From positions 744,001-808,000 of the forward strand of contig NZ_JARUQS010000001.1 in assembly GCF_029767755.1 (NCBI RefSeq): a stretch of DNA of 64,000 nt, given 5' to 3'. The translations under genes and the position numbers were made by a program. The notes below the pieces were generated by a model. The model ran no database searches. It was given only the letters and a program-made list of their open reading frames with translations, and had not been told where the DNA came from. This DNA is from Thiomicrorhabdus sp. zzn3. GTDB lineage: Bacteria > Pseudomonadota > Gammaproteobacteria > Thiomicrospirales > Thiomicrospiraceae. Of this stretch, positions 1-64,000 are shown in pieces; positions within the stretch are counted from its first letter, which is position 1, and each line of letters starts with the position of its first letter.

Positions 1-516
1 GATATTCCGTTACAGGGCCGTGATCGTGATGTGGCGTTTGCTTTGAGCGACTTGACTCGTGAAGCGAATATTCGTGCAAGCCGCAAGCTGGCGAGCAGCG
101 TGATCAAAGAAATGCAGAAGTCCGTTAAGATGCACAAGCATACAGTTCAATCGGCCGAGTTTGCGGTGCTTAAATCGATCGATATGCCGTCGCTGTTGGT
201 TGAAACCGCTTTTATTTCCAATCCGCATGAAGCGCGTAGGCTGATGGATCCAAGTTTCCAGACCAAAATGGCGAGTGCGATTGTGCGTGGTTTAAACCGT
301 TTTGTTGAGCACAATGGTGAAAAACCACGTTGGGGTGAAACGTTGTATGTGCACTATAAAGTCCAGCCTGGCGATACGCTTTCTGAAATTGCCAGCAACT
401 ACAATATCTCTACTTCGACTCTGAAAAAGCTGAACCGCATTAAAAATGCAAACCAGCTTTATGTCGGAAAAGTGGTTAAAATCCCACTGTCCGAACAGGT
501 GGTGGCCGGCCTTTAA
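1..516 (+). CDS. amiC: N-acetylmuramoyl-L-alanine amidase with LysM domain (3' part)
   Basis: Periplasmic zinc amidase that cuts the amide bond between MurNAc and the stem peptide during daughter-cell separation. The reading frame is open from base 1, so the N-terminus lies outside the window; 171 residues remain. The first ~100 are the end of an Amidase_3 domain, with the conserved glutamate in the stretch LLVETAFISNP. The last ~45 (HYKVQPGDTLSEIA onward) form a LysM peptidoglycan-binding domain. An amidase followed by LysM is typical of AmiB/AmiC in gammaproteobacteria; AmiB is equally possible, so the symbol is tentative. Confidence 0.9.
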   Translation, partial: DIPLQGRDRDVAFALSDLTREANIRASRKLASSVIKEMQKSVKMHKHTVQSAEFAVLKSIDMPSLLVETAFISNPHEARRLMDPSFQTKMASAIVRGLNRFVEHNGEKPRWGETLYVHYKVQPGDTLSEIASNYNISTSTLKKLNRIKNANQLYVGKVVKIPLSEQVVAGL

Positions 517-647
517 TCGAGTATTTATTTTAGGTTTGCACTCTGGCTTGTGTGAATTGATTAATCAGACGTGCAAAACCTAGGTCCTTTCTCTTCTGGC
601 TTCACATTTCTTAATGAGCACTTGGACGAGTGTGTTTCTGAGAAAAA

Positions 648-1259
648 TTAAAAACGAATAAAACCTGTTTCGTTGATCAGTCCGTCGAGTGGCACATCCC
701 AAGGCTCACTAGGCAGTTGGCTGACTTGCTGGCAGCTGTGAGCCCAACCGATCAGCGTGGGGGAGTGTTCTGCTGTTGCGGATTTAAGTTTGAAGGCAAA
801 GGTGCGGTCGTAATAACCGCCTCCCATTCCGAGACGATGGCCCTTAAGGTCGTAGCCAACTAACGGCATGATTACTAAATCCATGTCCTTGCCGTTCAGG
901 TGCTGGTTTCTAGGAACGTCCGGTTCCGGAATGCCGAAGCGATTGTTTATAAGTGCAGAATCCGGGGTGTAGCGTGAAAACCCCATATGCCAGTCCGGCT
1001 GGGTTTCTAAAGCGGGCAGATAAAGCTCAACCGAATTTAGCCGCCAAAGTCGTTGAATCAGTGTGGAGGTGTTGAGTTCGCCATCTTGGCTGAGAAATGC
1101 CGCAACCTTATAGCGTTTATTAGTATTGGTGTCGAGTAGATTGGCGTCAAAAAAATGTTGGCAGGCCTGGTCGGCATGAAGCTGTTGCTGGGTTTCGCTG
1201 AGCCCCTGACGTCGTTGTCTGAGCTCGGTTCTGAGAGAGGCGCTGTCAAATTCGGCCAT
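648..1259 (-). CDS. fau: 5-formyltetrahydrofolate cyclo-ligase
   Basis: Cytoplasmic ATP-dependent enzyme converting 5-formyl-THF to 5,10-methenyl-THF, returning the storage folate to one-carbon metabolism. At 203 residues it has the usual family length. The signature GMGGGYYDRTF, which forms part of the nucleotide/folate site, lies near residues 145-155. It sits downstream of zapA and the 6S RNA on the same strand, the zapA-ssrS-fau (ygfA) order known from E. coli, so it is probably co-transcribed with 6S RNA and released by processing. Confidence 0.95.
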   Translation of the reverse strand: MAEFDSASLRTELRQRRQGLSETQQQLHADQACQHFFDANLLDTNTNKRYKVAAFLSQDGELNTSTLIQRLWRLNSVELYLPALETQPDWHMGFSRYTPDSALINNRFGIPEPDVPRNQHLNGKDMDLVIMPLVGYDLKGHRLGMGGGYYDRTFAFKLKSATAEHSPTLIGWAHSCQQVSQLPSEPWDVPLDGLINETGFIRF

Positions 1260-1315
1260 ATAGTGCGGGGTCTGTTTTCAGTTTTTTGGATCGTGAGATC
1301 GCTTTATCGAATAGA

Positions 1316-1494
1316 AAGGAGCACGGCACCACTGAACGAAAATCCCTGAACCGAAAAGTTCAGGTGGCAGTCTCGGCTAGAAACTTAGGCTTCTCGGGTT
1401 AGCCGGGGCTAACGAGATGCTCACCGCTTAAAGCTTCTGACCCCAAGGTTGTAAGTATCGGAAGGGGGTTTATGCCCAGCAGAACCGTGTCCGA
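1316..1494 (-). ncRNA. ssrS: 6S RNA
   Basis: RNA polymerase sigma70-holoenzyme regulator active in stationary phase. On the minus strand the segment GGTGAGCATCTCG (about 1406-1418), followed downstream by CGAGAAGCCT, matches the conserved part of E. coli 6S RNA. The ends can close: GGACACGG (1485-1492) pairs with CCGTG-C-TCC (1318-1326) with one bulged base. The length of ~180 nt agrees with the 184-nt E. coli RNA. A TATAAT -10 box lies at 1499-1504 (minus strand). Its place between zapA and fau is the standard ssrS locus. Ends are approximate to several bases. Confidence 0.93.
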
Positions 1495-1498
1495 GGCC

Positions 1499-1504
1499 AT
1501 TATA
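1499..1504 (-). promoter_or_regulatory. -10 box of the 6S RNA promoter
   Basis: Perfect TATAAT on the minus strand, about 6-7 bases before the inferred 6S RNA 5' end. The -35 element 17 bp upstream (TTAGGC, 1522-1527) is poor, so the exact promoter architecture is inferred. Confidence 0.6.
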
Positions 1505-1633
1505 ACACGTCTGCTTTTTAAGCCTAAAGCAGAATCATTACGTATTGGTATGATTTATTTTATTACTGCGGATAAAAGGAAGTGATTGTTCAGTTTGTGG
1601 AAGCTGGGCCAGCAAGATGGCGTTGTTGCTCGG

Positions 1634-1897
1634 TTAGTTTGATTCACTTGCCAGTTGAGTCACCATGCTGTCTACCTGGTCTTCAAGGCGTAAGGTGTAT
1701 TGGACGGTTTCGTCTTTCATTTGCAGATAGTCGTAGGCTAAGTTAAGCGCCAGCATTAACACCTTACCTTCACCTTTAAGGCTGGGAAGTTGCTCCAGAC
1801 GGTCTTCAATCAAGGTTGCCGCTTCGATCAAACGTTCTCGGTCTTCCGGTTCGCAAGGGATTTCAAAAGTGTGATTCATCAAGGTCAGGGTTAGCAC
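1634..1897 (-). CDS. zapA: Cell division protein ZapA
   Basis: Small cytoplasmic protein that binds and bundles FtsZ filaments in the Z-ring. It has 87 residues, short but within the family range, with an N-terminal beta-strand region (LTLTLMNHTFEIPCEPEDRE) and a C-terminal helical coiled-coil half that makes the tetramer. The start is GTG at 1897, preceded by AAGGAG with 6-bp spacing. It is divergent from ygfB and followed by 6S RNA and fau on the same strand, as in E. coli. Confidence 0.93.
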   Translation of the reverse strand: MLTLTLMNHTFEIPCEPEDRERLIEAATLIEDRLEQLPSLKGEGKVLMLALNLAYDYLQMKDETVQYTLRLEDQVDSMVTQLASESN

Positions 1898-2004
1898 AAC
1901 GGACTCCTTAGCACGCAGATTAATGAGGTTGCTGAGTTATTCAGGGACGCCTTAAATATGGTATTATTCACGAATGTTTTACGTTTAACAAGAGAATGTA
2001 CCGA

Positions 2005-2595
2005 ATGGATTTTGATCAGCTGAATTCTGCGCTGGAACCTTACCCCGAATTAGAGTCGCCCTCCTTTATTCAAGGGATGTTGATCGGGCTTATTTGTGGG
2101 GATAACGATATTGAAGAGAGCGTTTGGATTCGTAAATTACTTGAAGAGGCGCAGGTTAAGTCGGTTAAGGAATCTTTTTTGATCAGCTTGCATGAGCTCT
2201 ACCTTTCTACCGTAAAAGGACTTAACGGCAGCGGCTTTGAGCTGCAATTGTGCCTGCCGGACGATGAGCAGGATATTATTGCACGTGCCGCCATGTTGGG
2301 ACAGCTGTGTGAAGGGGTGTTATATGGCCTGGGGCTGATTGGGCGTTTGCAGGATGCGGAAGAGAGTTTTTCCAGAGAAGTGCAAGAGCTGATTCATGAC
2401 CTGGGTGACATCGCGCGTATTGATGTTGACGGTTTGGCGCAAATGAAAGAGTTGGGTGAGGCCGAAGAAGACGACCTCATGCAATTGGTCGAGTTTGTGC
2501 GAGTGGGGGTTCTCATGCTTAATGAAGACCTGAATCCGACACAAGCGCCACCGGTGATGAGTGAAGGGGTTGAACCAACTGAAACCATTCACTGA
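2005..2595 (+). CDS. ygfB: UPF0149 / YgfB family protein
   Basis: Small acidic cytoplasmic protein of the YecA/YgfB-like family; its biochemical role is not established. About 196 residues with the family N-terminal pattern SPSFIQGMLIGLICG and the later GQLCEGVLYGLGL. An in-frame ATG at 1996 exists, but AGAGA (1991-1995) is about 1 base from it and about 9 bases from ATG 2005, so the second start is preferred. First gene of the ygfB-pepP-ubiH-ubiI block, divergent from zapA, matching the E. coli order. Confidence 0.92.
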   Translation: MDFDQLNSALEPYPELESPSFIQGMLIGLICGDNDIEESVWIRKLLEEAQVKSVKESFLISLHELYLSTVKGLNGSGFELQLCLPDDEQDIIARAAMLGQLCEGVLYGLGLIGRLQDAEESFSREVQELIHDLGDIARIDVDGLAQMKELGEAEEDDLMQLVEFVRVGVLMLNEDLNPTQAPPVMSEGVEPTETIH

Positions 2596-2685
2596 TCGTC
2601 ATGGTTAACGCTGTGGAGAGTGGAGCTGTTTTGCTCTCTACATTCATCACAAAACGCACTTATTGTTACTGGTTATCTACCGTTT

Positions 2686-4062
2686 ATGAACTCTGAAATT
2701 CCCTCTCTTACGTCTCCCGAGTTAACCGGCCTGGATTGGATTAATCTGGCCGTAGAGCACCGTCAGGCCCTGCTCGACAAGCTGCCGGACAACAGTGCGG
2801 CTTTGGTCTCTTCCGGACATGAGCAGATACGCAACCGTGATGTAGAATACCCGTTTCGGGCGCAAAGTGATTTTTTCTATCTCACAGGGTTCTCCGAGCC
2901 TGATTCGGTTTTATTGTTAATTAAGAAACAGCAGGTGAAATCCATTCTGTTTTTACGTCCGCGTGATCCGGAACAGGAGACCTGGCAGGGACGTCGATTA
3001 GGCGTTGAGCGTGCACCGAAGTTGTTAAAAACGGATCAGGCCTGGTCGATTGACGAGCTGGATGAACAGGTTCCACCGGCTTTGGAAAATATTGAACAGC
3101 TGTATTTCAGTTTTTCCTTGTTGGACGAATGGATGGCTCCAATTCAGGAGTGGTTGAGCCTGCTTAAAAGTCAGGTTCGAAAAGGTGTGACTGCGCCAAG
3201 CAAGCTGTGCGATTTGGATGAGGTGCTGCATGAGATGCGCCTGTTTAAATCGCCACAGGAGGCTGAAGCATTACGTCATGCAGCCCGTATTTCTGTGGAA
3301 GGGCATTTGGCGGCGATGCGCCATGTGCGTCCGGAAATGTATGAATACCAGCTGCAATCTGCGTTGGAGTCGACCTTTATGCAGTATGGTTCGCAAAAGG
3401 TCGCGTTCAACTCGATTGTCGCCAGTGGCGAGAACGCCTGCATTCTACATTACACCGAAAACAGTGACCGTATTGGCGATCACCAGCTGGTTTTGGTGGA
3501 TGCCGGTGCGGAACTGAACAGTTATGCGGGCGATATTACGACGACTTTTCCGGCGAATGGGAAGTTTACCGCGGAGCAAAAAGCGCTGTATGAGTTGGTG
3601 TTGAAAGCACAGCAGGCAGCGGTGACTTTGATTAAACCGGGAGTGCGTTACGATGTGCCGCATCAAACCGTGATTGAGATTTTGACCGCAGGCCTGCTTG
3701 AACTGGGTATTTTGCGGGGTAAGCTAAACAAGTTGATCGAAGAAGAGGCTTATAGGCCCTTTTTTATGCACGGTACTGGCCATTGGTTAGGTATGGATGT
3801 GCATGATGTCGGAGCATACAAAATAAATGGTGAGTGGCGCTGTTTGGAGCCGGGGATGTTGTTGACCGTAGAGCCGGGGTTGTATGTCGCGCCGGAATCG
3901 CCAGGTGTTGACGAGCGATGGTGGGGGATCGGTATTCGTATTGAAGACGATGTGCTGGTGACCGAAGAAGGGCATGAGGTGTTGACGCAAGGTTTGCCCA
4001 GAAGTGTGGCAGAAATTGAGGGTTGGATGGCCGAACATAATGTTCACTTAAAAACGAGTTAA
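2686..4062 (+). CDS. pepP: Xaa-Pro aminopeptidase PepP
   Basis: Cytoplasmic dimanganese aminopeptidase removing N-terminal residues that precede proline. It has the M24 'pita-bread' fold: an N-terminal domain with the EYPFRAQSDFFYLTGF motif, then a catalytic domain whose metal ligands are visible as VDAGAE, GDITTTFP, HGTGHWLGMDVHD, TVEPGLY and IRIEDD. The open frame begins at a GTG (2620), but ATG 2686 gives a 458-residue protein starting at a place comparable to the E. coli enzyme. The Shine-Dalgarno signal is weak for either. Sits directly before ubiH. Confidence 0.95.
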   Translation: MNSEIPSLTSPELTGLDWINLAVEHRQALLDKLPDNSAALVSSGHEQIRNRDVEYPFRAQSDFFYLTGFSEPDSVLLLIKKQQVKSILFLRPRDPEQETWQGRRLGVERAPKLLKTDQAWSIDELDEQVPPALENIEQLYFSFSLLDEWMAPIQEWLSLLKSQVRKGVTAPSKLCDLDEVLHEMRLFKSPQEAEALRHAARISVEGHLAAMRHVRPEMYEYQLQSALESTFMQYGSQKVAFNSIVASGENACILHYTENSDRIGDHQLVLVDAGAELNSYAGDITTTFPANGKFTAEQKALYELVLKAQQAAVTLIKPGVRYDVPHQTVIEILTAGLLELGILRGKLNKLIEEEAYRPFFMHGTGHWLGMDVHDVGAYKINGEWRCLEPGMLLTVEPGLYVAPESPGVDERWWGIGIRIEDDVLVTEEGHEVLTQGLPRSVAEIEGWMAEHNVHLKTS

Positions 4063-4129
4063 TCGAATTTAAGAGGACTGGGATGCGTTGGGTGGAACCA
4101 TTATGGTCACGGGCATAGCGAGTTAAGCA

Positions 4130-5383
4130 ATGAATGAAGCAGAATCAAAAAGCACTCGATTAGAAACAGATGTCGTCATCAGCGGCGGCGGCCCCGTCGG
4201 ATTGATGTTGGCGTTGGGCCTGGCTCAAAACGGTTATCAGGTGGTTGTGGCAGAACGTTTTGCACACGACGAAACCGCCGATACACAAAGTCAGACGCAA
4301 AAAAGCTCGTTTGACGGGCGTGTTCTGGCGCTTTCTTTCGGCTCGGCGCAGGTGTTGCAAAAGTTACGGCTATGGCAAGATTTGCGTCCGTTTTTAACCG
4401 ATATCCTGCATGTTCATGTCTCCCAGAAAGGCTATTTGGGCTTAACCAAATTACATGCCGCGGAAAGCGGTGTTCCGGCTCTTGGCTACAGTGTTCAATC
4501 CAGTGATTTGGGGAGAGTGCTGTGGCAGCATGTTCAGAAACAGGCGGGCATTACCGTGTTGTGTCCTGCCACCTTGCTTGAGTTTGAAGAGAATGCTCAG
4601 GGAGTGGTTGCCAAGATTCAATCAGGCCAACAACAAACGGATATTGTCGAAGTCCAGGCTCGTCTAATGGTTGGCGCAGATGGCACGGACTCCCAAGTGC
4701 GTAAGCAACTTAAGCTGCCGATTGAAGAAAAATCCTACGATGCTTTTGGCGTGATTGCGCAGATTGAAACCCGCGATGCCCCTGACGGCTGGTCGTTTGA
4801 ACGCTTTACCGAAGAAGGGCCGGTGGCGCTATTGCCGATGCAAGGGCATTTTCATAAGGCAGTGCTGGTCTGTCCTCAAGAACAATTGGAACAGGTTATG
4901 AGTTTGGATGACGCCGGTTTTATCGAACTGTTTGCCTCCAAAATGGGAGAGCGTTTAGGCGGGTTTGTGTCGGTAAGTCCGCGTATGGCTTACCCGCTTA
5001 AAGAGAGTTATGTTCCGCAAATGGTGCAAGGACGAGCGGTATTAATGGGGAATGCGTCGCATACTCAGCATCCAGTCGCTGCGCAAGGACTGAATTTGGG
5101 GATTCGCGACATTGACGACTTTATCGAAGCCTTGGCAAAAGCCGGTCTTGATCAGCAGAAGCTTTGTGATCCCGGTAAGAGCGAACTGTTGCAGAACTAT
5201 GCGCAAAAACGTAGAGAAGATCATGCTCGCGTGATGAATCTAACAGATGGTTTGATTCAAGTCTTTCAACATCGTTCGCCAATCGTCGGTCATTTACGCG
5301 GTGTTGGCTTGATGGCGATGCAGGCGATGCCGAAGTTGCGTCGGCGTTTTGCACGTTTTGCCATGGGAGGCCGTCAGGCATGA
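4130..5383 (+). CDS. ubiH: 2-octaprenyl-6-methoxyphenol hydroxylase (UbiH)
   Basis: FAD monooxygenase of aerobic ubiquinone synthesis. 417 residues with the N-terminal dinucleotide motif GGGPVGLMLALGLA (near residue 20), the central VGADGTDSQVR, and the C-terminal flavin motif MGNASHTQHPVAAQGLNLG. The GN in place of GD in that last motif is also found in E. coli UbiH, so it is not a defect. It overlaps the next monooxygenase gene by 4 bp (ATGA), which indicates translational coupling. The pepP-ubiH-ubiI order matches E. coli. Confidence 0.93.
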   Translation: MNEAESKSTRLETDVVISGGGPVGLMLALGLAQNGYQVVVAERFAHDETADTQSQTQKSSFDGRVLALSFGSAQVLQKLRLWQDLRPFLTDILHVHVSQKGYLGLTKLHAAESGVPALGYSVQSSDLGRVLWQHVQKQAGITVLCPATLLEFEENAQGVVAKIQSGQQQTDIVEVQARLMVGADGTDSQVRKQLKLPIEEKSYDAFGVIAQIETRDAPDGWSFERFTEEGPVALLPMQGHFHKAVLVCPQEQLEQVMSLDDAGFIELFASKMGERLGGFVSVSPRMAYPLKESYVPQMVQGRAVLMGNASHTQHPVAAQGLNLGIRDIDDFIEALAKAGLDQQKLCDPGKSELLQNYAQKRREDHARVMNLTDGLIQVFQHRSPIVGHLRGVGLMAMQAMPKLRRRFARFAMGGRQA

Positions 5384-6660
5384 GTACTCCGCTAAATAAG
5401 GTTTCTTATCACTTCCCTGGTCAAGCTGAGTTGGATGGAGTGTGGGACGTCATTGTTGTCGGCGGAGGTATGGTTGGTGCGGCCTTGGCCCTGGGCTTGG
5501 GGTTGCGCGGTTTTTCCGTACTGTTAATGGAGCGCGAAGCCGTGCAGACTGATTGGCAGCCGGATCGCGCTTATGAACCCCGAGTGAGCGCTTTGACCAG
5601 GGCGTCGGAAAACATTCTGAAAAATCTCGGTGTGTGGCCGGGGATCGAGCAGCGCCGATGTCATGCTTTTACGGCCATGCATATCTGGGATGAAGCGACG
5701 CCGACGGAAATCCACTTCTCGGCCGAGGAGGTGGGCGAACCTAATTTAGGGTATACGGTTGAAAATCGAATCATTCAGGAAGCTATCTGGGAACAGATTG
5801 CGCAATGCGATGCGATTAAAGTAATGTTGGCTGCACAAATTGAACGGGTTGAATTACAACATGAACAGGCCTGTTTAGTTTTGGACGATGGTCAGCAATT
5901 AAAAACACAGTTGTTAGTCGGTGCGGACGGCGCGCGCTCGCAGATTCGCCAAAAGGCCTTTATCGGTTTGGATACGCATGACTATGAGCAGTGTGCTGTG
6001 GTCGGCTGTGTGAAGACCGAGTTGTCGCATCAAGATACCTGCTGGCAGCGCTACCGTCAGGACGGTCCGTTTGCTTTTCTGGCAATGGGCGAGAATATCA
6101 GTTCCATCGCCTGGTACCTGCCGAGTGAAAAGCGAGAGTGGGCGTTAAGTCTTTCCGATGCAGAGTTTGCGCGTGAAATCACCCATGCGTCAGAAGCTCG
6201 TTTAGGGCAGGTGATTGAAGTGGCGCAACGTGTTGCTTTTCCATTGGTGCGTCAGCATGCCGAGCATTATGTCAAACCAAATTTGGCGCTGGTGGGGGAT
6301 GCGGCGCATACCATTCACCCGCAGGCAGGGCAGGGCGTGAATCTGGGGTTGTTGGATATCGCCGCTTTAATAGATGTGCTTACCGAAGCGCAAGCGCACT
6401 CTCGTCCTATAGGGCAGTGGTCGGTATTGAGACGGTATGAACGTTGGCGCCGCGGAGATAATGCGATTGTTCAGCGCTCCATGGAGGGATTTGATTGGCT
6501 GTTTAAGCAAGATAATGCTCTTAAGACCCGTTTGCGCTCGCACTTATTGCCTTTGGCCAATCGTCTTGAACCCGTTAAGCGTTGGCTGATAGAACAGGCT
6601 TTGCGTGGCCGGGAGCCTTTGCCTGAACTGGCGCGAGAAGTTTGCAGAAAAGGTCTCTAA
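5380..6660 (+). CDS. ubiI: UbiI/UbiF-type ubiquinone hydroxylase
   Basis: Second FAD-dependent hydroxylase of ubiquinone synthesis, by position the C5-hydroxylase UbiI (VisC). 426 residues, with GGGMVGAALALGLG at the N-terminus, VGADGARSQIR in the middle and VGDAAHTIHPQAGQGVNLG (canonical GD motif) near residue 305. It starts inside the ubiH stop region. Assignment to UbiI rather than UbiF or UbiM rests on gene order, since the family members are similar and some organisms use one enzyme for two positions. Carries one CAGGCCTG palindrome at 5866. Confidence 0.88.
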   Translation: MSTPLNKVSYHFPGQAELDGVWDVIVVGGGMVGAALALGLGLRGFSVLLMEREAVQTDWQPDRAYEPRVSALTRASENILKNLGVWPGIEQRRCHAFTAMHIWDEATPTEIHFSAEEVGEPNLGYTVENRIIQEAIWEQIAQCDAIKVMLAAQIERVELQHEQACLVLDDGQQLKTQLLVGADGARSQIRQKAFIGLDTHDYEQCAVVGCVKTELSHQDTCWQRYRQDGPFAFLAMGENISSIAWYLPSEKREWALSLSDAEFAREITHASEARLGQVIEVAQRVAFPLVRQHAEHYVKPNLALVGDAAHTIHPQAGQGVNLGLLDIAALIDVLTEAQAHSRPIGQWSVLRRYERWRRGDNAIVQRSMEGFDWLFKQDNALKTRLRSHLLPLANRLEPVKRWLIEQALRGREPLPELAREVCRKGL

Positions 6661-6720
6661 GATTCTTTAATCCTTTGTTAATGGACATCAGAAGTTTGGC
6701 AAAAATTTGGAATAGCTCGT

Positions 6721-7542
6721 ATGGATTTTAAAGCGGTACTGGGGATTGCCGGGGTTAATTATCGAGAAAATGCGCGTGCAAAACGCATCGGTGCACAATT
6801 TGAAGTGTTGGTGCTGTTGGCCCTGTTTGCGGTATTTGTACAGCTCTTGATGTTCTATTCCGGCTCGACGGTGGATACCGCTTGGGTGTCGACCCTGATT
6901 TGGCTGGTGTTCGCGGCAGAATTGTCGATTAATGTTTATAACGTGACCGATCGTGGACGTTACTTGCGGCAAAACTGGTTGAATGTGGTTATTGTGATCG
7001 TTGCATTTCCATGGATTGATTGGGGAAGCGATTGGGCGGTGATTATCCGTTCGCTGCGACTGGTGCTTTTTCTGCGTTTTTTCGCCCACTTTTACAAAGA
7101 TGCGGTCACCATTCTCAAACGGCACCGTTTAGGGCAGATTCTTATCGGAGCGGCCTTTATGATTGTCGGGGCTGGAGGCCTGTTTGCATACCTGGAGGAT
7201 CGTGATTTTGTTGATGGTATCTGGTACGCCATCGTCACCGTTACGACCGTCGGTTATGGGGATGTGGTGCCGCAAACCGAAAACGGGCGTCTATTTGGCA
7301 CTGCGCTAATCTTGTTTGGTGTTGTGCTGTTCTCTCTGGTCACGGCGAATATTTCAGCCTTTCTGATCGGTAGTGGTCAAAGAAAGCAGGAGAAAGAAAT
7401 TTTGAATTACGTGCGCTTGATGGAAGAGAAATTGGAAAAGCAGACGCTTGAAAACCAGGAGCATGTAGAAAAAATCATTTGTCATATGACAAAAGAGATT
7501 CGTGACCTTAAAACACAATTGAATGAAGTAAAGACAAAGTAA
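6721..7542 (+). CDS. Voltage-gated-like potassium channel
   Basis: Inner-membrane ion channel subunit of 273 residues. Four hydrophobic segments precede a pore region (about residues 30-130); the fourth carries spaced arginines (IIRSLRLVLFLRFF), like an S4 voltage sensor. The pore loop has the exact potassium selectivity filter TVGYGD (near residue 178), flanked by two further membrane helices. The last ~55 residues (QRKQEKE to NEVKTK) are a charged, probably coiled-coil tail that may drive tetramerisation. There is no TrkA-N/RCK domain. Transcribed alone, after ubiI. Confidence 0.9.
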   Translation: MDFKAVLGIAGVNYRENARAKRIGAQFEVLVLLALFAVFVQLLMFYSGSTVDTAWVSTLIWLVFAAELSINVYNVTDRGRYLRQNWLNVVIVIVAFPWIDWGSDWAVIIRSLRLVLFLRFFAHFYKDAVTILKRHRLGQILIGAAFMIVGAGGLFAYLEDRDFVDGIWYAIVTVTTVGYGDVVPQTENGRLFGTALILFGVVLFSLVTANISAFLIGSGQRKQEKEILNYVRLMEEKLEKQTLENQEHVEKIICHMTKEIRDLKTQLNEVKTK

Positions 7543-7622
7543 TTCAATAGGTTATTTCAGGCAAGGGCGTCTAATTGCAATGTGGCTCGTAAAATTAGGT
7601 AGTTGACGCCCCTTTGATGGGT

Positions 7623-7651
7623 TTGACTTTTATGCTTGAAAGGCCTATATT
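7623..7651 (+). promoter_or_regulatory. Sigma70 promoter of the LysR-type gene
   Basis: TTGACT (-35, 7623-7628), an exact 17-bp spacer, and TATATT (-10, 7646-7651), 48 bases before the ATG at 7699. Both hexamers match consensus at five of six positions, so this is one of the best-looking vegetative promoters in the window. Confidence 0.7.
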
Positions 7652-7698
7652 CAACGGGTTAAAAATTATTTTATCTCGACCATAAAGGAAATTTTCGG

Positions 7699-8652
7699 AT
7701 GGCAGATAGACGTCTCCAGGTATTCCACACCGTTGCCAAAGTGATGAGTTTCACCAAGGCGGCTGAAACCTTGCATATGACTCAGCCTGCGGTGACCTTT
7801 CAGGTTAAGCAGCTTGAAGATTTCTTCAACACTCGTCTTTTTGACCGTACCCACAATAAAATCACCCTGACTGAAGCGGGTAAAGTCGTCTACGACTATG
7901 CCGATCAGATTCTGGAACTCTACGAAAAGATGAACAGTGAAGTTCGTGAGTTAACGGGTGAAGTCACCGGCAGTCTGGTGATCGGTGCGAGTACGACGAT
8001 CGCAGAATATATGTTGCCAAGCTTGCTGGGCGCGTTTAAGAAGCAGTTCGAAGACGTTAATATTCGTTTGCAGGTTGGAAACACCGACGCCATCGTCTCT
8101 ATGGTTGAAAATAATATGATCGATCTTGGTTTGGTTGAAGCTCCGGTTCACAACAAAAACTTGGAAGTGGATGTTTGTCGTTTGGATGAGATGCAGTTGA
8201 TTTGTCCAATGGATCACCCGTTAGCCAAGCGTGATAAGGTTTCAATCGAAGACATGAGAAAGTACCCGTATATCTCCCGTGAAGAGGGGTCGGGATCGCG
8301 TTCCGTGATCGATAACTACATCCGTGAACAGGGCTTGAGCTACAGTGACTTGAATGTGGTTATGGAGCTGGGAAGTCCTGAAGCGGTCAAGATGGCCGTA
8401 GAGTCTGATGTTGGGGTAGCGATTGTGTCTCGTACGACGTTGAGTAAAGAGCTGCGCTTAGATACGTTGAAAGCGATTCCTTTGGATCCGCCAATTATGC
8501 GCCCGTTCTCGCATGTTCGTCAGAAGCACAAATTCCGTCACCGTGCGGTCGGTGAGTTGTTGGATTTTGCCATTAACTACTGTCGTGATCGAGCTTTGGA
8601 GCAAGGTTTTGCATTGCCTGAAGAGGTGATGAAGGAGCGTGAAAACAGATAG
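7699..8652 (+). CDS. LysR-family transcriptional regulator
   Basis: DNA-binding regulator of 317 residues. The N-terminal winged helix-turn-helix (about residues 15-60, motif SFTKAAETLHMTQPAVTFQVKQLE) is canonical. The rest is a LysR substrate-binding domain beginning near residue 88 (SLVIGASTTIAEYMLPSLL). It resembles the CysL/YwfK-like branch of LysR proteins, so an anion or sulfur/nitrogen-related effector is possible but not shown. Start ATG preceded by AAGGAAA. Its neighbours (K+ channel, PhoH) do not reveal the target; autoregulation is likely by family habit. Confidence 0.92.
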   Translation: MADRRLQVFHTVAKVMSFTKAAETLHMTQPAVTFQVKQLEDFFNTRLFDRTHNKITLTEAGKVVYDYADQILELYEKMNSEVRELTGEVTGSLVIGASTTIAEYMLPSLLGAFKKQFEDVNIRLQVGNTDAIVSMVENNMIDLGLVEAPVHNKNLEVDVCRLDEMQLICPMDHPLAKRDKVSIEDMRKYPYISREEGSGSRSVIDNYIREQGLSYSDLNVVMELGSPEAVKMAVESDVGVAIVSRTTLSKELRLDTLKAIPLDPPIMRPFSHVRQKHKFRHRAVGELLDFAINYCRDRALEQGFALPEEVMKERENR

Positions 8653-8686
8653 TTTAAATATCTTTGAGCTCGATCACCTAAAACAG

Positions 8687-8714
8687 AAAAAAGCCGCATT
8701 ATGCGGCTTTTTTT
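8687..8714 (+). terminator. Rho-independent terminator after the LysR-type gene
   Basis: Stem AAGCCGCAT / ATGCGGCTT (8691-8709) with a T-run on the plus strand and an A-run before it. It can also serve the converging phoH-like gene on the minus strand. Confidence 0.88.
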
Positions 8715-8780
8715 ATTGAGGCTAATTGGTTGCTTAGTGTTGGATAGCGGAAAACAAAATGTTTTAAATCCAAGGCTCGG

Positions 8781-8796
8781 TTACCAGGCCTGTCGA
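8781..8796. repeat. Intergenic CAGGCCTG palindrome copy
   Basis: Core CAGGCCTG at 8785-8792 in the gap between the LysR terminator and the end of the phoH-like gene. Its flanks match the full 16-bp form poorly. Confidence 0.6.
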
Positions 8797-8799
8797 ATT

Positions 8800-10212
8800 T
8801 TACAGAGATTCCGAAGCAAACAGTGCCAAACGTGAACGTTCGCCTTGCTGCAGGGTAATGTGGGCGCCGTGCTCCCAGTTGCGGAAGCGGTCTACCACAT
8901 AGGTCAGACCGCTGGTGGTTTCGGTCAGATAAGGCGAGTCAATCTGGCCGATATTCCCGATACAGACAATTTTGGTTCCGGCACCGGCGCGGGTGATCAG
9001 GGTTTTCATCTGTTTGGATGTCAGGTTTTGCGCTTCATCCAGGATAATGAATTTGTTCTGGAAGGTGCGGCCACGCATAAAGTTGAGCGATTTGATTTTG
9101 ATGCGTTTGCTCAACAGCTGCTGGGTGCTCTCTTTTTCCCATTCGGTGGTATTGGAGCCGTCGGCTTCGGTCAGTACTTCCAGGTTGTCCATCAGGGCGC
9201 CCATCCATGGGGTCATTTTTTCTTCTTCGGTACCTGGTAGAAAACCAATATCTTCGCCGATTGGAATCGTGGCGCGGGTCATGATGATTTCATTGTAGAT
9301 GTTTTGATCTAGCGTCTGTTCTAATGCGGCTGCCAGGGCAAGCAGGGTTTTACCGGTTCCGGCCATACCCAGTAGTGAGACAAAGTCGATTTCAGGATCC
9401 ATTAAAAAGTTCATGGCCATGTTTTGTTCCGGATTGCGGGCATGAATTCCCCAAACTCCCTGGCTGTCACGTCCATAATCATGCATGTATTCAAGCGTGG
9501 CTTTGTTATCTTTTATGGCGCGCACGATCGCGTTGAAGCCAGCTTCATTTTCGCTGATGAGGCATTGGTTGACGTGCCAGTCGCACTCTTCGTCCACTTC
9601 CAGTTCATAGAAGGTGCGACTGCCATCTTGCCAAGACTTCATATGTTTGCCGTGCGTTTCAAAGAAATCCGCAGGCAATTGTTCCCAGCCGGTATAGAGC
9701 AGGTCGGCATCTTCCAGTACCTGGTCATTGTAATAATCTTCTGAGTGCAGTCCCACTGCCGAAGATTTGATTCGCATATTGATGTCTTTGGTGACCAGGG
9801 TGACATTGCGTTTTGGGTATCGTTCTTTAAGGGCTAGGCCGGTTTGCAGAATATGGTTGTCGGCTTTATGACTGGGTAAGGAGATGGGGAGTTCAACCAG
9901 AAGAGGTTCGGTTTCAAAAAAGAGGTTACCTAAGTGAGAGGTGTTCTTTTCCGCATTTGGGTGGATGCGTTCTAGCGGTAATCCTTGCTTAATTTCTTCA
10001 AAACTGGCGTCGCTGATGATTTGGTCAATCAGCCGGTTGGTTTCACGCACGTTGCGGGAAACTTCGGATATCCCTTTTTTGGCTGCATCCAGTTCTTCAA
10101 GAACGGTCATGGAAATAAAAATATCATGTTCTTCAAAATTGAACAGGGCCATCGGGTCGTGCATCAGGACGTTTGTGTCGAGAATGAATAAGCGTCTTTG
10201 TTCGTTGGTCAT
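8800..10212 (-). CDS. PIN-domain PhoH-type ATPase (PhoH2)
   Basis: Fusion of an N-terminal PIN ribonuclease domain (about residues 5-150; acidic residues in FILDTNVLMHD and near LVTKDINMR) with a C-terminal PhoH helicase-like ATPase (about 260-470). Walker A is GMAGTGKTLLAL near residue 283 and Walker B IILDEAQN near 400. This is the YlaK/PhoH2 arrangement, in which the ATPase is proposed to unwind RNA for cleavage by the PIN domain. Length 470 is typical. It stands 58 bp downstream of bcp on the same strand, so the two may share a transcript. Confidence 0.93.
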   Translation of the reverse strand: MTNEQRRLFILDTNVLMHDPMALFNFEEHDIFISMTVLEELDAAKKGISEVSRNVRETNRLIDQIISDASFEEIKQGLPLERIHPNAEKNTSHLGNLFFETEPLLVELPISLPSHKADNHILQTGLALKERYPKRNVTLVTKDINMRIKSSAVGLHSEDYYNDQVLEDADLLYTGWEQLPADFFETHGKHMKSWQDGSRTFYELEVDEECDWHVNQCLISENEAGFNAIVRAIKDNKATLEYMHDYGRDSQGVWGIHARNPEQNMAMNFLMDPEIDFVSLLGMAGTGKTLLALAAALEQTLDQNIYNEIIMTRATIPIGEDIGFLPGTEEEKMTPWMGALMDNLEVLTEADGSNTTEWEKESTQQLLSKRIKIKSLNFMRGRTFQNKFIILDEAQNLTSKQMKTLITRAGAGTKIVCIGNIGQIDSPYLTETTSGLTYVVDRFRNWEHGAHITLQQGERSRLALFASESL

Positions 10213-10270
10213 GCAGCGTTTCCTGTATTGAAGTAATAAGCGTCAGGCGCGGATAACTAGGGTGAGGGGA

Positions 10271-10738
10271 TTAGGTTAGAGTTTTAAGCTTTGCAAGCAC
10301 CTCTTGGGCGTGTCCCTTAACTTTGACTTGACGCCATTCAGCCACCAGTTCAGCTTGTGGGTTAATTAAAAAAGTACTGCGTACAATCCCCATGTATTCT
10401 TTGCCGAAATTTTTCTTAAGTTGGTAGGTACCGAACATCTTGCAGAGTTCCGCGTCTGGATTGGAAATGAGGTCAAAGGCAAAACTCTGCTTGCTCTTGA
10501 AATTCTCGTGACGCTTCATGGAATCCATAGATACACCAAAAATTTGCGCATTCATGGCTTCAAACTCAGATTGGAGAGCAGAGAAGTCATTACCTTCAGT
10601 TGTACAGCCTGGAGTGCTGTCTTTGGGGTAAAAGTAGAGAACGGTGTAGCGATTCAGAAGGTCTGCGTCAGTGATGGTGCGATCGGAAGTGGCGGAAAGA
10701 GAAAAGGGAGAGACTTTTTGTCCTAGGGTTATGCTCAT
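10271..10738 (-). CDS. bcp: Thioredoxin-dependent thiol peroxidase (Bcp)
   Basis: Cytoplasmic peroxiredoxin reducing H2O2 and organic hydroperoxides. The peroxidatic cysteine is in FYPKDSTPGCTTEGNDF; a downstream cysteine (DAELCKMFG) may act in resolution. The open frame begins at 10771, but ATG 10738 (MSITLGQKV) gives 155 residues, matching the ~156 of E. coli Bcp. Neither start has a strong Shine-Dalgarno sequence. Divergent from dapA with a ~200-bp intergenic region; bcp beside dapA is a frequent gammaproteobacterial arrangement. Confidence 0.93.
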   Translation of the reverse strand: MSITLGQKVSPFSLSATSDRTITDADLLNRYTVLYFYPKDSTPGCTTEGNDFSALQSEFEAMNAQIFGVSMDSMKRHENFKSKQSFAFDLISNPDAELCKMFGTYQLKKNFGKEYMGIVRSTFLINPQAELVAEWRQVKVKGHAQEVLAKLKTLT

Positions 10739-10943
10739 AGGTACGTCCATTTTTCGATGAATTTGATTCAAGTATGCCGCCTTTTAAAAGGCGTTTCAAT
10801 AAAATATCAGGATTATTTTTTTGACGCTTTTGAAGTGGCTTGAAAGAGGTTTTATCGGGACCTAATTTAAGTTGAAGTGTAGGGGGGGAAAGGGTAATAT
10901 TACTGTTTTTTGAGTTAGCGTTAATCTATTGGAGAGTTTTGCC

Positions 10944-11819
10944 GTGTTTAGAGGCAGTATGGTGGCGTTGGTCACACCCATGTTGGACGATGAATCAATT
11001 GATTTTGCAGCCCTAGAAAAATTAATTGAATTTCATATTGCATCGGGAACGGATGCCATTGTTGCGGTAGGCACAACCGGTGAATCGGCGACGTTGGATA
11101 TGCAAGAACACTGTGCTGTGGTTAGATTCGTTGTAGACAAGGTTAATAAACGCATTCCAGTAATTGCGGGGACTGGAGCTAACTCGACTACAGAAGCGAT
11201 TGAATTAACTCAGTGCGCCAAAGAAGCGGGCGCTGATGCTTGTTTGCTGGTGACGCCATATTACAATAAACCAACCCAGGAAGGCCTCTATCTGCACTAT
11301 AAAAAAGTGGCAGAAACGGTAGATATTCCGCAAATTCTATACAATGTACCAGGCCGTACGGCATGTGATCTGTTGCCGCAAACAGTGATTCGTCTTGCCC
11401 AGGTTCCAAATATTATCGGCATCAAAGAGGCGACAGGTGATCTGTCACGCATCGCCCAGATCAAGGCAGGGGTATCTGACGACTTCGATCTCTATACCGG
11501 CGACGACGCAACAGCGGTTGACTTTATTTTGGCCGGTGGCCACGGCGGTATTTCGGTGACTGCCAATGTCGCTCCTAAGCGTGTGCATGATGTTTATATG
11601 GCAGCGTTGCAGGGGCAAGCGGATGAAGCGAAAGCATTAGATGCGCCTTTAGCTGCATTGCATCGAGATCTATTTGTTGAAGCCAACCCGATTCCAGTGA
11701 AATGGGCTTTGGCGGAAATGGGATTGATTGGCAAGACGATTCGTTTGCCTTTAACCGTGCTTTCAGAAGCGTACCGTCCTACGGTTCGTGCCGCTATGCA
11801 AGAAGCGGGGATTGCCTAA
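10944..11819 (+). CDS. dapA: 4-hydroxy-tetrahydrodipicolinate synthase DapA
   Basis: Condenses pyruvate with aspartate semialdehyde, the first committed step to lysine and meso-diaminopimelate. 291 residues, TIM barrel; motifs GTTGESATL, TPYYNKPTQEG (catalytic Tyr region) and GIKEATG (Schiff-base lysine). The start is GTG 10944 (MFRGSMVALVTP), aligned with the E. coli N-terminus and preceded by GGAGAG (10931-10936) at 7-bp spacing. The longer frame from TTG 10929 is rejected. Followed by bamC, as in E. coli. Confidence 0.96.
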   Translation: MFRGSMVALVTPMLDDESIDFAALEKLIEFHIASGTDAIVAVGTTGESATLDMQEHCAVVRFVVDKVNKRIPVIAGTGANSTTEAIELTQCAKEAGADACLLVTPYYNKPTQEGLYLHYKKVAETVDIPQILYNVPGRTACDLLPQTVIRLAQVPNIIGIKEATGDLSRIAQIKAGVSDDFDLYTGDDATAVDFILAGGHGGISVTANVAPKRVHDVYMAALQGQADEAKALDAPLAALHRDLFVEANPIPVKWALAEMGLIGKTIRLPLTVLSEAYRPTVRAAMQEAGIA

Positions 11820-11882
11820 GCAGGCTTTTCCTCTTCCGAGCCAAGTTTTATTTATTCAAATTCAAGAGCAAAAGCCAATAAG

Positions 11883-13013
11883 ATGCGTCCAACCAAAAGA
11901 TTCTTACCTGTTGCACTGACTGCCGTCTCTCTTTCTGTTATGGGACTCAGTGGATGTTCTACTATTTCTAACTTGACCGGTTCGGATGGAGAGACGGATT
12001 ATCGTGAAAGCGAAAGCCGTTTGGCCAAAAACCTTGAGATGCCGCCAAACCTATTTCATCCTTCTAAGAAGCAGCAAGAGATGGAAGTGGTATTTCAGGA
12101 TTTTAAAGGACCTGAACAGCAAAATGATTTTATTCCAACCTATAAAACCGATGGGGTAAGCGTTAAGTCGAACCTTTCGGAGCGTTGGCTTGAGTTGGAT
12201 ACTGGCAACAGCGATCACGTGTGGGAAAGCATTAAACATTTCCTCAATACGCTGGGCATGAAAGTCGAGGAAGAGCGTAAAGACATCGGGATTATCAAAA
12301 CCGAGTTTACTAAACGTACCGAATTGGTTCCTCTTAAAGATGTAGGCGTTCTGACGCGTTTGTTGAACAGTTGGCGTCCAGAACTGGCTGAAGGGATTTA
12401 TGACCGTCTCGTTGCGCGCATTGAAACCGATCCGGCAACGAGTAAAACACGCGTGTATTTCCATCATCATATGGTGTACTCACCGGATACCAATGCTGAA
12501 ATCAGTGGGGACGAACGCTGGCGTATTAAGCCTTATAATCCGCTGTTTGAAGCCGAGGCTTTATACCAGGCGATGATTTTCTTCGGTTCTTCAGCCGAGG
12601 TCGCGTTGGCTCAAGTGCAGGTAACCGGCAAAATGACCGAAGAATTTAACGGAGAGCAAGAGTTGGCAGGCCTGCTATTGCACGCCAATTTATCGCAAAG
12701 CTGGAACTATCTTCAGGCGATGGTTTACCGTGCCGACTGGCAAGTCGACAAGTCTGATCCAGGTGTTCACAAAATGTGGGTAAAAGTTCCTGACAGTGCG
12801 CGAAAAGATGATTCTTTGTTAGGCACATTGGCGTTCTGGAAGGACGACAGTGAAAAAATGCAGTTGCCTAAAATTGTCTTGCTGCAGCTGGAACAAGATA
12901 CAGAACAACCTGACCGAAGCTACCTAACTGCGAAAGCGTTAGAAAATGACACGCCGCTGGATGAAGAGAAACGGAAATATCTCTTTGAAAAGTTGGGGTT
13001 ACTGGGTCAATAG
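11883..13013 (+). CDS. bamC: Outer membrane assembly lipoprotein BamC
   Basis: Accessory lipoprotein of the BAM complex that folds beta-barrel proteins into the outer membrane. 376 residues; the N-terminus is a lipoprotein signal ending in LSGC (Cys near residue 25), followed by the family's extended segment DYRESESRLAKNLEMPPNL and two helix-grip domains. Located 63 bp after dapA, the same pairing as dapA-bamC (nlpB) in E. coli. One CAGGCCTG palindrome lies inside the gene at 12667. Confidence 0.93.
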   Translation: MRPTKRFLPVALTAVSLSVMGLSGCSTISNLTGSDGETDYRESESRLAKNLEMPPNLFHPSKKQQEMEVVFQDFKGPEQQNDFIPTYKTDGVSVKSNLSERWLELDTGNSDHVWESIKHFLNTLGMKVEEERKDIGIIKTEFTKRTELVPLKDVGVLTRLLNSWRPELAEGIYDRLVARIETDPATSKTRVYFHHHMVYSPDTNAEISGDERWRIKPYNPLFEAEALYQAMIFFGSSAEVALAQVQVTGKMTEEFNGEQELAGLLLHANLSQSWNYLQAMVYRADWQVDKSDPGVHKMWVKVPDSARKDDSLLGTLAFWKDDSEKMQLPKIVLLQLEQDTEQPDRSYLTAKALENDTPLDEEKRKYLFEKLGLLGQ

Positions 13014-13028
13014 AATGAATGATTTTTA

Positions 13029-13056
13029 CCCTCGAATTTCGGGGGTTTTTGTTTTT
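13029..13056 (+). terminator. Terminator after bamC
   Basis: GC hairpin CCCTCGAA / TTTCGGGGG followed by TTTTTGTTTTTT. It ends 15 bases before the purL start codon, so purL needs a promoter overlapping this region or read-through from dapA-bamC. Confidence 0.75.
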
Positions 13057-13070
13057 TGAAGGACACATCT

Positions 13071-16000
13071 ATGCAGATTATTTGGGGAAAACCAGCACAT
13101 TCAGAGTATCGACTGAATCAATTGTTAACGAAGTTACAAACCATCGGTCAAGTCGACGCGTTGCGCTCTCAGTATGTTTACTTTGTTGAAGTTAAGCAGG
13201 CCTTGTCTGAAACGGAAGAAAAACACCTTAAAACGCTGTTGAATAACAGTGAAGCGAATTTCGATTCTGAATTAAATGCAGCGAGCTGTATTGTCACGCC
13301 TCGTTTGGGCACCATTTCCCCATGGTCTTCCAAAGCAACGGATATTACCCATACATGCGGCATTGATGCCGTACAGCGCATTGAGCGAGGCATTGTTTAT
13401 TTTATCGAAGGGGCTGATGAAACGGATAGAGCGGCCATGGAAGCGTTACTGCATGACCGTATGATGGAGCAGGTTTCCCATGATTTTGAGGTGCTAGCAG
13501 GTTTATTCTCTCATCAAACGCCTAAGCCGATGACCACGGTCGATGTGCTCGGCGGTGGCCGTGAAGCTCTGGTAAAAGCAAATGCCGAAATGGGGTTGGC
13601 CCTGAGTGATGATGAAATCGACTATCTGGTAGACGCGTTTACGGGTTTACAGCGTAATCCGGTGGATGCCGAATTGATGATGTTTGCGCAGGCGAACTCA
13701 GAGCACTGCCGCCACAAAATTTTCAATGCCGATTGGACGATTGATGGTGAAAACAAGGATCGTTCGCTATTCGGTATGATCCGCAATACTTATCAAAACA
13801 ACCCTGAAGGGGTGCTTTCGGCGTACAGCGATAATGCCGCTGTTATCGAAGGGGCTAAAGCGACCCGTTTCTTCCCGGATCCTGAAAGCCGTCAATACGG
13901 CTACAGTGAAGAGCCTGTCCACTTCCAAATTAAGGTTGAAACACATAATCACCCAACGGCCATTTCACCTTGGCCGGGGGCCGCCACTGGTTCCGGTGGT
14001 GAGATTCGTGACGAAGGGGCAACCGGACGTGGTTCGAAGCCAAAGGCTGGATTGACTGGTTTTACGGTTTCTAACTTGAATATCCCGGGTTTTAAGCAGC
14101 CTTGGGAGCGTGATTATGGCAAGCCTGGTCGCATTGTTTCACCTTTTGAGATTATGATCGAGGGTCCATTAGGTGCAGCGGGCTTTAATAATGAGTTTGG
14201 CCGTCCTGCGATCAACGGTTATTTCCGTACTTACGAAAATGCGCAAATTACCCACGATGGTGAAGAGATTCGAGGTTACCACAAACCAATTATGCTGGCG
14301 GGGGGGCTGGGGAGTATTCGTGAAATGCATATCCAGAAAAACGATATTCCTGTCGGTGCCAAATTGGTTGTTTTGGGTGGTCCGGCGATGTTGATCGGTC
14401 TCGGTGGTGGAGCGGCTTCTTCCGTGGATAGCGGGGCCGGTGCAGAAGACCTGGATTTTGCCTCAGTACAGCGTGAAAACCCGGAGATGGAACGACGCGC
14501 GCAAGAGGTCATTGATCGCTGTACCTATTTGGGAGAAGCGTCGCCAATCGCATCGATCCATGATGTCGGTGCTGGTGGGCTGTCTAATGCGTTTCCTGAA
14601 TTGGTCAACGATGCCGGCAAAGGGGCGATTTTTGATCTGCGCAAGGTACCAAACGATGAGCCGGGGATGTCGCCAATGGAGATTTGGTGTAACGAATCCC
14701 AAGAGCGTTATGTCATCGCCGTTTATCCGGAAAAAATTGCGGAATTTGAAGCCTTGTGTCAACGCGAGCGCTGCCCTTATGCCATTGTCGGGGAGGCGAC
14801 CAAAGAGCAAAAATTGGTCGTAAACGATACCGTTTTCGATAACAACCCGGTGGATATGCCGTTGAACGTACTGTTAGGTAAGCCGCCTAAAATGCATCGT
14901 ACGGTCGAGTCGCGCCCTTTGCCACAGCCTGGGTTTGAAACGGCGGTCATTAATTTGGAAGAAGCCACTGAGCGTCTATTGAAGTTGCCGACCATTGCCA
15001 GCAAGTCTTTCCTGATTACTATTGGCGATCGCACCATTACCGGTATGGTGACGCGTGATCAGATGGTTGGGCCTTGGCAGGTACCGGTGGCCAATGCCGG
15101 GGTGACCTGTTCGGACTATAAGGGCTATACCGGTGAAGCCATGGCTTCCGGTGAGCGCCCACCGGTGGCGTTGATTAACCCTAAAGCTTCGGCGCGTTTG
15201 TCCATTGCAGAAGCGATTACCAATATTGCCTGTGCCAAGATCAATAAAATCAGTGATATTAAGATCTCTGCAAACTGGATGGCGGCGGCGGGCCACCCTG
15301 GAGAGGATTCCGCACTTTATGATGCGGTTGAGGCCGTGGGGATGGAGTTGTGTCCGCAGTTGGGTATTGCCGTACCGGTGGGGAAAGATTCTATGTCGAT
15401 GAAGACCGTCTGGAAAGAAGGGGGGCAAGATAAAGCGGTGATTTCGCCGGTTTCCTTGAATATCACCACCTTTGCGCCGGTTGAAGATGTGCGCAAAACG
15501 GTGACACCGCAGTTGCGTACCGACCTAGGCGATACAGCACTGCTAGTGATTGATTTGGGGCGCGGTCAGAACCGTATCGGCGCGAGCTGTCTGGCGCAAG
15601 TTTATAATCAGATTGGTGATGTCTCTGCCGATTTGGATGATGCACAGGACCTGATTAACTTGTTTGATGCCACGCAAAAAATGATGGCTGAAGCGCTGAT
15701 GGTTGCATATCATGATCGAGCGGATGGCGGATTGTTGGTCACCTTGCTTGAAATGGCGTTTGCCGGTCACTGCGGTTTGGACGTGGATGTTTCCGCTCTG
15801 GGGAGTGAGCCGGTTGCGGCACTGTGTGCTGAAGAGATCGGTGTGGTCGTTCAGGTTAAGGCTGCGGACAAAGAGCGTGTTAATACCATTCTGGCGGAAC
15901 ACGATCTGGATGCGATGTCACACTGGATTGGCCAGCCAGCAAGCAACGACCAGATCACTATCGCTGCTCATGGTCAGACGCTATTAAGCAAGTCGCGTAA

Positions 16001-16940
16001 AACGTTGCAGGCCTGGTGGTCGGAGACCAGTTACCGCATGCAAGCGTTGCGGGATAACGAAGCCTGCGCACAACAAGAATTTGATGCGATCGAAAATGAT
16101 CAGAATACCGAACTGACGGTTCATCTGACTTTTGATATTAATGACGACATTACTGCGGAGTTCACCGGTCAACCTCGACCCAAAGTGGCGATTTTGCGCG
16201 AGCAGGGCGTCAATGGTCAGCAGGAGATGGCGGCGGCGTTTGATCGTGCCGGTTTTGATGCGGTAGACGTGCATATGTCGGATGTCTTGTCAGGAGCGGT
16301 TAAGTTTGATGACTTCCGCGGGCTGGTGGCCTGTGGCGGTTTCTCTTACGGCGACGTTTTAGGCGCCGGTCGCGGTTGGGCTAACTCCATTCTCTTCAAT
16401 GATACGGCGCGTTCGGAGTTTGAACACTTCTTCCAGCGTGAAGACACTTTTACCTTGGGCGTCTGTAACGGTTGTCAGATGCTGTCTAACTTGAAAGAGA
16501 TTATTCCGGGTGCGGAAGCTTGGCCGCAGTTTGTGCGTAACCGCTCCGAGCAGTTTGAGGCGCGTTTCTCGTTGGTGGAAATTCAAGAATCCCCTTCTAT
16601 TTTGTTAAAAGGGATGGAAGGCACGCGCATTCCGGTGGCGGTCGCTCACGGGGAAGGGCGGATGGAGTTTGTTGACGGTTCGTCACAGGATGTGGCAGGC
16701 CTGGTTGGCTTGCGCTACGTCGACGCGGCCGGCAACCCAACCGAAACCTATCCGTTTAACCCGAACGGCAGTGAAGGCGGAATGACTGGTCTGACCACCA
16801 AGGATGGTCGCGTCACGATTATGATGCCGCATCCAGAGCGCGTCTTCAGAACAGTTCAGAACTCGTGGCATCCAGATGATTGGTTGGAAGATGGGGCCTG
16901 GATGCGACTGTTCCGTAATGCACGTAAGTGGGTAGGATAA
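13071..16940 (+). CDS. purL: Phosphoribosylformylglycinamidine synthase PurL
   Basis: Large single-chain FGAM synthase of purine synthesis: FGAR + Gln + ATP to FGAM. 1289 residues (E. coli 1295), so this is the long form that includes its own glutaminase. The order is N-terminal domain, two AIRS-like halves (e.g. [20 protein letters not shown] near residue 300), and a class I amidotransferase with nucleophile Cys in GVCNGCQML (near 1133) and the His/Glu pair in PHPERVF. Start ATG 13071 ([10 protein letters not shown]), preceded by AAGGAC; the frame from TTG 13056 is rejected. Contains palindrome cores at 16008 and 16696. Confidence 0.97.
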
Positions 16941-17033
16941 TTCATTAAATAAATGAAAACCGGGTGCTTGATACGTAATTTATATTAGTGTTTTCTTATA
17001 AGTCTTTTCTTGGCTAGGATAACTTTAGTTTAT

Positions 17034-17060
17034 TTGACTTTAAAACCCTGATTCTATAAA
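17034..17060 (+). promoter_or_regulatory. Possible soxB promoter
   Basis: TTGACT (17034-17039) and TATAAA (17055-17060) with a short 15-bp spacer, about 80 bases before the soxB ATG in the otherwise AT-rich 200-bp gap after purL. The hexamers are good but the spacing is suboptimal, so this is only a candidate. Confidence 0.35.
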
Positions 17061-17140
17061 TTTGTTTGACTTTAATTTCAGGCGATCGACCTTAGCGGGT
17101 ACGGTTGGCAAATCTTAAAACTAAAACGGAGAGAGACCTA

Positions 17141-19054
17141 ATGTCTTTAAATCGTCGTGAATTTTTACATGTAATGTCTATGGCAGCGGCTGCTGGGATG
17201 TTACCAGGTACTGCAAGTGCGATGTCTTCAGGGACCGATAAAGCGGCTCTTGCTAAAGCAACAGCAGAAATTTACAACCAGCCAATGAAAGGTAAGGTTC
17301 GTCTTCTGCACATTACGGATACACACGCGCAATTAAAGCCAATCTATTTCCGTGAGCCAAACGTAAACTTGGGTACAGGTCCTGCTTTTGGTAAATTGCC
17401 ACACGTTGTTGGGACTAAGTTGATCAAAGAGTTGGGTATCCAAGAAGGTACGCCTCTTGCGCACGCTTTCACATACCTGAACTTCCAAGATGCTTCTGAG
17501 CAATACGGTAAAGTCGGTGGTTTCGCGCACGTTAAAACTCTATTGGACAAGCTGCGTGAGCAAGCCGGTGGTCGCGATAACACTTTGACCATGGATGGTG
17601 GAGACTTGTGGCACGGTTCTGGTACGGCCCTATGGACGCGTGGTGCGGACATGGTTGAAGCCTCTAACCTGTTGGGTGTGGATATCATGACTGGTCACTG
17701 GGAATTTACCTACACTGAAGAAGAAGTTCTGCGTAACCTGAACAACTTCAAGGGTGAGTTCCTGGCGCAAAACATTCGTATCAAAGAAGACTCTCTGTTT
17801 GGTGATGCATACCGTGAAATGGTTGACCGTCATAACGGTACTGGTCTATTTGACGAAGATGAAGCGCGTGCCTTCAAACCATACACGATCAAGATTGTTA
17901 ACGGTGAGCGTATCGCCGTTGTTGGTCAAGCTTTCCCACGTACGGCTAACGCTAACCCGCAATCGAACTTCCCGGATTGGTCATTCGGTCTTCGTGAAGA
18001 TGCGTTGCAAGAGTTGGTTGCGGATATCCGTGAAAACGAAAAACCAGCTGCGGTTGTGATGATTTCTCACAACGGTATGGATGTTGATATCAAGATGGCT
18101 TCTCGTGTTAGCGGTATCGATGCGATCTTCGGTGGTCACACTCACGATGGTATTCCTAAGACAATCAATGTTAAGACTCCTGAAGGTGGCGTATGTTACG
18201 TAACTAACGCTGGTTCTAACGGTAAATTCGTTGGTTGCATGGACTTGGATATCCAGAACGGCAAGTTGAAAGGGGTTGATTACAAGCTATTGCCAGTGTT
18301 CTCAAATATTTTGGATGCTGACAAAGAAGTGACTACATTCATCGATCACCTGTATGCACGTAAGTATGACACCAACATCATCGAATCACGTAACCCTGAT
18401 AACTACTACAGCAAAGAGCGTCTAGGAAAAACTTACGGAGAAATCTTGAGTGAAGAACTGGCGGTAGCTGAAGATACTTTATACCGTCGTGGTAACTTCA
18501 TGGGTACGTGGGACCAAATCATTGTAAACTCTCTACGTGAAGAGCACGACGCGCAAATCGCCATGTCTGCCGGTGTTCGTTGGGGTACTTCAGTACTAGC
18601 GGGCGAAACCATTACGATGGAACGCGTTATGGATGAAACGTCTATGACTTACGGTGAAACTTATAAGTCTGAAGTGACGGGTGCTCAAATGAAGGATATC
18701 CTAGAAGGTATCTGTGAGAACTTGTTCCAAAAAGACCCATACCTGCAATCTGGTGGTGATATGGTTCGTCTAGGTGGTATGGACTACACTTGTGAACCTA
18801 ATGCGACTCTAGGTAACCGTATTTCTGATATGCGTTTGGATGACGGTACACCACTTGAGCCAAACAAAACTTATACTGTTGCTGGCTGGGCGCAAGTTGA
18901 AGCGGTCGGTGAAGGTCGCCTGATGTGGGACGTTGCCGCTGATTACCTACGTCGTCATAAAGGTGATATGAAGCTTAAGAAGGTTAACCATCCTAAGCTT
19001 AAAGGTGTTAAAAATAACCCTGGTATCGAAGCATACCCAGGTGAAATGGCTTAA
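17141..19054 (+). CDS. soxB: Thiosulfohydrolase SoxB
   Basis: Periplasmic dimanganese enzyme of the Sox pathway that hydrolyses the sulfonate from SoxY-bound thiosulfate, releasing sulfate. 637 residues: Tat signal (NRREFLHVMSMAAAAGML), metallophosphatase domain with metal motifs DTHAQLKP, MDGGDLWHGSG and GGHTHDG, then a 5'-nucleotidase-type C-terminal domain. Start ATG 17141 with GGAGAGAG upstream; the longer frame from 17105 lacks support. No soxXAYZ or soxCD gene is adjacent, so the pathway must be completed elsewhere. Codons look strongly biased (GGT, CGT, AAC), suggesting high expression. Confidence 0.96.
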   Translation: MSLNRREFLHVMSMAAAAGMLPGTASAMSSGTDKAALAKATAEIYNQPMKGKVRLLHITDTHAQLKPIYFREPNVNLGTGPAFGKLPHVVGTKLIKELGIQEGTPLAHAFTYLNFQDASEQYGKVGGFAHVKTLLDKLREQAGGRDNTLTMDGGDLWHGSGTALWTRGADMVEASNLLGVDIMTGHWEFTYTEEEVLRNLNNFKGEFLAQNIRIKEDSLFGDAYREMVDRHNGTGLFDEDEARAFKPYTIKIVNGERIAVVGQAFPRTANANPQSNFPDWSFGLREDALQELVADIRENEKPAAVVMISHNGMDVDIKMASRVSGIDAIFGGHTHDGIPKTINVKTPEGGVCYVTNAGSNGKFVGCMDLDIQNGKLKGVDYKLLPVFSNILDADKEVTTFIDHLYARKYDTNIIESRNPDNYYSKERLGKTYGEILSEELAVAEDTLYRRGNFMGTWDQIIVNSLREEHDAQIAMSAGVRWGTSVLAGETITMERVMDETSMTYGETYKSEVTGAQMKDILEGICENLFQKDPYLQSGGDMVRLGGMDYTCEPNATLGNRISDMRLDDGTPLEPNKTYTVAGWAQVEAVGEGRLMWDVAADYLRRHKGDMKLKKVNHPKLKGVKNNPGIEAYPGEMA

Positions 19055-19078
19055 TTCCCAATTAAGTTTAATGCCTCC

Positions 19079-19108
19079 AAAAAAGCCGGCTTTATGCCGG
19101 CTTTTTTG
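19079..19108 (+). terminator. Terminator after soxB
   Basis: AAAAAGCCGGC, short loop, GCCGGCTTTTTT. A strong canonical hairpin that separates soxB from the fcc genes. Confidence 0.9.
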
Positions 19109-19266
19109 TTTTTTGTCTTTATGAAATATTCCATAAATCCATTAAGGTTTCTTAAATGCGGATATAAATTTAATTTATTGGTTTTGATGTGGTATTTCTA
19201 TTGGATGCCTGAGAGTGAATCTTTTATAGTCCGACTGCAACATTAATATAAGGAAAATATAATACT

Positions 19267-19566
19267 ATGATAAAAAGAAAATTAATCGTTGCCGGGCTAC
19301 TGACAATCGCAGCGCTGCCCGCGTCTGCGGTAGACCGCGGTGAATTGTTGGCAAATAGCTGCTTCTCCTGCCATGGATATGATGGTAAGGCAACCGGAGG
19401 GGCCATTCCTCCTTTGGGTGAATACCCAGCGTCTCTCATTGTTTCGCAAATGAAAGCCTATCGCGACGGCACCCGCAATGGGACGATTATGAACCGCCAT
19501 GCACGCGGCTACACCGATGAGGAGATTGAATTACTTGCAAAATACATTGGCAAGCAAGGCATTTAA
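19267..19566 (+). CDS. fccA: Monoheme cytochrome c subunit of sulfide dehydrogenase (FccA-like)
   Basis: Periplasmic c-type cytochrome of 99 residues: a Sec signal (IVAGLLTIAALPASA), one heme-binding motif CFSCH near residue 35, and a probable axial methionine in GTIMNRHARG. It lies 12 bp before fccB, so it should be the electron-accepting subunit of flavocytochrome c, passing sulfide electrons to soluble cytochromes. It is the small single-heme type, unlike the ~21-kDa diheme FccA of Allochromatium. Start ATG with AAGG about 12 bases upstream. Confidence 0.9.
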   Translation: MIKRKLIVAGLLTIAALPASAVDRGELLANSCFSCHGYDGKATGGAIPPLGEYPASLIVSQMKAYRDGTRNGTIMNRHARGYTDEEIELLAKYIGKQGI

Positions 19567-19578
19567 GGAGGCAATGGT

Positions 19579-20880
19579 ATGAGTCAAAATAAACATTCAG
19601 TTTCACGCCGTAACTTATTACGTTTGAGTGCAGCCGGTCTAGCCGTTCCTTCAGCCTTGTTGAGTGCCGCTTGCAGTCGCGAAATGACGCGTAAAGGTGA
19701 GGGGGAAGTGGTGGTTATCGGCGGAGGGTTTGGTGGTGCCGCTGCAGCCAAATATTTAAAGCGTTACAACCCAAAAATTAATGTCACCTTGATCGAACCC
19801 AAGAAAGCGTATGTGACCTGTCCGGCCTCCAACTGGGTCATTGGCGGTTTGGTTGAGATGGAAGAAATTACCCATACTTATGACGGCTTAAAGAAACATG
19901 GCGTGAATGTGATGCATGAAGTGGTCAGCAGCGTTGATCCTCAGAAGCGAGTGGTAACGCTTTCAGATGGCCAAAAAGTGAATTACGATCGTTTGATTGT
20001 TTCACCAGGAATTGATTTCAAATGGGGTGTGCATGAAGGTGTCGATGAAGACGTAGCGAATATCATTCCACACGCATGGAAGGCTGGAGATCAGACGCGT
20101 TTGTTACGTGATCAATTACGTTCAATGCGTCAGGGCGGTACTTTTGTCATGGTGGCTCCGCCAAATCCTTTCCGTTGTCCTCCGGGCCCCTATGAGCGTG
20201 CTGGTATGGTGGCGCATTACTTGTCAAAGCACAATCCGACCGCGAATATTCTGATTTTGGATCAGAAAAACAAATTCTCGAAACAGGCGCTGTTTATGGA
20301 AGGTTGGCGCAATAACTACGGTCAAATGATTGAGTGGGTTGCCGCCATGGACGGTGGTACGGTGTTTGGCATTGATGTCGCGAATAAAATCATCGATGCA
20401 GACTATGGAGAGGTTAAGGCGGATGTGATTAACTACATTCCGGCACAAAAAGCCGGCGTTTTGGCCGATCAGATGGGGTTAACGGATGAGTCCGGTTTCT
20501 GTCCGGTTAATCAACAGACTTTTGAATCCAAGGTGCATCACAATATTCATGTCATTGGAGATGCCGCTATGGCCGGTCCCATGCCTAAGTCAGGGCATTC
20601 CGCAGTCAGTCAGGCCAAAATTTGTGCGGCCAATGTCGTCCAGTCTTTGGCAGAATTAGACCCCATTTCGGCTAAGAACGCTAATACCTGCTATTCGTTG
20701 ATCACTCCTGATTATGCGATTTCGGTGGCGGCCGTTTACGATGTGAAAGATAAGCAAATTGTCCCAGTAGAGGGGGCCGGTGGTGTTTCTCGAATGAATG
20801 CCAGTCTGCAAGAGTATCGTATGGAAGCCAACTATACGCGTGGTTGGTACAAGAGTATTACCGACGAAGTTTGGGGTTAG
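19579..20880 (+). CDS. fccB: Flavocytochrome c sulfide dehydrogenase flavoprotein FccB
   Basis: FAD-containing subunit oxidising sulfide to sulfur in the periplasm. 433 residues: Tat signal with SRRNLLRLSAAGLA, FAD motif VVVIGGGFGGAAAAKYL near residue 45, the family stretch FRCPPGPYERAGM near 195 and the second flavin motif VIGDAAMAGPMPKSGH near 330, ending in the FccB C-terminal domain (NTCYSLITPDYAISVAAVY). Redox cysteines are retained in CPAS and in GFCPV. AGGAGG precedes its ATG; co-transcribed with fccA. Confidence 0.95.
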   Translation: MSQNKHSVSRRNLLRLSAAGLAVPSALLSAACSREMTRKGEGEVVVIGGGFGGAAAAKYLKRYNPKINVTLIEPKKAYVTCPASNWVIGGLVEMEEITHTYDGLKKHGVNVMHEVVSSVDPQKRVVTLSDGQKVNYDRLIVSPGIDFKWGVHEGVDEDVANIIPHAWKAGDQTRLLRDQLRSMRQGGTFVMVAPPNPFRCPPGPYERAGMVAHYLSKHNPTANILILDQKNKFSKQALFMEGWRNNYGQMIEWVAAMDGGTVFGIDVANKIIDADYGEVKADVINYIPAQKAGVLADQMGLTDESGFCPVNQQTFESKVHHNIHVIGDAAMAGPMPKSGHSAVSQAKICAANVVQSLAELDPISAKNANTCYSLITPDYAISVAAVYDVKDKQIVPVEGAGGVSRMNASLQEYRMEANYTRGWYKSITDEVWG

Positions 20881-20900
20881 TCCAAAATAACCATGCTTCA

Positions 20901-20936
20901 AACCAAAAAGCCCGCATTAATGCGGGCTTTTTGGTT
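20901..20936. terminator. Bidirectional terminator between fccB and the DsrE-like gene
   Basis: A perfect 36-bp inverted repeat centred on GCATTAATGC, with A- and T-runs on both sides. It can stop fccB transcription from the left and the DsrE-like transcript from the right. Confidence 0.92.
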
Positions 20937-20969
20937 GAACAGGCTTGTTCAGTGTTTGAGGCTTAAATA

Positions 20970-21494
20970 TTACTGAACTTTTAAGTAGGCATAGCCTTCA
21001 CTTTGCAGTATGGCAATTTTAGCGACGCCGGAAGGTGCGAACTGAATGCCTTTGTACACTTTTTCACGTGGCAGGCCAACTTCATCACGGGTTTTGTCGC
21101 AGAGGTGGACTTTTACGCCACGTACATTGATGAGCGCATCCAGGCGGCCTTTCAGTTCCGCACGGCGTTCCACTAATGGCTTGTCAGCTTCATACGGCGT
21201 GCCTTTAAGGTCGTCATCTGTTGCAAAGCGCAATCCATAACCGACAAATACCAAATGCACTTCGGGTTCCATCAATTCCGATTCATAAAAGTTGAGAATG
21301 TTGTTGATAGAGGTCAGGGTGGCGGAATAACGCGTCGGATCTTTAAAATCGACATGATAAACTACCTTGGCCCCGTCATCCGCCGCTTGAGCCATGGTTG
21401 AAAACCCCAGTAGCGTCGCGAAAGTGACTAGGCCTGCCCAGAATAAAGCCTTGACACGCTGTTTGAAAAATTGTGTTTTGGTTTTAAATGACAT
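20970..21494 (-). CDS. Periplasmic DsrE-family protein
   Basis: 174-residue protein with an N-terminal signal peptide (ALFWAGLVTFATLLGFSTMAQA) and a DsrE/DsrF-like fold. The single mature cysteine (KVHLCDKTRDEVGL) sits where DsrE-type proteins bind persulfide. A role in periplasmic sulfur handling beside FccAB and SoxB is inferred from location only. The start is ATG 21494 with AGGAGG upstream; a longer frame from 21578 would overlap the upstream gene and lose the signal. Last gene of an apparent ettA-GGDEF-DsrE operon. Confidence 0.82.
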   Translation of the reverse strand: MSFKTKTQFFKQRVKALFWAGLVTFATLLGFSTMAQAADDGAKVVYHVDFKDPTRYSATLTSINNILNFYESELMEPEVHLVFVGYGLRFATDDDLKGTPYEADKPLVERRAELKGRLDALINVRGVKVHLCDKTRDEVGLPREKVYKGIQFAPSGVAKIAILQSEGYAYLKVQ

Positions 21495-21525
21495 AGCAGG
21501 CCTCCTTTGGCTTTGGATTGGACGA

Positions 21526-22434
21526 TTACAGGATTTTGGTGATTTCACGTGACTTGGCGATAGATTGAATGGCTTCATTCACGCGTTTAAATAGGGCGTG
21601 ACTGTCTTCTGACGGATCGCGCAATTCGGTAATGCCGGCTTGACTGGTTAGGCAGGTGGAAACATTCTCTTCCAGTTTGATTGTCTGTGCCGAGATCGTT
21701 TCCTGGGCCAGCTTGGCGATGCGGAAAGCATCCACCGCTTTGACTTCAGGCAGTACCACCATAAATTGATCGCAACTAAGGCGTCCGACATAGCCTAAAT
21801 CCTTAACGACGGTTTCAATGGCGTGAGCTGCGGTAAGAATCGCTTTGTCGCCCATTTCGTGACCGTAGCCGTCGGTAATGCGTTTAAAGCAATCCAAGTT
21901 GATTTTGATGAATGACAGGGCCTTATTGTTCAGTTTGGCTTTGTTCAGCTCTTCATCCACAATGCCTAGGAAAAAGTCACGGTTATACAGGTTGGTCAAC
22001 GGATCAGTAGAGGAGAGGTGTTCAATCTGTTCCTCCATGTGCTTGCGGCTGGTGATATTGATCGCCAGCCAGATGACCGCTGGTTGTCCATACGCATCCG
22101 AATCGATTGGGTAGATGCGTGCCTCATACCACTGTCCACCGGCAGGACCTTCGGCAACGCCATTGACGTCGGCATTGGCAAGCTGATATTCAATCTCCTG
22201 AAGTTGACCCGTTGAGATGGATTTTTGTACTACCTTTAAAAAGCGCTCGGCCATTTTTTCCGGCAATACATCAAAATAAGTTTTACCGATCAAGCTCGAA
22301 CCGTCCGCATAAAGGCTGCGTTCCTGACCGCCGATGATATCCAGATAAGTGCCGTCCTGGCCCATGACAAAAATCGGGTCGGGCATGGCGTTGGCTATCG
22401 CAATCAGATGAGAGTTTACATTGGTTTCTATCAT
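21526..22434 (-). CDS. PAS-GGDEF protein with degenerate active-site motif
   Basis: Cytoplasmic 302-residue protein: PAS sensor domain (about residues 10-130), short coiled linker (KHMEEQIEHLSS), then a GGDEF domain (about 140-300) with intact flanks (TDPLTNLYNRDFF, GHEMGDKAILTAA). The signature position reads RLSCDQF in place of R-GG(D/E)EF, so both glycines and the key acidic residue are changed. A working diguanylate cyclase is therefore unlikely; it may be a GTP- or c-di-GMP-binding receptor or a scaffold. Starts 5 bp after the ettA stop and ends 31 bp before the DsrE-like gene. Confidence 0.88.
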   Translation of the reverse strand: MIETNVNSHLIAIANAMPDPIFVMGQDGTYLDIIGGQERSLYADGSSLIGKTYFDVLPEKMAERFLKVVQKSISTGQLQEIEYQLANADVNGVAEGPAGGQWYEARIYPIDSDAYGQPAVIWLAINITSRKHMEEQIEHLSSTDPLTNLYNRDFFLGIVDEELNKAKLNNKALSFIKINLDCFKRITDGYGHEMGDKAILTAAHAIETVVKDLGYVGRLSCDQFMVVLPEVKAVDAFRIAKLAQETISAQTIKLEENVSTCLTSQAGITELRDPSEDSHALFKRVNEAIQSIAKSREITKIL

Positions 22435-22439
22435 GGCGC

Positions 22440-24110
22440 TCAGTCCTTGCTAATCGGTTTGTATTTGATACGGTGAGGTTGTGCGGCTTCGGCCCCTTTG
22501 CGGCGCTTCAGGTCGTCTTCGTAGTCTGAGAAGTTTCCTTCAAACCACTCGACATGCGAATCCCCTTCAAAAGCAAGAATATGGGTGGCGATACGGTCCA
22601 GGAACCAGCGGTCGTGGGAGATGACAACAGCACAGCCGGCAAACTCCAGTAAGGCTTCTTCCAGGGCGCGCAGAGTTTCCACATCCAGATCGTTGGTGGG
22701 TTCATCCAGTAGCAGGACGTTTCCACCGCTGCGCAGGGTTTTGGCCAAATGCACACGGTTACGCTCACCACCTGACAGTTGACCAATCTTTTTCTGCTGA
22801 TCGCCACCACGGAAATTAAAGCGACTGCAATACGCGCGTGAATTGAACTCTGTATTGCCCACCATAAAGACATCATCACCGCCGGAAATCTCTTCCCAAA
22901 CCGTATTGTTGTCGTTTAATGCATCGCGGCTCTGATCGACATAGGATAGCTGTACGGTTTCACCGAATTCGATGCTTCCGGAATCGGGCTGTTCCTGGCC
23001 GGTGAGCATACGGAACAGGGTGGATTTACCCGCCCCGTTAGCCCCGATAATCCCGACAATGCCTCCTTGAGGCAGACGGAAGGTCAGGTCATCAATTAAC
23101 AATCGGTCGCCAAAGCCTTTTGAAATGTGATTTACTTCAATCACTTTTTCACCCAAACGTTCAGCTACCGGAATGTAGATTTCATTGGTTTCGTTGCGTT
23201 TTTGGTGTTCCTGACTGCTCAGTTCCTCAAAGCGTGCCAGACGCGCTTTGGATTTGGCGTGTCGGCCTTTCGGGTTGGAACGTACCCACTCCAACTCGTT
23301 TTTCATGGTCTTAATGCGAGCGGCTTCGGTTTTGGCCTCCTGTTCCAGGCGTTTCTCTTTCTGTTCCAGCCAGGATGAGTAGTTGCCTTGATATGGAATC
23401 CCTTCGCCGCGATCCAGTTCCAGGATCCATTCCGCCGCATTGTCCAGGAAGTAACGGTCATGGGTGATGGCCACTACGGTACCAGGAAATTCCAGCAAGA
23501 AACGTTCTAACCAGGCGATGGATTCGGCATCCAAGTGGTTGGTTGGCTCATCGAGCAGCAGCATGTCCGGTTTTTCAAGCAGCAGTTTACACAGTGCGAC
23601 GCGACGGCGCTCACCGCCGGAAAGTTTCGTGACATCGGCATCCCATGGTGGCAGGCGCAGTGCGTCGGCGGCAATATCTAGAGTCCGTTCGATGTTGTGG
23701 CCGTCTTTGGCTTGGATCAGGTCTTCGATTTCGGCCTGTTTTTTAGCCAGTGCATCAAAGTCCGCATCGGGTTCGGCGTAAGCGGCATAGACTGCATCCA
23801 GCTCGGCCAGCGCCTCTTTTACGTCAGCCACGGCTTCCTCAACGTTGCCACGGACGTCTTTACTTTCGTCAAGTTGCGGTTCCTGAGGCAGATAGCCGAT
23901 TTTAATCCCCGGCTGTGGGCGGGCTTCCCCTTGAATGTCGGTATCGATGCCGGCCATGATTTTGAGCAGAGTCGACTTACCTGCTCCATTCAGACCCAAA
24001 ACACCGATTTTGGCACCAGGAAAAAAGGAAAGAGAGATGTCTTTTAAGATGTAGCGTGAAGGTGGTACCACCTTGCTGACGCGATTCATGGTGTAAACAA
24101 ATTGAGCCAT
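22440..24110 (-). CDS. ettA: Energy-dependent translational throttle protein EttA
   Basis: ABC-F ATPase that binds the ribosomal E-site and gates the first elongation step according to the ATP/ADP ratio. 556 residues, no membrane segments, two ATPase domains: Walker A GLNGAGKSTL (near 40) and GANGAGKSTLF (near 358), signatures LSGGERRRVAL and LSGGERNRVHL, both followed by LLLDEPTNHLD / LLLDEPTNDLD. The linker and length fit EttA (YjjK) rather than Uup. Heads the operon with the GGDEF-like and DsrE-like genes; divergent from glyA. Confidence 0.95.
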   Translation of the reverse strand: MAQFVYTMNRVSKVVPPSRYILKDISLSFFPGAKIGVLGLNGAGKSTLLKIMAGIDTDIQGEARPQPGIKIGYLPQEPQLDESKDVRGNVEEAVADVKEALAELDAVYAAYAEPDADFDALAKKQAEIEDLIQAKDGHNIERTLDIAADALRLPPWDADVTKLSGGERRRVALCKLLLEKPDMLLLDEPTNHLDAESIAWLERFLLEFPGTVVAITHDRYFLDNAAEWILELDRGEGIPYQGNYSSWLEQKEKRLEQEAKTEAARIKTMKNELEWVRSNPKGRHAKSKARLARFEELSSQEHQKRNETNEIYIPVAERLGEKVIEVNHISKGFGDRLLIDDLTFRLPQGGIVGIIGANGAGKSTLFRMLTGQEQPDSGSIEFGETVQLSYVDQSRDALNDNNTVWEEISGGDDVFMVGNTEFNSRAYCSRFNFRGGDQQKKIGQLSGGERNRVHLAKTLRSGGNVLLLDEPTNDLDVETLRALEEALLEFAGCAVVISHDRWFLDRIATHILAFEGDSHVEWFEGNFSDYEDDLKRRKGAEAAQPHRIKYKPISKD

Positions 24111-24309
24111 GTTGTGTCGTTGTTCCTAATTGGTTCTTTTAATCAAATAAATTTAAGCAACTTTACCGAAAAAACCGTGCTTTATAAAGTGAAAGTGGCC
24201 ATTGCGTGAATAAGAAATCTAAATCGCTGTATTAGCGTGGTTATTTGCGTTAAAAACAGTTAAAATTCTTTTCTTTGAACTCTTTAAATTCTGAGATGGA
24301 GAACCATTC

Positions 24310-25581
24310 ATGTTCACAAAGTCTATGACCATTGCCGGTTTCGATGATTTGATTGCAGACGCGATTCAGAACGAAGAAAAGCGTCAGGAATCCCACATTG
24401 AGTTAATTGCTTCGGAAAACTACACCAGTCCGAGAGTAATGGAAGCACAAGGCTCTTGTTTTACCAACAAGTATGCTGAAGGTTATCCTGGCAAGCGTTA
24501 TTACGGCGGTTGTGAATATGCGGATATCGTCGAACAAGCGGCGATTGACCGTGCTAAAGAGTTGTTTGGTGCCGACTATGCAAACGTTCAGCCTCACTCC
24601 GGTTCTCAGGCGAATGCTGCCGTGTATATGGCATTGTGTGAGCCCGGCGATACGGTGTTAGGGATGAGTTTGGCACACGGCGGTCATTTGACGCACGGTT
24701 CTCATGTGAGTTTCTCAGGAAAAATTTACAACGCAGTTCAGTACGGAATTGATCCGGTTACCGGTCAAATCGATTATGACGAAGTTCAGCGTTTGGCAGA
24801 CGAGCACAAGCCAAAAATGATCATTGGTGGCTTCTCTGCCTACTCTCAAGTGATTGATTGGGGTAAATTCCGTGAGATTGCCGATTCGGTCGGTGCTTAC
24901 CTATTTGTCGATATGGCGCACGTTGCGGGTCTGGTTGCGGGTGGTGTTTATCCCAACCCGGTTCCGTTTGCGGATGTGGTGACGACAACGACACATAAAA
25001 CGCTTCGCGGTCCCCGTGGTGGCCTGATTTTGGCAAAGTCCAACCCGGAACTGGAGAAGAAATTGAACTCGGCCATTTTCCCAGGTGGACAGGGTGGTCC
25101 TTTGGTTCATGTGATGGCGGCCAAAGCGGTGGCGTTCAAAGAGTGTTTGGAGCCAGGTTGGAAAACCTACTGCGAAAACGTCGTCAAGAACGCTAAGGCC
25201 ATGGCGAAAGTCTTTATGGAGCGTGGTTGTGACGTGGTTTCGGGCGGAACTGAAAACCACTTGTTCCTGGTGAGCCTGATTGAAAAAGGCTTGACCGGTA
25301 AGCTGGTGGACGCTGCGTTGGATGCGGCACATATCACGATTAACAAAAACTCCGTGCCTAACGATCCGATGTCTCCGTTTGTCACCAGTGGTATTCGTGT
25401 TGGAACCGCTGCCGCAACCACGCGCGGTTTTGATGAAACCGACTGCACCAATCTGGCGACGTGGATGTGCGATGTGATTGATGCTTGTGATCAAGAAAAT
25501 GAAACTTGGGATGAAGCGGTCATTGCTGAGGTTCGTGAGAAAGTGTCTGCGTTGTGTCAGGCTAAACCGGTTTATAAGTAA
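24310..25581 (+). CDS. glyA: Serine hydroxymethyltransferase GlyA
   Basis: PLP enzyme interconverting serine + THF and glycine + 5,10-methylene-THF, the main one-carbon source. 423 residues, with [26 protein letters not shown] and the PLP lysine in [14 protein letters not shown]. Start ATG 24310 with GGAGA at about 8-bp spacing. It has its own terminator, which has a CAGGCCTG palindrome at its apex. No glycine riboswitch is visible in the 199-bp upstream gap. Confidence 0.97.
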
Positions 25582-25635
25582 TTCGGTTTCAGATGGGAAA
25601 ATGACTTGTACTTATCTGACAAGTCATTCATGCTT

Positions 25636-25662
25636 AAAAGCCACCAGGCCTGGTGGCTTTTT
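25636..25662 (+). terminator. glyA terminator built around a CAGGCCTG palindrome
   Basis: AAAAGCCACC, then AGGCCT, then GGTGGCTTTTT. The stem-loop apex is the palindrome core CAGGCCTG (25645-25652), so the repeated motif here has become part of a Rho-independent terminator. Confidence 0.9.
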
Positions 25663-25825
25663 AGTATGTATAGGTTTATAAATAAATAGTTGTTTTATAT
25701 GAATGTTTTATCGTTTTCGTTGCGGTTTTTAATTGTTCCTTCTTTAAAAAGCGGAAAACGTTTTTATAAAGTATCTAATTGATAAGGTCTTCCTAGAAGA
25801 TTGTTTGCAATGACGAGGTTGGGTT

Positions 25826-26305
25826 ATGCATTGTCCGTTTTGTAACGCACCAGATACCAAGGTGGTCGATTCCCGTCTGGCGACAGAAGGCACGCAGGTA
25901 CGTCGCCGCCGTGAGTGTCTACAATGCGGTGAACGTTTTACAACCTATGAGTCCGCGGAACTTTCTTTACCGCGCGTCGTGAAAAGCGATGGTAACCGTG
26001 AACGTTTTGATGAACAGAAGATTCGCCGAGGTTTGATCAAGGCGTTAGAAAAACGTCCGGTCGAAAGTGACGCGATCGATAAGATTATTTCGCAGATGAC
26101 CAAACGCTTGATGGCGGAAGGGGTGCGAGAAATCCCTTCTTCTCAGCTGGGTGAATGGGTGATGGAGGCGCTGCGTGAATTGGATCAGGTCGCCTATGTG
26201 CGTTTTGCCTCGGTGTATCGTTCGTTTCAGGATGTGAACGCCTTCCGTGAAGAGATTGAACGTTTGGTGCAGGCGACCACGGCGCAAAGGGACAATAGCG
26301 GATGA
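25826..26305 (+). CDS. nrdR: Ribonucleotide reductase regulator NrdR
   Basis: Transcriptional repressor of ribonucleotide reductase operons. 159 residues: an N-terminal zinc ribbon ([12 protein letters not shown] ... [13 protein letters not shown]) and an ATP-cone (about residues 49-139) that senses ATP/dATP. It begins the riboflavin gene cluster, a conserved nrdR-ribD link in proteobacteria. Its stop overlaps the ribD start by 4 bp (ATGA), so they are translationally coupled. Confidence 0.96.
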
Positions 26306-27465
26306 TGGCCGAACCTTTTTCCGAGCAGGATCAACGCTTCATGGCGCTGGCGATTGAGCTGGCAAAAAAAGGGCTCTATTCCACCAAGCCCAATCCAGCC
26401 GTCGGCTGTGTGCTGACTAGAGGTGACAAGATTGTTGGTCAGGGTTGGCACAGACAAGCGGGAGAGCCGCATGCCGAACGTGTCGCTCTGGCGGAAGCCG
26501 GTAGTCTGGCTGAAGGGGCGACTGCCTATGTGACATTGGAGCCGTGTTCGCATTACGGGCGGACACCGCCCTGTGCGGACGGTTTGGTGGAGGCTGGTGT
26601 GGCGCGTGTGGTGATTGCCATGCAGGACCCCAATCCTTTGGTTGCTGGTGGCGGTATGCAAAAATTGCAGGCGGCCGGCATTCAGGTTGAAGTGGGTCTT
26701 ATGGAAGATGAGGCCAGAGCATTGAATCCGGGATTTATTCAGATGATGGAAAAAAAACGTCCTTTTGTACGCTTGAAAATGGCCAGCAGCCTGGATGGTC
26801 GAACGGCCATGGCGAATGGTGAAAGTCATTGGATTACCGGTGAGTTGGCACGTCAGGAAGTGCATAAACTTAGGGCGCGCAGCGGAGCGATCATTACCGG
26901 GATCGGGACGGTGCTGGCGGACGATCCCTGTCTGAATGTCCGTCTTGCCGACGAGCTATTGGCTGAAATGCATCTGACGGCGGACTCATGCCATCCGTTG
27001 CGTGTGGTGCTTGACCCGAATTTGAGTATGCCGCTTAATGCCAAAATGTTGGGCTTGCCGGGCAGAACCATTGTCATGACCTCCAAGGAGACGGTGGAAC
27101 GCGATGGCGAAGCCGCAGAGAGCGTACTCTCTGCTGGAGCAGAATTGGTTGCGGTCTCGGCGGAAGAGGATCGTTTGGATATTGATTCGGTTTTACGTTA
27201 TTTGGCGGAAGAAGAATCGATTCGAGAAGTGATGGTTGAATCGGGCGCAATTGTGGCCGGGGCCTTTATTCAAGCCGGCGTGGTGGATGAGTTACACAGT
27301 TTTGTTGCCCCGATCCTGATGGGAGATCAGGCGCGCCCAATGTTCGTGCTTCCTGGATTGGAACGCATGCAAGATAAGGTGCCGTTTAAAATTGAATCAG
27401 TGACGCCGTTCGGGGAAGATGTGCGACTGATTTTAAAACCGAAAACGATTGAAGTAAGTGAATAA
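26302..27465 (+). CDS. ribD: Bifunctional riboflavin deaminase/reductase RibD
   Basis: Catalyses deamination and then reduction of the GTP-derived pyrimidine in riboflavin synthesis. 387 residues: N-terminal CMP/dCMP-type deaminase domain with zinc motifs PHAERVAL and [12 protein letters not shown] (residues 50-100), then a C-terminal DHFR-like reductase domain (about 150-380; [12 protein letters not shown]). Overlaps nrdR. A palindrome core lies 6 bp beyond its stop, in the gap before ribE. Confidence 0.96.
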
Positions 27466-27467
27466 AG

Positions 27468-27483
27468 CAAGCAGGCCTGTTTG
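27468..27483. repeat. CAGGCCTG palindrome between ribD and ribE
   Basis: Core at 27472-27479 inside an operon, in the 35-bp gap just before the ribE ribosome-binding site (AAGGTGG). Confidence 0.65.
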
Positions 27484-27500
27484 TTTTTAGAAGGTGGTAA

Positions 27501-28151
27501 ATGTTTACAGGAATCATTCAAGCGGAAGGTAAGATTGAAAAAATCGAACCGCGTCAAGGCGATTGGCGAGTTACCATTCATACCGGCAAGCTCGATATGA
27601 GTGATGTGGCTTTAGGCGACAGTATTGCCGCAAACGGTATCTGTCTGACGGCGATTGAGTATAGCGAGCACAGTTATACTGCAGATGTGTCGGCCGAAAC
27701 CTTGTCTGTGACCACGGCCGGAGAGTGGAAAAAAGGCACGCCGGTGAACCTGGAAAAAGCGTTACGCTTACAGGATCGACTCGGTGGCCACTTGGTCAGT
27801 GGCCATGTGGACGGTGTGGGTGAGGTGAAGTCGATTCAACAGGACGCGCGTTCTTGGCGTTATCAGATTGAGGCCCCTAAGGCGCTTTGCAAATATATTG
27901 CGGCCAAGGGTTCCATTTGTATCAATGGCATCAGTCTTACGGTTAACAAGGTCGAAGATTGCACATTTGATGTGAACATTGTACCGCACACGCGCCAAGA
28001 AACGACCATCAAGCACTTTAAAGAAGGGACAAAAGTGAACCTTGAAGTGGACCTGTTGGCACGTTATCTGGAAAGAATGCTCTCTGCGAGCCAGCCTGAA
28101 AAAGAAACGAAGATTACCGCCAGCTTTTTAGCGGAAAATGGGTTTAAATAA
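27501..28151 (+). CDS. ribE: Riboflavin synthase alpha subunit
   Basis: Dismutates two 6,7-dimethyl-8-ribityllumazine molecules into riboflavin. 216 residues built from two homologous beta-barrels: MFTGIIQAEGKIEKI and the repeat-half GHLVSGHVDGVGEV near residue 97. AAGGTGG precedes the ATG. Named ribE (ribC in some schemes). Next in the operon is the RibB fusion that supplies the four-carbon unit. Confidence 0.96.
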   Translation: MFTGIIQAEGKIEKIEPRQGDWRVTIHTGKLDMSDVALGDSIAANGICLTAIEYSEHSYTADVSAETLSVTTAGEWKKGTPVNLEKALRLQDRLGGHLVSGHVDGVGEVKSIQQDARSWRYQIEAPKALCKYIAAKGSICINGISLTVNKVEDCTFDVNIVPHTRQETTIKHFKEGTKVNLEVDLLARYLERMLSASQPEKETKITASFLAENGFK

Positions 28152-28189
28152 CCGCTTTACTCAAGAATCAATGAACAACGGACGATAAG

Positions 28190-29308
28190 ATGCAGCTGAA
28201 TACCATCGAAGAACTGATTGAAGATTACAAGCAAGGCAAAATGGTCATTTTGATGGATGACGAAGATCGCGAAAACGAAGGTGATCTTTTGGTGCCTGCG
28301 GAAACCGTCACCGCTGAAGATATCAATTTCATGGCACGCTATGGACGTGGCCTGATCTGTTTGACGATGACGCGCGAGCGTTGTAATCAGCTGCATCTGC
28401 CTTTGATGGTGCGCGACAATACCGATCCGCACGGCACCAACTTCACGGTTTCCATTGAGGCGGCCGAAGGGGTGACCACCGGTATTTCGGCCGCAGACCG
28501 CGCGGTGACAGTGCGTACCGCAGTGGCAAAAGACGCAGGGCCGTCGGATATCGTGACCCCAGGCCATATTTTTCCGCTCATGGCCCAGCCCGGTGGCGTA
28601 TTGACGCGTGCCGGACATACCGAAGCGGGTTGCGATTTGGCGCGTTTAGCCGGTTTTGAAGCGGCTTCGGTGATTGTCGAGATTATGAATGAAGACGGTT
28701 CTATGGCGCGTCGTGACGACCTGGAAACCTATGCTCAACAACACGGGTTAAAAATCGGAACCATTGCCGATTTGATCCAGTATCGGTTGCAACATGAAAA
28801 AACGATCGAGCGGGTTTCCGAATGCAAATTGCCGACGGAGTTCGGTGAGTTTAAATTAATCGGTTATCAGGATGTTGTTGAGCATAAAGCCCATTTTGCT
28901 TTGGTGTATGGGCAGGTTGATCCGCAACAGTCCACCGCGGTGCGGGTGCATATGCTGGATACGCTGTGTGATGTTTTCGGTTCCACCCGCGGAGAATGTG
29001 GATGGTCCTTGCAAAAGGCGATGAAACAAATCGTTGAAGAGGGCTGTGGTGCAATTGTCGTTTTACGCAAGCACGAAGAGGCGGGCGAGTTACTGGATAA
29101 AATCCAGCAATTCCAAATGAAGGATATGGGGATTAAGGCGCCGGAACGTCACACGGAAGATGATATGAAAACCTATGGGTTGGGCGCACAGATCATCGCT
29201 GACCTGAACATCAAAAAGATTAAGGTGATCGGTTCGGCGTGGCGAATGAATGCTTTGAGCGGTTTCGGTTTGGAAATTACGGAAGTCTTGCCTAAAAAGG
29301 ATGGTTAA
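28190..29308 (+). CDS. ribBX: DHBP synthase fused to a degenerate RibA domain (RibBX type)
   Basis: The N-terminal ~200 residues are an intact 3,4-dihydroxy-2-butanone-4-phosphate synthase ([33 protein letters not shown]). The C-terminal ~165 residues align with GTP cyclohydrolase II but have lost its active features: of the zinc cysteines Cys54, Cys65 and Cys67 (E. coli numbering) only the third remains (RGECGW), and the RQEGR motif is replaced by RKHEEAG. This is the RibBX variant reported in proteobacteria, which lacks cyclohydrolase activity. A separate ribA is therefore expected elsewhere. Confidence 0.92.
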
Positions 29309-29463
29309 GCTAGGTAATTTTCAACTTACCGGACAAATATGGCAAAATAAGCGCTCGTAGATTGTGGTGTATTGCGATCACAATTCGTTGGCGCACATGA
29401 GTTACAGATTTAACGTCTATGCATCAAACGATGCATGGCACAAAGAGTAGAAAGAGAAACAGC

Positions 29464-29925
29464 ATGAATACAATCGTTGGAAACTTAACCGCGGCAGATA
29501 TGAAAATCGGCCTGGTCGTAGGACGTTTTAACAGCTTTATCGTTGACCATTTGGTCGAAGGTGCCATTGACACCATCGTTCGTCACGGTGGCGATAAAGC
29601 AAATATTGACAAGGTTTTGGTACCTGGCGCGTTTGAGATTCCATTGGTTGCACAAAAAATGGCTAACTCTGGCAAATATGATGCAATTGTTGCCCTGGGT
29701 GCAGTCATTCGTGGTGGTACACCGCACTTTGACTATGTCGCCGGAGAATGTGTAAAAGGTTTGGGACAAGTTCAGCTCACCAGCGGCATTCCGGTCTCTT
29801 TCGGGGTTTTAACCGTAGACAGTATTGAACAGGCGATTGAGCGTGCTGGAACCAAAGCCGGAAATAAAGGTGAAGAGTGCACCCTGGCAGCGATTGAAAT
29901 GGTTAATGTACTAAAACAACTGTAA
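29464..29925 (+). CDS. ribH: Lumazine synthase RibH
   Basis: Condenses DHBP with the ribitylamino-pyrimidine to give 6,7-dimethyl-8-ribityllumazine. 153 residues, close to the usual ~156, with [15 protein letters not shown] and [18 protein letters not shown]. Start ATG 29464 ([14 protein letters not shown]), with a purine-rich AAAGAG upstream; the frame open from 29419 adds an unlikely 15-residue tail. It follows ribBX after 155 bp, in which no FMN riboswitch is seen. Confidence 0.96.
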
Positions 29926-29937
29926 GAAGAATACTGA

Positions 29938-30429
29938 ATGAAACATCAAGATCAAATTCACCCTGGTCGGGGTGAAGAGATTCCGCAAGAGGAGAAAAAA
30001 GTTTCTCCGCGCTCTCAGGCTCGACGTGTCGCTCTGCAAGCGCTTTATCGCTGGTTAATGAATGCTGACGAACCTGTTGTTATCAGTCGCCAGTTTATTG
30101 AGGATGGCCTACTCGCCAACGCGGATATGGAACTGTTTAATGAGCTGCTGACCCAAGTTTCTGCTCAGGCTGAAACGCTGGATAGCGTTTATGAGCCGAT
30201 GCTGGATCGCGCCGTTACAATGATTGACCCGGTAGAGAAAACGGTTCTGCGCATGGGGGTGTATGAACTGCAGAACAAGTTGGAGATTCCGTATAAAGTT
30301 ATTATCAACGAATGCGTTGAGTTGGCGAAGCGTTTTGGTGCGGAAGAGAGTCACAAATACATTAATGGTATTCTGGATAAGGTAGCGCAGCAGCTACGTG
30401 CCCTGGAAGCGAACGCAGCCTCTTCCTAA
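29938..30429 (+). CDS. nusB: Transcription antitermination factor NusB
   Basis: With NusE (S10) binds boxA in rRNA leaders to allow processive transcription. 163 residues, all-helical: SPRSQARRVALQALYRWLM at the N-terminus and PYKVIINECVELAKRFGAEESHKYINGILDKVA at the C-terminus. The first ~22 residues are an extra polar extension. It lies 12 bp after ribH, the standard ribH-nusB pairing, and is followed by a terminator and thiL. Confidence 0.95.
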   Translation: MKHQDQIHPGRGEEIPQEEKKVSPRSQARRVALQALYRWLMNADEPVVISRQFIEDGLLANADMELFNELLTQVSAQAETLDSVYEPMLDRAVTMIDPVEKTVLRMGVYELQNKLEIPYKVIINECVELAKRFGAEESHKYINGILDKVAQQLRALEANAASS

Positions 30430-30456
30430 ATCCAATTAATCCATTTCAAATTATTT

Positions 30457-30489
30457 AAGGCCTCGTAAGCTGAGCTTTCGAGGCCTTTT
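30457..30489 (+). terminator. Terminator between nusB and thiL
   Basis: Inverted repeat AAGGCCTCG ... CGAGGCCTT with an inner AAGCT/AGCTT stem, ending in TTTTAGTTTT. thiL starts 21 bases later, so thiL is served by read-through or by a promoter overlapping this hairpin. Confidence 0.75.
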
Positions 30490-30509
30490 AGTTTTAAGTG
30501 AAAGTAAAG

Positions 30510-31571
30510 ATGGGACAAGAATTCAGTCTGATTGACCGTTATTTCCGGCCTTTGAGTCAAGGGTTATCCCAAGATGAAATCGGAATTGGCGATGATGGCG
30601 CAGTGTTGACGCCGCCGCCGAAACATCAGTTGGTGGTAGTGACCGACACCTTGGTAGCCGGCGTGCATTTTCCGGAACATGCCACTGCCGATGATATTGC
30701 CTGGAAAGCGGTTGCGGTCAACTTAAGTGATTTGGCCGCTATGGGGGCGAAGCCGAACTCTTTCACTTTGGGATTAACCTTGCCAGAACATAATGAAGCT
30801 TGGCTGCACGATTTTGCACAGGGATTGAAGGCGATTTGCCAACGATATCGAGTGCCGTTGGTGGGGGGAGATACGACCAAAGGGCCTTTGACACTGACGG
30901 TGACCGCCAATGGCTGGGTACCGACCGGTACGGCGTTGTTAAGAAGTGGTGCCAAAGAGGGTGATAAAATTGCTGTGACCGGTGAGTTAGGGGATGCGGG
31001 ATTAGGTTTGAAGATCGCCTTAAACCGGCTGTCACATACTGAACAGGCCTGGTTGGATGAGCCGCATAAAAACTATACGGCATTGCTGTTGTCGGCACTG
31101 AATCGACCGCAACCGCAGCTGGAGATCGGTCAACGTCTCATAGGGTTAGCGTCCTCGGCAATTGATGTTTCTGACGGGCTGCTGGCAGATTTAGGGCATA
31201 TCCTCGAGTGCTCTAACCAATTAAATGAGTCTTTAACAGATGAGCTTGCAGCAGAAGTTGAGTTGGGCCAATTGCCGCTTTCGGATGCGATGCAGCATTG
31301 GTTTAGACAGCGTCCAGAATGGACACTGCCACTTGCGGCCGGGGATGATTATCAACTCTGTTTTACCGTGCCGCCGAAAAATTGGGATGGGGTGGTGAGA
31401 CTTGCCGAACAGTTGGGCGTCAAGGTGACAGAAATAGGGCGAATGAAACGTGCTGCACAGGCCAAGCGGGGAATTTATTTTAGTGACCGCAGTCGGGAAG
31501 TGTTTGCAGATGACTCGGCCTATGACGCATTTTTACAGACGATTAAACAGTCTGGTTATCAGCATTTTTGA
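30510..31571 (+). CDS. thiL: Thiamine-monophosphate kinase ThiL
   Basis: Phosphorylates thiamine monophosphate to the active diphosphate cofactor. 353 residues; N-terminal EFSLIDRYF and GIGDDGAVL (Mg/ATP site), DTLVAGVHF, NLSDLAAMGA, VGGDTTKGPL and IDVSDGLLADLGH are family motifs. Start ATG 30510 (MGQEFSLI) is preferred over GTG 30498 by comparison with the family. The gene follows nusB, as in E. coli. A full-length palindrome copy lies 18 bp past its stop and a partial one inside (31044). Confidence 0.95.
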   Translation: MGQEFSLIDRYFRPLSQGLSQDEIGIGDDGAVLTPPPKHQLVVVTDTLVAGVHFPEHATADDIAWKAVAVNLSDLAAMGAKPNSFTLGLTLPEHNEAWLHDFAQGLKAICQRYRVPLVGGDTTKGPLTLTVTANGWVPTGTALLRSGAKEGDKIAVTGELGDAGLGLKIALNRLSHTEQAWLDEPHKNYTALLLSALNRPQPQLEIGQRLIGLASSAIDVSDGLLADLGHILECSNQLNESLTDELAAEVELGQLPLSDAMQHWFRQRPEWTLPLAAGDDYQLCFTVPPKNWDGVVRLAEQLGVKVTEIGRMKRAAQAKRGIYFSDRSREVFADDSAYDAFLQTIKQSGYQHF

Positions 31572-31589
31572 TCAGTGTTGTAATGGCAT

Positions 31590-31605
31590 TGAACAGGCCT
31601 GTTCA
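31590..31605. repeat. Perfect 16-bp palindrome TGAACAGGCCTGTTCA
   Basis: Complete copy of the iterated palindrome in the gap between the converging thiL and DAHP synthase genes. There is no T-run after it, so it does not look like an ordinary terminator. Confidence 0.75.
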
Positions 31606-31704
31606 TTTTGAAAGAGTGTGTTTGGGCTATTTGAGAATGTGGACAGTTGTAGACGCGCACAAATTAACCTTTGCACGCGCCGGGACAGTGGAAACGTATC
31701 CAGC

Positions 31705-32772
31705 TTAGGCTTGGTGCTGACGGCGTTTTTGTACGCCATCTGCAAGGATATCGAGAATTTTTTCGCTGTCTTCCCAGCCGATGCAGGCATCGGTAATGCT
31801 TTGACCGTAAGTCAGCTCTTTGCCTGGTTTCACATCCTGACGACCTTCCAGTAAGTGGCTTTCGATCATGGCACCCATCAAGTGATACGAACCGGAAGCT
31901 AACTGTTCGGAGATGGATTCGGCCACCACCAATTGACGCTCATGTTGTTTCTGGCTGTTTGCGTGGCTGCAATCCACCATTAGCTTATCTTCCACTCCGG
32001 CATTTTGCAGCAGTTCTACAGCTTCTTTAACATGCGCTTCATCGTAATTCGGTCCAGTATTTCCACCACGTAGGATCACATGACAATCCGGGTTTCCAGA
32101 GGTTTCAAAAATGGCCGAATGGCCGGCTTTAGTCAGTGACATAAAGATGTGCGGATTGTTGGCGGCGCGAATGGCATCTACGGCTATCTGGAAGCTGCCG
32201 TCGGTACTGTTTTTGAAGCCGACCGGGCAGGAAAGGCCGGAAGCCAATTCACGGTGCCCCTGGCTCTCGGTGGTACGTGCACCGATCGCACCCCAAGAGA
32301 TCAGGTCGGCAATATACTGCGGTGAAATCAGGTCCAAGAATTCAGTGGCTGCCGGGACGCCCATATCGTTGATGTCCAGCAGCAGCGAGCGTGCGACTTC
32401 TAAGCCATAGTTGATCTGGAAGGATTCATCCAGGCCAGGATCGTTGATTAACCCTTTCCAGCCAACGGTGGTACGCGGCTTTTCAAAGTAAACGCGCATC
32501 ACCACCAGCAGGTCGTCTTTATGTTTGGCTATTTGCGCTTTGAGTTTTTCGGCGTAATCGCGCGCCGCTTGCGGATCATGGATTGAGCAGGGCCCAATAA
32601 TGACCAGCAGACGGTCGTCACGCCCAGAAAGGATGTTGTGAATTTGCTGACGCGTATCATACACCGTCTTCGCCGCCGACTCGGTAATTGGAAACTGTTC
32701 GTGCAGTTCGCAAGGGGGGCGGACTTCGGTAATATTTTTGATACGTAGATCATCGGTTTGATACTGCGTCAT
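31705..32772 (-). CDS. aroG: 3-deoxy-7-phosphoheptulonate (DAHP) synthase, class I
   Basis: First step of the shikimate pathway: phosphoenolpyruvate + erythrose-4-phosphate to DAHP. 355 residues of the AroF/G/H type: VIIGPCSIHDP, MRVYFEKPRTTVGWKG, HVILRGG and MVDCSHANS, metal and substrate sites all present. Start ATG 32772 with AGGAAA upstream; the longer frame from 32808 is rejected. Which amino acid feeds back on it cannot be told from this sequence, so the symbol is by family only. Divergent from the DUF3579 gene. Confidence 0.93.
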   Translation of the reverse strand: MTQYQTDDLRIKNITEVRPPCELHEQFPITESAAKTVYDTRQQIHNILSGRDDRLLVIIGPCSIHDPQAARDYAEKLKAQIAKHKDDLLVVMRVYFEKPRTTVGWKGLINDPGLDESFQINYGLEVARSLLLDINDMGVPAATEFLDLISPQYIADLISWGAIGARTTESQGHRELASGLSCPVGFKNSTDGSFQIAVDAIRAANNPHIFMSLTKAGHSAIFETSGNPDCHVILRGGNTGPNYDEAHVKEAVELLQNAGVEDKLMVDCSHANSQKQHERQLVVAESISEQLASGSYHLMGAMIESHLLEGRQDVKPGKELTYGQSITDACIGWEDSEKILDILADGVQKRRQHQA

Positions 32773-32954
32773 AATTTTTCCTAATAAAACTCGATTACAA
32801 AAGCTCAAAAGACCTCAGCACGGATCGTTTAAGTTATGATCACGGCTGTTTTGGGAACAAAGTATTATGCCATGTTATACGTTGAAATGCTTGAAGATTT
32901 TGTGTTCAATCCGCGGTTCAAGCGCACCTTATTGAAAATGCAGGCTTTTCATTT

Positions 32955-32970
32955 TGAGCAGGCCTGTTGA
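32955..32970. repeat. CAGGCCTG palindrome copy (TGAGCAGGCCTGTTGA)
   Basis: 14 of 16 positions match the full form; it lies in the divergent gap upstream of the DAHP synthase gene. Confidence 0.65.
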
Positions 32971-33024
32971 TTTTTTATCTCATTGAAAAAATTGATCAAA
33001 ACGATTGAAAAAAATCACTTAAAA

Positions 33025-33067
33025 AAGCGTGGCTAAGCCGCTGTTAACGGTGGCGATTAGCCGTTTT
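33025..33067. terminator. Orphan bidirectional terminator-like hairpin
   Basis: GGCTAA (33031-33036) pairs with TTAGCC (33057-33062), with GCC/GGC pairing inside. The hairpin is flanked by a run of A on the left and GTTTTTAT on the right, so it could terminate in either direction. It lies between divergent gene starts, where no annotated transcript should end. Confidence 0.55.
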
Positions 33068-33147
33068 TATGCTAAACTTACACCCTAATTAATTCTGAGC
33101 AAATTTGATTTGTTGAACACATAAAAACAATACGCGGACAAAACATC

Positions 33148-33441
33148 GTGCACTGCAAATATATCATTCAAGGATACACCGAAGACGGGCGTAAATTTAG
33201 ACCGAGCGATTGGATCGATCGCATCTCCTCTATGATGGCGAGTTATGGCAGCTCCCATCGTTTGGTGTTTTCTGAATTGCTGCACCCTGAATTGTATGAG
33301 GGTGAAAAGTGTTTGATTATCGATACGGAACTGGAAACAGTGAATCCGGTTATGTTTCAGTATGTGATGAACTTCGTGAAAAGCAATAAGCTGAAGATGT
33401 TTCAGGTCTGTGAAGAAACCGAAGCGAAGTTGGGAAGCTGA
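33148..33441 (+). CDS. DUF3579 family protein
   Basis: 97-residue soluble protein with no signal peptide or membrane segment. The sequence (GRKFRPSDWIDRISSMMASYG, then CLIIDTELETVNP and FQYVMNFVKSNKLKM) fits the DUF3579 family of proteobacteria, whose function is unknown. The start is GTG 33148; no better start or strong Shine-Dalgarno sequence is visible. Single gene with its own strong terminator. No function is proposed. Confidence 0.82.
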   Translation: MHCKYIIQGYTEDGRKFRPSDWIDRISSMMASYGSSHRLVFSELLHPELYEGEKCLIIDTELETVNPVMFQYVMNFVKSNKLKMFQVCEETEAKLGS

Positions 33442-33474
33442 TTGAACAATTAAATAGTATTTCTGTCTCACTCT

Positions 33475-33511
33475 AAAAGCCGCTGAAGAGTTTGTTTTCA
33501 GCGGCTTTTTT
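33475..33511. terminator. Terminator between DUF3579 gene and pilD
   Basis: AAAAGCCGCTGAA ... TTCAGCGGCTTTTTT. Strong, and usable on both strands by the converging genes. Confidence 0.9.
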
Positions 33512-33539
33512 GTTGATGCGAGGGGGTGTTTTCGGTCGG

Positions 33540-34334
33540 TTAAATAAGCTGGCTTCCCGCAATCAGTGTCACCCAGCCTCCGAGCGCCAAAAAAGGACCG
33601 AATGCTAGGGGATTGTCGTAAGCGCGTTTTTTCAGGAATACTCCGCCAAAACCAATCACTAAGCTGGTCACAGAGGCAATCAGAATGATTTGCGGGAGCG
33701 CCGCCACTCCAAACCATGCGCCAAGAGCGGCCAATAGTTTAAAGTCTCCGTAGCCCATGCCTTCTTTGCCGGTAAGCAACTTGAAGCTGTGGAATAAAAT
33801 CCATAGCAGCAGATAACCTACCGCAGCCCCCCAAACGGCTTCATTGAGAGGCACAAACAGAGATTGTGTATTGATCAGTAAGCCCAGCCAGAGCAAAGGT
33901 AGACTCAGGACATCTAAAATCAATTGGTGCTCAATGTCGATGATGCTGATGGTAATCAGGACCCAACTGAATATCAGTGCGGCAAACCCCATCGGTGTTA
34001 GGCCATATAGCCAGACAATCAGCACGGTGGTGACGGACGTGGCCAGTTCTATCAGCGGATAACGCACCGATATCTTAGTCTTGCAATGGTGGCAGCGGCC
34101 ACGACTGGCCAACCAGCTAAATAGGGGAATCAGGCGATACCACGGCAAACGCTCGTCGCAATGTGGGCATTTGGAGCCCCCGACTGAAATGGATTTAAGC
34201 AGATTTGGTTCTTCTTCCATAAGCAGGCGAGGTAGACGCCAACTGAGCATGGAAATAAAACTCCCTAAAATAAGTCCGATGAGTGCACTGAAAATCAGAA
34301 GTACGCTAGGGTCAATGGCGGTCGTGGATATCAT
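33540..34334 (-). CDS. pilD: Type IV prepilin leader peptidase/N-methyltransferase PilD
   Basis: Inner-membrane aspartic protease that cleaves and N-methylates type IV prepilins and type II secretion pseudopilins. 264 residues: first membrane segment, then a cytoplasmic loop with the CxxC pairs KCPHCDE and CHHCKTK (metal site), then about six further hydrophobic segments. Catalytic aspartates are in SIIDIEHQLILD and in GYGDFKLLA. It stands apart from other pil genes here, which suggests that type IV pili or a type II system is encoded elsewhere. Confidence 0.95.
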   Translation of the reverse strand: MISTTAIDPSVLLIFSALIGLILGSFISMLSWRLPRLLMEEEPNLLKSISVGGSKCPHCDERLPWYRLIPLFSWLASRGRCHHCKTKISVRYPLIELATSVTTVLIVWLYGLTPMGFAALIFSWVLITISIIDIEHQLILDVLSLPLLWLGLLINTQSLFVPLNEAVWGAAVGYLLLWILFHSFKLLTGKEGMGYGDFKLLAALGAWFGVAALPQIILIASVTSLVIGFGGVFLKKRAYDNPLAFGPFLALGGWVTLIAGSQLI

Positions 34335-34379
34335 AAAATCGGTTTTTAAAAAAGTTGGGATTAAGAATAACAGCCGATT

Positions 34380-34395
34380 TTAGCAGGCCTGTTGT
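34380..34395. repeat. CAGGCCTG palindrome copy upstream of pilD
   Basis: Core 34384-34391 in the 88-bp gap between the pilD start and the queD stop, followed 12 bases later by a CAGGCCTTTTT half-copy (34403-34413). Confidence 0.65.
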
Positions 34396-34422
34396 GTTTT
34401 GACAGGCCTTTTTAAACAAACT

Positions 34423-34803
34423 CTATTGTTCGGAGTAGGTGACACAGTTGCGATCGTTTTCCCACACGGTCAGACTGTGCATTTTGACTTGATCGGTTGA
34501 GATGCGTGACTGGATTTCACGGTAGAGATAGACCGCGATGTTTTCCGCGGTTGGATTGTGCTCTTTGAAGTAAGGGTGGTCATTCAGAAAAGTATGATCC
34601 AGTTCTTTAATGACTTCTTTAGCGTGTTTTTTGATCTCTTTAAAATCGATGACCATGCCGATTTCATTCAGCTGATGGCCCGCTACTTGCACTTCAATTT
34701 TCCAGTTATGGCCATGCAACTTGGCACAGTCGCCGGGATAGGCGCGCAAACTATGCGCAGAGGCGAAATCCAATAGGGTTTTTAAAACAAATGTCTGGGC
34801 CAT
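34423..34803 (-). CDS. queD: 6-carboxytetrahydropterin synthase QueD family
   Basis: Zinc enzyme of queuosine/deazapurine synthesis converting dihydroneopterin triphosphate. 126 residues; zinc ligands are the His near residue 15 (ASAHSLRAY) and LHGHNW, with the catalytic triad region in KELDHTFLND. Slightly different PTPS-family activities cannot be excluded on sequence alone. Single gene between pilD and ispA, same strand. Confidence 0.92.
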   Translation of the reverse strand: MAQTFVLKTLLDFASAHSLRAYPGDCAKLHGHNWKIEVQVAGHQLNEIGMVIDFKEIKKHAKEVIKELDHTFLNDHPYFKEHNPTAENIAVYLYREIQSRISTDQVKMHSLTVWENDRNCVTYSEQ

Positions 34804-34905
34804 AACCGCAAAATCTTCTTAAATAACAAGGAGAACGAATTATATCGGAAACCCGACGTGATTCAAAGTAGAGCGATTTTTATATTTATGGATAAATTTG
34901 CTTGT

Positions 34906-35787
34906 TCAGTGATTGCGTTTGGCAATGTAATCAATCAGTTGCGCTAAGAATGGACTGTTGATATTGAGTGCTTCAAACTGCGTTTTGGCCTGAAGAATCA
35001 ACTTGTCGCGATAGCTTTTTGAAGCCTCGAGCCCCATCAATTTGGGATAAGTCGATTTTCCAGCTTGCAAGTCGCTTCCTTGGGGCTTGCCAAGGGTTTC
35101 CGTCTCGCCCTCTATATCGAGAATGTCGTCCTGAACCTGAAACGCCAGACCGATGCTTTCACCTAACAGCCTTAAGCCGGATTCCAGTTCGTTAAATCGT
35201 GAGCTTTGAACTGCGCCCATTAACAAGGCCGCCTTGAGCAGGGCACCGGTTTTCATCTGGTGTAAAGTTTGCAGAGTTTCAAGATCCAAATCTTGATTTT
35301 CCGATTCGAGATCGATCATTTGTCCGCCGATCATGCCTCTTGCTCCAGAGGCTTGGCTCAAAAGCTGGATCAATTTCACTTTGTGAGTGTCTGATACCGA
35401 ATGATCTTGGCTAAGAATTTGAAAGGCCAGCGCCTGTTGAGCATCCCCCACCAAAATAGCGGTGGCTTCATCGAATGCAATGTGGCAAGTGGCTTGGCCG
35501 CGGCGCAGGTCATCGTCATCCATGGCCGGAAGGTCATCATGAACCAGGGAGTAGCTGTGAATCAATTCAATAGCGCAGGCCGCACTGTCGAGCTTGTTTA
35601 TGGGGATTTCTAAAGACTCACCGACTGCGTAAATCAAGGCAGGACGAAGGCGTTTTCCGCCGTTTAGAGTGGCATAATGCAAAGCATCGTTTAATTTTGG
35701 ACTGAATTGATTAAGTGACTCTTGCTGAAGATAGCCGGTAAGTTGAGTATGAATACGTTCCTGATAGAAATTCAGCTGCTGTTGCAT
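34906..35787 (-). CDS. ispA: Farnesyl diphosphate synthase IspA
   Basis: Short-chain prenyltransferase making geranyl/farnesyl diphosphate for ubiquinone and undecaprenyl chains. 293 residues; first aspartate-rich motif DDLPAMDDDDLRRG (near 80), second DDILD (near 220). Start ATG 35787 (MQQQLNFYQ), with GGGAGA at ~6-bp spacing; a 4-residue longer TTG start is less likely. A terminator hairpin of the upstream peroxiredoxin gene ends only 14 bases before the start codon. Confidence 0.94.
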   Translation of the reverse strand: MQQQLNFYQERIHTQLTGYLQQESLNQFSPKLNDALHYATLNGGKRLRPALIYAVGESLEIPINKLDSAACAIELIHSYSLVHDDLPAMDDDDLRRGQATCHIAFDEATAILVGDAQQALAFQILSQDHSVSDTHKVKLIQLLSQASGARGMIGGQMIDLESENQDLDLETLQTLHQMKTGALLKAALLMGAVQSSRFNELESGLRLLGESIGLAFQVQDDILDIEGETETLGKPQGSDLQAGKSTYPKLMGLEASKSYRDKLILQAKTQFEALNINSPFLAQLIDYIAKRNH

Positions 35788-35800
35788 TGTTTCTCCCAAT

Positions 35801-35827
35801 AAAAAAGGCTGTCAATTTGACAGCCTT
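35801..35827 (-). terminator. Terminator of the 2-Cys peroxiredoxin gene
   Basis: On the minus strand AAGGCTGTCAA / TTGACAGCCTT followed by TTTTTT. It sits between the peroxiredoxin gene and ispA, almost touching the ispA ribosome-binding site. Confidence 0.88.
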
Positions 35828-35903
35828 CTATAAGCTCATTGATTGGGGTTATTTTAATGCTGAATGCATGGCAAATAAAACCCTAAGCTTTATTTGGGGC
35901 AAA

Positions 35904-36506
35904 TTATAGCTCGTCAGCGTGCTCGCTTAAGTATTTAGCCACTCCTTCAGGAGAGTCTTTCATACCTGCATCCCCTTTGTTCCAACCAGCCGGGCAGACT
36001 TCACCCACTTCTTCGTGGAATTGTAAGGCTTCAACCATACGTACCATTTCATCAACGTTACGACCTAGTGGTAGATCATTCACTACTTGATGACGAACAA
36101 CGCCGTCCTTGTCGATAAGGAAAGCACCACGCAGAGCGACATTACCTGGGTGGGCGACACCATAAGCTTCCATGATCGCACCGCCAAGGTCAGCTACCAA
36201 TGGGAACTTAACCGGGCCTAAACCACCTTGATCTACAGGCGTGTTACGCCATGCGTTATGGGTAAACTGAGAATCTACAGAGATACCTACTACCTCAGTG
36301 TTGAGTTCTTTGAATTTTTCCACACGGTGATCGAACGCCAAAATTTCAGATGGGCAGACGAAGGTGAAGTCTAAAGGATAGAAGAACACCACAGCATACT
36401 TGCCGGCAATGTGGCTTTTTAGGTTAAAGTCTTCGACAATTGAACCGTCTGCAAGAACTGCAGCAGAAGTAAAATCAGGGGCTTGCTTCGTGACCAATAC
36501 GGACAT
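35904..36506 (-). CDS. 2-Cys peroxiredoxin (AhpC/Prx1 type)
   Basis: Typical 2-Cys peroxiredoxin of 200 residues. Peroxidatic Cys in FYPLDFTFVCPSEI (near residue 51), resolving Cys in GEVCPAGWNKG (near 170), and the GGLG and C-terminal helix that mark the sensitive Prx1 type. It reduces peroxides using thioredoxin or AhpF; trxA is encoded 1.4 kb away. Divergent from the CBS protein with a 259-bp gap in which I could not define an OxyR site. Carries its own terminator. Confidence 0.95.
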   Translation of the reverse strand: MSVLVTKQAPDFTSAAVLADGSIVEDFNLKSHIAGKYAVVFFYPLDFTFVCPSEILAFDHRVEKFKELNTEVVGISVDSQFTHNAWRNTPVDQGGLGPVKFPLVADLGGAIMEAYGVAHPGNVALRGAFLIDKDGVVRHQVVNDLPLGRNVDEMVRMVEALQFHEEVGEVCPAGWNKGDAGMKDSPEGVAKYLSEHADEL

Positions 36507-36765
36507 TTTATTTCCTCAGATAATGTTTGATTTATCGATTTCTTTTGAAAGTTTGTTGAAGTTATGCTTATTGAGCATAAACTTACTCGCAAAAAATAAT
36601 AGTATAGTTAAAAGCAAGGAAATTATTCAAATCGAAGATGGGAAATGTCTTAAATAAAGCTTGTTTTTAGTCTTTTTTACGTATCTTTGATTTAATGTTC
36701 TTGCAGTTAAGCCGATAAAAAAGTTATGACACTCTAGTTTGGAGCGAGTTTTAAAGGAGAGGGGA

Positions 36766-37398
36766 ATGTTTGTCGTTTACAGTCCGGAGGGACAAAGTTT
36801 TATCGGCGCGGCGCATAATCTCCCAGCGTTAAAAGTTGATCCTGCTAGGCGAGTGACGGAATCTCCTAAAACGGAGTTGGCCGATATGAATATGGAACCG
36901 GATCATTCCAACCCGTATTTTCAACGTCAGTTAGCGTTAAAGCAGTATCAGCGCGCCCAGAAACCAGCTGGTGATCGCCATGTTGTGGTCAAGGTGGCGG
37001 AGATCATGATTCAGCCAGTAACAACCGTCACACCCGAAGCTACGATTACGGAAGCCTGGAATATCATGCAGCAGCAAGATATTAATCATCTTCCTGTGGT
37101 CGGCGAGGCGGGGCTGGTTGGGATTTGTGCGCAGGGCGATCTGTTGAAGAAGGCGATATTGAATGATGCGGGTGAGTTAGAAGACATTCGAGTCAGCCGC
37201 ATTGCAGAGGTTATGCAAAATCAAGTTGTGACTGCACGTCCTGAGACAGAGATTCGCCAAGTGGCGATGGCCTTGACGCAATATCATATCGGGGCACTGC
37301 CAATTGTCAGTGAGAAGGGGGAAGTCGTTGGTATTGTGACGCTTTCTGATCTGGTTCGGCGACTATCTCAGGAACCGCCTGTTGAGATTTATGTTTAG
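36766..37398 (+). CDS. CBS-domain protein
   Basis: 210-residue soluble protein. The first ~80 residues are a nonconserved polar leader (FVVYSPEGQSFIGAAHNLP) of unknown role; then two CBS domains (about 85-140 and 150-205; VAEIMIQPVTTVTPEATI, IAEVMQNQVVTARPETEI) that would bind an adenine nucleotide as a pair. No catalytic domain is attached. ATG 36766 has a strong AAAGGAGAGG upstream, so the longer frame from 36739 is rejected. Role unknown. Confidence 0.88.
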   Translation: MFVVYSPEGQSFIGAAHNLPALKVDPARRVTESPKTELADMNMEPDHSNPYFQRQLALKQYQRAQKPAGDRHVVVKVAEIMIQPVTTVTPEATITEAWNIMQQQDINHLPVVGEAGLVGICAQGDLLKKAILNDAGELEDIRVSRIAEVMQNQVVTARPETEIRQVAMALTQYHIGALPIVSEKGEVVGIVTLSDLVRRLSQEPPVEIYV

Positions 37399-37486
37399 AA
37401 AAATAATGGATCGGCACTAAATGGCCGGGCCATCTAATCAAAGAAACGTGATTAGAAAGCTCCAGCCGTGTGCCGCAGGGCAGGGA

Positions 37487-37855
37487 TTACTGCTGCTGCT
37501 GAGCTTCAGCCAAATCTTTATGAACCTTTTCCATATCCAGTTCTAGAAGCTGTTTAATGCCTTCCTCCAAAGCACTGCCTGGAATCGCGCCAGGATTGGA
37601 GAAGACAACAATTTTTTCTCGCATAAATACCAGTGTAGGAATTGAACGAACTTGGAACATGCCCGCCAACTCTTGTTCTTCTTCAACGTTGACCTTTGCA
37701 AAAACAATCTCCGGGTGTTTTTCAGAAATTTCTTCAAATACCGGTGCAAACTGTTTGCAAGGGCCGCACCATTCAGCCCAGAAATCAAAAATGACGATTT
37801 CGTTATTGTTAATGGTTTCTTCGAATTCAGCGGCGGTCAGATTAATAGCGGCCAT
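37487..37855 (-). CDS. trxA: Thioredoxin-family protein
   Basis: Thiol-disulfide oxidoreductase of 122 residues with the active site WAEWCGPCKQF and the cis-proline in RSIPTLVFM. The C-terminus is ~15 residues longer than E. coli TrxA and ends in a glutamine run. No signal peptide, so it is cytoplasmic and may reduce the peroxiredoxins in this window. It starts 27 bp after the fumC stop with AAGGAGT, so a fumC-trxA operon is likely. May be a thioredoxin paralogue rather than the main TrxA. Confidence 0.9.
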   Translation of the reverse strand: MAAINLTAAEFEETINNNEIVIFDFWAEWCGPCKQFAPVFEEISEKHPEIVFAKVNVEEEQELAGMFQVRSIPTLVFMREKIVVFSNPGAIPGSALEEGIKQLLELDMEKVHKDLAEAQQQQ

Positions 37856-37882
37856 GTAAGACTCCTTATTCTCAGATTAAAA

Positions 37883-39274
37883 TTAAATGCTTGGGTTTCC
37901 GCCCTGAGTCAACAAGGCCGGGTTTAGGTATTGTTTTAAAGTGTCTCGATCCAGGTCAGTCATCTCTAAAGCAACGTCCAATACGGGGCGTCCGCTTCGA
38001 TAAGCTTCTTTGGCGATGGCGGCTCCTTTTTCGTAGCCAACAACGGTATTTAATGCGGTTACCAGGATCGGGTTGATGTCTAATGCTTTTTGAATATTGT
38101 CATGATTGACCGTAAAACCATGAATCGCCAAATCCGCAAGCTGGATTGAAGCGTTGGCAGCGATTTCAATGCTTTGTAGCAGGTTAAATGCAATCATTGG
38201 CAGGGCGACATTCAGCTGGAAGTTTCCTGTCTGAGCGCCAACGGTAATGGCTGTATGATTCCCCATGATTTGTGCAGCAACCATACAAACCGCTTCCGGA
38301 ATCACGGGGTTAACTTTACCGGGCATGATTGAACTTCCAGGCTGCAGTGCCGGTAATTGAATTTCTCCCAGACCTGCGAGTGGCCCCGAGTTCATCCAAC
38401 GTAGATCGTTGGCGATTTTCATTAAAGAGGCGGCGAGCACATTCAGCTGGCCGCTTAACTCCAATGCCGTGTCTTGACAGCTTAGGCCGACATACAGGTT
38501 ATCCATCTGTTCAAATGGTACCGCGGTGATCGTTGAGAGATTGGCGGCGACCAGACGGCCAAATTCAGCCTCAGCGTTGATGCCGGTTCCTACTGCAGTG
38601 CCACCTTGTGGTAATTTGTGCAGACGTTTTTGCGTATCTTCAAGGCGTTGAATGTTGTCGCTGATTTGTGCGCGCCAACCGGAGAGTTCTTGACTCATTT
38701 TTACCGGCATCGCGTCCATCAAGTGAGTGCGGCCTGTCTTGACGACATCGGATAGTGTTTTTTCTTTGTCTTCGATGACTTCTGCTAGGTGGCGTAAAGC
38801 GGGTAATAGTCGTTCTTCCAGGCTGATAGCGGCCGATACGTGAATGGTTGTTGGGATGACGTCGTTCGAGCTTTGGCTCATATTAACGTCATCGTTAGGG
38901 TGAACGTCCACACCGGTTAAGGATTTAGCCAGTGTAGCGATGACCTCGTTTGCATTCATATTGGTACTGGTGCCGGAACCGGTTTGGAATACGTCAATTG
39001 GAAATTGGTCCAGGTACTCGCCTTTAATGATACGGTCGGCTGCAGTTTGAATGGCGTGGGCTTTCTCTTCGCTTAACAATCCTAACTCGCGGTTGCTGTC
39101 GGAGCAGGCAAATTTGACATAGCATAGCGCTTTAATAAAACTGCTCGGCATCGGAGTGCCGCTGATAGGAAAGTTGTTGATAGCGCGTTGTGTTTGTGCG
39201 CCATAAAGGGCGTCAGCTGGAACTTGAAGTTCGCCCATGCTGTCTTTTTCAATGCGGTATTGTTTTTCTGTCAT
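37883..39274 (-). CDS. fumC: Fumarate hydratase class II FumC
   Basis: Iron-independent, oxygen-stable fumarase of the TCA cycle. 463 residues with TGSGTSTNMNANEV, the catalytic-region motif HPNDDVNMSQSSND and the superfamily signature GSSIMPGKVNP. First gene of a probable fumC-trxA operon. A CAGGCCTG palindrome lies 60 bp upstream of its start. Confidence 0.96.
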   Translation of the reverse strand: MTEKQYRIEKDSMGELQVPADALYGAQTQRAINNFPISGTPMPSSFIKALCYVKFACSDSNRELGLLSEEKAHAIQTAADRIIKGEYLDQFPIDVFQTGSGTSTNMNANEVIATLAKSLTGVDVHPNDDVNMSQSSNDVIPTTIHVSAAISLEERLLPALRHLAEVIEDKEKTLSDVVKTGRTHLMDAMPVKMSQELSGWRAQISDNIQRLEDTQKRLHKLPQGGTAVGTGINAEAEFGRLVAANLSTITAVPFEQMDNLYVGLSCQDTALELSGQLNVLAASLMKIANDLRWMNSGPLAGLGEIQLPALQPGSSIMPGKVNPVIPEAVCMVAAQIMGNHTAITVGAQTGNFQLNVALPMIAFNLLQSIEIAANASIQLADLAIHGFTVNHDNIQKALDINPILVTALNTVVGYEKGAAIAKEAYRSGRPVLDVALEMTDLDRDTLKQYLNPALLTQGGNPSI

Positions 39275-39604
39275 GTTATTGATGTTCTAAGAAATTGCGA
39301 TGAAATTGATTGTAGGCTGCATGGCAAACCGAGTGACCAGGCCTGTTGAAAGTCATACAGGTCTCTCAAAAGGCATTTTTATCTCGTTAAAATTGTGAAT
39401 ACGACTTTGATCGGTTTTAATAAACAATAACGAGCGATCACGAATTGTTACCTAACTTTTGGTTAAAGAGGGTTTTATGGAAAAAACCGTAAAACCTCCG
39501 GAAAACTGGATAGGCAAGAGGGTTCAAGTCGGTTTTATATGCTAAGCAAAATATGGCTCATCATTGTACGCGTCTTTCAGCCAAAATAACAGAACAGTCT
39601 TTTT
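39275..39604. other. 330-bp gap between fumC and the histidine kinase gene
   Basis: Divergent promoter region. It contains a CAGGCCTG palindrome (39334-39349), and an imperfect inverted repeat GGTTTTATGG / CCGTAAAACC (39471-39496) that contains the ATG of a 22-codon open frame (39477-39545) preceded by AGAGGG. Nothing else was recognised. Confidence 0.5.
39334..39349. repeat. CAGGCCTG palindrome upstream of fumC
   Basis: TGACCAGGCCTGTTGA, 14 of 16 matches to the full form; core at 39338-39345. Confidence 0.65.
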
Positions 39605-41623
39605 ATGAAGTTAGATCAACAGAAATTCAATCAATGGCTTGCCGATGAGGTGGTGTGGTGGTGCTGCGAAATCTCTGCCGATTGTCAGTTTTTTGCCTGT
39701 TCTAAAGGAATGAAAAAGCTGTTTTCCCATCCGCTGCGCGGGTTGAAAGACTTGACTGGTGAGGATGAAGAGCATCTGATTCGCCTCAAAATACAAGAGC
39801 TGCTCGATTCATCGGAAAATGAAGTTCGTTTTGTTTGCAGTTTTAACACGCGTTTCGGTAAAAGCTCGTTTCAGCACCGTTTGAAGGTTATGACGCTGGG
39901 GAGCGAAGAGTGCATCTTTGCCGAATGCGTTGATGTTACCGAGATGGTGCTGTTTGAGCAGGAAATGATAGATGCTCAGGGGCGTTTATCCTTAAGTCAA
40001 CTCTATGAGCGTCAAGAGATGCTTGAAGAGCAAAACCGGGTGATTCAGGATTCCTATGCCAAGCAGTCCCGTTTCCTGGCGTTACTGAGTCATGAGCTGC
40101 GTTCTCCTTTGTTGGGTATCAGCAGCATGGTGGCAAATCTTAAGCAGCATTACCCGGATGATGTTTACCTCAACGAACGTCTAAAAGTGATTAGTCTGAC
40201 CAGTGAGCAGATGGTGTTTCTGGTTAACGATATCTTGACCTATTCCCAGACCGAGTACGATGCCATTACATTGCACCCACGGCGTTTTTCTCTTAAACAA
40301 ACTTTTGATTATGTAAAGCAATTGACCAAGTCAATCGCGGCGGAAAAAGGCGTGTTTGTTTCTCTGGTTTATCTTGGAGAGAGTGACTGGGTGTATGGCG
40401 ATGGCATCCGTTTGTCACAAATTCTGATTAACTTGATCGTTAATGGCATTAAGTTTACGCACGCCGGAGGCGTCTCGGTAGAAGTCCGTCAGCAGAACCG
40501 GGATCATTTCAGCTTTATGGTGATGGATTCCGGGGAGGGGATAGAAGCTCAAAAATTACCCCACATTTTTGATCCCTTTGTTCAATTTAAAACAGAGGGG
40601 GCTACACGGACATTGGGTTCCGGTTTAGGGCTCTCAGTGGTTAAGCAGTTGATTGATGTGATGGGAGGAGATATTTCTGTTATTTCAACGGTGGGGGTCG
40701 GAACGCGATTTAACTTTAGCTTGAGATTGCCCTTAGCAGAGGATGAGCGCGAGTTACCTTCTATTGAAGAGAGTCGCTTGTCCACTCCCCTTGATGGCCA
40801 AGCTGATGAAGGTTCTTCAGGCTTTCAATATCGAGTTTTAGTCGTAGACGATTCTCAAATCAATCGCATGGTATTGAGCGGGTTTTTGAAAGAACTGGAA
40901 TGCCAGGTGGTTGAGGCACAAGATGGCCAGCAGGCTTGGTCACTCTTTCAGCAGCAGTCATTTGATATTGTTTTCTTGGATATTCAGATGCCGGTTATGG
41001 ATGGTTTTGCGGTAATGGAAAAGATCCAGCAGGCGAAGTTATCTGGCGGTGCCGATGCATTGCAAGCCGTGTTTGCAATTACCGCTGGTGGTGGTGAAGA
41101 GTTGATCCCTGATGGTCACAATTTAGAGAGTCTGGGGTTTAAAAAGTGGCTGGTCAAGCCGATCAGTAAAGCCCAGGTTTTTGAGTTGTTAGAATCCGTG
41201 CAACGAAAAAACGGAGCGATCAAGTCTTCGGAAGACGAGACATCAGAAACTGAGGATATGGCGAGTTCCCTTGAAAAATCAGTGGATTGGCCTTATAGCA
41301 TGGAAGAAGGCGATGAGCTGCAAAAAGCTGATCGAATTCCTGAGCAGTTTGAGCACCTGGCTTCGAGTTTTTTTGTTGAGATGCGAGCCAACTTGTCCGA
41401 ATTGGATGAAAAGCTAAAACAGTCGCAATGGCACGAGATTAAAGCACTGGCGCATTACATGAAAGGCAACTGTATGGTCTTTCAGCTGGAGCGTTGGGTT
41501 AAATGGCTACGCGAAATTGAAGCCCAAGCTGAAAATGAGTTGCCTGAGCAGGTGCGCAAACAAAATATTGCACATCTTGTCGGGCTGATTAGGAAGGCGC
41601 TAAATTTCCTTGAGAAATCATAG
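39605..41623 (+). CDS. Soluble hybrid sensor histidine kinase with REC and Hpt domains
   Basis: 672-residue phosphorelay protein without membrane segments. Order: PAS-like N-terminal region (about 1-120), coiled coil (120-160), HisKA with phospho-His in LLSHELRSPLLG (near 163), HATPase_c (about 270-390; NLIVNGIKFT, MDSGEGIE, GSGLGLSVVK), receiver with phospho-Asp in VFLDIQMPVMDG (near 459), and a C-terminal Hpt with HYMKGN (near 617). This is the ArcB/BarA-like four-step plan. The NarL-type gene 91 bp downstream is the probable partner. The signal is unknown. Confidence 0.94.
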   Translation: MKLDQQKFNQWLADEVVWWCCEISADCQFFACSKGMKKLFSHPLRGLKDLTGEDEEHLIRLKIQELLDSSENEVRFVCSFNTRFGKSSFQHRLKVMTLGSEECIFAECVDVTEMVLFEQEMIDAQGRLSLSQLYERQEMLEEQNRVIQDSYAKQSRFLALLSHELRSPLLGISSMVANLKQHYPDDVYLNERLKVISLTSEQMVFLVNDILTYSQTEYDAITLHPRRFSLKQTFDYVKQLTKSIAAEKGVFVSLVYLGESDWVYGDGIRLSQILINLIVNGIKFTHAGGVSVEVRQQNRDHFSFMVMDSGEGIEAQKLPHIFDPFVQFKTEGATRTLGSGLGLSVVKQLIDVMGGDISVISTVGVGTRFNFSLRLPLAEDERELPSIEESRLSTPLDGQADEGSSGFQYRVLVVDDSQINRMVLSGFLKELECQVVEAQDGQQAWSLFQQQSFDIVFLDIQMPVMDGFAVMEKIQQAKLSGGADALQAVFAITAGGGEELIPDGHNLESLGFKKWLVKPISKAQVFELLESVQRKNGAIKSSEDETSETEDMASSLEKSVDWPYSMEEGDELQKADRIPEQFEHLASSFFVEMRANLSELDEKLKQSQWHEIKALAHYMKGNCMVFQLERWVKWLREIEAQAENELPEQVRKQNIAHLVGLIRKALNFLEKS

Positions 41624-41714
41624 GGAATTAGCCATAATACCCGTTAAATATATGGACTGTATTCGGAATATTCCGAACTGTCTTGCTCCGATCCCTTATT
41701 GAGGTATGAGATCC

Positions 41715-42368
41715 ATGACAAATAAAGTAACGATTTTATTAGCAGAAGATCATAGTCTGGTAAGAGCTGGATTTAAATCGATTTTAGAATCGGAAGACGA
41801 TTTCTCTGTTGTTGGAGAGGCGGAAGATGGTTTGGAATGCCTGGAGTTGGTTAGAACCAAATCACCAATGGTCGTTCTGCTTGATCTGTCTATGCCAAAA
41901 TTGAGTGGTTTGAATGCGATCACGCACATCAAAAAGCGCTACGCAGAGACTAAAATTATTGTGCTGACTGCAGCCGAAACCCCGAGCGTGTGGATGGAAG
42001 TCCTGGATATGGGGGTGAACGGCATTGCGATGAAATCGGTTTCACAGAAAGAGTTAATTTCAGGCGTGCGTAAAGTGGTCGCGGGCGATACGTTTATCCA
42101 TTCGGAAATTCAACCGATCCTGGATGCCGAACTGGATAAACTGTCTTCGAACAAGAAACTCTCTGTTCGCGAGAAGCAGGTGGTTAAGTTGGTGGCTGAG
42201 GGTTATAAGACGAAAGAAATTGCGGAAATTCTGGATATCAGTGACCGTACGGTTTCTAAGCATCGTGAGAACCTAATGACTAAAATGGGTGTGACGTCAA
42301 CGGCCGAGATCACCAATTATGCCAATGAATCCGGTTTGACTAAGGTTCGTTTGGAAGAAATTGAATAA
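41715..42368 (+). CDS. NarL/FixJ-type response regulator
   Basis: 217-residue transcription factor: receiver domain (1-120; LLAEDHSLVRAG, phospho-Asp in VLLDLSMPKLSG, KxxxK lysine near KSVSQKEL) and LuxR-type helix-turn-helix (about 150-210; LSVREKQVVKLVAEGYKTKEIAEIL). ATG 41706 is only one base from GAGG while ATG 41715 is 10 away, so 41715 is favoured. Most likely receives phosphate from the preceding hybrid kinase. Resembles UvrY/GacA-class regulators in plan, but its targets are unknown. Confidence 0.92.
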   Translation: MTNKVTILLAEDHSLVRAGFKSILESEDDFSVVGEAEDGLECLELVRTKSPMVVLLDLSMPKLSGLNAITHIKKRYAETKIIVLTAAETPSVWMEVLDMGVNGIAMKSVSQKELISGVRKVVAGDTFIHSEIQPILDAELDKLSSNKKLSVREKQVVKLVAEGYKTKEIAEILDISDRTVSKHRENLMTKMGVTSTAEITNYANESGLTKVRLEEIE

Positions 42369-42384
42369 GTCCAAACTGAACTCT

Positions 42385-42423
42385 AAACCCAAAAAGGAGC
42401 GTTTAGGCTCCTTTTTGGGTTTT
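42385..42423. terminator. Terminator after the response regulator gene
   Basis: AAACCCAAAAAGGAGC ... GGCTCCTTTTTGGGTTT, a long near-perfect inverted repeat usable from both the regulator gene and the converging DUF5610 gene. Confidence 0.9.
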
Positions 42424-42447
42424 AAAGGAACATATTACCCTCAGGAA

Positions 42448-43182
42448 TCACCCTGAGGAATCGCTTGATTTCTCAGGGTTTTCAGAAACTTCTGTAGCTT
42501 CCGAAGAGCTTGTCAAGGGTTCTGTTTCTGCCGTTTCGGTTTCAGGGTTCAGATAATTCTCTTTAAAGGCTTGCAATCCCTGCTGGACTAATTGGAAGGT
42601 TTGTTCAATGTTGTCGGCAACCTCACCTTCCAGTACATTCAAGTCTCCCAGCACTCCCTTGGCTTGATCAAACCCCTGAGTGATGCCGTTGCCAATCACA
42701 TCCATAAAACGGTTAATCAGCGCCTCGCCCTCTAAGTTCGGGTTGGCTTTTTGAAAAGCGGCAAGCATTGCGGTGCTCCCGTCTACAATGCGCTTAGCGG
42801 TATTTTCCGGGCTCCAATATTCTAAGCCGCCTTGCGCTTGTAGGGCTTCATCGCTGATTGGTTTGAATTCGGTTTGTCCTAACTCTTGAGTCAAAATCTC
42901 ATTGAGTTTGTCAATCGCTTCTTGAAAGGTGATTTTTAAAGCCTTATGAGACGTTTGTTCAGGGTTGCTAAACAGATGAGCGACTAAATCGGCTTGTTGT
43001 GCTTGACGCAATGTTGTTCGGCTTTGATGGACTTCAACCGCTTTCTCCGACGCTTGCACAGGCAATTCCGGATTTCCGTGCGCCCGCTTTCCTTGATTTT
43101 CGGGGTTGGCTTGCGCAGGGGTTAATGCGTTGGTTTTTTGATAGGCGTTAATAAGCCCTTTATTGACAGGGTTGATCGCCAT
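42448..43182 (-). CDS. DUF5610-type hypothetical protein
   Basis: 244-residue protein of unknown function. The N-terminal ~75 residues are polar and low in order; the middle (about 80-210) is helical and contains GLEYWSPENTAKRIVDGS, which I associate with the DUF5610 family of gammaproteobacteria; the last ~30 residues are an acidic, serine-rich tail (EATEVSENPEKSSDSSG). No signal peptide or membrane segment, and the start is rich in flagellar-hook-like residues only by loose impression. Single gene. No function is assigned. Confidence 0.78.
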   Translation of the reverse strand: MAINPVNKGLINAYQKTNALTPAQANPENQGKRAHGNPELPVQASEKAVEVHQSRTTLRQAQQADLVAHLFSNPEQTSHKALKITFQEAIDKLNEILTQELGQTEFKPISDEALQAQGGLEYWSPENTAKRIVDGSTAMLAAFQKANPNLEGEALINRFMDVIGNGITQGFDQAKGVLGDLNVLEGEVADNIEQTFQLVQQGLQAFKENYLNPETETAETEPLTSSSEATEVSENPEKSSDSSG

Positions 43183-43439
43183 GGTCGTTACCTCTTATTA
43201 ATCTGATTGAAATCCAACTTTTCATGATTCATTTTACGCTTGTTGATAGAGATAAAACAAGCGCTAGTGAAAATGGTATGCAGTAGGAATGGTTTAATTA
43301 CAATAAGTTATCGGCTAAGTTGTATAAAACTTTAAACTTTATATATATGGATGGGAATCCAATAAGGTCAAGCAAAAAAGTTTAAATACTGGTATGATTC
43401 CCGTTTATTTTTTAAGCGGATAATGAAAGGTCTGACGAC

Positions 43440-44535
43440 ATGGAATTAAACCCGGTTTATAGCCGATTAAGCGATTATCAGGAACGTACGGAATCGCTTA
43501 GGGGGTATCTTTGACTATGAGACAAAATCTGAACGCCTAGTTGAGGTTTTGCGCGAGCTGGAAGATCCGGAGGTTTGGAATCGTCCGGAGCAAGCTCAGG
43601 CACTGGGTAAAGAAAAATCCCAGTTGGAAAATATCGTTTCTACCATCGAAGAGTTGGACGGCGGTCTGGAATCCTGCAAGGAACTGCTGGAACTGGCAGA
43701 AATGGACGCCGATGAAGAGATGGTTGAGGAGGTGAAATCCGAACTTGACCGTCTAGGCGGCAAGTTGGATCAGCTTGAATTCCAGCGTATGTTTTCCGGT
43801 GAATTGGACGCCAATAACTGCTATGTGGAAATCCAGTCTGGTTCCGGCGGTACCGAGGCCCAGGATTGGGCAAACATGCTGTTAAGAATGTATTTGCGCT
43901 GGGCGGAAAGTCATGGCTTTAAAGCCGAACTGTTGGAGGTCACAGACGGCGATGTAGCCGGTATCAAGAGTGCTACGATTCACGTACAGGGTGACTACGC
44001 CTATGGCTGGCTGCGTACTGAAACCGGTGTGCACCGTTTGGTGCGCAAATCGCCGTTTGATTCGGGGAATCGCCGCCATACCTCGTTTGCATCGGTGTTT
44101 ATTTCGCCGGAGATTGACGACAGCTTTGAAATTGACATCAATCCCGCGGATTTGCGAATTGACGTTTACCGTGCAAGTGGGGCCGGCGGTCAGCACGTTA
44201 ACCGAACCGAATCCGCAGTCCGTATCACGCACTTGCCGACCAATACGGTAACTCAGTGTCAGAATGGACGTTCGCAGCATCAGAATAAGGCCGAAGCGAT
44301 GAAACAGTTGCGTGCCAAGCTGTATGAGCTGGAAATGATGGAGCGCAATGCAGAAAAACAAGCATTGGAAGACTCTAAATCCGATATCGGTTGGGGAAGT
44401 CAGATACGTTCTTACGTGTTGGATTCCGGGCGCATTAAAGATTTGCGTACCGGTGTGGAAACTGGAAATACCAACGCCGTGTTGGACGGAGACTTGGATC
44501 AGTTTATTGTCGCCAGTCTAAAAGCGGGTATTTAA
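43440..44535 (+). CDS. prfB: Peptide chain release factor 2 (programmed +1 frameshift)
   Basis: RF2 releases peptides at UGA and UAA codons. It is read in two frames: 24 codons from ATG 43440, then in-frame TGA at 43512-43514 after the slippery CTT, continuing +1 from 43513. The upstream AGGGGG TAT CTT TGA arrangement is the classic RF2 autoregulatory site, with an internal Shine-Dalgarno sequence. The joined product is 364 residues (E. coli 365), with the stop-recognition SPF and the catalytic GGQ in [12 protein letters not shown]. It is not a pseudogene. Followed by lysS. Confidence 0.96.
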
Positions 44536-44595
44536 CGCAAGAAATTTAAGCGAAACCGTTGTAAAAGATTTAACGAAACCGGGCAGGGTTGAAAA

Positions 44596-44611
44596 GCATC
44601 AGGCCTGTTGA
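44596..44611. repeat. CAGGCCTG palindrome between prfB and lysS
   Basis: Core 44600-44607 (right half matches the full form, left half does not), inside the 96-bp gap of the prfB-lysS pair. Confidence 0.6.
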
Positions 44612-44631
44612 GAATGTTAAGAGAGTATTAA

Positions 44632-46146
44632 ATGTCAGAAACACAGAATAACGTACCAGAAGTGGATGAGAACAAAATCATTGCGGAGCGTCGCGCCAAG
44701 TTGAATGCACTGCGTGAGATCGGTCATTCCTATCCAAATACCTTCCGTCGCGAAAACACCTCGGCGGAGCTGCACGGTAAGTACGACGGCATGAGCAAGG
44801 AAGAGTTGGCAGAGGCGGAACCGGTTCGCGTTAAGGTGGCTGGAAGAATGATGTTGCGCCGTATTATGGGTAAGGCCAGCTTTGCCACTTTGCAGGACTA
44901 TGAAGGACGCATTCAAATTTATGTGACTCGTGATGAATTGCCGGAAGGGTTCTATAACGAACAGTTTAAAAAGTGGGATCTGGGGGATATTGTTGGAGCC
45001 GAAGGAACGTTGTTTAAGACCAATACCGGCGAGCTGTCGATTCATGTTGACCATATCGAACTGATCACTAAATCGATCCGCCCGTTGCCGGATAAGTTCC
45101 ATGGGTTACAAGATCAGGAGGTGAAATACCGCCAGCGTTATGTGGACCTGATTGTGAATGAAGAGAGCCGCGAAACTTTCATTATGCGTTCGAAGATCGT
45201 TCAGCATGTGCGAAACTTCCTGATCGAAAAAGGCTTTATGGAAGTGGAAACGCCGATGATGCATGTCATTCCTGGGGGGGCGACGGCCAGACCATTTAAT
45301 ACCCACCATAACGCATTGGATATGCCGTTGTACCTGCGCATCGCACCGGAATTGTACCTGAAGCGCTTGGTTGTCGGCGGGTTCGAGAAAGTGTTTGAAA
45401 TCAACCGTTCTTTCCGTAATGAGGGACTGTCCACTCGCCACAATCCGGAATTCACCATGGTGGAATTCTATTCGGCTTATACCGATTACCACCAGTTGAT
45501 GGATTACACCGAAGAGTTATTAAAAGAGCTGGCGGAATTGACAGTCGGTTCGACGACCGTGCCATATCAAGGACAGGAGTTTGATTTTGGTAAGCCGTTT
45601 GCGCGTTTGACGATGAAAGATGCGATCTTGCAATACAACCCGGATGTGACAGCTGAGCAGCTTGACGATTTGGAGGCCGCGCGGGAAGTGGCGAAATCAC
45701 TGCATATCAAAATTGAGGACAGTTACGGTCTTGGAAAAGTGCTGACCGAGATTTTTGAAGAGACGGTTGAAGAGAAGTTGATGGATCCCACTTTCATTAC
45801 CGAATATCCGGCCGAGGTCTCTCCATTGGCGCGCCGTAACGACAAAAATCCGTTCATTACCGACCGTTTTGAACTGTTTATCGGCGGGCGAGAGTTGGCC
45901 AACGGCTTTAACGAGTTGAATGATGCTGAAGATCAGGCGGAACGTTTCCGCGCTCAGGTTGAAGCGAAAGAGGCCGGGGACGACGAGGCGATGCATTATG
46001 ACGAAGATTACATTACTGCGTTGGAGCACGGTATGCCGCCAACCGCCGGTGAAGGAATCGGGATTGACCGATTGGTGATGCTGTTTACCGATAAACCGAG
46101 CATTCGCGATGTGTTGTTGTTCCCGCATATGCGCCCTGCGAGCTGA
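44632..46146 (+). CDS. lysS: Lysyl-tRNA synthetase, class II
   Basis: Charges tRNA-Lys. 504 residues: N-terminal OB-fold (about 60-150), then a class II catalytic domain with motif 2 ([20 protein letters not shown]) and motif 3 ([20 protein letters not shown]). Follows prfB as in E. coli. Carries its own terminator, preceded by a palindrome copy. Confidence 0.97.
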
Positions 46147-46179
46147 TCTGACGTTTAGATTTGAGTCCGTGAAGAAAAC

Positions 46180-46195
46180 TGAACAGGCCTGCTCA
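46180..46195. repeat. CAGGCCTG palindrome after lysS
   Basis: TGAACAGGCCTGCTCA, 15 of 16 matches, 33 bp beyond the lysS stop and 15 bp before the terminator hairpin. Confidence 0.7.
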
Positions 46196-46210
46196 GTTTT
46201 CATTCAAAAC

Positions 46211-46240
46211 AAAAAAGCCCTGCCATGCAGGGCTTTTTTT
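46211..46240. terminator. Bidirectional terminator lysS/ygfZ
   Basis: AAAAAAGCCCTGC, short loop, GCAGGGCTTTTTTT between converging genes. Confidence 0.92.
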
Positions 46241-46265
46241 ATGATTTACAGTCAGGTCAAACTGC

Positions 46266-47357
46266 TTATTCTTCGTCGGTAATGCTGTAAGGCATAGGTT
46301 CGATAACAGCCGCATGACCGGATTCGGTTTTGAGTTCACCCTGAGCGCTTTCTAGCGACTTTAAGGTGCCAACCGCCAGGCAGCGTGTACCGCTGAGTAC
46401 GTCCGGATTGGCCAAAATCACTTCCAGTTTGAAGCTCTTGTCCGCATTGTCCTTAAGGGTCAAGGTGTCTCCGGCGTTTAGTTCCACGAGTTCATCCAGG
46501 CGGACACGGAGCATGCGTTTGGTCACTTTGCCGCGGTAGTGGATGCGTGCAATGATCTCTTGTCCGGGAAAACAGCCTTTTCTGAAATTGATGGCATCGA
46601 GCTTATCCAGATTTAAAAACTGGGCGGTGTATTTGCCACTGGTGGCCGTTGTCACTTCCGGTACGGCCGCAGCAATGTTTAACAGATTCCAGTCCTGAGT
46701 GTTGGTGACATCACAGTTTTCACGCAGTTTAATCCATGCCTGCTGAATTTCTTCAGCCGGACCGAACAGGTCGTATTTATGGTAAGGGCCGGGTACCTTA
46801 ACCACGCAGATGTTCTGCATGCCTTCGGCTTGCACCATGCCGGTTTCGTAGGTCTCTTTAATTTTGGTGCTTAAGCGACGCTGAACATCCAGGTCGGCGA
46901 ACTCTCCGGCAAATCCGATGTGAATCATTTCTTGAGCGACATCACTGATTTGGACGTCAGAACGCAGCACAAACATTTTCAGACGCTTTTCAATACTCGC
47001 TTGTAAAGAACCGTGAAAACTTAAATAGAAGGCCTCACCGATTTTAAAGACGGTAAATACAGCCAGCACGTTTCCTTGAGGATCACAATAAGAGGAGAGT
47101 TGTGCACGGTTTTCGTTAACTTCGGTTAAGTCACTGCTCAGTTGCCCTTGTAAAAAATCAAACGCATCGGAACCGGACACCTTGAGCAAAGCATGATGGC
47201 TCAAGCTGGTAATGACCGGTCCGTGCTTGATTAAGTAGCGCTCCACTTCGCTATGACCAAAGGTGATAATGCGCTCGCCTGAGTCATCGAATTGAGCCCC
47301 TTGTTCTTGCAAAAAACGAGTCCAAACAGGATTGGTTGTGGTACTTTCGCTGTTCAT
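46266..47357 (-). CDS. ygfZ: Folate-binding protein YgfZ/GcvT family
   Basis: Tetrahydrofolate-binding protein that supports iron-sulfur enzymes such as MiaB in E. coli. 363 residues with the strict YgfZ signature KGCFPGQEIIARIHYRGK near residue 235, containing the functional cysteine. Otherwise resembles the aminomethyltransferase GcvT fold without its full active site. Placed near lysS, as ygfZ is in E. coli. Convergent with lysS, divergent from cheW. Confidence 0.92.
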   Translation of the reverse strand: MNSESTTTNPVWTRFLQEQGAQFDDSGERIITFGHSEVERYLIKHGPVITSLSHHALLKVSGSDAFDFLQGQLSSDLTEVNENRAQLSSYCDPQGNVLAVFTVFKIGEAFYLSFHGSLQASIEKRLKMFVLRSDVQISDVAQEMIHIGFAGEFADLDVQRRLSTKIKETYETGMVQAEGMQNICVVKVPGPYHKYDLFGPAEEIQQAWIKLRENCDVTNTQDWNLLNIAAAVPEVTTATSGKYTAQFLNLDKLDAINFRKGCFPGQEIIARIHYRGKVTKRMLRVRLDELVELNAGDTLTLKDNADKSFKLEVILANPDVLSGTRCLAVGTLKSLESAQGELKTESGHAAVIEPMPYSITDEE

Positions 47358-47583
47358 ATTCTTTCCTTCGTTTCAGATGTGCACAAATGATACCCGTAGA
47401 GCGCTTAAATCGCAAAATTCAGCGTCAAACGAAGGGCTTGAATCAGGTGACAGACAAAGCGGGTAAATTATTTGAATTTTTACGAATCGGCGGTTACTAT
47501 TGGTGATTATTAATGATTTTTATAAACTCACTCGGCGTGGTCTGAAAGCTCCTTTCAGTACCGATGAATAAATTTGGAGAGCG

Positions 47584-48135
47584 TTGGTGGCAGAAGCAAA
47601 AAAGGATTTTTTAACGTTCCGTCTGGGCCAGGAACAATTTGCAGTTGAAATTTTGCGAGTTCAGGAGATCAGAGGTTGGGAAAAACCTATGCCTCTTCCG
47701 AATGTGCCTCCTTTCGTAAAAGGGGTGGTAGACCTGCGTGGCACAGTGGTACCGATTATCGACTTGCGAGAGCGTTTTAACTTAGATGCCAGTTATGATG
47801 CGACCACGGTGGTGATTGTGGTGCATGTGATTACCTCGAAAGGGGAGCGCGTAGTTGGCTTGGTTGTGGATGCCGTATCGGATGTGCAGCAGTTTGATGT
47901 GGATTCACTGCAGCCAGCGCCAGACATTGCGGCTACGATTGATAATCAGTTTATTCTTGGGTTGGCGACGATTCCGGGAGAGGCGGTTAAAGAAGACGCG
48001 ACTTCCGAAGAGACAGAGAAAGTGGCCAAAAACAAAATGGTTATTCTGATTGATATCGATAAGTTGGCTTCAGAAGGTTTGATTGAACAGATGTCAAAAA
48101 GTGAAGAAGAGTTTATGCCAATGGGGAATGGCTAA
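47584..48135 (+). CDS. cheW: CheW-like chemotaxis coupling protein
   Basis: Couples chemoreceptors to the CheA kinase. 183 residues, one CheW domain with ILRVQEIRGWEKPMPLPNVPPFVKG and VVDLRGTVVPIIDLRERF. The start is TTG 47584 or GTG 47587; GGAG lies 5-8 bases upstream, so this remains undecided. It is alone here, without cheA or a receptor next to it, and is a clear paralogue of the CheW at the right edge of the window. Carries its own terminator. Confidence 0.92.
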   Translation: MVAEAKKDFLTFRLGQEQFAVEILRVQEIRGWEKPMPLPNVPPFVKGVVDLRGTVVPIIDLRERFNLDASYDATTVVIVVHVITSKGERVVGLVVDAVSDVQQFDVDSLQPAPDIAATIDNQFILGLATIPGEAVKEDATSEETEKVAKNKMVILIDIDKLASEGLIEQMSKSEEEFMPMGNG

Positions 48136-48164
48136 GTCCTAAAGTGATCCCCCGCTGTGTATGC

Positions 48165-48206
48165 AAAAAACCGGCGAATTGAACCTTCAATTCGCCGGTT
48201 TTTTTA
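48165..48206. terminator. Bidirectional terminator cheW/nadB
   Basis: AAAAAACCGGCGAATTGAA, two-base loop, TTCAATTCGCCGGTTTTTTT between converging genes; the longest stem in the window. Confidence 0.92.
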
Positions 48207-48234
48207 TATCTGTGTTGAGTTAGATCTCTTAACG

Positions 48235-49842
48235 TTAACGTCGGTGGTTTTTTTTCGGTGATAGAACTGTCGGTCTAGCCTTTGGCAAAGTGTCTGGATA
48301 ATCCAGGTTATAGTGTAAGCCGCGGCTTTCTTTGCGGCGTTGGGCACTTTTCACCATCAGTTCCGCCACCAGAGCTAGATTTCTCAATTCCAACAGGTCG
48401 CTGTGGACAGTGTGTTCGCAGTAGTATTCATCAATCTCTTTTTGCAGATTGCGAATGCGTTGACGGGCACGTTTTAACCGCTTGTTAGTGCGTACTATGC
48501 CGACATAGTCCCACATGACGCGTCGCAACTCATCCCAGTCGTGCGCAACCAGAATTTTTTCTTGCGGGTCGGTAACCTTGCTGCTGTCCCAGGGACGTGG
48601 GGGGGCTTGATTGCTTAACGGTTTTTGATAGGCCAGCTCAATACTTTGCCGTGCGGTTTCGGCAAACACCAAGCCTTCTACCAGTGAGTTGCTGGCAAGG
48701 CGATTAGCCCCGTGCAAGCCGGTATAGGCGGTTTCACCAATGGCGTACAGGCCTTCTAGATCTGTTTTGCCGTGCAGGTCGGTGACGATCCCGCCGCAGG
48801 TGTAATGCGCTGCCGGTACCACCGGGATTTGCTGTTTAGTGATGTCAATGCCGACCTTTAAACAGCGTTCGTAGATGGTTGGGAAGTGCTCTTTGATAAA
48901 TTCTGCTGACTTATGGGTAATGTCCAAATAGACGCAATCCAGGCCATGTTTTTTCATTTCATGGTCAATGGCACGGGCCACGATATCACGCGGTGCCAGG
49001 TCTTTGCGCTTGTCGTATTTCTCCATAAACGCAGTGCCGTTAGGTAGGCGTAAAATGCCGCCTTCTCCGCGTACCGCTTCACTGATCAGAAAAGAGCGAT
49101 CATTGGGATGGTAGAGGCAGGTCGGATGAAATTGGTTGAACTCCATGTTGGCGACCGAGCAGCCTGCGCGCCAGGCCATGGCGATTCCGTCTCCCGTTGA
49201 GGTATCCGGATTGCTGGTATAGAGGTAGGCTTTGCTGGCGCCACCGGTGGCAAGAACGGTAAAGTCCGCCCAAATATCGTAGACGCTGTTATCACACTTG
49301 TTAAGCACATAGGCACCAATGCAACGATTACGTGGCTTATTCAGAATCAAGTCGATGGAGATATGTTCCGGAAGCAGGGTGATGTTCGGGTGCTTCTGAA
49401 CATTTCCGATCAGGGTTTCTGTAACCGATTGGCCGGTATGGTCGGCGGCATGGATGACGCGGCGATGGCTATGACCTCCTTCTTTGGTCAGGTGAAATGG
49501 GTATGTGCATTGAGCCCCTTCACAGCGGCTAAAAGGCACGCCCAGTTCGATTAATTCGTTGATGGCTTTAGCCGCATGTTTGGCGACCAATTTAACCGTT
49601 TTGGCTTTGCACAGGCCTGCCCCGGCTTCCAGTGTATCGTGAATGTGAGAGTCAATGCTGTCAAAAGGATCGAGTACCGCAGCAATGCCGCCTTGTGCAT
49701 AGTTGGTGCTGCCTTCGGTGAGCGAGGATTTGGCTAGCACCATGACTTTATGATGCTGAGCAAGTTTAAGCGCAATGGATAAACCTGCAATGCCACTGCC
49801 AATCACCAAGATATCGGTTTTTAAACTTTTTGAGCTGTTCAC
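48235..49842 (-). CDS. nadB: L-aspartate oxidase NadB
   Basis: FAD enzyme oxidising aspartate to iminoaspartate for quinolinate and NAD synthesis. 535 residues: FAD motif VIGSGIAGLSIALKLA, the succinate-dehydrogenase-like HPTCLY and SEAVRGEGGILR stretch, and catalytic Arg in APRDIVARAID. The C-terminal helical domain is complete. Divergent from rseC; in many gammaproteobacteria nadB neighbours rpoE-rseABC, here only rseC remains. One palindrome core at 49612. Confidence 0.95.
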   Translation of the reverse strand: MNSSKSLKTDILVIGSGIAGLSIALKLAQHHKVMVLAKSSLTEGSTNYAQGGIAAVLDPFDSIDSHIHDTLEAGAGLCKAKTVKLVAKHAAKAINELIELGVPFSRCEGAQCTYPFHLTKEGGHSHRRVIHAADHTGQSVTETLIGNVQKHPNITLLPEHISIDLILNKPRNRCIGAYVLNKCDNSVYDIWADFTVLATGGASKAYLYTSNPDTSTGDGIAMAWRAGCSVANMEFNQFHPTCLYHPNDRSFLISEAVRGEGGILRLPNGTAFMEKYDKRKDLAPRDIVARAIDHEMKKHGLDCVYLDITHKSAEFIKEHFPTIYERCLKVGIDITKQQIPVVPAAHYTCGGIVTDLHGKTDLEGLYAIGETAYTGLHGANRLASNSLVEGLVFAETARQSIELAYQKPLSNQAPPRPWDSSKVTDPQEKILVAHDWDELRRVMWDYVGIVRTNKRLKRARQRIRNLQKEIDEYYCEHTVHSDLLELRNLALVAELMVKSAQRRKESRGLHYNLDYPDTLPKARPTVLSPKKNHRR

Positions 49843-50055
49843 TCACATTCCTTTATGATTGCTATCAGAGGTTGGTTTGGGTGACAAAACTGTCGCCAAG
49901 AACCGTGTAGTGTGATGAGTTTAATACGATGATGTAAGCGGTCGTATTGAATGAGTATTGAGTCAATATTATAGAGAAACAGCGGGTCGGGGCGAGTTTT
50001 TTATGTTAATTTATTTTCTTGTGTCAGGCCTTTGCCGTGTAAGTTCAGGTGAAAT

Positions 50056-50583
50056 ATGCAACCAGTCAATGAAAACGATCAAAACCTGCGTTCAGATTCT
50101 CTCTTGGTGACCCAAGGGCAAGTGATTGACTTGTCGGGCGAATTTGCCTTGGTGGATGTTCAGCGTCAAACCGGTTGTGGTGGATGCGCCTCACAGTCCG
50201 CCTGTGGCACAAGCGCATTGGCAAGTCTGTTTGCCTCCACGACCGCTAAGCCATTAAGGGTGCCCAATCGCATTCAGGCCAAAGTCGGGGATTTGGTTGA
50301 GCTGAGTTTGGATGAATCGCGCTTGGTTAAGCATGCGTTTATGGCTTATGGCTGGCCTTTGGTGGCGTTGTTTGTCGGGGCGTTGGGCTTGAAATATCTC
50401 GCCCAAACCTTATTAGGGGTAAGTGAAACTTCAGCGGATCTGTTTTCCATTGCAGGTGGGGGATTTGGATTGATCTCAGGTTGGGTGGTCACCCGCCGTG
50501 TTTATCGGCCGGTTCTCCCTGTTTTAAGCAGAGTTGTGAAAACGGCTGAGTCTCAATCCTTTTGTAAGGATGTATCGCTTTAA
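50056..50583 (+). CDS. rseC: RseC/MucC family membrane protein
   Basis: Inner-membrane protein of 175 residues with a cysteine-rich N-terminal cytoplasmic part (TGCGGCASQSACGTSAL, about residues 36-55) and two membrane helices (about 95-115 and 130-150). In E. coli RseC is linked to sigma-E and to the SoxR-reducing system. Here no rpoE, rseA or rseB gene precedes it, so a redox role through the cysteines may be the retained function (inference). Followed after ~140 bp by the DegQ-type protease gene, as mucC-mucD in Pseudomonas. Confidence 0.9.
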   Translation: MQPVNENDQNLRSDSLLVTQGQVIDLSGEFALVDVQRQTGCGGCASQSACGTSALASLFASTTAKPLRVPNRIQAKVGDLVELSLDESRLVKHAFMAYGWPLVALFVGALGLKYLAQTLLGVSETSADLFSIAGGGFGLISGWVVTRRVYRPVLPVLSRVVKTAESQSFCKDVSL

Positions 50584-50722
50584 AATTGGTTAGGATTGAA
50601 GTGTTTCTTATATCAATCGATTCGTTCAACGAATTTAATTGGTTGTATGGTTATGCCCAACTTTTTTTGCAAGGCGTTGACCATACAAAGTGATGACCTG
50701 TTTTGACGATAAGGTGATGAAA

Positions 50723-52183
50723 ATGAAAAGACGTTCTTTTGCAGGAACTTTAGCCGCTTGCGTAATGACTGGTATCTTATTTATGTCGCAAGCGCCTTAT
50801 GCGATGTCTAGTAATGAGTCGGAAATCAGGGCACAGCCAAGTGCTCAAGCCTACGGGCTCCCAGATTTTACCCAACTGGCTGAAGAGAATAGTCCGGTTG
50901 TAGTGAATATCAGTACCAGCAAAAAAATTAAGCGTCCTAATGTCCCGCAATTTCAGGGGATGCCTGAAGAGCTGCTGCGTTATTTCTTTGGTATTCCTGG
51001 TTTTCAAGGACAGCCTGATCGCAATGCGCCGCAGATGCAGCAGGAAGTCCACTCTTTGGGTTCTGGATTTATTATCAGTAAAGACGGTTATATCTTGACG
51101 AATAATCACGTGATCGATGGCGCGGACGACATTATGGTGCGTATGCGCAATCGTAAAGAGTTAAAAGCGGAAGTGGTGGGTGCAGATCCGCGTACAGATG
51201 TAGCCCTATTGAAAATTGAAGCTAAGGATTTACCGGTTGCTAAGATCGGAACCTCGAGCACGCTAAAAGTAGGGCAGTGGGTATTGGCGATCGGGGAACC
51301 TTTTGGTTTGGATTATACGGTAACCCACGGGATTGTCAGTGCGATTGGCCGCTCTTTGCCGGATGATACCTATGTGCCGTTTATTCAAACGGATGTGTCA
51401 ATTAACCCAGGTAATTCGGGTGGACCTTTATTTAATTTGGCCGGTGAAGTCGTTGGGATTAACTCCCAGATTTACAGCAAGCATGGCGGTTCCATGGGGC
51501 TATCGTTCTCGATTCCCATCGATATTGCGATGAATGTGGCTGAGCAGCTTAAAGACAGCGGTAAGGTTGCACGTGGGTTCCTGGGGGTACAGGTTCAGGA
51601 GGTCACCAGCGATCTGTCCAAATCATTCGGTTTGGAGGCCCCAACAGGTGCGCTGGTCGGCCAAACATTCCCGGATACACCTGCTGAACGTGCCGGGATC
51701 CGTGCCGGTGATATTATTCTCGAATTTAACGGCCATAAAATCAAAAAATCGGCTGATCTACCTCCATTGGTCGGTGTAGCCAAAATCAACAAGCCGCTTA
51801 AGGTGGTGTTGCTTCGTCAGGGCAAAGAGATGACTGTGACCGTGAAGTTGACTGAGCTCGATAAAGCCCAGCAAGTTGCTTCCGGCGACGGCGGTGCCAT
51901 GAAAAACAATCGTTTAGGCGCAACGGTAGAAGCCTTGGATAAAGACACTTTAGAGGCTTTGAATTTGCCATTCGGTGTCCGAGTGACCGATATTGAGGAG
52001 GGTGCGGCAAGTAAAGCCGGTATCCGTCCTGGCGATATTATCGTGACGATTGATTTTCAGCCAGTCAAGAATGTACAGGTGTTGAGTCAGATTCTGCAAC
52101 AGGCTCCGGCTGGACGTTCGCTACCGGTGCGTGTCGTGCGCAACAAACGTTCTCTGTTCTTGCCACTGGTGTTGGAAAAATAA
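50723..52183 (+). CDS. mucD: Periplasmic serine protease DegP/DegQ (MucD) family
   Basis: HtrA-type protease-chaperone degrading misfolded envelope proteins. About 486 residues: signal peptide (SFAGTLAACVMTGILFMSQAPYA), trypsin-like domain with His in LTNNHVIDG, Asp in DPRTDVALLKI and Ser in PGNSGGPL, then two PDZ domains (about 285-375 and 395-480). ATG 50723 (MKRRSF) has AAGG 9 bases upstream; longer starts at 50690 and 50717 are less likely. Position between rseC and lepA makes it the MucD orthologue. Confidence 0.93.
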   Translation: MKRRSFAGTLAACVMTGILFMSQAPYAMSSNESEIRAQPSAQAYGLPDFTQLAEENSPVVVNISTSKKIKRPNVPQFQGMPEELLRYFFGIPGFQGQPDRNAPQMQQEVHSLGSGFIISKDGYILTNNHVIDGADDIMVRMRNRKELKAEVVGADPRTDVALLKIEAKDLPVAKIGTSSTLKVGQWVLAIGEPFGLDYTVTHGIVSAIGRSLPDDTYVPFIQTDVSINPGNSGGPLFNLAGEVVGINSQIYSKHGGSMGLSFSIPIDIAMNVAEQLKDSGKVARGFLGVQVQEVTSDLSKSFGLEAPTGALVGQTFPDTPAERAGIRAGDIILEFNGHKIKKSADLPPLVGVAKINKPLKVVLLRQGKEMTVTVKLTELDKAQQVASGDGGAMKNNRLGATVEALDKDTLEALNLPFGVRVTDIEEGAASKAGIRPGDIIVTIDFQPVKNVQVLSQILQQAPAGRSLPVRVVRNKRSLFLPLVLEK

Positions 52184-52355
52184 TTAGCGGAGTTGTCGCA
52201 CAGTGTGGTCGTGGTTATAGACCGTGAAATTGCAGTTGGTATGCTAATTTGTCGGTGCGTTAGCGCTTGAATTATCGTAAAATAATCGCAATTTCATTTT
52301 AGACCATACCCTGTTCTTGAATACTTTTGCAGATGCAAGAAAATTGAACGGGAGT

Positions 52356-52380
52356 AAAGGGGCCATTCGCCCCTTTTTTT
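52356..52380 (+). terminator. Terminator between the mucD-type gene and lepA
   Basis: AAAGGGGC, loop CATTC, GCCCCTTTTTTT. It is 170 bp past the protease stop but only 52 bp before the lepA start, so the lepA promoter must be inside this short interval or lepA depends on read-through. Confidence 0.88.
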
Positions 52381-52431
52381 GTAGCGTACGTTAACAGCAT
52401 TAAGTTGGGTAGCGTGATTGTTGGAGCATAG

Positions 52432-54240
52432 ATGTCAGACGCACTGAAATTCATTCGTAACTTTTCCATTATTGCCCATATTGACCATGGTAAATCCACC
52501 ATCGCAGACCGTTTTATTCAGGTTTGTGGCGGATTGACCGAGCGTGAAATGGCCAACCAGGTTCTTGATTCAATGGATTTGGAGCGGGAACGCGGTATCA
52601 CCATTAAAGCGCAGAGTGTGACGCTCAACTATAAGGCTCAAGACGGAAACACCTATCAACTGAATTTCATTGATACACCGGGTCACGTTGATTTTTCTTA
52701 TGAAGTTTCCCGTTCACTGGCCGCTTGTGAGGGTGCGCTGCTAGTCGTTGACGCTTCTCAAGGGGTAGAGGCCCAGACCGTAGCCAACTGTTACACTGCG
52801 GTTGAACAGGGACTGGAAGTGTTGGCGGTACTGAATAAGATCGATTTGCCGGCCGCAGAACCGGAACGGGTGATCGAAGAGATTGAAGAGATTATTGGTA
52901 TTGAAGCCCAGGATGCGGTTCGTGCCAGTGCCAAGGCAGGAATCGGTATTGAAGAGACGCTCGAAGAGATCGTCAGCAAGATTCCGGCGCCGCAGGGGGA
53001 TCCGGATGCGCCTTTGAAAGCACTGATTATTGATTCATGGTTTGACAACTATCTCGGCGTCGTCTCTTTGGTGCGTGTAATTGACGGTAAAATCGGCAAG
53101 AAGACCAAAATGAAGGTCCTTTCGACCAAAGAAGAATACTTGGTGGATGATGTCGGAATCTTCACTCCCAAACGGACCTCGAAACCCTACCTGTCAGCCG
53201 GTGAAGTAGGTTATGTGATTGCCGGAATCAAAGACATTGATGGCGCTCCGGTGGGGGATACGCTCGCCGATGCCAGCAAGCCCGATGTCGAACCTTTACC
53301 CGGATTTAAGCCGGCGCAGCCGCGCGTTTTTGCGGGGCTCTTTCCGGTCACTTCAGAGCAGTATGAAGATTTGCGCGAGGCTTTGCGTAAACTGCGTTTG
53401 AATGATGCGGCACTGCACTTTGAACCGGAAACCTCCGAAGCCCTTGGTTTCGGTTTCCGATGCGGCTTCCTGGGCATGCTGCATATGGAAATCATTCAGG
53501 AGCGTTTGGAACGCGAATACAACCTGGATTTGATTACCACGGCACCAACGGTTGTCTATGAAGTAGAAACCAAGGCGGGGGACGTTATTAAGGTTGATAA
53601 CCCTTCTGAGCTGCCTGATCCAAGTAAAATCAATGAAATTCGTGAACCGATCATTCAGGCCAATATCCTGGTGCCGCAAGAGTATGTCGGCGCGGTGATG
53701 AAGCTCTGTATTGAAAAGCGTGGGGTGCAAAAAGACATGCAGTACTCCGGTGGACAGGTTTCGATGCATTATGAAATGCCGCTGAATGAAGTGGTGCTGG
53801 ATTTCTTTGATCGCTTGAAATCATGCAGTCGTGGCTATGCCTCGATGGATTATGAATTCAAACGTTTTCAGGCAGGCGACCTGGTGCGTATGGACTTCCT
53901 GATTAACGGTGAGCCGGTTGATGCCTTGGCGGTGATTGTGCACCGCAGCTTTGCGGTGCAGCGCGGTAAGGTGATTATTGAAAAACTGCGTGAAGTGATT
54001 CCACGTCAAATGTTTGATGTTGCGATTCAGGCGGCGATTGGTTCAAAGGTCATCGGGCGTACCAACGTTAAAGCCTTGCGTAAAAACGTCACCGCCAAGT
54101 GTTACGGTGGTGACGTATCACGTAAGAAGAAGCTGCTGCAGAAGCAGAAAGAAGGTAAAAAACGCATGAAATCCATCGGCAGTGTAGAATTGCCGCAAGA
54201 GGCCTTCTTGGCCATTCTCGATACAGGAGGGGAGGCCTGA
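52432..54240 (+). CDS. lepA: Elongation factor 4 (LepA)
   Basis: Ribosome-associated GTPase affecting initiation/back-translocation. 602 residues: [13 protein letters not shown] (G1), RGITIKAQ (G2), DTPGHVDFS (G3), NKIDLP (G4), EF-G-like domains, and the lysine-rich C-terminal domain ending [15 protein letters not shown]. Overlaps lepB by one base (TGATG), the conserved lepA-lepB pairing. Confidence 0.97.
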
Positions 54241-55010
54241 TGAGCTTTGAACTGATTTTAGTGATTGTCACCGCGGTGACCGGAGTGATTGCCTATGTCG
54301 ACCGTCTGGTCTGGCGCCCTAAACGTGAAAAGTCCATCACCACCGAAAGAGAGCCGGTGATTATCGAATACGCGCGTTCCCTGTTTCCGGTGTTTATTGT
54401 GGTGTTGATCCTACGTTCATTTGTGGTTGAGCCTTTTCGCATTCCTTCCGGTTCCATGTATCCGACGTTGGAAATTGGTGACTTCATCGCAGTCAGCAAG
54501 TTCTCTTATGGCATTAAACTGCCGGTGACGCAGACCAAAATCATTCCAGTTGGTGAGCCTGAGCGTGGCGATGTCGTGGTGTTCAGTTACCCGAAAGATC
54601 CCCAAGTCGATTACATCAAACGTATTATCGGCCTGCCAGGTGACGAACTGACTTATGTTGATCGCACCCTGTTTATTAACGGCAAGCCGGTTAAGCATGA
54701 AATTAAAGGCAAATACTTAGGAAACGATTCCGGTGCGATGATGAATGGTGCGCAAATCGTTAGCGAAACCCTGGATAACGGCCATCAGTACAATATCCTT
54801 TGGGATTTGGATAAAATCAGCCGTAATACCGACGTCATTCGTGTGCCTGAAGGCCATTATTTTGTGATGGGCGACAATCGTGATCACAGTAATGACAGCC
54901 GTTTCTGGGGCTTTGTGCCGGAGAAAAACCTCAAAGGCAAGGCGTTCGGTATTTGGATGAACTGGGATAACGGCATCCATTTGAACCGATTGGGCATGGG
55001 AATCGATTGA
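54240..55010 (+). CDS. lepB: Signal peptidase I (LepB)
   Basis: Inner-membrane protease removing signal peptides of Sec and Tat substrates. 256 residues: two N-terminal membrane segments, then a periplasmic catalytic domain with Ser in IPSGSMYPTLEIGD, Lys in YIKRIIGLPGD and MGDNRDHSNDSR. Translationally coupled to lepA; rnc begins 2 bases after its stop. Confidence 0.96.
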   Translation: MSFELILVIVTAVTGVIAYVDRLVWRPKREKSITTEREPVIIEYARSLFPVFIVVLILRSFVVEPFRIPSGSMYPTLEIGDFIAVSKFSYGIKLPVTQTKIIPVGEPERGDVVVFSYPKDPQVDYIKRIIGLPGDELTYVDRTLFINGKPVKHEIKGKYLGNDSGAMMNGAQIVSETLDNGHQYNILWDLDKISRNTDVIRVPEGHYFVMGDNRDHSNDSRFWGFVPEKNLKGKAFGIWMNWDNGIHLNRLGMGID

Positions 55011-55012
55011 GC

Positions 55013-55726
55013 ATGAAAAACAACCGCTCCGCACTGCTGTCAACCGAACGTCAGGCCAAGTTGCAACAACTGTCAAAAAAGCTCGGTTACGAGTTTAATG
55101 ACATTAGCTACCTGCAACGTGCGCTGACTCATCGCAGCATGGGCGCCACCAATAACGAGCGCCTGGAATTTCTTGGAGACAGCCTGGTGAATTTCATTAT
55201 TGCGGATATGCTGTTTCACCAGTTTACCAAGCTCCCGGAAGGCGACATGAGCCGAGTGCGCGCGCATCTGGTCAAAGGAGATACACTGGCCGTGATCGGT
55301 AAGGAGTATAACCTGAGCGACTATTTGGTACTGGGGCCGGGCGAACTCAAAAGTGGCGGTTTTCGGCGTAATTCGATCATCGCCGATTCGGTTGAAGCGA
55401 TTATTGCTGCCGTCTATGAAGATGGCGGTTTGGAGGCCTGTCGCGATTTGGTGAACCGTTTTTATGAGAAGCGGTTGCAGGAACTGGATCCGAAAAAAAT
55501 CGGTAAAGACCCCAAAACCCGTTTGCAAGAATATTTGCAATCTCAGCAACAGCCGCTTCCGGAATACAGCATTATCAGCGTCAATGGGGCCGCCCACGCT
55601 CAGGAGTTTACCGTTTCCTGCTATGTTGAAAAACTGAATACCAAATTTGAAGCCACGGCTTCGAGCCGCCGCAAGGCGGAACAGAAGGCGGCAGAAACCG
55701 CACTGGAAGCTCTGGATCAACTGTAG
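55013..55726 (+). CDS. rnc: Ribonuclease III
   Basis: Double-strand-specific endoribonuclease processing rRNA precursors and structured mRNAs. 237 residues: catalytic domain with ERLEFLGDSLVNFIIAD and the acidic site ADSVEAIIAAVYEDGG, then a dsRNA-binding domain (about 160-230). Start ATG 55013, as the TTG at 55007 overlaps the lepB stop. Followed by a tandem pair of palindromes and era. Confidence 0.96.
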   Translation: MKNNRSALLSTERQAKLQQLSKKLGYEFNDISYLQRALTHRSMGATNNERLEFLGDSLVNFIIADMLFHQFTKLPEGDMSRVRAHLVKGDTLAVIGKEYNLSDYLVLGPGELKSGGFRRNSIIADSVEAIIAAVYEDGGLEACRDLVNRFYEKRLQELDPKKIGKDPKTRLQEYLQSQQQPLPEYSIISVNGAAHAQEFTVSCYVEKLNTKFEATASSRRKAEQKAAETALEALDQL

Positions 55727-55779
55727 CCCTGGCGGAGCTCGATGTTATGACGGCTTGCTACGTTAGAGCCAAATACTAC

Positions 55780-55814
55780 TGAGCAGGCCTGTTCAAATTA
55801 AGCAGGCCTGCTCA
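55780..55814. repeat. Tandem pair of CAGGCCTG palindromes between rnc and era
   Basis: TGAGCAGGCCTGTTCA (55780-55795) and TAAGCAGGCCTGCTCA (55799-55814), three bases apart, so centres are 19 bp apart (almost two helical turns). The 120-bp rnc-era gap is unusually long for this operon. Confidence 0.75.
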
Positions 55815-55846
55815 AACTCAACCATCATTCTGATAAAAGGGATTGA

Positions 55847-56809
55847 ATGCAACATTCAGATACCTCTTCCAAGACCTCAAGCCTCCCTTCCGGAGAAAAC
55901 AAGGGGACTTACCAAGCCGGATTCGCTGCGGTGATCGGCCGTCCCAATGTCGGAAAATCGACCTTGATGAACGAGTTACTGGGGCAAAAACTCAGTATCA
56001 CGTCCCACAAACCGCAAACGACGCGGCACCGCATTCATGGCATTCACACCACAGATCAGCATCAAATCGTGTATGTGGATACGCCGGGCATGCACCTGGG
56101 CGGACAAAAAAGCATTAACCAATACATGAATCGCACCGCTAAAAGCGCGTTTGCGGATGTGGATGTGATCTTGTTTGTGTTGGAAGCCGGGCGCTGGACC
56201 GATGAAGATCAGGCCGTGGCCAGTCAGCTTAAAGGCCTGGATATTCCTGTGGTGGTGCTGGTTAACAAGATCGATAAATTCAAGAACAAAGAAGAGCTGA
56301 TGCCGTTTTTGCAGACGGTGTCCGAAAAGGTCGAGTTCGATACTCTGATTCCGGTGTCGGCTTACCAGAAAAACGGCCTTGAACAGATTGTGGAAACCGT
56401 ACTGAAGCACTTGCCGCATCAGGAAGCGATCTTTCCGGAAGATTACATTACCGACCGTTCCAGCCGCTTTTTGGCATCGGAAATTATTCGCGAAAAACTC
56501 ATGCGTACTTTGGGCGAGGAGGTCCCTTACGGTACCACCGTGGAAATTGAACAGTTCCAGTACGACGAAGAAGAAGGGCGCTGGGTGATCCATGCGTTGA
56601 TTTTGGTGGAACGCCCGGGACAGAAAAAGATCGTGATCGGAAAAAAAGGCGAAATGATCAAGAAGGTGGGCACTCAGGCGCGCAAAGATCTGGTGGCCAT
56701 GCTCGACAGCCGTGTCCACCTGGAATTATGGGTCAAGGTTAAAGAAAACTGGTCGGATGACGCGCGGGCGCTGGCCAGCTTGGGCTATAACGACGATTAT
56801 ACGACCTAA
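55847..56809 (+). CDS. era: GTPase Era
   Basis: GTPase for 30S assembly and 16S rRNA 3'-end maturation. 320 residues with a ~20-residue nonconserved N-terminal extension: GRPNVGKSTLMN (G1), DTPGMHLGG (G3), NKIDKF (G4), and a C-terminal KH domain with VIGKKGEMIKKVG. Standard rnc-era-recO order. Confidence 0.97.
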   Translation: MQHSDTSSKTSSLPSGENKGTYQAGFAAVIGRPNVGKSTLMNELLGQKLSITSHKPQTTRHRIHGIHTTDQHQIVYVDTPGMHLGGQKSINQYMNRTAKSAFADVDVILFVLEAGRWTDEDQAVASQLKGLDIPVVVLVNKIDKFKNKEELMPFLQTVSEKVEFDTLIPVSAYQKNGLEQIVETVLKHLPHQEAIFPEDYITDRSSRFLASEIIREKLMRTLGEEVPYGTTVEIEQFQYDEEEGRWVIHALILVERPGQKKIVIGKKGEMIKKVGTQARKDLVAMLDSRVHLELWVKVKENWSDDARALASLGYNDDYTT

Positions 56810-56881
56810 TCGCACCAGTTAAGTGACACAATCTGTGGACGGCTTGAATAGCCAAGAGACTCAATCTAGAGCAGGCAACCG

Positions 56882-57637
56882 ATGGAAATCACTCAACAGG
56901 CCTATATTTTGCACGCCCGACCCTACCGGGAAACGAGCCTGTTGGCGACCTTGCTGACAGCGGAGCAAGGCAAAATCAATGCGGTGATTCGGGGCGCCAG
57001 AGGTAAGGGGCGTGCAGCGATGCACAAAAGCGCCTTGTTGCAACCTTTCCAAAAGCTGTTGCTACAGTGGCGCGGCAAGCAGCATGCCTCTTCCGATCTG
57101 GTTACCGTGCGTGCATTGGAGGCGGAGCCACTGCGCTTTCCTCTGGAAGGCGAAGCCAGTTTCTGCGGTCTCTATATTAATGAGTTGCTCTACCGTCTGT
57201 TGTATCCAGGGGTTTCGGTTGAAACGCTGTTTGGGCGTTATGAAACCGCTCTCTATGAACTGTTGAAAACCCAAAATCGAAATCAACAGGCCTGGGTGTT
57301 GCGTCGTTTTGAATTGCAAATCCTGACGGCACTGGGGGTGGAAATTCAATGTAGGGAAGACGCGCACCAACAACCGGTTCAGCCGCAACGGCTCTACCAC
57401 TATTACGCAGAGATGGGGGCTTATCCTTTGAGTGATGCGGGGAGCGAAGAGATTTGGCTGCAAGAGAGCCAACAGCCAGTCGGGCAGGGGGTAGCCATCC
57501 AAGGGGAGTGTTTGCTGAAATTGGCCGATGAGGCCTATTGCGAAATCTGTTTGCCGCAGTGGAAAGCGTTGCTTAGACAGATCTTAAAGACCTATTTGGG
57601 CCCTAAACCGATTTTGGCCCGCCAACTGTTTAGATAA
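56882..57637 (+). CDS. recO: DNA repair protein RecO
   Basis: RecFOR pathway protein that helps load RecA on SSB-coated gapped DNA. 251 residues: N-terminal OB fold (QAYILHARPYRETSLLATLLTAEQGKINAVIRGARG) and a C-terminal helical part. The zinc-finger cysteines seen in some RecO proteins are not present, as in E. coli. Contains palindrome-related sequences at 56895 (partial) and 57287 (core). Confidence 0.94.
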   Translation: MEITQQAYILHARPYRETSLLATLLTAEQGKINAVIRGARGKGRAAMHKSALLQPFQKLLLQWRGKQHASSDLVTVRALEAEPLRFPLEGEASFCGLYINELLYRLLYPGVSVETLFGRYETALYELLKTQNRNQQAWVLRRFELQILTALGVEIQCREDAHQQPVQPQRLYHYYAEMGAYPLSDAGSEEIWLQESQQPVGQGVAIQGECLLKLADEAYCEICLPQWKALLRQILKTYLGPKPILARQLFR

Positions 57638-57739
57638 GTTTGTTTGGCGTTTTTCTTTGTTGCTGTATTTATCTCAAGTGCAACGAAAATGCGCCGTAAT
57701 TCTATTGGGATGACCTTTTAAATTTTCGGGAGAGTAAGT

Positions 57740-58489
57740 ATGTCGCCAATTTATTTAGGATTGAATATTGATCACGTCGCCACTTTGAGGCAGGCACGCG
57801 GCACGCGTTATCCCGATCCGATCAAGGCGGCGTTGGATGCCGAAATGGCCGGAGCGGACAGCATCACGCTGCATCTGCGCGAAGATCGTCGCCACATTCA
57901 GGACGAGGACGTTGCCCGGATTTCGATGATGCGTCAGACCAAAGTGAATTTGGAAATGGCCGCCACCGAGGAGATGGTACAGATTGCCTGCCGTTATCAC
58001 CCTGAAGATATTTGTCTGGTACCGGAAAAACGGGAAGAGCTGACCACCGAAGGCGGTTTGGATGTGGCGGGACAAAAAGCCTGGCTGACCGAAGTGTGTG
58101 CCCGTCTGGCCGAAGCCGGTTGCCGGGTGTCGCTGTTTATCGACCCGGACGAAGCGCAGATCGAAGCGGCCAAAGAAGTCGGAGCGCCGGTGATCGAACT
58201 GCATACTGGAACCTATGCCGAACTGGAAAAACCGGCGGAAGTGGCGGCCGAGTTGGAGCGTATCCGTCATGCGGCCGAATACGCCCATCGTTTAGGGCTG
58301 GTGGTCAATGCCGGACATGGTTTGCACTATCATAATGTGCAGCCGATCGCGGCGATCAAAGTGATCGAAGAGTTGAACATCGGACACGCCATCATTGCCC
58401 AGGCGGTGTTCTCCGGTCTGCCGGACGCGGTGCATGAAATGAAGCGTTTAATGGTTGAAGCGCGTCAACAGGCCTATTTAAACGACTGA
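57740..58489 (+). CDS. pdxJ: Pyridoxine 5'-phosphate synthase PdxJ
   Basis: Forms the pyridoxine ring from 3-amino-1-hydroxyacetone phosphate and deoxyxylulose 5-phosphate. 249 residues, TIM barrel; [42 protein letters not shown] and [11 protein letters not shown] are family motifs. GGGAGAG precedes the ATG. Sits between recO and acpS, as in E. coli. Confidence 0.97.
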
Positions 58490-58532
58490 TGAACCCGCTT
58501 CATCTTAAGGCCGGCATTATAGGCAGTTCGAT

Positions 58533-58916
58533 ATGATTATTGGCATTGGAACCGATATTGTCGATGTGGCGCGCATCGCTGAAGTCTATCGCCGCCAAGG
58601 CGAAGCGTTTGCTCGCCGCATACTCGCCGATGCGGAATGGGCGCGCTTTTGTGAACACCGCTTCCCCGAACGTTATCTGGCCAAACGCTGGGCGATTAAA
58701 GAGGCGGTCTCCAAAGCCTTGGGGACCGGCATTGCCCAAGGCGTGTCCTTTCACGATATGGTCATTGAAAACCGCTCGAGTGGTCAGCCGGTGTTGCGCT
58801 TGTCTGGTGGAGCCCGGCAGAAATCTGATGAACTTGGCGTCGACAACTGGCAGATCAGCGTGAGTGATGAAAAGACCCATGCGGTGGCGTTTGTGGTTGC
58901 CGAAAAGTGTGACTGA
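58533..58916 (+). CDS. acpS: Holo-[acyl-carrier-protein] synthase AcpS
   Basis: Transfers the phosphopantetheine arm from CoA to ACP. 127 residues with GIGTDIVDVARIAEV (Mg ligand Asp) and RYLAKRWAIKEAVSKALGTG (Glu/Lys site). It completes the lepA-to-acpS block in the same order as E. coli. Confidence 0.97.
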   Translation: MIIGIGTDIVDVARIAEVYRRQGEAFARRILADAEWARFCEHRFPERYLAKRWAIKEAVSKALGTGIAQGVSFHDMVIENRSSGQPVLRLSGGARQKSDELGVDNWQISVSDEKTHAVAFVVAEKCD

Positions 58917-58962
58917 CGGCCTTTTTCAATTCTAATCTTGCATTCGATGAGGTTTAAATTGT

Positions 58963-59682
58963 ATGAATAAAAGTTTGTTGACTAATTTTCTGGCCGGTTT
59001 GATTTTGCTCAGTGGGGCGGTCATGGCCGAACCGATTCTGTTTTGGACAGGCCTGTTCGCTCTGTCCGGTGCCTTGACCAACTGGCTGGCGATTTATATG
59101 CTGTTTGAGAAGGTGCCCGGCTTGTATGGCTCGGGCGTGATTCCCAATCGGTTCGAGGCGTTTAAAGCGGCGATTCGTCAGTTGATGATGGAGCAGTTTT
59201 TTAATCAGCAGAACATTGACCGTTTTGTCAGCGGCCAAAAAGAGTTGCACAGTCATTTGAATCTCTCCCCGGTGATTGAAAAGGTCGATCTGACCCCGGC
59301 GTACGATAAGCTGGTACAGGTGATTATGAACTCCTCCTTTGGCAGCATGCTGGGGATGTTTGGCGGGGCCGACGCCCTCAACCCGCTAAAAGAACCGTTT
59401 ATCACCAATATGAAAAGCGCATTGATCGAGATGACGCAGGAAGAGCGCTTTTTGCAATTATTGCAGGAAGAGATCGATCAGCCGGATGTGATGGGGGAGA
59501 TCCAGGCAAAAATCGAAGCAATTATCGAAGCCCGTTTGGCGGAACTGACACCGCAGTTGGTGAAGCAGATGGTGCAAAACATGATTCAAGAACACCTTGG
59601 CTGGTTGGTCGTGTGGGGCGGCGTATTCGGAAGTGTGATTGGACTGATTTCCGCGTTATTGGCGAATGCGCTGCCGTTTTAA
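58963..59682 (+). CDS. DUF445 family membrane protein
   Basis: 239-residue protein of unknown function. N-terminal hydrophobic segments (about 5-50) contain the DUF445 hallmark GALTNWLAIYMLFEKVPGLYGSGVIPNRFE; then a long helical, mostly soluble region (about 70-205) and a C-terminal membrane helix (about 212-235). The plan suggests a membrane-anchored coiled-coil protein. One palindrome core near its start (59048). No function is proposed. Confidence 0.85.
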   Translation: MNKSLLTNFLAGLILLSGAVMAEPILFWTGLFALSGALTNWLAIYMLFEKVPGLYGSGVIPNRFEAFKAAIRQLMMEQFFNQQNIDRFVSGQKELHSHLNLSPVIEKVDLTPAYDKLVQVIMNSSFGSMLGMFGGADALNPLKEPFITNMKSALIEMTQEERFLQLLQEEIDQPDVMGEIQAKIEAIIEARLAELTPQLVKQMVQNMIQEHLGWLVVWGGVFGSVIGLISALLANALPF

Positions 59683-59743
59683 GGTCGCGCTTAGATAATG
59701 AATGGATACTGACTTTTCTGTGTCGTTTTTAGCCAATTAAAAC

Positions 59744-59759
59744 TGAACAGGCCTGTTCA
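59744..59759. repeat. Perfect 16-bp palindrome at the BASS transporter start
   Basis: TGAACAGGCCTGTTCA, ending two bases before the ATG at 59762, where a Shine-Dalgarno sequence should be. The only SD-like bases are the AGG within the palindrome itself. Confidence 0.75.
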
Positions 59760-59761
59760 AA

Positions 59762-60673
59762 ATGCAACGTTTGAGTTTTTTATTCACTTTTCCAATGTGG
59801 GCGCTGTTTGCTGCGTTACTGGGGTTCTATTGGCCGCATTATTTTGTAGGGCTTAAAGAGTGGATTGTGCCTCTGTTGATGGTGATTGTATTTTGTACCG
59901 GTTTAAATCTTCGCTTAAGCGACTTTGAACGCGTTTGGTACAAAAAGGAGGTGGTGGCGATCGGAGCCGCCGCGCAGTTTGGCGTTATGCCTTTAGCCGC
60001 GTTTTTATTGTCGTTGGCGTTTGGCTTGTCTGACGAGTGGACCATCGGCATGATGCTGGTTGGGGCGACTGCGGGCGGTACCGCCTCCAGTGTCATGACC
60101 TATCTGGCCCGTGGGGATGTGGCACTATCGGTGAGTATGACTTTGGTATCAACCGTGTTGGCCGTTGGTTTGATGCCGTTGTTGACCTGGATTTACCTCG
60201 ACAAGAGCTTTGATGTACCGGTGTCAGGGATGTTCTTGAGTCTGCTCAAATTGATCCTATTGCCGCTGAGTTTGGGGATGTTGGTCAACCACTTTATGAG
60301 TCACTGGGTGAAACCGGTACGCTTTTTACTGCCACTCTATTCGATGGGGGCAATTGCATTGATCATTGCGACGGTGGTGGCCTTGAATCATATGGAATTG
60401 GCACATGTCGGCGCGATGTTAATTGTTGCGGTGATGCTGCATAACCTAATCGGTCTGTTCAGCGGCTATTGGATTACGCGAAAGTTGGGCTACGATTCCG
60501 TCATTGCGCGGACGGTAGCGTTGGAAGTGGGGATGCAGAATTCCGGACTCAGCGTGGCTTTGGCCTTGCAGTATTTTTCGGCCGCCAGTGCTCTGCCCGG
60601 GGCCTTGTTCAGCATCTGGCACAATTTGTCCGGCGCGTTCTTTGCTTCTTATTGGCAAAGCAAATCCAAATAA
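59762..60673 (+). CDS. Bile acid:sodium symporter (BASS) family transporter
   Basis: Inner-membrane Na+-coupled organic-anion transporter of 303 residues with about nine hydrophobic segments. Family motifs: FCTGLNLRLSDF, GATAGGTASSVMTYLARGDVALS (discontinuous helix) and EVGMQNSGLSVALA. Similar proteins carry pantoate, keto acids or other anions; the substrate cannot be read from the sequence. A perfect palindrome lies over the ribosome-binding position. Confidence 0.9.
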   Translation: MQRLSFLFTFPMWALFAALLGFYWPHYFVGLKEWIVPLLMVIVFCTGLNLRLSDFERVWYKKEVVAIGAAAQFGVMPLAAFLLSLAFGLSDEWTIGMMLVGATAGGTASSVMTYLARGDVALSVSMTLVSTVLAVGLMPLLTWIYLDKSFDVPVSGMFLSLLKLILLPLSLGMLVNHFMSHWVKPVRFLLPLYSMGAIALIIATVVALNHMELAHVGAMLIVAVMLHNLIGLFSGYWITRKLGYDSVIARTVALEVGMQNSGLSVALALQYFSAASALPGALFSIWHNLSGAFFASYWQSKSK

Positions 60674-60773
60674 AACCTTTGCTACCATGCCTCTTTGTTG
60701 CCCCTCTTCAATTAGCAAATTGAATTTTTCCCCAAAGTATATGTAAACATCAGTAATAAATTTGAAAAAATAC

Positions 60774-60802
60774 TTGACTAAAATTAAAGGTTAATTTAAA
60801 GT
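60774..60802 (+). promoter_or_regulatory. Candidate promoter of the riboswitch RNA
   Basis: TTGACT (60774-60779), 17-bp spacer, TAAAGT (60797-60802), just upstream of the aptamer. The -10 match is only moderate. Confidence 0.45.
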
Positions 60803-60819
60803 GCCTCGCCATAAATTTG

Positions 60820-60910
60820 TTGTGCCAAACTTGTTGTGAAGCAAGGACGGAAAGCTAGGGGTCTTAGGGATCAATTCAGTTTAAATCCTAAGATAGCCCG
60901 GTTGCCAAAT
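60820..60910 (+). promoter_or_regulatory. Cyclic-di-GMP-I (GEMM) riboswitch
   Basis: Aptamer sensing c-di-GMP. The sequence follows the GEMM-I plan: GCCAAAC, helix CTTGTT / AGCAAG closed by a GTGA (GNRA) tetraloop (60851 region), the core GGACGGAAAGC (about 60844-60854; consensus GGACGCAAAGC), a second helix TCTTAGG ... CCTAAGA, then TAGCCCGGTTGCC. GEMM riboswitches commonly precede chemoreceptor and c-di-GMP genes. Whether binding turns expression on or off is not visible; no clear terminator abuts the aptamer. Confidence 0.88.
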
Positions 60911-61307
60911 GATCAAGCAGATGCCTGTTTTCGTGGCATTGTGTCTCTGAGTGTAGACAATTTCTAGCTCGTTCACCTTCACTTCATTCTTGTTTGCGCC
61001 TTCAACTTTAATTGAGACTGCAAACAGACTCATCGGTTTAAATATGCCGAATACCTCTTTTTAGATTTAACCGGATTTTAATGTCGGCGGACTTAAGTTT
61101 CGCATCCATTCCTGCTGTCTGTAATCCAACCGATTTACGGTTTACTTCTAAGGGCCGGTCTGCCCATGTTGCAGTAGACGTAGGTCAGCACAATTGCCTA
61201 GGGACGTTGTGATCGTTTGTAAATTCACTGATTGTTCAGTAATAGGTTGAAAATTAATTGGTTTTTAAGTTTTTAATTGCCTTTGGCAATGCAATAAGGA
61301 GAAATGT

Positions 61308-63533
61308 ATGACGGTGAAACTCAGGCTGATACTGGCCTTTTCAGTATTAATCTTGATGACGGTTATTTTGGGTGTGGTGTCGTTGATGAAAATCGATAGC
61401 ATCAATAATTCATTGGATTTGGTGGTGGATGATCGTGTCCCTAAGGTAGTGACACTATTGGGAATCGATCAGCGCCGGGTATCCGTTGAACGGGATATCG
61501 GCCAGCTGATTCAGGCACGAGAACAGGTAGAGCGTGACGAAGCACTTCGCCGAATCGGTGACCGCAGAGCTTTGAATGAAGAGGCCTATCAGTATCTGGA
61601 TGAATCTATTCAGTCAAAAGAGGGACGGGCACTCTTGGCAAAAACGAGTGAAGCCCGAAAGGCGCAAAGTGAAAATTTAAATCGCATGATTGAGTTGGCC
61701 AAGTCAGGGAAAACTCAAGAGGCACTGGATATTTATCTTTCAAAAGAAACACGTGACTTGAGCCGAGCCTATCGAAATGCAGTTCGTGAGTTTGTAGATT
61801 TTCAGAAAGAGTTAAGTAAACAAGCTTCGGATGAAGGGAGTGCCGCTGGCGAGTTTGCCATGAAAATCACGCTGGTTATTTTAGTGATTTCATTAATCGT
61901 CGGTGGTGGATTTTTTGCGTGGATTATGCGTGTGGTGGTGCGTCCGGTGGTGGCCATGCAGGAAGCGATGCAGGAAGTGGTTAAAACTGGACAGTTTGAC
62001 AAGCAGGTTGAAGTGTTGAACCGTGATGAAATCGGCCTATCAGTGGAAGCGCTGAATGCTCTGTTAAAAAGCATGGAATATGCGATTGCTGATGCTAACA
62101 ACACGATTGGCGCATTGGCCCAAGGAGATTTCTCTCAACGCATTACCCGTAACTATGTTGGTGATCTGGACAAACTTAAACTAGGTATTAACAACAGTGC
62201 CGACAATGTCACCAATATTATGAACGAGCTAGGTCGTGTAATGAAGTCGCTTTATGAGGGTGAATTTGATGTTGACGTCAATACTGATGCGCAGGGCGAA
62301 TACCGTAGCATGCTGGTGAATACCTCTGAAGCGATGAATGACATCAACAACGTAATTTCCAACATTAACAGTGTCATGGAAGCGTTGCAAGATGGCCGTT
62401 TCCAGGAACGTGTTAACGTTGAGGCGCGCGGTGAACTGAATTTGATGAAACAGCGCATCAACAGCTCTATGCAGGATTTGGACAGTGCGATGACAGAGAT
62501 TATCCGTGTAGTGGTGGCGCAGTCGGAAGGGGATTTGACCAATACAATCAATGCGCAATATCGTGGCGATTTGGAAACCCTGAAGCTGGCTGTGAATACC
62601 TCGGCGCAGAAACTGATTGAAGTAGTTTCAAAAGCGGTTACCGCATCTAATATCGTTAATGGCGCAGCCGAAGAGGTTTCCCGTGGATCGTCTGACTTGA
62701 GCCAGCGTGTTCAGGAACAAGCCGCTGCGTTGGAAGAAACCTCTGCAACCATGAACGAAATGAGTTCGGCGGTTGAGGCGAATACCAAAAACGCACAGGA
62801 AGCTGCCGGCGTGGCCAATGGCGTGCAGGCGCAAGCCAATGAAGGCAGCGAAGTCATGAGCAAAACCATCGAAGCGATGAACGCGATTCAGGAATCGAGT
62901 CACAAGATTGCGGATATTGTAACCCTGATCGACGGCATTGCTTTCCAAACCAACCTGTTGGCGTTGAATGCAGCGGTTGAGGCGGCTCGTGCGGGTGATC
63001 ACGGACGCGGTTTTGCGGTGGTTGCCGGTGAGGTTCGTGCTTTGGCTCAAAAATCGGCCGAAGCCGCCAAGGATATCAAAAACCTGATTGACGAAAGCGT
63101 TACCCGTATCAGTCAGGGAACGGAGTTGGCTTCGCAATCCGGAGAGATGTTGAATACTATCAACGAATCGATTGATTCGGTTACGCAAATGGTTCAGCAG
63201 ATTGCAGAGGCCTCTTCGGAACAGGCAAACGGCGTGGCTCAGGTGCATGTGGCCATTACCCAGATTGACCAAGTAACGCAGCAGAATGCGGCGCTGGTTG
63301 AAGAAACCACTGCTGCGGCAGAGAGCATGAGTGAACAGTCGAATGCATTGCGTGATGATATGGCATTTTTTAAAACAGGAGCGCCTGCCGTACCTGCTCG
63401 AGTGGAAGCCCGTAAGATCGCGCCGCAGATTGTGAATAAGCCTGTCGATGGTAATTCACCAAAGATGAACTCGAGCATTGAATCCAAGCCGGTTCACAAA
63501 GGCGATGACTCTGACGAATGGAGTAGCTTCTAA
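61308..63533 (+). CDS. Methyl-accepting chemotaxis protein with multiple HAMP repeats
   Basis: Transmembrane chemoreceptor of 741 residues: membrane helix ~6-27, periplasmic helical (4HB-like) sensor ~30-185, second membrane helix ~186-208, HAMP ~210-265, further HAMP-like repeats (~265-430; [35 protein letters not shown]), and the signalling hairpin with tip [37 protein letters not shown] (given in parts: [15 protein letters not shown] near 545, [12 protein letters not shown] near 568). The C-terminus DEWSSF resembles the xWxxF tether for CheR/CheB. Controlled by the c-di-GMP riboswitch upstream; overlaps the next cheW. Confidence 0.94.
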
Positions 63534-64000
63534 TGGATATGGAAACTCAAAGAACTCAACAAGTGCCGGATACTGACGTTTTGAAAAAAGACAGGCGATC
63601 AGGCCAGTATCTGACATTTTTACTTGCCTCAGAGACTTATGGCATTGATATTTTACGGGTTCAGGAGATTCGCGGTTGGGAAAAAACTACCCAACTGCCT
63701 AGCGTACCAGATTATGTCAAAGGGGTGATCAATATGCGTGGGGCGGTGGTACCCATTGTGGATTTGCGTGAACGTTTTCACATAGGGCAAGCAACCTACG
63801 ATGAGAGCACTGTTGTGATTATCACAAAGATGGAAAGCGGATCTGTTGAGAATTTGCACAAAACTATCGGTTTGGTGGTTGATGGGGTCAGTGATGTTGA
63901 GGATATAGATCTTGCAAGTTTGCATGAGGCCCCATCATTTCAATCGGACGAGCGAGTCAGTGATGAGTATATTCAGGGGCTGGCCTCTATTGGTGATAAG
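63533..64000 (+). CDS. cheW: CheW-like coupling protein (cut by window edge)
   Basis: Starts at ATG 63533, overlapping the MCP stop (TAATG), so it is translationally coupled to the receptor. 156 codons are visible with no stop before base 64000. After a ~25-residue polar N-terminus comes a CheW domain with ILRVQEIRGWEKTTQLPSVP and VVPIVDLRERF. It is a close paralogue of the CheW at 47.6 kb. It likely links this chemoreceptor to a CheA kinase beyond the window. Confidence 0.93.
   Translation, partial: MDMETQRTQQVPDTDVLKKDRRSGQYLTFLLASETYGIDILRVQEIRGWEKTTQLPSVPDYVKGVINMRGAVVPIVDLRERFHIGQATYDESTVVIITKMESGSVENLHKTIGLVVDGVSDVEDIDLASLHEAPSFQSDERVSDEYIQGLASIGDK

Follow-up and report, generated by a model that had tools for sequence, protein, structure and literature searches.

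A c-di-GMP-I riboswitch in the leader of a Thiomicrorhabdus chemoreceptor gene, with a candidate anti-ribosome-site block close behind its aptamer

Related systems and the layout of the leader

Riboswitches that place a receptor gene within reach of c-di-GMP are best represented here by Bc1, a c-di-GMP-I riboswitch of the Bacillus cereus group that is frequently found ahead of MCP genes, and in Bacillus thuringiensis the start site of the Bc1-headed mcpE lies 267 nt before the AUG, with a long expression platform (PMC11218506). The leader analyzed here resembles Bc1-mcpE in carrying the same aptamer class before a chemoreceptor gene, in its long leader, and in its long platform, and since Bc1-mcpE has both features, neither GEMM-I aptamers before receptors nor long platforms are new. 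The differences are that Bc1 works through two intrinsic terminators together with an effect on translation (PMC11218506), whereas no intrinsic terminator (a GC-rich hairpin and then a run of T) was found between 60319 and 61600 in our leader, and that the spacer is longer here. A second comparison is the metA SAM-II riboswitch of Sinorhizobium meliloti, in which the Shine-Dalgarno sequence lies within the riboswitch and the start codon is 74 nt away (PMC9373788). There, as would be the case here, the riboswitch sequesters a Shine-Dalgarno sequence and influences how a more distant downstream start codon is translated, but in the present leader the proposed sequestering block lies behind the aptamer and the ribosome-binding site (RBS) lies next to the gene. 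Within the genus, other Thiomicrorhabdus c-di-GMP-I leaders, ahead of DUF2202 and small secreted-looking proteins, have a near-identical aptamer, a hairpin, and an RBS-complementary block, with the start codon 92-154 nt after the aptamer versus 398 nt here. A literature search returned no paper mentioning both Thiomicrorhabdus and a riboswitch. What this locus adds to the described systems is a probable platform: a block specific to the genus, located beside the aptamer, that would be able to reach the ribosome site across the spacer.

Our main reading, to which we give a probability of roughly 0.55, is that the chemoreceptor-cheW mRNA begins with a c-di-GMP-I riboswitch, which regulates translation of the receptor through a block that covers the ribosome site across a loop. 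The features concerned are as follows, in coordinates of the window, by which we mean the whole 64 kb stretch of DNA that was analyzed.

60774-60802, + strand: sigma-70-like promoter TTGACT-17-TAAAGT (consensus match, matrix score 10.0)
60814-60909, + strand: c-di-GMP-I (GEMM-I) riboswitch aptamer (Rfam RF01051, cmscan)
60906-60970, + strand: 3' strand of P1, then a variable hairpin region ahead of the block (sequence comparison, folds)
60971-61008, + strand: conserved pyrimidine-rich block, proposed anti-ribosome-site (anti-RBS) element (PWM, duplex energy)
61009-61284, + strand: unconserved, loop-like rest of the spacer (no similar sequence, no Rfam match)
61285-61318, + strand: ribosome-binding and start region, proposed partner of the block (duplex energy)
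61308-63533, + strand: chemoreceptor gene (4HB_MCP_1, HAMP, MCPsignal), 741 aa (Pfam)
63533-64000, + strand: cheW, running off the window (Pfam CheW, E 6.2e-32)

An earlier note on this DNA, made from the letters alone, had recognized a GEMM-I aptamer by its landmarks, and the covariance model bears it out. Using cmscan with Rfam 15, RF01051 matched with E 1.8e-11 and 69.2 bits, where the gathering score is 35, in an alignment that covers the full length of the model (1-87/87) and has no non-standard pairs marked. All of the landmarks are in place, the GNRA tetraloop on P2, the first helix, reading GUGA in this alignment, the conserved core GGACGGAAAGC, and the closing segment TAGCCCGG. The aptamer is closed by P1, which reads AUUUG (60815-60819) with CAAAU (60906-60910), and the pairing is kept in Thiomicrorhabdus cannonii as AUUUG with CAGAU; the total length of 96 nt is explained by a P3 that is longer than usual. 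This is the sole Rfam match within the whole window and the top-scoring of the 31 c-di-GMP-I aptamers in 32 genus genomes; its own genome has one other. On this evidence the aptamer ahead of the receptor gene is real, conserved, and of an ordinary class, with binding of c-di-GMP predicted.

Promoter, aptamer, and gene all lie on the same strand, the promoter being assigned by consensus match only. Its −10 element ends 11 nt before the aptamer, and it was the only promoter-like site returned by the scan within 60300-61600; its score was reached by 0 of ~86 random 110-nt stretches of the window. These scores come from a rough sigma-70 matrix, and background statistics were drawn from the 64 kb window and from genome searches. 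The receptor gene starts at ATG 61308 behind a Shine-Dalgarno sequence AAGGAG (61296-61301), and cheW overlaps its stop codon; upstream lies a gene of the sodium/bile-acid-symporter family (59762-60673). That the aptamer is linked to the chemoreceptor, as had been suggested, holds in a second species as well: T. cannonii HH3 has a receptor orthologue 77% identical to the 741-aa receptor, preceded by the same order of promoter, aptamer, and gene, with a spacer of 260 nt and a promoter TTGACC-17-TATATT that scores 12.2 and lies 8 nt before its aptamer. By eye, a CheW-like frame follows the T. cannonii receptor and the end of a symporter-like gene is recognizable upstream. Plasmid relatives were searched for and none were found. 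In the sulfur-oxidizing Thiomicrorhabdus the locus may represent a conserved point at which c-di-GMP acts on chemoreceptor supply, apart from the usual flagellar control.

A pyrimidine-rich block and the ribosome-binding site

The spacer between aptamer and start codon, put earlier at about 400 bases, measures 398 nt (60909 to ATG 61308). Other leaders in the genus with an identified target have spacers of mostly ~30-160 nt, with top values of 221 and 260 nt, all measured from the aptamer nearest the gene. The present spacer is therefore long but not isolated, since in two genomes of another genus of the family the aptamer sits 326-334 nt before prfC (identified by eye). No clear gene is seen between aptamer and prfC in these two genomes.

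A hairpin followed by a pyrimidine-rich block with the consensus GTCYCTTCCCWCATTTTTGTGCCTTCAATTTT, 25-45 nt behind the aptamer, is common to eight other leaders of the genus. A PWM of this block, trained on six other leaders with the window excluded, has its top match over both strands of the 64 kb at 60976-61008 (17.1 bits; the next match scores 8.6), and the T. cannonii receptor leader contains a gapped version at about +51. As a pattern searched against 63 family genomes, the block gave exact matches behind c-di-GMP-I aptamers in six of six cases, and a reversed control pattern gave no match in the same genomes. The block of the window differs in sequence from that of the sister leaders. 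Complementarity between the 3' strand of P1 and a hairpin is a usual way of coupling an aptamer to its platform, and several sister leaders show it: their P1 3' strand (CAAAUAA) can also pair with the hairpin's 3' side (UUAUUUG), a relation that is less clear in the window. An expression platform is thus probably present in the spacer, judging from its sequence, and the idea that it would lie far outside the normal distance needs amending: the spacer is long, but a platform-like block stands at the usual ~60-100 nt after the aptamer.

In these leaders the block is approximately the reverse complement of the Shine-Dalgarno sequence and start codon of the gene that follows (for example CAUUUUU with AAAAAUG, CCUUC with GAAGG). 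The pairs that we propose for the window join 60972-60977 with 61313-61318, 60979-60981 with 61309-61311, 60985-60991 with 61297-61300 and 61304-61306, and 60994-61000 with 61285-61287 and 61291-61294, a register that differs from that of the sister leaders. When sister leaders are folded without the aptamer, the block pairs mostly with the Shine-Dalgarno and start region, and in 9 of 10 leaders, the window's included, no other segment of the leader pairs with the start region better than the block does. In a 10x10 matrix of blocks and start regions, the window's duplex of −22.0 kcal/mol is the best in its row and the third in its column; with shorter segments of 41 nt, its duplex of −18.8 kcal/mol is the best in both. 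Summed over the related leaders, each block with its own RBS gives −183.6 kcal/mol versus −151.0 +/- 10.1 for permuted pairs (p = 0.00065), a value that is optimistic because the leaders are related by descent. Taken singly, the window's block-RBS energy is equalled by 10.5% of 57 other ORF starts, is matched at −18.8 kcal/mol by 3.9% of random segments, and has p of about 0.14-0.16 against shuffles. In an unconstrained full-length fold the window's block pairs with the aptamer and not with the RBS, and in T. cannonii a segment at about +142 pairs with the RBS better than the block does. Together, the position and complementarity of the block suggest that an element close behind the aptamer can probably cover the ribosome-binding site of the gene.

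On this reading transcription would start just before the aptamer, and the block, ~60-100 nt behind it, would base-pair in the cell with the receptor gene's Shine-Dalgarno sequence and start region, closing a loop of about 285 nt. Whether the block could cover the ribosome site would then depend on binding of the ligand at the aptamer, so that control would be translational, by long-range sequestration of that site. It is possible, although we hold this only tentatively, that a cassette of aptamer, hairpin, and anti-RBS block that had spread through the genus was recruited to the chemoreceptor gene, with its register shifted to the gene's own start region across the ~285-nt loop.

The direction of such a switch was approached through the cost of opening the RBS, with the closed aptamer modeled by leaving it out of the fold. 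In 19 of 20 comparisons the closed aptamer went with a higher cost than the free one, as would be expected if c-di-GMP represses the gene. Unconstrained folding thus leans towards repression, but the control with shuffled aptamers gives this lean no support: in most leaders shuffled aptamers lower the opening cost by a similar amount, the real aptamers altering it no more than shuffled ones do, and any upstream sequence tends to have this effect. Switching by pairing between block and aptamer was also considered and rejected, its energies being no better than those of shuffles.

Other readings of the spacer

The strongest competitor to translational sequestration is that the riboswitch acts on transcription, with a C-rich, G-poor stretch serving as a Rho-loading site that is exposed or hidden by the ligand, and Rho terminating in the untranslated spacer. 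In its excess of C over G, the 80-nt stretch that begins at 60955 ranks in the top 7% of the window, and an excess in the top 5% is found at the same place in the T. cannonii leader. The lack of an intrinsic terminator in the spacer would suit this reading, as would the E. coli ribB riboswitch, cited in PMC11218506, an established case of Rho termination linked to translation under riboswitch control. The excess is modest, however, and Rho loading needs no conserved exact sequence complementary to a start region. We regard Rho control as the less probable of the two, although the Rho and translational mechanisms may also be combined.

If, on the other hand, a separate promoter near the gene supplied the receptor mRNA, then the reach of the riboswitch would be limited to a brief leader transcript or to a small fraction of the message. 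A candidate exists in the spacer site TTGAAA-19-TTTAAT (score 8.1), which ends 31 nt before the start codon, and an 18-nt imperfect repeat is shared between the region upstream of the first promoter (60750-60767) and this site (61236-61253). Its score is unremarkable beside the 6.8 +/- 1.6 of random 398-nt stretches, the best promoter-like site in the spacer standing 0.8 SD above them; its spacing of 19 is poor, and the T. cannonii spacer reaches only 7.3 at its best. By these comparisons a weak second promoter near the gene is possible but unsupported, and a separate promoter supplying all the receptor mRNA, the counter-case named in the earlier note, is improbable. A sigma-28 promoter for the receptor was also tried, and no spacer site rose above chance (best 7/12); in the same check, no clear common motif was found upstream of other receptor genes.

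The earlier note had allowed the spacer to hold the platform, a small RNA, or a tiny ORF; the first of these is favored by the block complementary to the start region, and the others are not supported. The segment 61009-61284 has no similar sequence in the 32 genus genomes and no other copy in its own genome; a repeat or mobile insert was rejected on the latter ground. A second or degenerate aptamer was rejected, with no further Rfam match at E up to 10, as was a structured RNA (z = 0.03 for the spacer alone and −0.58 with the aptamer). None of the spacer ORFs is above 43 aa or has a clear Shine-Dalgarno sequence, and a hidden gene was dismissed, neither the 43-aa frame nor a 77-aa frame in T. 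cannonii having a Pfam match. With no conservation, excess structure, Rfam match, or convincing ORF, the remaining ~285 nt reads as a loop.

That the spacer encodes a small protein or small RNA is very improbable: a 77-codon frame resembling a signal peptide does open in the T. cannonii spacer from an ATG inside P1, but the same ATG in the window opens a frame that ends after only 13 codons, no Shine-Dalgarno sequence stands ahead of it, the spacer is without conservation or excess structure, and the T. cannonii frame can be regarded as a by-product because the pyrimidine-rich block, read as codons, would give its hydrophobic run in any case. The ATG itself (60909-60911 in the window) lies in the 3' strand of P1 in both receptor leaders; at its position, TAATA or TAG is found in most of the sister leaders that have the block.

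c-di-GMP-I aptamers elsewhere in the genus

The related leaders, about ten in number, share one aptamer but differ in their targets, and so form a set suited to direct tests of translational control and of how far it reaches. The other c-di-GMP-I aptamer of the same genome (at 970934-971020 of its contig C1) precedes a secreted-looking DUF2202 protein, and DUF2202-type targets recur in several species of the genus. Receptors under c-di-GMP-I aptamers are of a second type in two other genomes of the genus (G006, with leader L101, and G002, with leaders L100 and L102), where receptor genes with PAS-like domains of the Aer type, assigned by eye, are preceded by aptamers at 96-221 nt. Tandem c-di-GMP-I aptamers stand before secreted-looking proteins of 106-114 aa in T. 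chilensis (L091), Thiomicrorhabdus sp. ZW0627 (L093), and a third genome (G014, L096), the 106-aa protein of ZW0627 having no Pfam match. In another genome (G015, L108), three c-di-GMP-I aptamers occur within 2.2 kb on one contig, and at least two of the three lie just before short secreted-looking proteins.
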